Origin: Aeromicrobium sp. | Lineage (GTDB): Bacteria; Actinomycetota; Actinomycetes; Propionibacteriales; Nocardioidaceae | Assembly (NCBI GenBank): GCA_025965115.1 | Contig: JAOPXO010000065.1 | Coordinates: forward strand, 1-34,387 | Reading direction: 5' to 3' | Length of the DNA stretch: 34,387 bases | Shown here: positions 1 through 34,387 of the stretch, piece by piece | Position numbering within the stretch: the stretch's first letter is position 1 | How the letters are laid out: each line of letters starts with the position of its first letter | Translations under genes and position numbers: made by a program | The notes under the pieces: generated by a model | Told to the model about the DNA's origin: nothing | Database searches by the model: none | What the model saw: the letters and a program-made list of their open reading frames with translations, nothing else

Positions 1-669
1 GCTGATGGCGAGCATCGCCTGCCACCGGCCCTCGCCATCGTCATCGCCGGAGCGACGTACGCCCTGCTCCCCGGGTCGCTGCTCTTCGCCCCGCGATTCG
101 TCATCCCTGCGCTCGAGCTGGCTCTGCTGATCGCGCTGGTCATCACCAACCCGCGCCGCATGACCCGGGAGTCGAAGTGGTCCCGCATCGCGTCGCTCGC
201 GCTGTCGACCATCGTCATCGTCACCAACTTGGTGGCGCTCGGCATGCTCGTCCACTCGCTGACCGAGAAGAGCACACCTGGCGGCCCGCTGCTCATCGCG
301 GCGATGCAGGTCTGGGTCACCAATGTGATCGGATTCGGCCTGCTGTTCTGGGAACTCGACCGCGGCGGTCCGGTCGCCCGGCGGGTCAAGACCCACGCCA
401 AGATGCAACCCGCCGACTGGCGATTCTCACACGACGAGAACGAAGGCGATGTCGCCGAGGTTGCCGTCACGGCCAGCGCCAAGTCCGGCTGGATCCCGAC
501 GTTCGCCGACTATTTGTATGTCTCTTTGACCAACTCGAGTGCATTCAGCCCCACCGACACCATGCCGCTCACCACCCGCGCCAAGGCGCTGATGGGCGTC
601 CAGGCGACTGCTGCCCTGCTGACCTCGCTGCTGGTGATTGCGCGGGCCGTCGGATCACTCACCGGCTGA
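1..669 (+). CDS. Conserved actinobacterial integral membrane protein, C-terminal part
   Basis: The reading frame is open from the first base, so the true start lies upstream and at least 222 residues are visible. An internal ATG at 160 is not a good start, because the preceding 53 codons encode two more hydrophobic segments ending in ITNPRRM. About four membrane segments are seen: roughly residues 9-25 and 33-50, one near the middle around ALGMLV, and a C-terminal one. The piece before the last helix reads YLYVSLTNSSAFSPTDTMPL, a pore-like Ser/Thr-rich stretch typical of a widespread but uncharacterised actinobacterial membrane family that I recognise from memory. The last segment resembles the end of DUF1345-type proteins, but that is weak. 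No function can be assigned. Confidence 0.8.
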   Translation, partial: ADGEHRLPPALAIVIAGATYALLPGSLLFAPRFVIPALELALLIALVITNPRRMTRESKWSRIASLALSTIVIVTNLVALGMLVHSLTEKSTPGGPLLIAAMQVWVTNVIGFGLLFWELDRGGPVARRVKTHAKMQPADWRFSHDENEGDVAEVAVTASAKSGWIPTFADYLYVSLTNSSAFSPTDTMPLTTRAKALMGVQATAALLTSLLVIARAVGSLTG

Positions 670-684
670 CTGAGCGGGAGCCAG

Positions 685-690
685 TATCGT
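685..690 (+). promoter_or_regulatory. Leaderless -10 hexamer of the thioesterase gene
   Basis: TATCGT fits the actinobacterial TANNNT -10 and ends exactly 6 nt before the GTG at 697, so transcription should start at the start codon. No Shine-Dalgarno sequence is needed or convincing here. Confidence 0.55.
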
Positions 691-696
691 CGCGGG

Positions 697-1200
697 GTGA
701 CTTCGATCCCCGCGTACGAGCAGATCGTCCAGCTGCCCGCGACCTTTGACCAGACGGTGCCCGACGAGTTCATTGACGAGAACGGTCACATGAACATCAG
801 CAACTACTTCCGACTGTGTTCACACTCGATCTGGAAGGCGACGATCGCCGCGGGTCTCGGCGAGGCGTACATCGAGGAGCACCAGCAGAGCCTTTTCACG
901 GTGGAGCAGCACATGCGCTACTACGGCGAGCTCCGGTTCGGCGAGCGGTTCACCGTGCACACCCGGCTGCTCGGACGTTCGGCACGCGTCGTCCACGGCA
1001 TGTCATTCGTCGTCGACCAGCAGAAGCATGCCCTGGCCGCCACCCAGGAAGCGACTCTCGTGCATGTCAGCATGGAGTCCCGGACAAGCGTCGACCTGCC
1101 ACCGGAGATCGGCGAGGCCCTCGACGCCCAGGTCAGCGCAGGTGACGCGCTCGGATGGGATGCACCGGTCTGCGGCTCGATGGGTGTCCGCCGGCAGTGA
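697..1200 (+). CDS. Hotdog-fold acyl-CoA thioesterase (4HBT family)
   Basis: A 167-residue protein, the usual length for a single hotdog domain. Residues 23-37 contain DENGHMNISNYF, the conserved D-x-x-x-H-(M/V)-N-N-x-x-Y signature of 4-hydroxybenzoyl-CoA thioesterase-like enzymes. The Asp/His region at the N-terminal end of the central helix is the expected active site. It likely hydrolyses an acyl-CoA thioester in the cytoplasm; the substrate is not readable from sequence. Proteins of this type are also found in carnitine and fatty-acid contexts. The GTG start at 697 is supported by the leaderless -10 placed exactly 6 nt upstream. An ATG inside the motif would remove the active site. It follows the preceding membrane-protein gene by 27 nt but has its own promoter. 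Confidence 0.85.
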   Translation: MTSIPAYEQIVQLPATFDQTVPDEFIDENGHMNISNYFRLCSHSIWKATIAAGLGEAYIEEHQQSLFTVEQHMRYYGELRFGERFTVHTRLLGRSARVVHGMSFVVDQQKHALAATQEATLVHVSMESRTSVDLPPEIGEALDAQVSAGDALGWDAPVCGSMGVRRQ

Positions 1201-1284
1201 TTGAGTCCCGCCGGTGTGGGTACAACCACCGTGGTGCGGACCGTCATCGCGGCGGCCACCAGACACCTCGGGAGGGAAACCGAC

Positions 1285-1716
1285 ATGAACGACATTGACT
1301 GGTGGGTATGGGTGATCATCGCCGTCATCATCATCGCGCTGCTGAGCGTCGTGGCTCTGCGGGCCGGATCTGCACGACGCGTGCAAGGTCACCGCGCGAA
1401 GGCCGCAACGCTGCGTGAGGAGGCCGCCGCAGCAACCGTCGACGCCCGACAGCGTGAAGCCGATGCGTCAACTGCCCGTGCACAGGCCGAGAAGGCGCGC
1501 TTCGAGGCAGACCGACTCGAGGATGAGGCTCGACAGCACGATGACGCGGCGCAGCGGACCCAGGGCGAGGTCCAGGAGCGGCTGGCCGAGGCGGACCGCG
1601 TCGACCCCGACGTGAGCGTCGATCGGCCGGCCGACGACACGTACGTCGAAGACCTCGGTGCCGGCAAGCACCCGGACCGGGGCCTCGACGAGAGTCAGCC
1701 ACGCCAGGATCACTGA
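1285..1716 (+). CDS. Small single-pass membrane protein with coiled-coil tail
   Basis: A 143-residue protein. The ATG at 1285 is chosen because GGGAGGG sits 7-8 nt upstream. A TTG at 1201 in the same frame would add 28 residues with no ribosome site. Residues 5-27 form one strong membrane helix (WWVWVIIAVIIIALLSVVAL). Residues 30-105 are almost entirely Ala/Arg/Glu/Gln in a heptad-like pattern, predicted as a long charged coiled coil facing the cytoplasm. The acidic C-terminus (about 108-143) looks disordered. Small proteins of this build are common beside stress or envelope genes in actinobacteria, but I know no function. The upstream 84 bases hold a possible TACAAC -10 near 1219. Confidence 0.85.
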   Translation: MNDIDWWVWVIIAVIIIALLSVVALRAGSARRVQGHRAKAATLREEAAAATVDARQREADASTARAQAEKARFEADRLEDEARQHDDAAQRTQGEVQERLAEADRVDPDVSVDRPADDTYVEDLGAGKHPDRGLDESQPRQDH

Positions 1717-1725
1717 GGCTGACCG

Positions 1726-1731
1726 TACGGT
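1726..1731 (+). promoter_or_regulatory. Leaderless -10 hexamer of the BtuF-like gene
   Basis: TACGGT, TANNNT type, ends 6 nt before the GTG at 1738. It lies just after the TGA of the preceding gene, so the BtuF-like gene probably has its own promoter. Confidence 0.55.
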
Positions 1732-1737
1732 TGGGGC

Positions 1738-2493
1738 GTGACCCCCAACGACGACCTCGGGCATCCGGTCCAGCTCGACGGTCCCGCGCGTCGGGTCGTC
1801 TCGCTGGTGCCGTCGCTGACCGAGTCGATCGTCGCGACCAGGCCGGACGCGCTGGTCGGCGCCACCGACTGGTGTACGCATCCGGCCGGACTCGACGTGA
1901 CCCGCATACGAGGAACCAAGAATCCCGATCGGGCGGCGATTGTCGCGCTGAAGCCCGACCTAGTCGTCGCCAATCGCGAGGAGAACCGCGAGCTCGACGT
2001 CCGCCGACTCCGCGAGGCAGGGATCAACGTGTGGGTCACCGTGATCGAGACCGTTGATGAAGCATTCGCCTCGATGGACCGGATGTTCCGTGAGGGCCTC
2101 GACTGGGACGTGCCGCCGTGGCTGGCTGAGGCCAAAGACGTATGGGCGGCTCCTCCGCCGAGCACGGGCCGCCGCGTGGCGATCCCGATCTGGCGGGACC
2201 CGTGGATGGTGGTGGGTTCCCGAACGTTCACCGGCGATCTGATCTCCCGGCTGGGCCTCGTCAATGCCTTCGATGACGCCGAGAACCGCTACCCGCAGGT
2301 CGATCTCGCTGACATCGATCGCGCCGACATCGACCTGGTACTGCTGCCCGACGAGCCGTACGTGTTCACCGCCGACGACGGACCGGAGGCCTTCGCACAT
2401 ACGCCGATCGCACTGGTCTCGGGTCGCTCTCTGACCTGGTACGGGCCCTCGATGCTGACCGCCCGCGACGAGCTGCTCGCCGAGATCGGCTAG
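1738..2493 (+). CDS. BtuF/helical-backbone metal receptor-like binding protein without signal peptide
   Basis: A 251-residue protein. The N-terminal RVVSLVPSLTES (about 20-31) followed by DALVGATDWCTHP and KPDLVVANREEN is the typical start of the TroA-like/BtuF periplasmic-binding superfamily, which captures cobalamin, haem or siderophore complexes for ABC import. The C-terminal lobe (about 150-251) keeps the DLVLLPDEPY-type strand. Oddly, there is no signal peptide or lipobox: the protein starts with MTPNDDLGHPVQLDG, and the leaderless -10 at 1726-1731 fixes this start. No permease or ATPase gene is adjacent. It is therefore probably a cytoplasmic relative with a changed role, such as cobalamin or corrinoid binding or handling. 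The stop codon overlaps the convergent neighbour's stop in CTAG. Confidence 0.8.
   Translation: MTPNDDLGHPVQLDGPARRVVSLVPSLTESIVATRPDALVGATDWCTHPAGLDVTRIRGTKNPDRAAIVALKPDLVVANREENRELDVRRLREAGINVWVTVIETVDEAFASMDRMFREGLDWDVPPWLAEAKDVWAAPPPSTGRRVAIPIWRDPWMVVGSRTFTGDLISRLGLVNAFDDAENRYPQVDLADIDRADIDLVLLPDEPYVFTADDGPEAFAHTPIALVSGRSLTWYGPSMLTARDELLAEIG
2490..2493. other. Shared CTAG stop overlap of convergent genes
   Basis: The palindrome CTAG supplies TAG to the plus-strand BtuF-like gene (2491-2493) and TAG to the minus-strand DUF1349-like gene (2492-2490). There is no room for a separate intergenic terminator. Confidence 0.9.
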
Positions 2494-3089
2494 CTGCCGT
2501 CGCGGAGGTCGCTCAGGGTGCTGGTGGCGTACGAGATCTCGCTGAATGTTGAAGAACAGCCGGCCCCAACCGGCGCCTGCACCTCGAAGCCCACGTCGGG
2601 ACGTGCATCGCCCAGGCTGAAGTTGCGTACGAAGTCCCAGGTCAGACCATCGATGGAGGCGTGAAACGCATAGGCCCGGCCCGCTCGAGACACCCGTAGC
2701 CAGGCCGTCGATCCGTCCGCCGTGAAGCTGTTCGCATCGTCCGACACGTCACGAGTCACCACAGAAACCACCATGGGCTGGCCCTGAGGCGAGTACTCGA
2801 AGCACAACTTTGCCCACGTACGTTCGTCGGACCACAGCAGGAGCACTGCGGCGTCGAACGTGTCGGAGAACGACACCTCAACACGCGCGGAGAGCTGGAA
2901 GTCGCCGTCGGGCGCAGTGGTCAGCAGACGTGGCGCGTTCAACGTCTCCGCGCCGGAGCCCGGGTCGACGAACAGGTCCGTCCTTGCGTCAGCATCGCCG
3001 ATCACCGTCGTGCCGTCGACCCGCCATCGTCCTTGGCCCGAGGAGCGCATGACGTCTTGAAACCCCGCCACGACCAGATCATTCGGCAC
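2490..3089 (-). CDS. DUF1349-like concanavalin A-fold protein
   Basis: 199 residues, starting GTG at 3089 (MPNDLVVAGFQDVMRSSG). The frame is open further upstream but overlaps ndh; the GTG lies 2 nt after the ndh stop, giving translational coupling. The sequence DGDFQLSARVEVSFSDTFDAAVLLLWSDERTWAKLCFEYS followed by VVTRDVSDDANS and WLRVSRAGRAYAFHASIDG (split here for brevity; residues about 63-150) is the pattern of the DUF1349 family, a lectin/laminin-G-like beta sandwich also seen in sialidase- and regulation-related proteins. No signal peptide, so it is probably cytoplasmic. Its ligand is unknown. Co-expression with NADH dehydrogenase is implied by position only. Confidence 0.8.
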   Translation of the reverse strand: MPNDLVVAGFQDVMRSSGQGRWRVDGTTVIGDADARTDLFVDPGSGAETLNAPRLLTTAPDGDFQLSARVEVSFSDTFDAAVLLLWSDERTWAKLCFEYSPQGQPMVVSVVTRDVSDDANSFTADGSTAWLRVSRAGRAYAFHASIDGLTWDFVRNFSLGDARPDVGFEVQAPVGAGCSSTFSEISYATSTLSDLRDGS

Positions 3090-3091
3090 TC

Positions 3092-4648
3092 TTAGCTCCT
3101 CTTGGCGGGAGCCTTCTTGGCGGGTGCCTTCTTGGCGGGTGCCTTCTTGGCAACTGTCTTCGTCGCCGGTGCCTTCGTCGCCGCAACCTTCTTCACAGGT
3201 GCCTTCTTCGCGGCAGCCGTCTTCGACGGCACGACCCGTCGAGCGGTGGCAACCGCCTTCTTGGCGGCCGATCGGGTCGACGTGCGTGCGGTCTTCTTGG
3301 CTGGGGCTTTCTTGGCCGGGGCCTTCGGTTTCTTGGTGCCCTCGCCGTAGCGCTCCTCGAGCGCCCGCACCGTGGTGGGGTGTTCGGCCATGACCAACGG
3401 AGTCTCGCCGACGATCGCATTGTGGCTGCCCCATGCGAGGTACTTGGCGGTGAGGTTGATCATCGTGGCGAAGCGGTTGCGGTTGCCGAGCAGCGTGGCA
3501 ACGTGCAGGGCCACCCAGATGAACCACGCCGGGAATCCCTTGAGTCGTGGCAGGCCCTTGATCTGTGCGATCGCCGAGGCGCGACCAATCGTCGCCATCG
3601 TGCCCTTGTCGCTGTACTTGAAGTCCTTCATCGACTTGCCGTCCTGGGCGCGGCTGATCAGCTTGGCGACGTGCTTGCCGCCCTGAATGGCCGGCTGCGC
3701 CAGCTGTGGCAGGGCGACCGGGCTGATCGCGATGTCACCGATCGCGTAGACGTCATCGAGGCCCTCGACCTTCCAGTGCGAGTCGACCTTGATGCGGCCG
3801 CCGCGACCTTGCGGGATGTTCCAGTCCTGGATCGTCGAGTGCGCGGTCACGCCGCTGGCCCACACCACGATGCCGGCCGGGAGGAACTCCTCCTTGCCGC
3901 CCTTGACGACGAGGACGCCATCGCTGCGGACCTCCTTGACGGTGGTCTCCAGCCGAAGGTCGACATCGCGCTTCACCAGCGCCTGCCTGGCGTACTCGCG
4001 CAGCTTCTCGTGGAACGGCGCGAGCACGAACGGGCCCATCTCGATCAACGTGATGTGGATGCGCTTGCGGTCGAGCTCGGGATAGGTCGTCGGCATGTCG
4101 TTGTTGCGGAGCTCCGCGAATGCACCGGCCGTCTCGACGCCGGTCGCGCCGCCGCCGACGACCACGATGCGCAGGTCCTCGTCGGTGCGGTTGATGACGG
4201 CGTTTTCCAGGGCTGCGAACATACGGTCACGGACCGCGAGGGCCTGCGAACGCTTGTAGAGCGGCATGCCGAACTCCTCGGCACCGGGCACGCCGAAGAA
4301 GTTGGTGGTGACTCCGGCTGCGAGGATCAGGTGGTCGTACGACACCGTGAGGCCGCTCTCGAGACCGAGCGTCTTGGTGACGTGATCCATCGTGAGCACG
4401 GTGCCCTTGATGAACCGGACGTTGTCCTGCTTGGCGCGGATGGCGCGCAGGAACCACGTCACATCGCCGGGGTTGAGGCTCGCGGTCGCGACTTGGTAGA
4501 GCAGCGGTTGGAAGGTGTTGTACGTGTGACGGTCGATCAGGGTCACGTCGACATCGGCTCGCTTGAGCTTGCGGACGGCAGCAATGCCACCGAAGCCGCC
4601 TCCAACGACGACAACGTGCGGACGTTTGGTCGCTGAACTCTGGGCCAT
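3092..4648 (-). CDS. ndh: Type II NADH dehydrogenase (NDH-2) with lysine/alanine-rich tail
   Basis: 518 residues. NDH-2 oxidises NADH and reduces menaquinone at the inner face of the membrane without pumping protons. The FAD motif GGGFGG is at 16-21, the second NADH-binding GGGATG at 165-170, YAIGDIA at 301-307, and QLAQPAIQGG (quinone-side region) at 315-324. The amphipathic membrane-binding part lies at about 370-415. The core ends near residue 437; residues 438-518 are an extra 81-residue tail with 23 Lys, many Ala/Pro/Thr and KKAPAKKAPAKK repeats, like histone-H1-type tails. Ordinary NDH-2 proteins are about 430-470 residues, so the tail is added. The ATG at 4648 follows the -10 TAAACT by 6 nt. 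Its TAA is 2 nt before the downstream DUF1349-like gene. Confidence 0.92.
   Translation of the reverse strand: MAQSSATKRPHVVVVGGGFGGIAAVRKLKRADVDVTLIDRHTYNTFQPLLYQVATASLNPGDVTWFLRAIRAKQDNVRFIKGTVLTMDHVTKTLGLESGLTVSYDHLILAAGVTTNFFGVPGAEEFGMPLYKRSQALAVRDRMFAALENAVINRTDEDLRIVVVGGGATGVETAGAFAELRNNDMPTTYPELDRKRIHITLIEMGPFVLAPFHEKLREYARQALVKRDVDLRLETTVKEVRSDGVLVVKGGKEEFLPAGIVVWASGVTAHSTIQDWNIPQGRGGRIKVDSHWKVEGLDDVYAIGDIAISPVALPQLAQPAIQGGKHVAKLISRAQDGKSMKDFKYSDKGTMATIGRASAIAQIKGLPRLKGFPAWFIWVALHVATLLGNRNRFATMINLTAKYLAWGSHNAIVGETPLVMAEHPTTVRALEERYGEGTKKPKAPAKKAPAKKTARTSTRSAAKKAVATARRVVPSKTAAAKKAPVKKVAATKAPATKTVAKKAPAKKAPAKKAPAKRS
3101..3150 (-). repeat. 15-bp tandem repeat encoding AKKAP units in the Ndh tail
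   Basis: The plus strand shows GCCTTCTTGGCGGG(T/A) about three times in succession, encoding the KKAPA repeats at the C-terminus. Copy-number change would alter the tail by 5 residues and keep the frame. Confidence 0.85.
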
Positions 4649-4654
4649 GACACC

Positions 4655-4660
4655 AGTTTA
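4655..4660 (-). promoter_or_regulatory. Leaderless -10 hexamer of ndh
   Basis: On the minus strand TAAACT ends 6 nt before the ATG at 4648. It is the only promoter-like element in the 51 bases between ndh and the upstream membrane-protein gene. Confidence 0.55.
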
Positions 4661-4699
4661 TCGGTGTGCGAGCAGGGTCAGAAATCGAGAGGGTGTGAC

Positions 4700-5653
4700 C
4701 TACGTCTTGGCGAACCAGGCGCGCGACTCGGGCTTCCGCAGCTGCACGATGACTACGATCGCGGCCACCGTCCAGGGCACTCCGATCGGGAATCCGACGA
4801 TCGATACGACGCAGGAAATTGCGGCCATGACCAGCAGCGCGATGCCACCCTCACGCCGCCCGGTGAGCAGTGCAATCGATGCGAGCAGGCCGGCTACGCC
4901 CAGCACGAGCAGCACCGCGGCGGCGATCGTCGCGACCCGGATGAGGGTGTCGAGGTCCATGTCCGATTGGCGCACCAGGTCAGCCATGAACTTGCTGTCG
5001 GTCATCGCCTGGCGGTAGTCGTCACGGAACAGGACGAGGACAAACAGCTCCAGAGCGCTCACACCGGCCACAATCAGCGAGCCGATCAGACCGGTCCAGG
5101 CGGCGACAGTGACCGGCTGGGGCAGGGTCCTACGAGTCGGTGCGGCAACGCCGGACGGCATCGCCTGGTCGGGCCGCGCGACTGCGGGAACGGACGCAGG
5201 GCTAGGTGCCCGAACGGCCGGAGCCTCACCGCGGAAGTGGCGGCGGATGTCGCCCGACCACAGCTGCGCAACGCATACGAGCAGGAAGATCGCCTGGAGC
5301 TCGGAGACGAACGGCCCGGTCGCGGCGAATGCTGCGATGACCACCGCCAATACGGTCAGTGCGGTGCGGCTGGTCCGATGCGACATCGCGGTGTAGACCG
5401 CCAACACGACGCACATCGCGGCGATACCGGCGACGACGATCAGAAACGTGCGATAGGACGTCTCCGCATTGCTACGCGTGAAGCCGTTGCGGACCAGCGC
5501 ATCGATCAGGGACTTGCGGTCCGCCTGCCCGTTGATCGACGTCCATGCAGCGACCGTTGACGCCGCCGTCAGGCACTGGATTGCGCACACCACACCGATG
5601 TACGTGCAGACCGCCACCAGCAACGACGGGCGCTGCAGCTTGGAGGAGGTCAT
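4700..5653 (-). CDS. Conserved multi-pass membrane protein of unknown function
   Basis: 317 residues. Hydrophobic segments are at about 10-33, 70-88, 95-115, 118-130 (short), 173-205, 236-262 and 267-300, so about six membrane passes. A proline/alanine-rich cytoplasmic-type linker (about 138-170) divides two halves. The end, RKPESRAWFAKT, resembles the PESRxWF ending common to a family of actinobacterial membrane proteins of unknown function. The ATG at 5653 lies 34 nt downstream of the clpB stop, so read-through from clpB is possible. A TGGGAT hexamer stands exactly 6 nt before the ATG, the same element and spacing as before the lipoprotein gene starting at 18162. Confidence 0.75.
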   Translation of the reverse strand: MTSSKLQRPSLLVAVCTYIGVVCAIQCLTAASTVAAWTSINGQADRKSLIDALVRNGFTRSNAETSYRTFLIVVAGIAAMCVVLAVYTAMSHRTSRTALTVLAVVIAAFAATGPFVSELQAIFLLVCVAQLWSGDIRRHFRGEAPAVRAPSPASVPAVARPDQAMPSGVAAPTRRTLPQPVTVAAWTGLIGSLIVAGVSALELFVLVLFRDDYRQAMTDSKFMADLVRQSDMDLDTLIRVATIAAAVLLVLGVAGLLASIALLTGRREGGIALLVMAAISCVVSIVGFPIGVPWTVAAIVVIVQLRKPESRAWFAKT

Positions 5654-5659
5654 ACCGCA

Positions 5660-5665
5660 ATCCCA
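5660..5665 (-). promoter_or_regulatory. Possible non-canonical leaderless -10 (TGGGAT)
   Basis: On the minus strand GTGGTGGGAT is followed by 6 nt and the ATG at 5653. The same 10 bases at the same distance precede the gene starting at 18162. It lacks the A at position 2 of TANNNT, so confidence is low. Confidence 0.3.
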
Positions 5666-5687
5666 CCACGACGCCCGGCGGCCAGGA

Positions 5688-8297
5688 TCAGGCGGGCTGG
5701 ACGGTCAACTCGTCGGCGCCGGTCTGATGGTCGACCACGACCGTCTCGCCGTCGCGGATCTCGCCCGCGAGCAACGACCTGGCGAGCCGGTCACCGATCG
5801 ACTGCTGCACCAGCCGCCGCAACGGGCGAGCTCCGTAGGCCGGATCCCAGCCCGTCTGCGCAAGCCACTCACGCGCGGCCGGGGTCACGTCCAGCACGAT
5901 CCGCCTGGCCTCGAGCCGCTTGGCCAGCGCGGTGACCTGGAGCCCGACGATGTGGGCGAGCTCATCGGGGCCGAGTGCATCGAACAGCACGATCTCGTCG
6001 AGCCGGTTGAGGAATTCGGGCTTGAACGATGCCCTGACGACTCCCATCACTGCTTCGCGCTTGGCATCGTCGTCCAGGGACTCATCGGCGAGGAACGCCG
6101 ATCCGAGGTTCGACGTCAGAATCAGGATGACATTGCGGAAATCGACCGTCCGACCCTGACCGTCGGTGAGCCGACCATCGTCGAGCACTTGCAGGAGGAT
6201 GTCGAAGACCTCAGGGTGCGCCTTCTCGACTTCGTCGAGGAGCACCACGGAGTACGGCCGACGGCGAACGGCCTCGGTCAGCTGCCCGCCCTCGTCGTAC
6301 CCGACATATCCCGGAGGAGCACCGACGAGTCGACTGACCGAGTGCTTCTCGCCGTACTCGCTCATGTCGATGCGGATCATTGCGCGCTCGTCGTCGAACA
6401 GGAACTCAGCCAAAGTCTTGGCGAGCTCGGTCTTGCCGACGCCGGTCGGGCCGAGGAACAGGAACGATCCGGTCGGCCGGTCGGGATCGGAGATTCCTGC
6501 GCGCGAGCGCCGGACGGCATCCGAGACCGCTGCCACGGCCTTCTTCTGGCCGATCAGTCGGTGTCCCAGCTCCTCCTCCATCCGCAACAGCTTGCCCGTC
6601 TCACCCTCGAGCAGTCGGCCCGTGGGGATGCCGGTCCACGACGCCACGACCTCGGCGATGTCGTCAGCGCCGACCTCTTCGTGCACCATCGAGTCGCCCT
6701 CTTGGTACCCAGCCATTGAGGCTTTTGTGGCACCCGACGTGAGAGCATCTGCCAACTCGCGTTCCATGGCGGGGATCTCCGAGTAGAGCAGTCGACTGGC
6801 AGTCTCCATGTCACCGTCGCGCTGGGCGCGCTCGGCGGCACTGCGGACCTCGTCGATCCGTTCCTTGATCTCACCGACCGCGTTGAGCGCCTGCTTCTCG
6901 CGCTCCCACCTGGTCTCGAGGGCGCGTAGTGCCTCCTGCTTGTCTGCGAGCTCGACCCTGAGCTTCTCGAGTCGGTCGCGGCTCGCCGCGTCCTCCTCCT
7001 TCTCCAGGTGGAGCTCCTCCATCCGCAGCCGGTCGACGGCGCGACGCAGCTCGTCGATCTCGACCGGGCTCGAGTCGATCTCCATACGGAGTCGGCTGCT
7101 CGCCTCGTCGATCAGGTCAATTGCCTTGTCCGGCAGCTGTCGGCCGGGGATGTAGCGGTCGGACAGGGTCGCGGCAGCAACCAGCGCGGCATCGGAGATC
7201 GACACCTTGTGGTGTGCCTCGTACCGCTCCTTGAGGCCACGCAGGATCGCGATCGTGTCCTCCGGACTCGGCTCACCGACGAACACCTGCTGGAACCGAC
7301 GTTCGAGCGCGGGGTCCTTCTCGATGCGCTCGCGATATTCGTCGAGCGTCGTGGCGCCAATCATCCGGAGCTCGCCACGCGCGAGCATGGGCTTGAGCAT
7401 GTTGCCGGCATCCATCGCGCTGTCGCCACCCGCGCCCGCGCCGACCACCGTGTGCAGCTCATCGATGAACGTGATGACCTGGCCGTCCGATTCCTTGATC
7501 TCGTTGAGCACGGCCTTGAGCCGCTCTTCGAACTCGCCGCGGTACTTCGCACCCGCGACCATGGCCGCGAGGTCGAGCGAGATGAGCCGACGACCACGCA
7601 GCGACTCGGGCACGTCGCCCGCGACGATGCGCTGGGCGAGGCCCTCGACGACGGCGGTCTTGCCGACGCCGGGTTCGCCGATCAGGACGGGATTGTTCTT
7701 CGTACGCCGTGACAGCACCTGGATCACGCGACGGATCTCGCTGTCGCGGCCGATGACCGGGTCGAGCTTGCCCTCACGGGCGACGGCTGTCAGGTCGACG
7801 CCGTATTTCTCAAGGGACTGATAGGTCTCCTCGGCATCCTGGCTCGTGACCCGAGCCGTGCCTCGTACGGAGGCGAATGCCGCCTGCAGCGACTCGGCGG
7901 TTGCTCCGAGGTCGGTCAGCAGCGTTCGCGCGGGTGAGTCGACCGTCGCGATGCCCACGACCAAGTGCTCGCTGGAGACGAAGTCGTCACCGAGCTGGTC
8001 GGCCAGATCCTGCGCCCGTTGCAGCACCTCGTGCGACGACCGGCTGAGTCCGGGGTTCTGGACGCTGGCACCACTTGCGGACGGCAACGCGTCCAACGCC
8101 GACTTGAGGTCGGCGCGCAGCACCTGAACGTCGACGCCGGCGGCCTGCATCAGCGGGGTCGCCGTGCCGCCGTCCTGCGTCAGCAGGGCAGACAACAGGT
8201 GGGCCGGCTCGACCGCGGGATTGCCCGCAGCGGCGGCAGCAGAGATCGCGGCGCCCAGCGCTTGCTGGCTCCGCGTGGTGAATTTCGCCAAGTCCAT
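5688..8297 (-). CDS. clpB: ATP-dependent disaggregase ClpB
   Basis: 869 residues, full family length. ClpB is a hexameric AAA+ chaperone that extracts polypeptides from aggregates with DnaK. The Clp N-domain repeats are at about 1-145. NBD1 has Walker A GEPGVGKT at 207-214 and Walker B VITFIDE at 274-280. The coiled-coil middle domain spans about 405-525 (rich in Leu/Glu/Arg heptads), which separates ClpB from ClpA/ClpC. NBD2 has Walker A GPTGVGKT at 616-623, the pore loop GYVGYDEGG at 663-671 and Walker B VVLLDE at 684-689. No IGF/IGL ClpP-binding loop is seen. The ATG at 8297 has CGGGAGT upstream. Expression is likely controlled by HspR and SigH from the elements at 8314-8367. Confidence 0.97.
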
Positions 8298-8313
8298 ATG
8301 AGTACTCCCGTTG

Positions 8314-8332
8314 TTGAGACAGAGTCACTCTG
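8314..8332. promoter_or_regulatory. Proximal HAIR-like HspR operator upstream of clpB
   Basis: TTGAGA-N7-ACTCTG matches the HspR inverted repeat TTGAGT-N7-ACTCAA at 5/6 and 4/6 positions with the right 7-nt spacer. It is embedded in the perfect ACAGAGT-C-ACTCTGT palindrome. It covers the expected transcription start of the SigH-type promoter. Confidence 0.5.
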
Positions 8333-8335
8333 TTC

Positions 8336-8361
8336 AACGCCCTCAGAGTTGAGTCCATTCC
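8336..8361 (-). promoter_or_regulatory. SigH/SigR-type promoter of clpB
   Basis: On the minus strand GGAAT (plus 8357-8361) and GTT (plus 8336-8338) are separated by exactly 18 nt, the consensus of SigH/SigR heat- and disulfide-stress promoters. The start codon is about 40 nt downstream. The -35 lies inside the distal HAIR element. Control of clpB by SigH and HspR is known in mycobacteria and corynebacteria. Confidence 0.65.
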
Positions 8362-8367
8362 TATCAA
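8349..8367. promoter_or_regulatory. Distal HAIR element (HspR operator)
   Basis: TTGAGT-CCATTCC-TATCAA: the left half is a perfect HAIR half-site, the right matches ACTCAA at 4/6, with the 7-nt spacer. It lies in a longer GAGTTGA...TCAACTC inverted repeat at 8346-8370 and overlaps the GGAAT -35. Confidence 0.65.
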
Positions 8368-8411
8368 CTCTGGCATTTTTGCGCCGTGTGCGACAGGGAC
8401 GGAAGTCCTGA

Positions 8412-9971
8412 TCAGTAGCCAGTGAAGTAGTCGGTCTTGATGCCGGCGCAACGCTTGGCCAGTCCCGGACGTACGGCATTGACCATCGCCGGAGGGCCCG
8501 AGACGTACGCCCGCCGCTTGCCGAGATCGGGCACCGCCGACGCGATGATCTCGGCCGAGAGGAACGGCGCCTCGATCCAGCGCCACGTGGTCGGCAGGTG
8601 GTCCGGGCGCACCGCCGACACGATGACGACGTTGAAGGCTGCGAGCTCATCGGCGTAGCTGATCTCTTCGGGCCCGGTGACGCCGTAGACGAGTACCGCA
8701 TCACGCTCGGGATGGTGTCGCAGCTGACTCAGGAACGGGGTGATGCCGATGCCGCCGGCGACGAGCAACAGAGGCACGGCGGCATCCTTGGGGAGGATGA
8801 AGTCGCCGCCAACCCCGGTGCCGCGCACGGTCTGACCAGGCTTGAGGTCGAGCAACGCCTTCTTGTACGTCGACGACTTCTCGGGCACCCGCACCGCGAT
8901 GGTCAGCTGGCCGTCGTCGTGGGGCGGCGAGCTGATGCTGAACGTACGTCTGACACCGCGACCGTCGGCGCGGGCGTGCGGGACGGTCAGCTCGGCATAC
9001 TGCCCGGGCGCGAACCCGAGACCGTGCTTCGCGCGGAACTTGAGCTCGTGCGTCTCCGGCGTGAGCTTGCGCTTGCTGACCAGCTCGAGCGAGAGACCGC
9101 GCCGGCGGGCGAACGCGAACGCCACGAGGTTGCCGACCAGCAGCGAGACGCCCGGCGTGATCGCGAAGACCTTGAGGTTCGGGGGCGAAGACGTGAAGAG
9201 CAACACCCAGATCGGATAGGAGAACACCACCGCGGTCACCAGCGAGACGGTGAGCTGCTGAACCCGGCGGGGAGGCAGGGTCAGTGGCTCGCTCAGCATG
9301 AAGCCGGCGAGGAAGACGATCGGATAGGCGTACGCCATCGTCTTGAACGGAGCAGGCTGACCGATGTGGTTGAGGCCCAGCGTGACCAGCACTCCCGCGA
9401 CCACGATGAACAGCACCCCGATGTCGAGCCGCCGCGTGCGCCACAGCACCAGGAAGGCGCCGACCGCGACGAAGGCCAGCAGCTGCTTGTTGCCGATCCA
9501 CCACGAGGCGGTGATCGGCAGATCGCGGCCGATCGCGTACTGGATCGCGTAGACGAGGAAGGCTCCGGCGGCGGCGGGGTTGAAGATGTGCCGGCCACGC
9601 CAGGCCAGGACGTATTTCGACACATTTGCCAACGCACCGGCACCGGCGATCCACGCGAGGTCCGCCGCATCGGTCGACGGCGTGAAGATGAACCACAGGA
9701 GCAGGGCGGTGATGATCGCCGACTCGCCGTGTGTCTTGACCCGCCAGATGAGTCCGAGGAGCCTGCTGCTCGCATAGGTCGCGACCAGGACGACTACCAG
9801 GGTCACCAGCTCGCTCTTGACCGTGAACCGTCCCGTGAACGTGCCGTTGATCGTGAAGGCGAGCATCACGACGACGAGTACGCCGAGCACGATCGTCACG
9901 AGCCGGTACATCGTGACTCGTCCCAGCTGGCGGTCGAGAAGATCTCGGGGGCTGACATCCTTGGGGCTCAT
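8412..9971 (-). CDS. NqrB/RnfD-like membrane domain fused to ferredoxin-NAD(P)H reductase module
   Basis: 519 residues, beginning MSPKDVSPRD. This ATG overlaps the apbE stop in ATGA and has GGAGAGG upstream; the frame is open 11 codons further without support. Residues about 20-290 hold eight to ten membrane helices with GRHIFNPAAAGAF at 126-138 and MLSEPLTLPP at 225-234, the arrangement of NqrB/RnfD family flavoproteins. Residues about 295-519 are a cytoplasmic FNR module: RTFSIS at 342-347 (FAD), GGIGITPF at 406-413 and SGPPAM at 491-496 (NAD(P)H), with the C-terminal DYFTGY. No SGAT motif for covalent FMN is seen in the membrane part. Likely role: carry electrons from NAD(P)H across the membrane to the exported FMN protein encoded two genes upstream. 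The final acceptor is unknown. Confidence 0.85.
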   Translation of the reverse strand: MSPKDVSPRDLLDRQLGRVTMYRLVTIVLGVLVVVMLAFTINGTFTGRFTVKSELVTLVVVLVATYASSRLLGLIWRVKTHGESAIITALLLWFIFTPSTDAADLAWIAGAGALANVSKYVLAWRGRHIFNPAAAGAFLVYAIQYAIGRDLPITASWWIGNKQLLAFVAVGAFLVLWRTRRLDIGVLFIVVAGVLVTLGLNHIGQPAPFKTMAYAYPIVFLAGFMLSEPLTLPPRRVQQLTVSLVTAVVFSYPIWVLLFTSSPPNLKVFAITPGVSLLVGNLVAFAFARRRGLSLELVSKRKLTPETHELKFRAKHGLGFAPGQYAELTVPHARADGRGVRRTFSISSPPHDDGQLTIAVRVPEKSSTYKKALLDLKPGQTVRGTGVGGDFILPKDAAVPLLLVAGGIGITPFLSQLRHHPERDAVLVYGVTGPEEISYADELAAFNVVIVSAVRPDHLPTTWRWIEAPFLSAEIIASAVPDLGKRRAYVSGPPAMVNAVRPGLAKRCAGIKTDYFTGY

Positions 9972-10822
9972 ACGAATACCTCTCCAGGAAAGTCCGGCGA
10001 CCACTCCACGTGGCCATCGGCATGCATACGGACGAATTCGTGCTGGAAGCGTCCCATGAGCGCGGCTGGTTCGGCCAGGAAATGTGCCGTCGCCAATCCG
10101 TCGGCGTACATGCAGGTTGCGGCGACCACCCAGGTCGCGATGACATCGTCGGTCGGCCGTCCCGTGCGCGCATCAAGTACGTGGTGCAGGTCATCACCCC
10201 AGGCGCGGCGATTGGTCGCCGAGGCACAGAGGGCCAGCTCGGGCTCGAGCTCGGCAACCCCGATCGCCATCGTCGGATCGCGCGGATGCTCCAGGGCGAC
10301 CCGGATCGGGGCGGTGCCGTGGTGGAAGAGGTCCCCGCTGGCATTGACGGTGAACTGGTTGAGGTCCCGGATCAGGATGCTCGACACGAGGTCGACCAGC
10401 AGACCCTTGCCGGCCGCGCCGATGTCGATGAGGACCGGCTGTGTCGTATGCACGACAGGTGCCGAGAAGCTGAGCGTCGACCAATAGGGGACGTCTGCGG
10501 GAGCATCGACCGGGCTCAGCGAGTAGTCGGCGTCATAGCCGAGGTCGGAGAGCGTACGTCCGATCAGCGGGTTGACCGCCCCGTCGGTGGCGTCGTGCAG
10601 CTCGTCGTAGAACCGGAACAGCGGCCCTGCCTCGTCCGGGAGCTCCCACTCCCCGACCCCCGCCGCGATCGCCGAGACCACCGAGTCAGGTCGGAACCGG
10701 GACCACACCCGGTCGAACTCGTCGATCCGGGCAAGGACCTCGGCCTGCACCGCCTCGGCGAGCGGCTCCCGCGTGTCGATTTGCCACGCCGTGCCGATCG
10801 CCTCGAACTGCCAGGCGGCCAT
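9968..10822 (-). CDS. apbE: FAD:protein FMN transferase (ApbE)
   Basis: 284 residues. ApbE cleaves FAD and attaches FMN to a Thr/Ser of exported flavoproteins. Visible family features are MGTAW-like FEAIGTAWQID at 6-16, the FDRVWSRFRPDS region at 36-47, DIGAAGKGLLVD at about 132-143 (flavin binding), NASGDLFHHG at about 160-169, and the AWGDDLHHVLDARTGRP region (about 206-222) with the expected His and Asp residues, then a WVVAATCMYADGLATA segment. There is no signal peptide or lipobox, so the protein appears cytoplasmic or non-classically placed, unlike many Gram-negative ApbE lipoproteins. It is 1 nt downstream of the FMN_bind lipoprotein gene and overlaps the reductase gene by 4 nt, which makes the lipoprotein its probable substrate. 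Confidence 0.93.
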   Translation of the reverse strand: MAAWQFEAIGTAWQIDTREPLAEAVQAEVLARIDEFDRVWSRFRPDSVVSAIAAGVGEWELPDEAGPLFRFYDELHDATDGAVNPLIGRTLSDLGYDADYSLSPVDAPADVPYWSTLSFSAPVVHTTQPVLIDIGAAGKGLLVDLVSSILIRDLNQFTVNASGDLFHHGTAPIRVALEHPRDPTMAIGVAELEPELALCASATNRRAWGDDLHHVLDARTGRPTDDVIATWVVAATCMYADGLATAHFLAEPAALMGRFQHEFVRMHADGHVEWSPDFPGEVFV

Positions 10823-10823
10823 G

Positions 10824-11282
10824 TCAGGCCTTGGCTTCGGCCTCGATCTGCTGGATCACCTTGTCGAAGCCCAGGTGGGTCAGGGACGAGCCGGCAACGA
10901 CCGAGACATTCAGCGCGTCGATGCGCTTGCCGACTGTCTCGGCCGCGATCCCGCCGGCGAAGTCGGTCTGGTGACCCTTCGACGTCGGGTCGGTGGCCTC
11001 GGGCGTGACCTTGATCTTCGTGATCTTGCTGTCGGCGAGCGTCAAGGCGACCTTCAGCTTGGAGACGCCGCCGGGATTGGCGTAGCTCGCCTCGCCGGAG
11101 TACGACCCGTCCTTGAACGTGGCGTCGCTGGAGGACCCGCCATTCGAGCTGTCGGTGGTCGCGGCCGACGTCGGCGAGGTGCTGCCGCCATCGCTCGAGC
11201 TGCTGCCACATGCGGCAGTCAGCAGGAGTACGGACACGGCGGCAGTTGCCGAGAAGAACTTGTGGGTCGGAGACAGCTTCAT
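10824..11282 (-). CDS. FMN-binding-domain lipoprotein
   Basis: 152 residues. The signal peptide has the lipobox LTAAC with Cys25, so the mature protein is anchored to the outer face of the membrane. A Ser/Thr/Gly-rich linker (26-54) follows. The FMN_bind domain (about 55-150) starts with FKDGSYSGEA and has GHQTDFAGGIAAE at 103-115. The expected ApbE target is the segment VVAGSSLT (128-135); it corresponds to the usual SGATxT motif but is degenerate (AGSS), so the acceptor is likely Ser133 or nearby. GGGAG upstream supports the ATG at 11282. First gene of the lipoprotein-apbE-reductase unit. Probable role: covalent-FMN electron carrier outside the membrane. Confidence 0.88.
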   Translation of the reverse strand: MKLSPTHKFFSATAAVSVLLLTAACGSSSSDGGSTSPTSAATTDSSNGGSSSDATFKDGSYSGEASYANPGGVSKLKVALTLADSKITKIKVTPEATDPTSKGHQTDFAGGIAAETVGKRIDALNVSVVAGSSLTHLGFDKVIQQIEAEAKA

Positions 11283-11360
11283 ACGGATGGGCTCCCGGGC
11301 TCGTGGAAAAGGGCGACGGTCATATAACGACGGAGGACCGCTGAACGTTCACGACGCTGG

Positions 11361-12761
11361 TCACAAATCTGCCATCGCTGCCGTTGCAGCGCGGAAGCCA
11401 CCCATTCCGTGCACGCCGGCTCCTGGCGGTGTCGACGCCGAGCACAGGTAGAGGCCCTTGACGCCGAGCGAGTACGGGTTGGTCGACGCCCGAGGTCGCA
11501 TGACAACCTGCCACGCGTCGTTCGCGCCGCCCGCGATATCGCCGCCGAGATAGTTGGCGTTGTGGGCCTCGAGCTGAGCGGGGGTCGTGACCGCCTTCGC
11601 CACAATGCGCTCGCGGAAGCCCGGGGCGAAGCGCTCGATCTGGGCGATCAGCGCCTCGGTCGCATCGCCGGTGTAGCCCTGCGGCACGTGCGCGTAGGCC
11701 CACACCGGGTGCACATCACCGACCGAACGACCGGGATCTGCAAGGTACTGCTGGCACAACAGGACGAAAGGGTGCTCTGGCATCCGTCCGGCGTGGACCT
11801 CCTTCTCGGCCGCGTTGAGCTGCTCGATGGTGCCCGCGACGTGGACCGTGCCGGCCTTGCGCGCCCACTCATTGGTCCACGGCACACCACCATCGACGGC
11901 GAAGTCGACCTTGAACACCCCGGGCCCGCGCCGCCATTTCGTGAACGGTCGCCGGACCCGACCCGGCAGCCGGTCACCGGCGATCTTCAGCACCCCGGCC
12001 GGGGTGGTGTCGAACAGGACGATGTCGGCCTCGGGCAGCTCGGTGACCTCGTGGCCGGTCTCGATCGTGCCTCCGTGCTCGACGATCTCCGCGGCCAGCG
12101 CGTGCGCGATTGCCGACGAGCCGCCCTTGGCGACCGGCCAGCCATAGGCGTGACCCGTCATCCCGAACATCAGTCCGAGGCCGCCGGTGGTCGGACGGTT
12201 GAGCGGATAGATCGCGTGCGCCGCCATGCCCGCGAAGAGGCCACGAGCTTCGTCGGTCTCCCAACGCCGGGCGATCCAGGTCGCAGGGGCCAGCGCCCGG
12301 CTGCCGAACTTCGCCAGGGTGATCGGGTGCTTCGGCACGTGGATGATCGGCTGGAACAGCTCATCGATGAGCGCATCGCTGTGCTTGACCAGCGGGGCGT
12401 ACAAGCTCCGCCACTTCTTGCCGTCCTTGCCGAGGAGCTCTGCGGTGCGGTCGAGATCGCGGAACATCACCCCGGCGCGACCCCCGTCGATCGGGTGCAC
12501 GGCGTCGACCTCGGGCCACAGCCACTCGAGCCCATGTCGGCCGAGATCGAGGAACCGGAAGAACGGCGAGGCGACTCCGGTCGGGTGGGTCGCCGAACAT
12601 ACGTCGTGGATCATCCCGGGAATCGTGAGCTGGGCCGAACGGGTGCCGCCGCCGATCTCGTCGGCGGCCTCCAGCACCGTCACCGTGATGCCTGCCCTGG
12701 CAAGCACAACGGCGGCGGCCAGCCCGTTGGGGCCAGAACCCACGACGACGGCGGAAGTCAT
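11361..12761 (-). CDS. CrtI/PYROXD2-like FAD-dependent oxidoreductase
   Basis: 466 residues. The N-terminal dinucleotide fold is VVVGSGPNGLAAAVVLARAG (5-24) with the acidic end of strand 2 at LEAADEIGGGTRS. The C-terminal FAD motif is STPPGAGVHGMGGFRAAT (about 443-460), as in phytoene-desaturase-like and PYROXD2-type proteins of mycobacteria and relatives. No other carotenoid genes are present, so carotenoid desaturation is not implied; an NAD(P)/FAD oxidoreductase of unknown substrate is the safer call. It follows the DUF3556-type gene by 23 nt but has its own leaderless -10 (TAGGTT) 6 nt before the ATG. The upstream part of the flavin operon begins 78 nt after its stop. Confidence 0.88.
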   Translation of the reverse strand: MTSAVVVGSGPNGLAAAVVLARAGITVTVLEAADEIGGGTRSAQLTIPGMIHDVCSATHPTGVASPFFRFLDLGRHGLEWLWPEVDAVHPIDGGRAGVMFRDLDRTAELLGKDGKKWRSLYAPLVKHSDALIDELFQPIIHVPKHPITLAKFGSRALAPATWIARRWETDEARGLFAGMAAHAIYPLNRPTTGGLGLMFGMTGHAYGWPVAKGGSSAIAHALAAEIVEHGGTIETGHEVTELPEADIVLFDTTPAGVLKIAGDRLPGRVRRPFTKWRRGPGVFKVDFAVDGGVPWTNEWARKAGTVHVAGTIEQLNAAEKEVHAGRMPEHPFVLLCQQYLADPGRSVGDVHPVWAYAHVPQGYTGDATEALIAQIERFAPGFRERIVAKAVTTPAQLEAHNANYLGGDIAGGANDAWQVVMRPRASTNPYSLGVKGLYLCSASTPPGAGVHGMGGFRAATAAMADL

Positions 12762-12767
12762 GCGTTC

Positions 12768-12773
12768 AACCTA
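12768..12773 (-). promoter_or_regulatory. Leaderless -10 hexamer of the CrtI-like gene
   Basis: TAGGTT on the minus strand ends 6 nt before the ATG at 12761. It sits in the 23-nt gap after the DUF3556-type gene, suggesting an internal promoter in this pair. Confidence 0.5.
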
Positions 12774-12784
12774 GTGGCCCGCTT

Positions 12785-14521
12785 CTAGTGACGCTTCACA
12801 TCGCGGAATGGCACGGAGCCGTCCCACGGCTGCCGGGTCAGCATCTCGGCAACCTCGACCTCGCCGGTCTCGATGACTCCCTTGGCGGCGTCGACGATGC
12901 GATAGCGCTGCACCTGATGGAAGAACGGTGGCGACTCCATCATGATCACGCGGAGCTCGCCGGGCTTGAATTCGCAGCGCTCTTGCACGGCGGCGAGCAG
13001 GGCTTCCTGGTGCAGGTGCCCGTCGCCGAAGTTCCAGCCGATTGCCGAACCCGCCACCATCTCGCCGTCCATGATGAACCGTGCTTCGTGGTCCTCGGCG
13101 GCATGCGGATAGAGACCGGCCATCGCGCGGCCATGGGTGTGCAGACCGCGCCAGGCCTGGAGCTTGCCGATCATCAGGTCGACGGTGTCCTCGTCATACA
13201 GCTTGGCCAGCTGTCGATGCGGTAGCTGCGCGGCCTTGGTGACCTTGTCGGCGTACTTCTGCTCGGCACCCTCGCCGAACAGCCAGGCCGAGGTTGACCA
13301 GGTCCCGGCGTAGTAGCGCATCGAAGGGAGGAAGGAGAACAGATCGGGGCGGTTGTTGCCGGCGATGATCGTGGCCACCAGCAGGGCGAGCAGGCCGTAG
13401 ACGAGGACCGGCTGGGTGACGTCGCCGAATCCCACGTGGGAGTAGTGCCCGAACAGGAACACCGCGCCGAACATCATCACGACATTCCACTCCAGCGGCA
13501 CTCCCATCGGGATCGCGGTGAGGATCTGCAGGTGGAACAGCACGATGATGACGAGGGCAACCGTGGTGATCGTGCCGCCTCGGGACAGCAGCAGCACGAG
13601 CGGCACGCCGAACTCGACGACCGTGCCGCCGTGGGCCAGGGCTTCGGCCAACCGGCCGGGACGGATGTCAGTTTCAGCATCGCGCCAAAGCCGACGCTTG
13701 ATCGCCTTCGGCACGAGTGGGGCATTGCTCATCATGGTCGACACGACATACGGGAAGTGCTTGTTGAGCTTGGACGTCGCAGCGCCCCACCAGATCGCGA
13801 TCATGATCAGCTTGGCCGCGAGGATCATGTCGCCGCCGGGGAACAGGAAGACGATCGCGGTGACCCAGTAGTGCTCGGCGCGTGCGGCCAGGAAGATCGT
13901 CTTGTCGCGCAGACCCAGCACCGGCAGGACGATCAACAGCGGCAGGAATCGCCACGGCTCGATCAGCGGTGGGACCGGACCCGTCAAGGCAAATAGAGCC
14001 TGGTGAGGGACGGCGTAGCGATCCGCCGGTGACAGCAGTATGAAGATCGCCGAGCCGATGACTCCGAGGTACAGCACGATGTCGACGAAGCTGCGATGTG
14101 AGCCGTATGTGCCCGGCACCCGATCTGGCCACGGCGGCTGACGGATCGTGCCGGGGCGCAGCCAATACAGGAAGGTGCCGAGCGGCGGCAGGAATCGCAT
14201 TGTCAGGGGCCCGAAGCCGCACCCGAAGCCGAGCACCTCGAACAACAGCGTCCAGATGATGACCTTCTGGAACACGACCGGCTCGAACCACCAGTCGTTG
14301 AGATTGCCGAGCGAGCCGATCCCGGGGGTCGAGGCCGCGAAGAGCAGGCCACCGAGGATGTAGAGCCCGATCTTGACCGCATACAAGATGTAGATCGCAT
14401 AGGGAGTGCCGAATCCGTAGATCGCCCAGTGCTGCTGCAGCGCTTTGGTGCGTTCGGCCCGCGGCCTGGCGCGCCAGGCGTCGACGTCGAAGTCAGGCAA
14501 GGTCGGCGAGATCAGACCCAT
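12785..14521 (-). CDS. DUF3556-type multi-pass membrane protein
   Basis: 578 residues. I recognise the family from mycobacterial DUF3556 proteins: the start (LPDFDVDAWRARPRAER), HWAIYGFGTPYAIYILYAVK (about 32-51), LRPGTIRQPPWPDRVP (about 121-136), AATSKLNKHFPYVVSTMM (about 246-263), IPMGVPLEWNVVMMFG (about 341-356), FLPSMRYYAGTWST (about 396-409) and a soluble C-terminal end with GWNFGDGHLHQEALL (about 501-515) and TRQPWDGSVPF. About nine to ten membrane segments are scattered through residues 40-395. The helix pattern with conserved Lys/Asn/His recalls the HTTM family that includes vitamin-K gamma-carboxylase, but that is speculative. Function unknown. The ATG at 14521 has a strong AAGGAG site. 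Probably co-transcribed with the CrtI-like gene. Confidence 0.87.
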   Translation of the reverse strand: MGLISPTLPDFDVDAWRARPRAERTKALQQHWAIYGFGTPYAIYILYAVKIGLYILGGLLFAASTPGIGSLGNLNDWWFEPVVFQKVIIWTLLFEVLGFGCGFGPLTMRFLPPLGTFLYWLRPGTIRQPPWPDRVPGTYGSHRSFVDIVLYLGVIGSAIFILLSPADRYAVPHQALFALTGPVPPLIEPWRFLPLLIVLPVLGLRDKTIFLAARAEHYWVTAIVFLFPGGDMILAAKLIMIAIWWGAATSKLNKHFPYVVSTMMSNAPLVPKAIKRRLWRDAETDIRPGRLAEALAHGGTVVEFGVPLVLLLSRGGTITTVALVIIVLFHLQILTAIPMGVPLEWNVVMMFGAVFLFGHYSHVGFGDVTQPVLVYGLLALLVATIIAGNNRPDLFSFLPSMRYYAGTWSTSAWLFGEGAEQKYADKVTKAAQLPHRQLAKLYDEDTVDLMIGKLQAWRGLHTHGRAMAGLYPHAAEDHEARFIMDGEMVAGSAIGWNFGDGHLHQEALLAAVQERCEFKPGELRVIMMESPPFFHQVQRYRIVDAAKGVIETGEVEVAEMLTRQPWDGSVPFRDVKRH

Positions 14522-14587
14522 GGTGCTCCTTACTGCTATCCCCGGTTCCGAACACTAGGGCCTCGCCGTGAGCCACGCCACACCGTT

Positions 14588-14593
14588 TAGCCT
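14588..14593 (+). promoter_or_regulatory. Leaderless -10 hexamer of the alpha/beta hydrolase gene
   Basis: TAGCCT, 6 nt before the ATG at 14600, in the 78-bp divergent region shared with the DUF3556-type gene. The region also contains GTTCCGAAC, a short palindrome near 14545. Confidence 0.55.
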
Positions 14594-14599
14594 GTCTCC

Positions 14600-15415
14600 A
14601 TGCTGGCCGATCACGAGGTGCCGACGACGCTCGGCCGGTTGCGCGTACGCACCCGCGGCGATGGCCCCGCGATCGTGATGTGGCCCAGCCTGCTGATGGA
14701 CGGCGAGCTCTGGTCGGCGCAGATCGAGCATTTCGGTGATCGGTTCACGGTGCTCGTGATCGATCCGCCGGGGCACGGCGCGAGCGAGGCGCTCACCCGC
14801 GGCTTCACCTTCACCGAATGCGCCACCGTGGTCCGCGAGGTGCTGGACCATTTCGACGTCGACCGCGCCCACCTGCTCGGCAACTCGTGGGGCGGCATGA
14901 TCGGTGGAACCTTCGCCGCTCTGCACCCCGATCGGGTGGGTGTCTCGGTGCTGATGAACGCCACCGCGTCGCCGGCCGGTCGCTATCAGCGGCTGGAGTA
15001 CGGCGCCCTGCTTCGTGTTGCCAAGCTCCTCGGCGGCCTCCGCAAGCCGTTGATGCCGTCAGTGCTCAAGGCCTTCCTCGGGCCGACCACGATGGCGTCT
15101 CGTCCAGCCGTCGTTCAACAGGTGAGCGACACCGTCGGGCGGGCCGATATCGCTTCGGTCGCCTGGGCCGTACGCAGCGTGGTGCCGCAGCGGCCCGACC
15201 AGCGCGACCTGTTCAGCCGCATACGTACGCCCGTGCTCGTCGTCGCCGGTGCCGAGGACGCGACATTCCGGCTGCCGGAGTCGCAAGCCATGGCCGCGGC
15301 GGTCCCGGGAGCCGAGCTCGTCGTGATCGATGGCGCCGCCCACCTTGCCGCGCTGGAAGCGCCCGCCGAGGTCAACGCCCTGGTCGATCAATTCCTCGCG
15401 GTCAACCCCGTGTGA
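14600..15415 (+). CDS. Alpha/beta-fold hydrolase
   Basis: 271 residues, the usual size for a single-domain cytoplasmic alpha/beta hydrolase. The nucleophile elbow is GNSWGG (94-99, Ser96). DPPGHGASE (55-63) is the typical loop after strand 4, VVAGAEDATF supplies the probable catalytic Asp (about 218-222) and IDGAAHLAALEAP the catalytic His (about 247). A cap region lies at about 130-190. Enzymes of this kind include esterases, haloperoxidase-like proteins and meta-cleavage hydrolases; the substrate cannot be read. No signal peptide. It is divergent from the DUF3556-type gene and is followed 74 nt later by fprA, which has a separate promoter. Confidence 0.88.
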   Translation: MLADHEVPTTLGRLRVRTRGDGPAIVMWPSLLMDGELWSAQIEHFGDRFTVLVIDPPGHGASEALTRGFTFTECATVVREVLDHFDVDRAHLLGNSWGGMIGGTFAALHPDRVGVSVLMNATASPAGRYQRLEYGALLRVAKLLGGLRKPLMPSVLKAFLGPTTMASRPAVVQQVSDTVGRADIASVAWAVRSVVPQRPDQRDLFSRIRTPVLVVAGAEDATFRLPESQAMAAAVPGAELVVIDGAAHLAALEAPAEVNALVDQFLAVNPV

Positions 15416-15457
15416 GCCGGACCACACACTTCCCGTTCGCATCGCAAGACGGAAAAA

Positions 15458-15471
15458 TAGAACCTGTTCTA
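15458..15471. promoter_or_regulatory. KstR-type operator upstream of fprA
   Basis: TAGAACCTGTTCTA is a perfect palindrome (6-bp arms, 2-nt centre) and matches TNNAACNNGTTNNA, the binding motif of the TetR-family repressor KstR that controls sterol catabolism in mycobacteria and rhodococci. It lies at about -32 to -19 relative to the predicted leaderless start, between the -35 and -10 positions, where binding would block RNA polymerase. Confidence 0.6.
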
Positions 15472-15477
15472 CTCTCC

Positions 15478-15483
15478 TAGCCT
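15478..15483 (+). promoter_or_regulatory. Leaderless -10 hexamer of fprA
   Basis: TAGCCT, the same hexamer and the same 6-nt distance as before the alpha/beta hydrolase gene; the ATG is at 15490. Confidence 0.6.
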
Positions 15484-15489
15484 TGCAGT

Positions 15490-16842
15490 ATGACTAGGAA
15501 GCTTCGCGTCGCCGTGATCGGTGCCGGACCGGCTGGCATCTATGCCGCAGACATCCTCACGAAGTCCGATGTGGACGTCACGATCGACATCCTCGACCGT
15601 GATCCCACGCCATTCGGCCTGATCCGGTACGGCGTGGCGCCGGACCACCCCCGGATCAAGGAGATCGTCAAGGCGCTGAAGCGCGTGCTCTCCCATGACG
15701 GCATCAGGTTCTTCGGCAACGTCAACTACGGTGCCGATCTCAAGCTCGACCACCTGCAACAGTTCTACGACGCGGTCATCTTCGCCACCGGCGCGCGCGC
15801 CGACCGCGACCTCGAGATCCCCGGCATCGAGCTCAAGGGCTCGTTTGGCGCCGCCGACTTCGTGTCGTGGTACGACGGACACCCGGACGCCCCCCGCGAC
15901 TGGCCGTTCGAGCCGCGTGCCGAGACCGTCGCGGTCCTCGGCGTCGGCAATGTCGGCCTCGACGTCGCCCGCATGCTCGCCAAGACCGCCGACGAACAGC
16001 TCACCACAGACATCCCGGACAACGTGCACACCGGCCTCACGGCGAATGTCGCCAAGGACATCCACGTGTTCGCCCGCCGCGGCCCGGCCCAGGTCAAGTT
16101 CACCCCGATGGAGCTGCGCGAGCTGTCCCACTCACCGTCGATCGATGTCGTCATCCACCCCGAGGGGTTCGAGCTCGACGAGGGATCGATGGACGCGATC
16201 CGTGCCTCGAAGTCGGTCAAGCTCGTGGTCGACGTGCTGCAGAACTACCTGGCCAAGGAGCCGACCGGCGCCCCGCACCGCATCCACATCCACTTCTGCC
16301 AGAACCCTGTCGAGGTTCTCGGTGCCGATGGCCAGGTCGTCGGCCTGCGTACGGAGGTCACCGAGCTCGACGGCACCGGCAACGTCCGTGGCACTGGCGA
16401 GTTCATCGACTGGCCGGTCCAGGCGGTCTATCGAGCGGTGGGCTACCGCTCCGAGAATCTCGCTGGCATCCCGTTCGACGACCATCTCGCCGTGGTGCCC
16501 AATGACGGCGGCCGGGTCATCGACATCGAGGGCGACCCGCTCCCCGGCGCGTACGTCACGGGGTGGATCAAACGCGGACCGGTGGGCCTGATCGGCCACA
16601 CCAAGTCCGATGCCGCCCAGACCATCGAGCTCCTGCTCGCCGATGTCGACTCGCTCGTGGCGCCGCCCGAGCCCGAACGTGAAGCCGTCGACCGCTACCT
16701 CGAGGGCCGCGGAATCGAGTTCACGACGTGGCAGGGCTGGGAGCAGCTCGACGCCCACGAACTCGCCCTCGGCGAGGCCGCCGGGCGCGAGCGGATCAAG
16801 GTCGTACCGCGCGACGAAATGGTCCGCGTCTCCCGCAGCTGA
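15490..16842 (+). CDS. fprA: Ferredoxin/adrenodoxin-type NADP+ reductase FprA
   Basis: 450 residues, the normal length for the adrenodoxin-reductase family. It transfers electrons between NADPH and ferredoxins, feeding cytochromes P450 and other oxygenases. FAD motif VIGAGPAGIYAAD (9-21), PFGLIRYGVAPDHP (38-51), ATGARADR (98-105), the NADP motif VLGVGNVGLDVARML (about 149-163) with downstream Arg pair FARRGPAQ (about 194-201), and the C-terminal GWIKRGPVGLIGHTKSDA (about 358-375) are all present. The KstR-type palindrome over its promoter suggests a link to sterol or side-chain oxidation. The start is fixed by the leaderless -10. It converges on menB with a 9-nt gap. Confidence 0.95.
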   Translation: MTRKLRVAVIGAGPAGIYAADILTKSDVDVTIDILDRDPTPFGLIRYGVAPDHPRIKEIVKALKRVLSHDGIRFFGNVNYGADLKLDHLQQFYDAVIFATGARADRDLEIPGIELKGSFGAADFVSWYDGHPDAPRDWPFEPRAETVAVLGVGNVGLDVARMLAKTADEQLTTDIPDNVHTGLTANVAKDIHVFARRGPAQVKFTPMELRELSHSPSIDVVIHPEGFELDEGSMDAIRASKSVKLVVDVLQNYLAKEPTGAPHRIHIHFCQNPVEVLGADGQVVGLRTEVTELDGTGNVRGTGEFIDWPVQAVYRAVGYRSENLAGIPFDDHLAVVPNDGGRVIDIEGDPLPGAYVTGWIKRGPVGLIGHTKSDAAQTIELLLADVDSLVAPPEPEREAVDRYLEGRGIEFTTWQGWEQLDAHELALGEAAGRERIKVVPRDEMVRVSRS

Positions 16843-16851
16843 GCCTCGTCC

Positions 16852-17688
16852 TCAGGCCCTCTTGGGGAACTGACTGAAGTCGGGCTTGCGCTTGGCCTTG
16901 TAGGCTTCGCGTCCCTCCTGCGCCTCGGCATTGCCGTAGAACAGCAGGTTGGTGTCGTGAGCGAGCTGCTGGATGCCGGCGTAGCCATCCTCCGAAGCGT
17001 GGAAGCTCGCCTTCATGAGCCGGAGCGCGAAAGGTGAGAGCTGCAACATCTCTCGGCACCACTTGACCGTCTCGGTCTCGAGATCGGCGAGAGGTACGAC
17101 GGTGTTGACGAGCCCCATGTCGAGAGCCGCCTGAGCGTCGTACTGACGACACAGGAACCAGATCTCCTTGGCCTTCTTGGGTCCCACGAGGTCCGCCAGC
17201 ACGCTCGCGCCGAAGCCGCCGTCGAAGGAGCCGACCTTGGGTCCGACCTGGCCATACACCGCGTTGTCGGCCGAGATCGTCAGGTCGCAGACCAGGTGCA
17301 GCACGTGGCCGCCCCCGATCGCCCAACCCGCCACCATCGCCACAATTGGCTTCGGGGTGCGGCGCATCTGCACGTGCAGATCGGTGACGTGGAAGCGTCC
17401 GGTCGCCCCGGCATCGGTCTTGTAGCCGCTGTCGCCGCGCACCCGCTGATCGCCACCGGAACAGAATGCCTTGTCACCCTTGCCAGTCAGGATGATGACG
17501 CCGACACCCTCGTCCTCGCGCGCCACTGTCAGCGCGTGAGAGATCTCGATGATCGTCTGTGGCCTGAACGCGTTGTGCACCTCGGGTCGCGCGATCGAGA
17601 TCTTGGCGATGCCATCGTCGGTCGTCTCATACGAGATGTCTTCGTAGTCGCCGGTGGCGTGCCAAGCGACGGATTCGGTCGTGGTCAT
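16852..17688 (-). CDS. menB: 1,4-dihydroxy-2-naphthoyl-CoA synthase MenB
   Basis: 278 residues. MenB is the crotonase-fold enzyme that closes the second ring of menaquinone from o-succinylbenzoyl-CoA. [12 protein letters not shown] (34-45), SGGDQRVRG (77-85), [17 protein letters not shown] (119-135) with oxyanion-hole glycines, [11 protein letters not shown] (152-162) with a conserved Asp, WFLCRQYDA (177-185) and the ending RKPDFSQFP are diagnostic for MenB rather than a general enoyl-CoA hydratase. No other men gene is in the window. The ATG at 17688 follows TAAAGT by 6 nt. The product pathway supplies the quinone used by the NDH-2 in this window, though the genes are 12 kb apart. Confidence 0.95.
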
Positions 17689-17694
17689 CCCGCC

Positions 17695-17700
17695 ACTTTA
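17695..17700 (-). promoter_or_regulatory. Leaderless -10 hexamer of menB
   Basis: TAAAGT on the minus strand ends 6 nt before the ATG at 17688. The intervening GGCGGG looks like a Shine-Dalgarno but is directly against the ATG, too close to work. Confidence 0.55.
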
Positions 17701-17736
17701 ATGAGTACGCGGGCAGCAGCCGCAGCCGCCAAGGAC

Positions 17737-18162
17737 TCAGGAGCCGGCAAGCACCTGGACGTGGCACGGACCGCCGGCCTTGGGAGCCGGAACATCCTTG
17801 ATCGAGAACTTCACCGAGCCACCGGCCGCGACGCCCGCCACCTGGGCGGTGCGGGCGTTCTCCGATCCGCCCGCGGCCTCGCCGACATAGACGGTGACCT
17901 GATAGGTGACCTTGTTCTTGCCCGAGTTGCGCAGGTAACCGCTGGCGTTCCAGACCCCCTTCTTGTCGGGTGCGCATCGGAACGACGAGAGCGCCTCGGG
18001 GACGGCCTTGCCGGTCGGAATCGCGACCGTCGGCTTGACCGTCACCTTCTTGGTGGGCGTCGTCTTGGTTGCGGTCTTCTTGGGAGCTGGCTGGTCGTCA
18101 CTGCCACCGCCGCAGCCGGCAAGAGCCAGGACGAGGGCGAGAGAGGCGACGATCGTACGCAT
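17737..18162 (-). CDS. Small secreted lipoprotein of unknown function
   Basis: 141 residues from the ATG at 18162; an upstream in-frame ATG at 18234 would bury the signal peptide behind 24 odd residues. The signal sequence is MRTIVASLALVLALAGC with the lipobox at Cys17. Residues 24-53 are a Lys/Thr/Pro linker (APKKTATKTTPTKKV). The C-terminal half (about 58-141) has two Cys (FRCAPDK and GGPCHVQV) and a beta-strand pattern (YLRNSGKNKVTYQVTVYVG, VKFSIKDVP) like FxLYD-type or immunoglobulin-like exported domains. Probably a membrane-anchored extracytoplasmic beta-sandwich; no role can be assigned. A TGGGAT element stands 6 nt before the ATG. It lies 48 nt upstream of menB on the same strand. Confidence 0.8.
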   Translation of the reverse strand: MRTIVASLALVLALAGCGGGSDDQPAPKKTATKTTPTKKVTVKPTVAIPTGKAVPEALSSFRCAPDKKGVWNASGYLRNSGKNKVTYQVTVYVGEAAGGSENARTAQVAGVAAGGSVKFSIKDVPAPKAGGPCHVQVLAGS

Positions 18163-18168
18163 GACGCC

Positions 18169-18174
18169 ATCCCA
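18169..18174 (-). promoter_or_regulatory. Possible non-canonical leaderless -10 (TGGGAT)
   Basis: GTGGTGGGAT on the minus strand, then 6 nt, then the ATG at 18162. It is identical in sequence and spacing to the element before the gene starting at 5653. Confidence 0.3.
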
Positions 18175-18191
18175 CCACGGTCGGGCGCCGA

Positions 18192-18277
18192 GCCTCCGGA
18201 GGCGCGCGATCGCAAAACATGAGGGGTGCCTCATCTTGCCGCAGGAGCAACAATTAGTATGACGTCCTAAGACTTAG
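18192..18277 (+). promoter_or_regulatory. Promoter region with three palindromes upstream of the hydroxyacyl-CoA dehydrogenase gene
   Basis: Three inverted repeats lie in order: GCCTCCGGAGGC (18192-18203), ATGAGG-GGTG-CCTCAT (18219-18234) and CTAAG-A-CTTAG (18267-18277). A -10-like TAGTAT is at 18255-18260, so the third palindrome would cover the transcription start and the second the -35 zone. GAGGAG precedes the ATG at 18289. The regulator is unknown. Confidence 0.5.
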
Positions 18278-18288
18278 AGGAGAGCGTC

Positions 18289-19149
18289 ATGAGCGGCATC
18301 GAACGCGTAGGAGTCATCGGCGGAGGGCTGATGGGTTCCGGTATCACCGAAGTGGCGGCACGCGCGGGGCTCGATGTGGTCGTCGTCGAAGTCTCGGCAG
18401 ACGCCGCGAAAGCCGCGAGCGAGCGAGTCGAAGGCTCACTTCGCCGGGCGGAGAAGCGCGGCAAGATCGACGCCGCCGAGATCGATGCCGTGCACGGGCG
18501 CATCACGTTCACAGACGACCTCGAGGCGCTGGCCGATCGCGATCTCGTGGTCGAGGCCGCCTCCGAGGACGAGAAGACCAAGCTCGACCTGTTCCGCCGG
18601 ATCGGTCAGATCCTGACCAAGGACGACGCGATCCTGGCGTCCAACACCTCATCGATCCCGATCGTCAAGCTTGGTGCGGTCTCGGGTCGGGCGCACCACG
18701 TGATGGGTGTGCACTTCTTCAACCCCGCTCCGGTCATGCAGCTCGTCGAGCTCATCCCGTCGCTGACCACATCGCCGCAGACCCTGGACCGGATGCGCAC
18801 CTGGGTCACCGACACCCTCGGCAAGAAGCCGATCGACGCCACCGACCGCGCCGGCTTCGTCGTCAACAGCCTGCTGGTCCCGTACCTGCTCAGCGCCATC
18901 CGGATGTATGAAGCCGGCTACGCCTCCGCCGATGACATCGACCGCGGCATGGTGCTGGGCTGTGGCCACCCGATGGGACCCCTCGCCCTGTCCGACCTGA
19001 TCGGCCTCGACACGATCCGGGCGATCGGCGTCTCGATGTATGACGAGTTCAAGGAGCCGCTGTACTCACCGCCGCCGCTGCTCGACCGCATGGTCGACGC
19101 CGGACTGCTCGGCAAGAAGAGCGGCCAAGGCTTCTACGGCTACGAGTGA
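18289..19149 (+). CDS. fadB2: 3-hydroxybutyryl-CoA (3-hydroxyacyl-CoA) dehydrogenase
   Basis: 286 residues, the length of mycobacterial FadB2 as I recall it. It oxidises (S)-3-hydroxyacyl-CoA with NAD(P)+, or runs in reverse, in fatty acid or butyrate metabolism. The Rossmann motif VGVIGGGLMGSGITE is at 7-21. The catalytic His is in GVHFFNPAPVMQLVELI (140-156, His142), with the partner Glu in that same segment. SNTSSIPI (118-125) contacts the CoA/NAD. The C-terminal helical domain contains DRAGFVVNSLLVPYL and GHPMGPLALSDLIGLD, both family signatures. The ATG at 18289 has GAGGAG at good distance. The last 4 nt overlap the next gene in GTGA, so translation is coupled. Confidence 0.93.
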   Translation: MSGIERVGVIGGGLMGSGITEVAARAGLDVVVVEVSADAAKAASERVEGSLRRAEKRGKIDAAEIDAVHGRITFTDDLEALADRDLVVEAASEDEKTKLDLFRRIGQILTKDDAILASNTSSIPIVKLGAVSGRAHHVMGVHFFNPAPVMQLVELIPSLTTSPQTLDRMRTWVTDTLGKKPIDATDRAGFVVNSLLVPYLLSAIRMYEAGYASADDIDRGMVLGCGHPMGPLALSDLIGLDTIRAIGVSMYDEFKEPLYSPPPLLDRMVDAGLLGKKSGQGFYGYE

Positions 19150-19694
19150 CCAGTCGGTTGAGCGGCGCCCAGCTCGGATCTTTGATCGGCACGGTCGCGG
19201 GCGCGCTGTTCATCCTGATCAACGCCGGAGGCACCGGCGATGCTGCCGCTGCGGTCCGCCTTGTCGGCATCGTGTTGTTCGTCGCAGCGTTGGTGTGGGG
19301 AGTCGTACGCGCACCCCAAGCGGCTCCCGCGACCCTCTCCGAGCGGGCTGGACGCATCTATTGGTCCAGCGTCATTGCCGAGATCGTGGCGATCCCGGTC
19401 GGCGCCTCGGTCATCAACAACGTGTTCGACCGTTCTGAGCTGACGGTGCTGTGGGTCGTCGCCGTCGTCGGGCTGCACTTCCTACCGTTTTCGCGCGCGT
19501 TCGGTGCGCCGATGTACGCCTGGCTGGGCGCGACGATGATCCTTCTCGCCGCGGCCGGCACCATGGTCACGATCGCCGCCGGATCGGACTCGGCACCGTC
19601 GTGGTTCGCCGTGGTGAGCGGGGTTGTGCTGCTGGGATTCTGCGTGGCCGGCCCACGCCTGGCCGCACGAACGACTACCAGTGCACGCCCTTGA
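19146..19694 (+). CDS. Small multi-pass membrane protein coupled to fadB2
   Basis: 182 residues starting at the GTG at 19146, which overlaps the dehydrogenase stop (GTGA). Six hydrophobic segments are seen at about 9-27, 34-54, 74-92, 98-113, 121-144 and 149-168. No known motif. Proteins of this kind with a helix-dense, nearly soluble-loop-free layout are common as unknowns in actinobacteria. Its 3' end overlaps the convergent SDR gene by 20 nt. Function not assignable; being coupled to a CoA-dehydrogenase gene may just reflect compact packing. Confidence 0.75.
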   Translation: MTSRLSGAQLGSLIGTVAGALFILINAGGTGDAAAAVRLVGIVLFVAALVWGVVRAPQAAPATLSERAGRIYWSSVIAEIVAIPVGASVINNVFDRSELTVLWVVAVVGLHFLPFSRAFGAPMYAWLGATMILLAAAGTMVTIAAGSDSAPSWFAVVSGVVLLGFCVAGPRLAARTTTSARP

Positions 19695-21666
19695 GAATCC
19701 TCGCGAGGGTGAGCTGTTCGCGCGTCGCCGACGTGCCAGCATCCGCGCCGCGTGCCGCCGCTGAGTCCGGGAAGAGCTTGTAGGCCCGGTTCAACAGGCT
19801 GAATGCCGCCCGCGGCGCGATCGCGTGGCCGATCTCGCCCGCCGTGCCGCCGAACGTGTTGATCTCGTGCGGCTTGTCGCGCATCGCCTTGAGCACCATC
19901 TCGGCAGCCTGGGCCGGACTGATCGCCGGGAACCGGTCATACAGCTTGGTCGGCGCGATCATCGGTGTGCGCACCAGCGGCATGTGGATCGTCGTGAACG
20001 TGACACCACGGTCGTGGATCTCTGAGCTGACCACCCGCGTCCACGCATCGAGCGCCGCCTTGGACGCGATGTACGCCGAGAATCGCGGCGCATTCGTCTG
20101 CACCCCGATCGACGAGATGTTGACGACGTGCCCGCTGCGACGCTTGGCCATGCCCGGCGTCAGGCCCATCACGAGTCGGATGGCGCCGAAGTAGTTGAGC
20201 TGCATCGTGCGCTCGAAATCGTGGAACCGGTCGTACGACAGCCGTAGCGAACGTCGGATCGAGCGGCCGGCATTGTTGACCAGGAAGTCGATCCCATCGA
20301 AATCGGCGTTCAGGTCCTTGGTCAGGGCGTCGATCGCATCGAGGTCAGCAAGATCGCACGGATAGGCGCCGGCGCTGCCGCCCCGGGACTTGATCTCGTC
20401 GACACACAGCTGCAGCGCCTCGACGCCGCGAGCCACCAGGATCACATTGGCGCCGAGAGCCGCTAGGCGCAGCGCGCTCGCCTTGCCAATGCCCGAAGTG
20501 GCTCCCGTGATGACGACGTTCTTGCCCTTCACCGCGGCGCGGGTCGCCCGGTCGGCTCGGATCGCCGGGTCGAGATTCTGCTCCCAGAAGTCCCAGAGCA
20601 CCGAGGCGTACGTCGACAGCGCCGGCACCTCGATACCGCTCCCCACCAGAGCATTCGTGGTCGCCGTGGCGTCGAATGTCGTCGGCAGGTTCATGTGCGC
20701 GAGCACTTCGGGCGGGACGCCGAGTCGACCGACGGTCTGCTCGGCGATCAGATGACCTGGCCCCGACTCGACGATCTTCCCGATGATCGAACCGAGCAAG
20801 GTGTCGGTGACCCGGTCGGTCGTCGGATTGTCGACCGACACGACGATCTGCGGCGCTCCGGCCGCCGAGGCGAGCGCGTTGAGGACGTCGAGGTTGGACT
20901 GCGGAGTCGGGTTGACCAGGTGGAACGCGCGACCGTCGAGGCCCGGCTGGTGCGCGAGCTCATTCATCGCCTTCGCGACAAAGTCGACCGGGACGATGTT
21001 GGTGCGGCCCATGCCGGCCGCCGCGAGCGGAAGCCAGGACGGCAGAAGATCGCGCAGACCCTTGAGCATCGGCATGAAGTAGTACGGGCCGTCGATCTTG
21101 TCGATCTCGCCGGTCTCCGAGTCGCCGACGACGATCGCCGGCCGATAGACCCGCCACGGCATCGTCGCCGTGTCACGCACGAGCTTCTCCGACCCGAACT
21201 TCGTCCGGTGATAGTCCGACGGGAATCCCTGCCCCTCGTCGAACATGTCCTCGCTGAACGTCCCGTGGAAGTCACCGGCGGCGGCGATCGACGAGACCTG
21301 ATGGAAGGTCCCGGCGCGTACCGCCTGAGCCAGCTCAAGCGCGTGACGGGTGCCGTCGAGGTTGAGGCGATCGTTCTCGGACTTCGAGGCCGTCATGTCG
21401 TACGACGCGGCGAGGTGGAAGAAGTGGTCGACCTTGCCGGAGTGCGCGGCGATCCAGTCCGGATCGACGCCGAGGTTGGGTGAGGTCAGCTCTCCGGAGA
21501 CGATCTTGACCCGCCGGGAGCGGCCCCACTGATAGGCGAAGCGCTCGAGCTTGTCCTCCGAGCCCGCGCGCACCAGTACGTGGATCGGACCCTTGCGGGT
21601 CGCGACGAGCTCAACCAGGAGGCGGCGGCCGACGAACCCGGTGGCGCCGGTGACGAAATAGGTCAT
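19675..21666 (-). CDS. Two-domain SDR, likely fatty acyl-CoA/aldehyde reductase
   Basis: 663 residues. Residues 1-360 are an extended SDR: GATGFVG at 7-13, VSSIAAAGDF (124-133) and Tyr152/Lys156 in YHRTK. Residues 380-600 are a classical SDR: GATSGIG at 388-394, NNAG at 464-467, Ser517-519 in NISSIG, and Tyr532/Lys536 in YIASK. Both active sites look intact. The order and length match mycobacterial AcrA1-type proteins and the bacterial fatty acyl-CoA reductases of about 660 residues that take acyl-CoA to the fatty alcohol in two steps. That would fit wax-ester synthesis, but no wax synthase is present here. The ATG at 21666 follows a leaderless -10. The 3' end overlaps the convergent membrane-protein gene by 20 nt. 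Confidence 0.85.
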   Translation of the reverse strand: MTYFVTGATGFVGRRLLVELVATRKGPIHVLVRAGSEDKLERFAYQWGRSRRVKIVSGELTSPNLGVDPDWIAAHSGKVDHFFHLAASYDMTASKSENDRLNLDGTRHALELAQAVRAGTFHQVSSIAAAGDFHGTFSEDMFDEGQGFPSDYHRTKFGSEKLVRDTATMPWRVYRPAIVVGDSETGEIDKIDGPYYFMPMLKGLRDLLPSWLPLAAAGMGRTNIVPVDFVAKAMNELAHQPGLDGRAFHLVNPTPQSNLDVLNALASAAGAPQIVVSVDNPTTDRVTDTLLGSIIGKIVESGPGHLIAEQTVGRLGVPPEVLAHMNLPTTFDATATTNALVGSGIEVPALSTYASVLWDFWEQNLDPAIRADRATRAAVKGKNVVITGATSGIGKASALRLAALGANVILVARGVEALQLCVDEIKSRGGSAGAYPCDLADLDAIDALTKDLNADFDGIDFLVNNAGRSIRRSLRLSYDRFHDFERTMQLNYFGAIRLVMGLTPGMAKRRSGHVVNISSIGVQTNAPRFSAYIASKAALDAWTRVVSSEIHDRGVTFTTIHMPLVRTPMIAPTKLYDRFPAISPAQAAEMVLKAMRDKPHEINTFGGTAGEIGHAIAPRAAFSLLNRAYKLFPDSAAARGADAGTSATREQLTLARILKGVHW

Positions 21667-21672
21667 CGGATC

Positions 21673-21678
21673 ACCGTA
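21673..21678 (-). promoter_or_regulatory. Leaderless -10 hexamer of the double-SDR gene
   Basis: TACGGT on the minus strand ends 6 nt before the ATG at 21666, with CGGACA as a possible -35 at 21696-21701 (17-nt spacer). It lies in the 47-nt gap after the DUF3494 gene. Confidence 0.6.
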
Positions 21679-21713
21679 GGGTCAACCGCGCGATCTGTCC
21701 GCTATCTCCAGAG

Positions 21714-23624
21714 TCAGTTCATCGAGATCGCGTTGCCTGACAACGTCACCTTGCCGGTGGACATCGCCTGCCCGACGAGCGTCGAGCCTGCGCCGAGGGT
21801 GATGGCGCCATTGCCGAGGATCGTGCCTACGAGGGTTGAGTTCGCGCCGGTGCCGGCCGCGCCATTGACCTGCCAGAAGACGTTTGATGCCTTGGCGCCA
21901 TTGGCGAGCACGACATGGCTCGCGGCCGCGGTGTTCATCGCCGCATCGACCTGGATGATGAACACCGAGCTCGAGACGCCATCCGCATCGATCGTCAGCG
22001 TCCCGGTCAGGGCAAAGGCCGCCGCGGTGTGGTGAACCCCCGGTCTGAACGTCTGTCCATTCTGGTCCCCGGCGAAGCTGCTGCTCGGCACGCGTCCGGC
22101 CGCGTCGCCGTAGGCGGCGGAAAAATCGACCCGGGCGAGCGCCGCCGGAATGTCCGCGACATGAGTGGACCCCGACACCACACCGGGTGGGAACCCGGTC
22201 ACGAAGAGCCCCGGACTCAGGCCCAAGTTGCCGCCGATCGTGGTCGCACCGGTGTTGGCCACCGTTGTCGTGGCTAGCACTGAGTAGGTCGCCGCACTCT
22301 TCAGATCAACGATCGCCGGACTGATCTCGGCAGTCAGCGTCTGCGTCGCGAACCCGGCATTGCCCGCGGAGTCTCGGACCTTGGCCACCACCGAGTACGT
22401 GTTGGCGAGCAGCGAGCCAGCCGTGACCGACCAGATGCCGCCGGCCTGGACGGTGGTGGTCAGTGTCTGGCCGGCCACCGTGACAGTGACGGTACGACCG
22501 GGCGCCGCTGTTGTGGTGCCAGACAGCGTTGGCGTTGCACTCTTCGTGAGCCTCGTTGCACCTCCGTCGATCGTGACGGCCGGCGGCAGTGCCACCGTGA
22601 AGCGAACGGTGTTGCCGGCCATCGTGACCGCCCCGCGCGAGAGGGCTCGCCCGATCAGTTCCGAGTCGGCTCCGAGCGTGATCGCGCCATTCGCGAGGAT
22701 CGTGCCCGCGAACGTGGAGTTGGCGCCAGTGCCGGCGGCGCCGAGCACCTGGAAGAACACGTTCGACGCCTTCGCGCCGTTGATGAGCACGAGATGGCTG
22801 GCGGCCGCGGTGTTGAGCGCAGCGCCCACCTGGAAGATGAACAGGGCATTCGGGTCGCCATCGCCGTCAAGTGTCAGCGTGCCGGTCAACGTGAACGCGG
22901 CAGCAGTGTGCCGGATGCCGGGATGCAACGTCAGCCCGTTCAGATCGCCAGCGAAATCCGGCTTGGTCGGGATCAACAAAGAGGTTGCTGCGTAGGCCAG
23001 CAGGAGATCGGCCTGACCCAGGGCAGCAGCGACATCGCCCGCATGGATGTCACCGCCCACGACACTCGGCGGGAATCCGGTGACCGCGTTGCTCGGGCTC
23101 ACTCCCAGATCGCCACTCACCGTGCTGACGCCGGTGCTGGTCACGCCGGTGAAGCCGAGGATCGAGAAGGCGGCTGCGCTCCCCAACGACGGTCCCGGCG
23201 CGGCGGTTGTGACGGTCGCGGCCGCACTTCGTAGGCTCTCCGCTCCGCGCCAGTGCGTGGCGAGCAGCGGCGTCACCGAATAGACCCACACTCCGTCTGG
23301 AACAGAATCCTCGCTGCATGAGGTAGTGGCAACCGCCCCCGCGCACTGCGAAAGCATGGTCTGGGCGGTCAGGGTTGCCTGGTCGTACCGGGTGATCAGA
23401 TATCCGCTGACCGCGTCGCCATTCGACACGCCGGTCGCCGCCCAGCTCACCGCAACGGACGACCCGGACACGACAACCGTGGGCTTCGCACCGCGGTCAA
23501 CGCTTGCCGCGGCCGACGCCCCACTCCCGCCTGAGACAGAGACAGCGCTCCAGTACGACCACGCGACGCCGCAGGTGAGGAGGATGGCCGTCATCACGAT
23601 GAGCAGGCGCCAGGGGCGGATCAT
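21714..23624 (-). CDS. Exported protein with FnIII-like, two DUF3494 (ice-binding-like) and Ig-like domains
   Basis: 636 residues from the ATG at 23624, which overlaps the upstream stop in ATGA; an upstream in-frame start would give a non-signal N-terminus. The signal peptide (1-26) ends CGVAWSYWSA, a SipW-type motif. A fibronectin-III-like domain spans about 46-140. DUF3494 copy 1 is at about 147-343 and copy 2 at about 439-635. Each has AAAFxLTGTLT, an NTAAASH strand, NGAKASNVF and GTILxNGAITLG. A Big_13-like Ig domain lies between them (about 348-435). DUF3494 forms an irregular beta-helix found in ice-binding proteins and in adhesins. The ice-binding TxT-type face is not evident, so adhesion is as likely. 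There is no C-terminal anchor. Confidence 0.85.
   Translation of the reverse strand: MIRPWRLLIVMTAILLTCGVAWSYWSAVSVSGGSGASAAASVDRGAKPTVVVSGSSVAVSWAATGVSNGDAVSGYLITRYDQATLTAQTMLSQCAGAVATTSCSEDSVPDGVWVYSVTPLLATHWRGAESLRSAAATVTTAAPGPSLGSAAAFSILGFTGVTSTGVSTVSGDLGVSPSNAVTGFPPSVVGGDIHAGDVAAALGQADLLLAYAATSLLIPTKPDFAGDLNGLTLHPGIRHTAAAFTLTGTLTLDGDGDPNALFIFQVGAALNTAAASHLVLINGAKASNVFFQVLGAAGTGANSTFAGTILANGAITLGADSELIGRALSRGAVTMAGNTVRFTVALPPAVTIDGGATRLTKSATPTLSGTTTAAPGRTVTVTVAGQTLTTTVQAGGIWSVTAGSLLANTYSVVAKVRDSAGNAGFATQTLTAEISPAIVDLKSAATYSVLATTTVANTGATTIGGNLGLSPGLFVTGFPPGVVSGSTHVADIPAALARVDFSAAYGDAAGRVPSSSFAGDQNGQTFRPGVHHTAAAFALTGTLTIDADGVSSSVFIIQVDAAMNTAAASHVVLANGAKASNVFWQVNGAAGTGANSTLVGTILGNGAITLGAGSTLVGQAMSTGKVTLSGNAISMN
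21720..22310 (-). repeat. DUF3494 domain copy 2 (C-terminal)
   Basis: Encodes residues about 439-635. It is clearly homologous to the copy at 22596-23186 in the same gene, with near-identical blocks such as NTAAASHxVLxNGAKASNVF and AAGTGANST. Confidence 0.85.
22596..23186 (-). repeat. DUF3494 domain copy 1 (N-terminal)
   Basis: Encodes residues about 147-343, the partner of the C-terminal copy. The DNA is also similar over the shared blocks, indicating duplication within the gene. Confidence 0.85.
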
Positions 23625-24139
23625 GCGCCGGCCCGCAAGTAGATAGAGATGTGAACTCCCTGACAGGAGTCGGGCGCATCGATCAGCATCGAGACCGCAT
23701 CGGCCAAGACGAGGTCGAGTGATCCGTCGGTCGTACCCACCCGTGCCGGCACAGTCCACCCGGCCGTCTGGGTCGTGAATCGGAGGCTCACAACTGTGCA
23801 CGTGGAATGGCCGGCATCGACGGCGAATCCACCGGATCCCTGCGTGGTGTCCAGCGCCAGTGAGCCGAGCGTGATCGGAACGGTGTTCGGATTGGTCATC
23901 GTCAGCACCGCATCGGTCGTGCCGCCAGGACGCAAGTGCGCGGTCGGCACACCGGGAGTGAGGACGACTGCCAGAGGGCTGTCGGTCGCTCCGCCGCCTC
24001 CGCCATGGCCTGAGCTGCGCCAGTAGGCATCGGCCGCGCCGCCCAGCGCGATCAGGACCGCAAGCAACAGCGGAAGCCAGAGCCGGCGAGTGGCACGGCG
24101 ATGCAATGGCGTACGACGATTCGACGGCATGTCGACCAT
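23621..24139 (-). CDS. SipW-type exported protein with small cysteine-containing beta domain
   Basis: 172 residues from the ATG at 24139, chosen because GGGGTGA lies 5-6 nt upstream; alternative starts are a GTG at 24148 and an ATG at 24130. The N-terminus is basic (SNRRTPLHRRATRR), then a hydrophobic stretch ends GGAADAYWRSSG, the A-x-A-Y-W signature of SipW-processed TasA/camelysin-type proteins. The mature part has LTPGVPTAHLRPGGTTDAVLTMTNPN, then an Ig-like beta pattern with Cys in STCTVVSL and DSCQGVHISIYL near the end. This C-terminal pattern is shared with the proteins at 24428-24907 and 24983-25555. It overlaps the DUF3494 gene by 4 nt, so the two are translationally coupled and probably secreted together. 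Confidence 0.8.
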   Translation of the reverse strand: MVDMPSNRRTPLHRRATRRLWLPLLLAVLIALGGAADAYWRSSGHGGGGGATDSPLAVVLTPGVPTAHLRPGGTTDAVLTMTNPNTVPITLGSLALDTTQGSGGFAVDAGHSTCTVVSLRFTTQTAGWTVPARVGTTDGSLDLVLADAVSMLIDAPDSCQGVHISIYLRAGA

Positions 24140-24247
24140 CGAAATCACCCCACCAGCGCGCGCAGAAGTACGGGTGTCCTGTCGGGCTCCCTCGACCTAT
24201 GGAGTCGCCACGCTAGGCCCGAGATCGGCAACGGAAGTAGGGCATAA

Positions 24248-24262
24248 GGTCCCCAAAAGTCC
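24248..24262 (-). repeat. GGGAC-type box, copy A
   Basis: On the minus strand GGAC-TTTTG-GGGACC. With copy B it forms an interrupted inverted repeat spanning 24248-24289, with the outer GGTCCC/GGGACC arms perfect. Confidence 0.55.
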
Positions 24263-24272
24263 TGGAATACTC

Positions 24273-24289
24273 GGGACAAATTAGGGACC
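24273..24289 (+). repeat. GGGAC-type box, copy B
   Basis: GGGAC-AAATTA-GGGACC on the plus strand, the mirror partner of copy A. Confidence 0.55.
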
Positions 24290-24373
24290 CTGAACCGGGT
24301 CGCACCACCGCCTTGTGGGCGTACTGTTCGCGACAAGTTGACACCTGCCACCTCAATCGAGGGCGTCTCCTTG

Positions 24374-24390
24374 GGGAGTTTCTGGGGACC
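24374..24390 (+). repeat. GGGAC-type box, copy C
   Basis: GGGAG-TTTCTG-GGGACC on the plus strand, about 37 nt before the ATG at 24428. Its position suggests an operator or activator site for the plus-strand gene. Confidence 0.45.
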
Positions 24391-24427
24391 TGCGAGGTCG
24401 GTGCCGGCCACCACTAGGGAGTCCACC

Positions 24428-24907
24428 ATGTTCACCATCAACCCACGCAAGAATCGCACCGTCCTGGTAGCACTCACCGCCATCCTGGTCGTGATCGGCG
24501 GCAGTCTCGCCTACGCCTACTGGACATCGAGCGGCTCGGGTGTTGGTTCGGGAACGACCGGAACCAGCACTGACTTCACCGTCGCGAGCACGGCCGCAAC
24601 GGGGCCATTGCTGAAGCCGGGTGTCGGGCAGCAGTCCATCGCCTTCACCGTCACGAATCCAAGCACAGCGAGCCAGACTCTCAGCCTGGTCACGGTGACG
24701 GTCGCCAACTCTGACGGCAGCCCCTGGATCCTCGTCCCCGGATGCTCAGCTGCTGACTACACGGTCGGCACGCCGGCCATCACCTACGGACCGATCCCTG
24801 CCCCGGGCAACGCCGCCGGAACGGTCACGCTGGTCATGAAGAATCTGCCGACCAACCAGGACGCTTGCAAGGGTGCCACCGTGCCCCTGTACTTCGCCGC
24901 CAGCTGA
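24428..24907 (+). CDS. SipW-type (TasA/camelysin-like) small exported protein
   Basis: 159 residues from the ATG at 24428 with AGGGAG upstream; a TTG at 24338 would add 30 residues ahead of the signal peptide. The signal region is KNRTVLVALTAILVVIGGSL followed by AYAYWTSSGSGVGSG, the textbook SipW-substrate junction. The mature protein begins with DFTVASTAATGPLLKPGVG, then an Ig-like beta sandwich (SIAFTVTNPSTASQTLSLV), Cys in PGCSAADYTVG and a second Cys in NQDACKGATVPLYFAAS at the end. The two cysteines probably form a disulfide. Likely a surface or fibre subunit by analogy with TasA, but TasA-family membership is inferred only from the signal type. A strong hairpin follows the stop. Confidence 0.82.
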   Translation: MFTINPRKNRTVLVALTAILVVIGGSLAYAYWTSSGSGVGSGTTGTSTDFTVASTAATGPLLKPGVGQQSIAFTVTNPSTASQTLSLVTVTVANSDGSPWILVPGCSAADYTVGTPAITYGPIPAPGNAAGTVTLVMKNLPTNQDACKGATVPLYFAAS

Positions 24908-24912
24908 TCGTC

Positions 24913-24951
24913 TTCGTGGGCAGCGCTGCTCTCTCGGGCGCTGCCCACGAA
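24913..24951 (+). terminator. Strong hairpin terminator after the SipW-type gene
   Basis: Perfect 14-bp arms TTCGTGGGCAGCGC / GCGCTGCCCACGAA with an 11-nt loop, starting 5 nt after the stop. No U-tract follows, as is common in actinobacterial terminators. It is bidirectional in sequence and separates this gene from the next. Confidence 0.8.
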
Positions 24952-24982
24952 CCGGAATCCTCTCGTCGATCGAGGCATCCTG

Positions 24983-25555
24983 ATGAATTGTGGAAATCTT
25001 CCCGGTACCGGCGGTCCCAGCGCGTGGCTGGTTCTGGCGGCGGCGACCTTCCTGATCGCCGGTTGGCTGCTTCTGCGCCGACACGACGGGCATCGCGCCG
25101 ACTCAGTCATCCTGACCCTGGTCCTGTTGATCGGGCTCGGGACGGCAACACCTTCGCCCAGCCAGGCAGCCACCGACGATTGCACGGGCTCCGGCACCGG
25201 AACTGACCAGACCCTCGTGATCACCCAGACGTCGATCATCACCGGCCTCGGACCGACCGCGCCACCCGTCGACATCGAAGGTCGGGTGACGAATCCGTCC
25301 CATGACTCCACGTACGTGTCGACTGTCATCGTCAGCATCGGATCGGTCACCAAGGCAATCGGTGCGGCACCCGGTCCGTGCAGACCTGCCGACTATGTGA
25401 TCGCCAATCCGCTGATGACCGTCGACCAGCCACTTCCCGCACTCTCGCACGTGTCGTTCGCCGGGGCGTCGATCGCATTCCTGAGCACGTCGAGCAATCA
25501 GGACGCCTGCAAGAGGGCGACGATCCACCTCACGTACGTCAGCGACTCACGCTAG
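24983..25555 (+). CDS. Cysteine-paired exported protein with LPGTG-like N-terminus
   Basis: 190 residues. The first 30 residues read LPGTGGPSAWLVLAAATFLI then a Trp-Leu-Leu stretch and LRRH: an LPxTG motif, hydrophobic helix and basic end, exactly the layout of a C-terminal sortase signal but at the N-terminus. A second hydrophobic segment (about 38-53, VILTLVLLIGLGTATP) ends SPSQA, a normal signal-peptidase-like site before the mature domain (about 58-190). The mature part shares NQDACKRATIHLTYVS and CRPADYV with the 24428-24907 protein, so it is a paralogous beta domain with a different targeting front. GAGG 8 nt before the ATG is a modest ribosome site. A start near codon 37 is the main alternative, but no good start codon is visible there. 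Confidence 0.7.
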   Translation: MNCGNLPGTGGPSAWLVLAAATFLIAGWLLLRRHDGHRADSVILTLVLLIGLGTATPSPSQAATDDCTGSGTGTDQTLVITQTSIITGLGPTAPPVDIEGRVTNPSHDSTYVSTVIVSIGSVTKAIGAAPGPCRPADYVIANPLMTVDQPLPALSHVSFAGASIAFLSTSSNQDACKRATIHLTYVSDSR

Positions 25556-25632
25556 CATCCGAAACGAAGCCTTTTCATTTGTCGTGAGAACGGGTACGGT
25601 CTCCGGAACCGCTCCCGACGTGAGGCATTCCC

Positions 25633-26862
25633 ATGAAGCGCGCATTGATCCTCATCTCCCTCCTCGCCATCTCGATCGCGACCTTGGCCTCGCCGGCTTC
25701 GGCAGCGCGCGTGCCCGTGCCCGAGAAGGATCCGTTCTACGCCGTGCCGGCCAATGTCGGGACGTACGCACCGGGCGCGGTCATCGCTTCGCGAAAAGTC
25801 AGCACCAGCGCATTCGGCTTCCCGATGCCCGCCACTGCGTGGCAGATCAAGTACCGAACCAATGACTCCAAGGGCCGTGCCAGCGCAACCGTGACAACGC
25901 TCCTCGTGCCCAAGGCTGCGTGGCGAGGCGCGGGCACCCGCCCGCTCGTGTCCTACCAGACCGCTGAAGACGGTGTGGCCGGCAAGTGCGCCCCCTCGTA
26001 CGCCCTGACGGCCGGGCCGATCGCGGACTTCAGCAACTCCGAGGGCGAGACCGGGGTCATGTACCTCGCGCTGCTCAAGGGCTGGGCAGTCACGGTGCCC
26101 GACTACGAGGGTCCGAGGTCTGAATTTTTGGTCGCCAAGACGGAGGGCCAGGCTGTGCTCGATGGCGTACGCGCCTCGCTCGCGTTCACCGAGGGCGGCC
26201 TTGCACCCACCACGAAGACCGCACTGTGGGGCTACTCCGGCGGCAGCTTCGCCAGCGTCCATGCCGCGCAGATGCAGCCGACGTACGCGCCCGACCTCAA
26301 CTTCAGCGCGCTGGCGCTCGGCGGCCTCGTCGGCGACATCCGCTCCACGATCGACAAGTTCAGCGGGGGTCCGGCCGGCGGCGCTGTGGCCATGGGTGTC
26401 AATGGCTTCGTCCGCGCGTACCCCGAGCTCAACATCGCCGACTACCTCAGCCCAACCGGGATCGCCAAGGTCGCGAAGGCGTCCGGTGACTGCCTGACCG
26501 ACGCGGCGATCCGCTTCCCGTTCCTGAGCATCGCGCAGATCGAGAAGACGCCGGGCTCGTTCTACAGTCCGGCCATCGTCGCCATGCTGCATGACAACAG
26601 CCCGCTCGGAGATCCAGGCACCCCGACGATGCCGATCTACGACTATCACGCGAAGCTCGACGAGTTCGCGCCGATCGGTCCGGACCGCGAGCTGATCACC
26701 CGGTTCTGCCACGACGGCGTCACGGTGCAGCACGTCGAGGATCTGGTCGGCGAGCACATCAGCGAGCTCGTCACCGGAGCTCCCGGCGCGATCGCCTTCT
26801 TCAGCGATCGATTCGCCGGCAAGCCCGCGGTCAATACGTGTGCAACGGTGCCCGCTCCCTGA
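25633..26862 (+). CDS. Secreted LIP-family lipase (triacylglycerol lipase)
   Basis: 409 residues. Signal peptide 1-24 (MKRALILISLLAISIATLAS then PASA). The catalytic core is the alpha/beta-hydrolase fold of the LIP (PF03583) secretory lipase family, similar in layout to Candida antarctica lipase A: YQTAEDGVAGKCAPSYALTAG near the N-terminal side, nucleophile GYSGG at 200-204 (Ser202), LGGLVGDI after it, probable Asp in YDYHAKLDEFAPI and His in VGEHISEL near the C-terminus. Two C-terminal Cys may pair. It likely hydrolyses acyl esters or triacylglycerols outside the cell, which fits the acyl-CoA ligase gene 69 nt downstream. GTGAGG precedes the ATG at 25633; a TACGGT -10 lies near 25597. Confidence 0.9.
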   Translation: MKRALILISLLAISIATLASPASAARVPVPEKDPFYAVPANVGTYAPGAVIASRKVSTSAFGFPMPATAWQIKYRTNDSKGRASATVTTLLVPKAAWRGAGTRPLVSYQTAEDGVAGKCAPSYALTAGPIADFSNSEGETGVMYLALLKGWAVTVPDYEGPRSEFLVAKTEGQAVLDGVRASLAFTEGGLAPTTKTALWGYSGGSFASVHAAQMQPTYAPDLNFSALALGGLVGDIRSTIDKFSGGPAGGAVAMGVNGFVRAYPELNIADYLSPTGIAKVAKASGDCLTDAAIRFPFLSIAQIEKTPGSFYSPAIVAMLHDNSPLGDPGTPTMPIYDYHAKLDEFAPIGPDRELITRFCHDGVTVQHVEDLVGEHISELVTGAPGAIAFFSDRFAGKPAVNTCATVPAP

Positions 26863-26921
26863 CCCATACCTCGCGCGCTGTGGTCACGGCGGCAACAATG
26901 GCGTGATCAGCGTCATTCATC

Positions 26922-26931
26922 GGAGGCCTCC
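26922..26931 (+). promoter_or_regulatory. Palindromic ribosome binding site of the acyl-CoA ligase
   Basis: GGAGGCCTCC immediately precedes the GTG at 26932. GGAGG is the Shine-Dalgarno sequence 5 nt from the start, and its partner CCTCC could pair with it, possibly limiting translation. Confidence 0.4.
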
Positions 26932-28464
<1,533 letters not shown>

Positions 28465-28481
28465 GGCGGAACCGCCCAAAC

Positions 28482-29117
28482 TCAGCGGGGGTCGGAACGG
28501 TCCAGGTTCCAGTGCCGCGACCCCGCGGCGAGCCACGTGCCGTCCTCGGCCGGGAGGAGGGTGATCCGACTGATCGTGTGCTGGCCGCCCTCATGGTCTC
28601 CATAGAGCAGGTCGAAGGTGAGGGCTACGCGCTCTTCGACGGCCCGACGCGTCTCGTCGAAGAGCGGTTCGGACCGATCACGCAGGGCGCCCTGCCAGAA
28701 CCCTACGTCTCCGCCCGAGATGTAGATGTCCCGCGTGAGTCGCCGGAACGTGGCCGGGTCCCGGTGGGAGGCATCTGCGCCGATCTCACGTGAGGGATAG
28801 AGATCCCAGCGATCGAGCACTCCAAGACCGCTCCCGACGTTGCGAAGCGAGATCGCCATGTAGATGGCGTCGTCTGTCACGTCGACGGAGCCGCGGCCAC
28901 CGGGCACCTTGACCCAGTGGTCGTCGGAGAAGCCCACCTTGACCGGCTCGTCCGACACACGAGAAGGGACGATGACGGGTCGGATGCCGGCGAGGAGCGC
29001 GCGCTCGGTGGCGCGCGCCGAGCGATTGGACGAACGGACCGCCGCGAACGTCGACACCGCGAGGGCCAGCGTGCCGCCGGCAGTCGCCAGCGACGAGATG
29101 GTCACCCAGTCAGTCAC
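28482..29117 (-). CDS. Actinobacterial hypothetical protein with N-terminal membrane helix
   Basis: 211 residues starting at the GTG at 29117, which is placed 6 nt after a TAGGAT -10. Residues 8-28 are one membrane helix (SLATAGGTLALAVSTFAAV), followed by a positively charged stretch (RSSNRSARATERALL). The rest is a soluble alpha/beta domain with conserved-looking IRPVIVPSR, NVGSGLGVLDRWDLYP and the ending TWLAAGSRHWNLDRSDPR. I recognise the ending as a recurring actinobacterial unknown family but not its function. It converges with the acyl-CoA ligase (17-nt gap) and is divergent from the reductase-like gene with an overlapping symmetric promoter. Confidence 0.75.
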   Translation of the reverse strand: MTDWVTISSLATAGGTLALAVSTFAAVRSSNRSARATERALLAGIRPVIVPSRVSDEPVKVGFSDDHWVKVPGGRGSVDVTDDAIYMAISLRNVGSGLGVLDRWDLYPSREIGADASHRDPATFRRLTRDIYISGGDVGFWQGALRDRSEPLFDETRRAVEERVALTFDLLYGDHEGGQHTISRITLLPAEDGTWLAAGSRHWNLDRSDPR

Positions 29118-29123
29118 CCCACG

Positions 29124-29156
29124 ATCCTACGAGACCAGCGCGCGGAGTCGTAGGCT
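29124..29156. promoter_or_regulatory. Symmetric divergent leaderless promoter pair
   Basis: Minus-strand -10 TAGGAT (29124-29129) is 6 nt before the GTG at 29117; plus-strand -10 TAGGCT (29151-29156) is 6 nt before the ATG at 29163. The two are related by the perfect inverted repeat CCTACGA (29126-29132) / TCGTAGG (29148-29154). Each -35 position coincides with the opposite -10, so the polymerases should exclude each other. Confidence 0.6.
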
Positions 29157-29162
29157 CCGATC

Positions 29163-29717
29163 ATGGCCAAGCTGATCTATTGCGCGATCACCTCACTCGA
29201 CGGATTCGTCGAGGATGCCGAGGGCAATTTCGACTGGAGCATGCCCGACGAAGAGGTGCATGCCTTCGTCAACGATCTCCAACGTCCGGTCGGGACCTAC
29301 CTCTACGGTCGCCGGTTGTACGACGTCATGGTGTTCTGGGGGACGATGCCGCTCGACGACGCATCGCCGGTCGCCCGCGACTTCGCCGAGGTCTGGCGGG
29401 CCGCCGACAAGATCGTCTACTCCACATCCCTCGAGGCTGCATCCACCCCGAACACCCGCATCGAGCGCGACTTCGATCCCGACACGATCCGGCAGATGAA
29501 GGCGACCTTCGAGCGCGACCTGACGGTCGGAGGCGCCAATCTCGCTGGGCAGGCGATCGAGGCCGGACTGGTCGACGAGATCCACCTGCTGATGTCGCCG
29601 ATCCTGATCGGGGCCGGCAAGCCGGCACTACCGGATGCACGAGTTGAGCTCGAGCTGATCGACGAACGTCGGTTCGCCAACGGCGTGGTCCACCTGCACC
29701 ACCGCGTACGCATTTGA
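29163..29717 (+). CDS. RibD C-terminal/dihydrofolate reductase-like protein
   Basis: 184 residues, typical for stand-alone RibD_C/DHFR-fold reductases. It starts MAKLIYCAITSLDGFVEDAEG, the ITSLDG(F/Y) substrate/NADPH motif; LYGRRLYDVMVFWG (about 43-56), KIVYSTSLE (about 84-92) and the LTVGGANLAGQAIEAGLVDEIHL region (about 120-142, GGxxL motif for NADPH) are characteristic. The end PILIGAGKPALP is also typical. The family includes riboflavin-pathway and folate-like reductases and many unassigned enzymes; there are no other rib or fol genes here. The start is fixed by the leaderless -10. Its stop codon overlaps the operator palindrome of the next gene. Confidence 0.88.
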   Translation: MAKLIYCAITSLDGFVEDAEGNFDWSMPDEEVHAFVNDLQRPVGTYLYGRRLYDVMVFWGTMPLDDASPVARDFAEVWRAADKIVYSTSLEAASTPNTRIERDFDPDTIRQMKATFERDLTVGGANLAGQAIEAGLVDEIHLLMSPILIGAGKPALPDARVELELIDERRFANGVVHLHHRVRI

Positions 29718-29733
29718 GATACCATCGGTATCT
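29717..29733. promoter_or_regulatory. Palindromic operator upstream of the Old Yellow Enzyme gene
   Basis: AGATACC-ATC-GGTATCT: perfect 7-bp arms with a 3-nt spacer, 36 nt before the ATG at 29770. Size and symmetry fit a TetR-family site; the regulator is not in the window. Confidence 0.55.
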
Positions 29734-29769
29734 GGCCGCTCTCGGCCGCCCCGCGCGACAGGACTCCTG

Positions 29770-31007
<1,238 letters not shown>

Positions 31008-31011
<4 letters not shown>

Positions 31012-32093
31012 AAGGCCCCGTCGCGCAGCTGCGCTGATAGCGGGCAGTCGAACGGATCACGTGCCCGCAGACCGACATTGTTGAGGTAGTCGACCACGAT
31101 CGCGTAGGAGTGGAAGAGCCCGACCTCCATGTAGTCGATGCCCTCGCGCTCACAGTGCGCGCGTACGAACGGCTGGGCCTTCTTCAGATTGCAGCGCGGC
31201 ATGTTGGGGAACAGGTGGTGCTCGATCTGGTAGTTGAGTCCGCCCATCGCCCAATCGACAACCGGGTTGCCGCGGACGTTGCGCGACACCATGACCTGGC
31301 GGCGCAGGAAGTCGAGCTTCATCTCCGGGGGGATGATCGGCATGCCCTTGTGGGCCGGCGCGAATGACGCGCCGAGGCAGAACCCGAAGACGGCCATCTG
31401 GATCGCAAAGAAGCACAGCGCCTTGCCCAACGGCAGGAACGTCAGGAGGATCGCGACGTACGCCGCCAGCCGCGTGACGACCAGGAACAGCTCGAGCCGG
31501 CGCCACGGCTGGTTGGCTTCCTTGTCGCGCGCGGCGCGGATGCTCTCGGCGTGCAGGTTGAGCCCTTCGAGGGTCAGCAGCGGGAAGAAGAGCCAGCCCT
31601 GCCGCTTGACGAACCAGCCGGCGAAGCCGTCCTGGCGCTGAGCCACGATGTCTGGCGTGAACGCGATGGCACCCGGACCGATGTCGGGGTCATAGCCCGC
31701 AAGGTTGGGACCCTTGTGGTGCATGTTGTGCTTCGCCCTCCACCACGCAAAGCTCAGGCCGGCAAACGCCCCCGCGAGTATGCGGGCGGTCCACGCGTTC
31801 CACGCCGCCGAGTTGAACATCTGGCGATGGGCCGCATCGTGGCCGAGGAATCCGAACTGCGTCACGATGACGCCGAGGGCGGCGGCCAGGATCAGCTGGA
31901 ACCAGGAATTGCCGAGCCAGAAGAATCCCGCCCAGATCGCGAAGAAGGCGCCGACGTGCGCGCCGATCTGCAACCAGTAGTAGATGTGGGCCCGGTCCAA
32001 CAGGCCCGATGCCTTGACTTCCTGCATCAGATCGGTGAAATGGCTGACGTATCGCTCGTTCGGAGCGGTCTCGATCTGGGCTTCTTGCGTCAT
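31008..32093 (-). CDS. Membrane fatty acid desaturase
   Basis: 361 residues from the ATG at 32093, supported by GGAAGGGG; an upstream in-frame start would add 25 residues of non-family sequence. The three di-iron histidine boxes are HDAAH (85-89), HNMHH (122-126) and QIEHH (289-293), the acyl-lipid/acyl-CoA desaturase pattern of mycobacterial DesA3-type and front-end desaturases. Membrane helices are at about 43-75, 103-118 and 205-240. It introduces a double bond into a fatty acyl chain, needing electrons from a ferredoxin or flavin reductase that is not adjacent here. The 107 nt upstream to the pyc stop contain no strong promoter. Confidence 0.92.
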
Positions 32094-32200
32094 GTGCGGC
32101 CCCTTCCGGCGGACCGTGCACGCACCGTCGCGGCCGACCGCCGCGGACTGACTACGCCCGTCCAGCATTGCACACGGCTGGGCGCATCGCCCCGTCGATT
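32094..32200 (-). other. Intergenic region between pyc and the desaturase
   Basis: 107 nt with a short hairpin just after the pyc stop (minus GGGCG-ATG-CGCCC, about 32184-32196) without a U-tract, which could be a weak terminator. The rest is GC-rich and I see no clear -35/-10. Confidence 0.35.
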
Positions 32201-34387
32201 TCAGCCCAAAATAAGGAGGAGGTCTCCGCCTTCGGCTTGGCGGGTTTCGGAGATCACCAGCCGCTCAACGGCTCCCGCACGTGGGGCGGTGATGGCCGCC
32301 TCCATCTTCATCGCCTCGATCGTGGCGATCGTCTGGCCGGCCTCGACGCTGTCGCCCTCGGCCACCGAGACGTTGACGACTCCGGCGAATGGCACGGCGA
32401 TGTGCGCGGGATTGCTGGGGTCGGCCTTTTCCGCAGAAGCCACCTTCGACTCCACCGACGTGTCGCGGACCTCGATGGGTCGGAGCTGTCCATTGATCGT
32501 GCCGACGACATTGCGCATACCGCGTTCGTCGGCATCGCCGACGGCCTCGACGCCGAACAGCAGGAGATTGCCCTCGGAGATCTCGACCTCGGTCTCGACG
32601 TCATTGCGCAGACCGTAGAGGAAGGCGCCGGTCGGGACGCCGGACAGGTCGCCGTACTTCTGGCGGGCGGCATCGAAGTCCTCGGTCGGTCCGGGGAAGA
32701 GCAGGCGGTTCAGCGTATGCCGGCGGTCGTCGGCGAGTCCGGCGCGGTCGTCGGCCGAGAGCTCGGTGAGCTTCGACTTGAGCTTGCGGCCCTCGAGCGC
32801 CTTGCTGCGGAATGGCTCGGGCCAGCCGCCCGGCGGATCGCCCAGCTCGCCGGACAGGAATCCGATCACGGACTCGGGGATGTCGAACGAGGCGGGATCG
32901 GCGGCGAACGCTTCGGGATCGGCGCCCAGCGCAACGAGCTGGAGCGCGAGATCGCCGACCACCTTCGACGACGGCGTCACCTTGACGACATTGCCGAGGA
33001 TGTCGTTGGCGGCGGCATACATGTCCTCGATCTGCTCGAACTTCTCGCCGAGGCCGAGCGCAATCGCCTGCTGGCGGAGGTTGGAGAGCTGCCCGCCGGG
33101 GATCTCGTGGCGGTAGACCCGACCGGTCGGCGCGACCAGGCCTGACTCGAATGGTGCATAGACCCGTCGCATCGCCTCCCAGTACGGCTCGAGCGCATTG
33201 ACGGCGTCGATGTCGAGACCTGTCGAACGAGGTCCGTAGTCCGTGGCCGCGACCAATGCCGACATCGGAGGCTGACTGGTGGTGCCGGCAAGGGCCGCAG
33301 AAGCGACGTCAACGGCATCGACGCCAGCGTCGATCGCCGCGACCAGCGTGGCGAGCTGACCGCCCGGGGTGTCGTGGGTGTGCAGGTGCACGGGCAGGTC
33401 GAAGCGCTCGCGCAGGGCGAGGACGAGCGTACGAGCCGCAGGTGCCCGCAGCAGTCCGGCCATGTCCTTGATCGCGAGGACGTGGGCGCCGGCATCGACG
33501 ATGCGATCTGCGAGCTCCAGGTAGTAGTCGAGCGTGTAGAGCGTCTCGGCGGGATCAGACAGGTCGCCGGTGTAGCAGAGCGCGACCTCGGCGACGGCCG
33601 TGCCGGTGTTGCGTACGGACTCGATCGCCGGCCGCATCTGGTCGACATCGTTGAGCGCGTCGAAGATGCGGAAGATGTCGATGCCTGTCGCCGCGGCTTC
33701 CTCGACGAATGCGTCGGTGACCTCGGTCGGGTAGGGCGTGTAGCCGACCGTGTTGCGACCACGCAGCAGCATCTGCAGGCATACGTTGGGCGCGGCCCTG
33801 CGCATCGCGGCGAGCCGATCCCACGGGTCTTCCTTCAGGAATCGCAGCGCCACGTCGTACGTCGCGCCCCCCCAGGCCTCGATCGACAACAGTTGCGGAG
33901 TCATCCGGGCGACGTAGGGAGCGACCGTCACGAGATCGCGTGTACGGACGCGAGTGGCGAGCAGCGACTGGTGCGCGTCGCGGAAGGTGGTGTCGGTGAC
34001 TCCGACCGTCTCGCGCTGGCGCAGCGCCGCGGCGAAGCCTTCGGGCCCGAGCTCGGCCAGCAACTGGCGGGACCCATCGGCCGGCGACACCGACAGGTCG
34101 ATGTCCGGGAGCTTGCTCCGCGGATCGATTGTCGTGGGCGATGATCCGTTGGGCTTGTTGACCGTCACATCGGCCAGCCAGGCCAGGATCTTCTCGGCCG
34201 GATCGGCGGCGACGCGGGCGTTGAGAAGCTCGGGATGCTCCTCGATGAACGTCGTCGTGACCCGCCCGGCGCGGAAGTCATCATTGGCGAGCAGGCCCTG
34301 AAGGAACGAGATGTTGGTCGAGACACCGCCGACGTGGAACTCTCCCAGGGCGCGTTCGGCCCGAGTCACGGCAGCCTCGAAGTCGCG
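32201..34387 (-). CDS. pyc: Pyruvate carboxylase, C-terminal part (start outside window)
   Basis: 729 codons are visible and the frame runs off the window end (RDFEAAVTRAERALGEF), so about the first third (ATP-grasp biotin carboxylase) is missing only because of the window edge. The visible start (GGVSTNISFLQGLL) is the end of the biotin-carboxylase C-domain. The carboxyltransferase TIM barrel begins at TFRDAHQSLLATRVRTRD, with metal and active-site pieces such as EAWGGATYDVALRFL, MLLRGRNTVGY, IKDMAGLL and HLHTHDTPGG. The C-terminal biotinyl domain has EAMKME with the biotinylated Lys. The enzyme forms oxaloacetate from pyruvate, an anaplerotic step. No frameshift is seen. Confidence 0.95.
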   Translation of the reverse strand, partial: RDFEAAVTRAERALGEFHVGGVSTNISFLQGLLANDDFRAGRVTTTFIEEHPELLNARVAADPAEKILAWLADVTVNKPNGSSPTTIDPRSKLPDIDLSVSPADGSRQLLAELGPEGFAAALRQRETVGVTDTTFRDAHQSLLATRVRTRDLVTVAPYVARMTPQLLSIEAWGGATYDVALRFLKEDPWDRLAAMRRAAPNVCLQMLLRGRNTVGYTPYPTEVTDAFVEEAAATGIDIFRIFDALNDVDQMRPAIESVRNTGTAVAEVALCYTGDLSDPAETLYTLDYYLELADRIVDAGAHVLAIKDMAGLLRAPAARTLVLALRERFDLPVHLHTHDTPGGQLATLVAAIDAGVDAVDVASAALAGTTSQPPMSALVAATDYGPRSTGLDIDAVNALEPYWEAMRRVYAPFESGLVAPTGRVYRHEIPGGQLSNLRQQAIALGLGEKFEQIEDMYAAANDILGNVVKVTPSSKVVGDLALQLVALGADPEAFAADPASFDIPESVIGFLSGELGDPPGGWPEPFRSKALEGRKLKSKLTELSADDRAGLADDRRHTLNRLLFPGPTEDFDAARQKYGDLSGVPTGAFLYGLRNDVETEVEISEGNLLLFGVEAVGDADERGMRNVVGTINGQLRPIEVRDTSVESKVASAEKADPSNPAHIAVPFAGVVNVSVAEGDSVEAGQTIATIEAMKMEAAITAPRAGAVERLVISETRQAEGGDLLLILG

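Follow-up and report, generated by a model that had tools for sequence, protein, structure and literature searches.

A three-gene lipoprotein, ApbE and NqrB/RnfD-like reductase operon of Aeromicrobium belongs to the NQR/RNF-like class and has an unusual presumed flavin site

Introduction

The closest described systems are those of the 'NQR/RNF-like' class, reported by Meheust et al. 2021 (PMC8238504) and Huang et al. 2024 (PMC10979944, PMC11334425), chiefly from Actinobacteria and the candidate phyla radiation and with 127 published clusters. These papers describe both the architecture and a path of electrons from NAD(P)H to the outside of the cell. Near apbE lie an FMN_bind protein and a polypeptide joining an NqrB/RnfD-like part to an NAD-binding reductase, while the covalent flavin site of NqrB is lost. 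Here, we describe an operon of this architecture from Aeromicrobium sp., found in a stretch of 34,387 nucleotides that is referred to as the window. The operon is a member of the NQR/RNF-like class; since architecture and electron path are already published, it is not an undescribed kind of system. However, the window copies give no PF04205 or PF03116 match, the class being taken here by its published description. Further differences from that description are a GSS motif, a leaderless ApbE and an ECF-type element.

The MsrQ-like clusters of Actinobacteria (PMC8238504) are likewise flavinylation-associated and have a membrane electron-transfer protein of their own. This is described as a six-helix haem-binding protein, while an NqrB/RnfD-like domain is present here. 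The Rnf and Nqr complexes (NqrB/RnfD, NqrC/RnfG, NqrF) share with the operon a homologous membrane domain, an FMN carrier, a reductase and ApbE-dependent FMN. However, they have six or so subunits, whereas the operon has two, no second membrane path, no further subunit among its neighbours and a membrane domain without the covalent FMN motif. Flavin-based extracellular electron transfer in Listeria (PplA, FmnB) includes an NADH dehydrogenase step and uses an exported flavinylated lipoprotein, as is presumed here. Listeria FmnB is reported to flavinylate outside the cytosol and to need a flavin transporter (PMC9973259), while no such transporter is present among the neighbours scanned here. Finally, Klebsiella has a leaderless, cytosolic ApbE which acts with a soluble fumarate reductase (PMC12052999); that substrate is described as remaining in the cytoplasm, while the presumed substrate here is exported.

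Results

Organisation and spread of the operon

The open reading frames of the window contain three genes on the minus strand, in the order lipoprotein, ApbE and NqrB/RnfD-like/reductase fusion. The features discussed below are:

11326-11351, minus strand: TGAAC-N17-CGTT, a promoter-like element of ECF-sigma type lying upstream of the first gene (lipoprotein)
10824-11282, minus strand: lipoprotein gene, 152 aa
11208-11210, minus strand: Cys25 of the lipobox LTAAC, read by eye, in the exported lipoprotein of FMN_bind type (NqrC/RnfG-like)
10884-10895, minus strand: presumed FMN-attachment motif AGSS, residues 130-133, putative acceptor Ser133 by alignment
9968-10822, minus strand: ApbE gene, FAD:protein FMN transferase, 284 aa, 1-nt gap to the lipoprotein gene; PF02424 at 127.7 bits, E 7.8e-37
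8412-9971, minus strand: fusion gene, 519 aa, ATG at 9971, 4-nt ATGA overlap with apbE
9102-9971, minus strand: membrane domain, residues 1-290, about ten helices, NqrB/RnfD-like, signature RHIFNPAAAG
8412-9101, minus strand: FAD/NAD(P)H reductase domain, residues 291-519 and stop; PF00970 and PF00175 over cut-off

The first-pass annotation had described this tight packing, and both its coordinates and the 1-nt and 4-nt junctions are correct when re-read from the open reading frames. It had also proposed a search for the same gene order and domain fusion in other genomes, and these recur in several actinobacterial genera. The gene order is found in Aeromicrobium, Arthrobacter, Microbacteriaceae, Nakamurella, Tsukamurella and one Saccharibacteria MAG. 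The fusion is present in 46 of 49 Aeromicrobium genomes (source genome counted) and in 51 of the 197 genomes of the family sample (one of the 51 partial), so the operon is not a chance arrangement. All three genes occur in 49 of the 50 fetched family loci, while in the fiftieth, L080, a contig end adjoins the fusion. At the level of the phylum or named loci the number is 82 of 95. The 13 misses are L109-L117, where only the fusion was matched, and distantly; L106 and L107, where the lipoprotein is present but escaped the profile; L135, where the fusion is close to a contig end; and L168, which has the fusion alone.

The neighbouring genes encode ClpB (by reading), a CrtO/CrtI-like oxidoreductase and a DUF3556 protein, and the upstream oxidoreductase gene is present in 26 of the 50 family loci. 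A conserved partner gene acting as acceptor was considered and rejected, as nine flanking genes (L154, L140, L132, L145, L133) and one window gene have no common family. With no family common to the nine flanking genes from five genera, the module looks self-contained. Within some lineages, flanking genes are common.

A full Rnf/Nqr complex was also rejected: there is no other subunit nearby, and a search of the 88% complete assembly at E up to 0.001 gave no PF03116 match and thus no RnfD/NqrB of such a complex. The first-pass idea that the module replaces larger multi-subunit complexes may hold.

The fusion protein

The first-pass annotation had joined an NqrB/RnfD part to a reductase, and the reductase is clear. 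FAD_binding_6 (PF00970) and NAD_binding_1 (PF00175) are over cut-off in the C-terminal half, the latter scoring 33.8 bits (cut-off 22), so that the C-terminal NAD-binding domain named in the published definition is on the same polypeptide. FNR-type reductases, including NqrF, are also matched in profile and Foldseek searches.

The membrane part is not directly recognisable in the window copy, where this half of the fusion has no Pfam match, PF03116 included, and the support comes from relatives and from hhalign. PF03116 is detected in one of 20 aligned fusions (E 2.7e-4), and two outgroup fusions, L106 and L107, exceed its cut-off. When 20 membrane domains were aligned by hhalign to 30 RnfD-type sequences, E was 3e-4 at a probability of only 40%, and the aligned region ends in the NPA motif. 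Homology of the membrane domain to NqrB/RnfD is thus supported at the sequence level, with the window copy not reaching the Pfam threshold.

The AlphaFold model of the whole fusion has a mean pLDDT of 87. The membrane-domain profile has no match among PDB sequences at E up to 10, and the 50 Foldseek matches listed for the fusion are all FNR-type reductase proteins, with neither NqrB nor RnfD in the list. Given these results and the 40% from hhalign, the membrane fold is unconfirmed by structure search. Against a viral structure library, the fusion has no match at E 0.001.

The covalent-flavin motif [S/T]GA[S/T] was found in none of 132 distinct membrane domains, in line with the published trait that the covalent NqrB/RnfD flavin site is not conserved. 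Further, outgroup L106 shares the gene order and carries each of the four Pfam signatures by which the class was defined. The lipoprotein and the membrane domain of the window are without the Pfam matches of the class, and it is relatives that link both to it. At least 438 relatives were confirmed, against the 127 clusters published from a different, smaller genome set; with PF03116 in so few of the aligned fusions (1/20), the family seems broader than a PF03116-based search would reveal.

The lipoprotein and its presumed flavin site

For the first gene, a lipobox protein with an FMN_bind domain had been proposed. The lipobox stands, while an FMN_bind domain is not directly recognisable in the window copy and is supplied by the relatives. 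The window lipoprotein has no Pfam match at E up to 1. Searching the genome with FMN_bind yielded a single hit below cut-off (E 0.17), which lies at another place and not at this gene. Among 21 aligned lipoproteins, FMN_bind (PF04205) is found in 19 (E up to 1, best 7.7e-8). The published definition asks that one or more of the target genes carry a signal peptide or lipidation site, here seen as the lipobox LTAAC and hydrophobic segments; all 102 distinct lipoproteins have a segment with a mean above 1.5 ahead of their final 110 residues.

In the predicted structure, a domain is folded, with block pLDDT exceeding 90 across residues 61-120. Its Foldseek neighbours are weak (the best at E 0.018, so that none reaches E 0.001) and comprise the FMN-domain structures 3o6u and 8p2a, RnfG (8rb9_G) and NqrC (3lwx), but also IscU. 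The lipoprotein profile has a single weak match among PDB sequences, located in the signal region, and the match to the PplA NCBIfam model is weak as well (E 8.7e-6, far under cut-off).

The described attachment motif, D-x-x-[S/T]-G-A-[S/T], occurs in none of the 102 distinct lipoprotein tails. Instead, 100 have [A/S/G]GSS and two ASSS, and GSS differs from the described motif at one to three positions. Two outgroup operons retain SGAT and TGAT, and 30 other FMN_bind loci of the taxonomic class have SGA[S/T] or GGAT. GSS in place of [S/T]GA[S/T] was not met in the literature searched.

It could be asked whether GSS is a degenerate site, so that the lipoprotein binds flavin without a covalent bond, or binds none, while ApbE serves another protein. 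In favour of this, Ser replaces Ala at the third motif position in all 102 tails, and only 19 of 103 tails, from a different de-duplication, have Asp at the Asp position. According to a review, Thr is also preferred over Ser, and a change of Ala to Val leaves flavinylation at about 50% (PMC12052999). However, GSS is almost absolutely conserved and regularly co-occurs with ApbE, serine acceptors are already known, and the outgroup carries SGAT or TGAT within the same operon. We find a lipoprotein without covalent flavin improbable; although the strict motif fails, the protein may still act like an FMN_bind carrier.

ApbE and the side of flavin attachment

The assignment of the second gene to ApbE transferases holds, with PF02424 over the Pfam cut-off. 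The published cluster definition names ApbE (PF02424) or an FMN-binding domain (PF04205), and the operon is recognised through the former. In an alignment with E. coli ApbE, the window protein retains the HVxD His, a Ser and the AD Asp, which we assume to be the catalytic residues named for V. cholerae in PMC12052999.

No N-terminal hydrophobic segment was detected in any of 111 distinct ApbE orthologues, and 55 of them have at most 26 residues in the open frame before the first conserved motif. A leaderless ApbE beside an exported presumed substrate was not met in the literature searched, and the simplest reading of the combination is that flavin is loaded before export.

The electron path could also be the same with the flavin attached outside the membrane, by a leaderless ApbE that is exported through a non-classical route. 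Most described ApbEs are secreted according to the review PMC12052999, and of 30 ApbEs encoded by 24 genomes of the phylum that carry RnfD, 23 have the hydrophobic segment; of the remaining seven, one (L299, at 1.75) is only a little below the threshold. A Salmonella case in the same review, where a cytosolic, truncated ApbE is unable to replace the exported one, counts against loading before export. On the other hand, the segment is missing from all 111 orthologues, 55 of them with the short N-terminal stretch, and from all of the best-scoring 30 ApbEs of the class; three of these 30 score 1.65-1.77, close below the threshold of 1.8, and others score 1.65. Attachment outside is thus unlikely in our view, and loading before export is preferred.

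The twin-arginine system, which would export the lipoprotein folded and already flavinylated, was rejected as a general route. The RRx-hydrophobic pattern occurs in only 19 of the 127 lipoproteins (from 132) with a lipobox pattern, a count in which the simple pattern is misplaced in some proteins and the sets share strains.

An ECF-type element upstream of the operon

GAAC-N17-CGTT occurs once in the window, with both strands scanned. The window's TGAAC-N17-CGTT is the counterpart of GGAAC-N17-CGTT in the relatives and differs by one base from the GGAAC-N17-18-cGTT consensus in the literature. Upstream of the operons, GGAAC-N16-18-CGTT is found in 32 of 50 cases, compared with a mean of 0.1 in shuffles. 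Genome-wide, the count of GGAAC-N16/17-CGTT in a single genome is uninformative (27 against 35 in the reversed control). The element resembles the published sigma-E/sigma-H consensus and was not met in the literature searched for the module. No sigma-70 promoter or terminator was found in a scan of 8200-11500.

Iron regulation was rejected. With an IdeR consensus, the 130 bases ahead of the lipoprotein gene were searched in the window and in 49 relatives; an IdeR-like box within 6 mismatches occurs only in L049 and L068 (5 each).

An ECF sigma factor may induce the operon. On the acceptor side, stress-induced envelope redox repair, or a ferric or quinone reductase, has nearly an even chance against a respiratory or extracellular-electron-transfer chain. 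The conserved GGAAC/TGAAC-N17-CGTT, resembling the Corynebacterium sigma-H/sigma-E and mycobacterial sigma-E consensus as given in PMC10012870, argues for it, as does the lack of an IdeR-like box in the window. However, upstream regions lack even a looser element in 17 of 50 and in 34 of 78 cases, Streptomyces sigma-E promoters are reported to end mostly in other sequences than CGTT (PMC6767563), and an iron transporter is described in six published clusters (PMC8238504).

Discussion

In the reading that we favour, at a probability of about 0.78, electrons would flow from NAD(P)H via the FAD reductase and the NqrB/RnfD-like domain to a covalent FMN on the outside lipoprotein. The reductase domain of the fusion would reduce its FAD with hydride taken from NAD(P)H in the cytoplasm, and the electrons would cross the membrane via a non-covalent flavin in the NqrB/RnfD-like domain. 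They would then reach the FMN held by the GSS serine and be handed on to an extracytoplasmic acceptor. The leaderless ApbE would draw on cytoplasmic FAD to load this FMN, and in the simplest case would do so on the lipoprotein precursor, ahead of export. We infer the direction of the electrons, the FMN on the GSS serine and the order of loading and export.

A one-way path from NAD(P)H to an outside FMN with fewer subunits than Rnf/Nqr had been proposed before; its testable parts agree with the published class, while the idea of an undescribed system does not survive. Three features had been overlooked, i.e., the missing export segment of ApbE, the non-canonical GSS motif and the ECF-type promoter element.

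The sequence leaves the direction unfixed, and PMC8238504 concedes that reversal is possible in principle, an outside donor then reducing NAD(P)+. Published models of the NQR/RNF-like class nevertheless draw outward flow, and we regard the reverse as very improbable.

More tentatively, and at somewhat less than even odds, it can be speculated that in Actinomycetes the leaderless ApbE loads the precursor inside, the unfolded flavinylated precursor leaves by general secretion and GSS is the recognition site, in an ECF-controlled envelope-stress module instead of a respiratory chain. If loading before export is true, no FAD export would be needed and the missing signal of ApbE would be explained; GSS would then be the matching recognition site in this lipoprotein family.

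The unusual flavin site, the leaderless flavin-attaching enzyme and the possible stress promoter are useful new clues, the conserved ECF-type element being a first hint on when the module is used. How exported proteins receive covalent flavin from an ApbE without a signal is a clear, testable question, for which a three-gene operon with two redox proteins offers a small test system.

A compact three-gene module

The module consists of three genes on the minus strand, packed with the 1-nt and 4-nt junctions that the first-pass annotation had described, and its coordinates are as claimed there.

Features of the module in the window
10824-11282, minus strand: lipoprotein
9968-10822, minus strand: ApbE, separated by a 1-nt gap from the lipoprotein gene
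8412-9971, minus strand: fusion of an NqrB/RnfD-like membrane domain and a C-terminal FAD/NAD(P)H reductase domain, overlapping apbE by 4 nt

The assembly is 3.03 Mb and 88% complete, and the closest named relatives of the module, among the matches listed and in the tree, are Aeromicrobium; on this ground the source is taken to be an Aeromicrobium-like Nocardioidaceae bacterium. ClpB (identified by reading) lies downstream, while a CrtO/CrtI-like FAD oxidoreductase and a DUF3556 membrane protein are found upstream. The oxidoreductase (11361-12761) is on the same strand and at most 500 nt upstream in 26 of the 50 family loci; the nine genes scanned from the flanks in other genera did not include it.

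Distribution and gene order

Within the genus, 46 of 49 genomes (own genome counted) carry the fusion; in the family sample 51 of 197 do, one of the 51 being partial. At the phylum level the membrane profile matches 18 of 396 genomes: eight reach E 2e-40 or better, and the other ten are distant matches with E from 2.6e-14 to 5.6e-4. Among named genomes at least 438 relatives were confirmed, and the best 80 of these belong to Aeromicrobium, Nocardioides, Arthrobacter and its kin, many Microbacteriaceae, Nakamurella and Tsukamurella, as well as two Saccharibacteria MAGs.

The annotation had proposed a search for the same gene order and domain fusion in other actinobacterial genomes, and both are present: all three genes occur in 49 of the 50 fetched family loci (L080 is cut by the contig end) and in 82 of 95 further loci, with genomes partly common to both sets. 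The further loci outside this count are L109-L117, L106, L107, L135 and L168. With a mechanical choice of starts, the lipoprotein gene lies within 60 nt of apbE, or overlaps it, in 46 of 49 family loci; the exceptions are L055, L056 and L058, whose best lipoprotein matches lie at distances of 2643, 2643 and 662 nt, respectively. The 4-nt overlap of apbE and fusion is kept in 41 of 49. In L108 an in-frame stop interrupts the fusion gene (near 5644-7551), and in L109, L110 and L112 (genomes G307, G515 and G224) the distant membrane-domain matches lie within open frames of 1076, 1356 and 1519 residues.

Two operons from another class, L106 and L107 (G289, G554), have the gene order of the window module, with FMN_bind, ApbE, PF03116 and PF00175 all over cut-off. 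One Saccharibacteria locus, L197, contains a complete module of the GSS type (4642-7488), and another, L168, a fusion without detected partner genes. Module G+C equals that of the flanks (0.46 and 0.42, respectively); the two contigs may be misbinned. In a midpoint-rooted tree of 34 rows these two group with L106 and L107, apart from the 30 Actinomycete rows, although all four deviate in composition.

Relation to NQR/RNF-like systems

In the window copy, the Pfam cut-offs are exceeded by ApbE and by the reductase part of the fusion. The lipoprotein had been assigned an FMN_bind domain and the membrane half had been called NqrB/RnfD-like; neither has any Pfam match in the window copy, PF03116 included, but relatives fill this gap. 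With E up to 1 allowed, 19 of 21 aligned lipoproteins match FMN_bind, the best at 7.7e-8; PF03116 is matched by one of 20 aligned fusions and, over cut-off, by those of L106 and L107. A profile of 20 membrane domains also aligns to 30 RnfD-type proteins (E 3e-4, probability 40%), over a region with NPA at its end.

The AlphaFold model of the fusion is confident (mean pLDDT 87, pTM 0.76), and among the 50 Foldseek rows listed only the reductase half is confirmed. The lipoprotein model is mostly above 80-90 in its folded part and under 50 in the first 50 residues. Its Foldseek matches are weak (best E 0.018); alongside FMN-domain, RnfG and NqrC structures they include IscU. The top row, 3o6u, is a flavinylated FMN-bind structure (PMC11334425).

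The definition of NQR/RNF-like clusters asks for a single protein with both PF03116 and PF00175, encoded close to ApbE or FMN-binding genes; 127 clusters were described, primarily from Actinobacteria and the candidate phyla radiation, and one-way electron flow from NAD(P)H was proposed (PMC8238504). By homology and architecture the window module is NQR/RNF-like, although its fusion does not reach the PF03116 threshold. Across 132 distinct membrane domains the covalent-FMN motif [S/T]GA[S/T] of NqrB/RnfD never occurs, whereas 131 of them keep a pattern around H-x-x-N-P. In line with this, NQR/RNF-like proteins are stated to have lost the covalent site, the carrier's flavin being proposed to visit a non-covalent one (PMC10979944).

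The observation of the module is confirmed, and its explanation is largely known. Three features were not found in print: in the titles, abstract starts and selected passages searched, we recognised no report of the GSS motif, a leaderless ApbE or ECF control of the module.

The presumed flavin-attachment site

The ApbE motif is D-x-x-[S/T]-G-A-[S/T] (PMC12052999). Of 132 lipoproteins, 102 are distinct, and their tails carry [A/S/G]GSS in 100 cases and ASSS in two. Among the remaining FMN_bind loci of the class, the 30 with the best scores, a choice biased toward the canonical motif, have SGA[S/T] in 27 cases and GGAT in three, the latter read by eye after the automatic count had missed them. 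We take GSS to be a genuine ApbE site that has changed in this family, not noise. Serine acceptors for flavin are known (PMC8238504; PMC12052999), and no flavin attachment on GSS was found in the literature searched. The outgroup operons, with DTVSGAT in L106 and NTVTGAT in L107, are useful to trace the origin of GSS.

A promoter-like element

When 20 selected upstream regions were aligned, a common GGAAC...CGTT pair emerged. In the family set, 32 of 50 upstream regions contain GGAAC-N16-18-CGTT (shuffles give a mean of 0.1 and at most 2); in the second set, 44 of 78 contain GAAC-N15-19-CGTT (shuffles: mean 1.5, at most 5). The counts are not independent, because the sets have members in common and their sequences are related. 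Even the looser form is missing in 17 of 50 and 34 of 78. Counting both strands, the family loci amount to 1.47 Mb and contain 34 copies of the N17 form, and 30 of 49 family-locus upstream regions hold it; the one genome counted by itself had no excess of the element. The window has a single GAAC-N17-CGTT, from 11350 down to 11326, which starts with TGAAC, not GGAAC, as in Arthrobacter and Herbiconiux.

Corynebacterium sigma-H/sigma-E promoters are given as GGAAC-N17-18-cGTT, and the mycobacterial sigma-E consensus is stated to be identical to GGAAC-N18-19-GTT (PMC10012870). PMC6767563 lists Streptomyces sigma-E promoters, which resemble these but mostly lack the CGTT end. The palindrome TGAACGTTCA (11342-11351) overlaps the -35-like element, recurs in L034, L035 and L037, and could possibly be an operator. 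Downstream of CGTT, many relatives have GTTGAACCTTCATC.

Location of ApbE

With a 12-residue mean hydropathy above 1.8 as the criterion, none of 111 distinct ApbEs (pool of 135; L135, L106 and L107 skipped) has an N-terminal hydrophobic segment, the highest value being 1.48, and in 55 of them the open frame leaves at most 26 residues ahead of the first conserved motif. The L106 ApbE, read by eye, also lacks the segment. Among the 30 best-scoring ApbEs of the class none exceeds 1.8 (several reach 1.65-1.77), versus 23 of 30 from 24 RnfD-bearing phylum genomes; E. coli ApbE reaches 2.68. From this comparison of sequences, lack of a leader appears to be common to ApbEs throughout the class, not a peculiarity of the window operon. 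The window's genome has a second leaderless ApbE in L084 (G000:C234, about 5150-8240). Before it comes a short lipoprotein-like frame that has no FMN motif, and after it a frame resembling, by eye, a membrane protein of the haem type (MsrQ-like).

A hydrophobic segment before the last 110 residues is present in all 102 distinct lipoproteins, at a lower threshold of 1.5 and in open frames that may extend upstream of the start. We suggest that FMN would be loaded on the lipoprotein precursor before export; attachments of about flavin size are compatible with passage through the Sec channel. Among the three features, the location of ApbE stands out as the most interesting.
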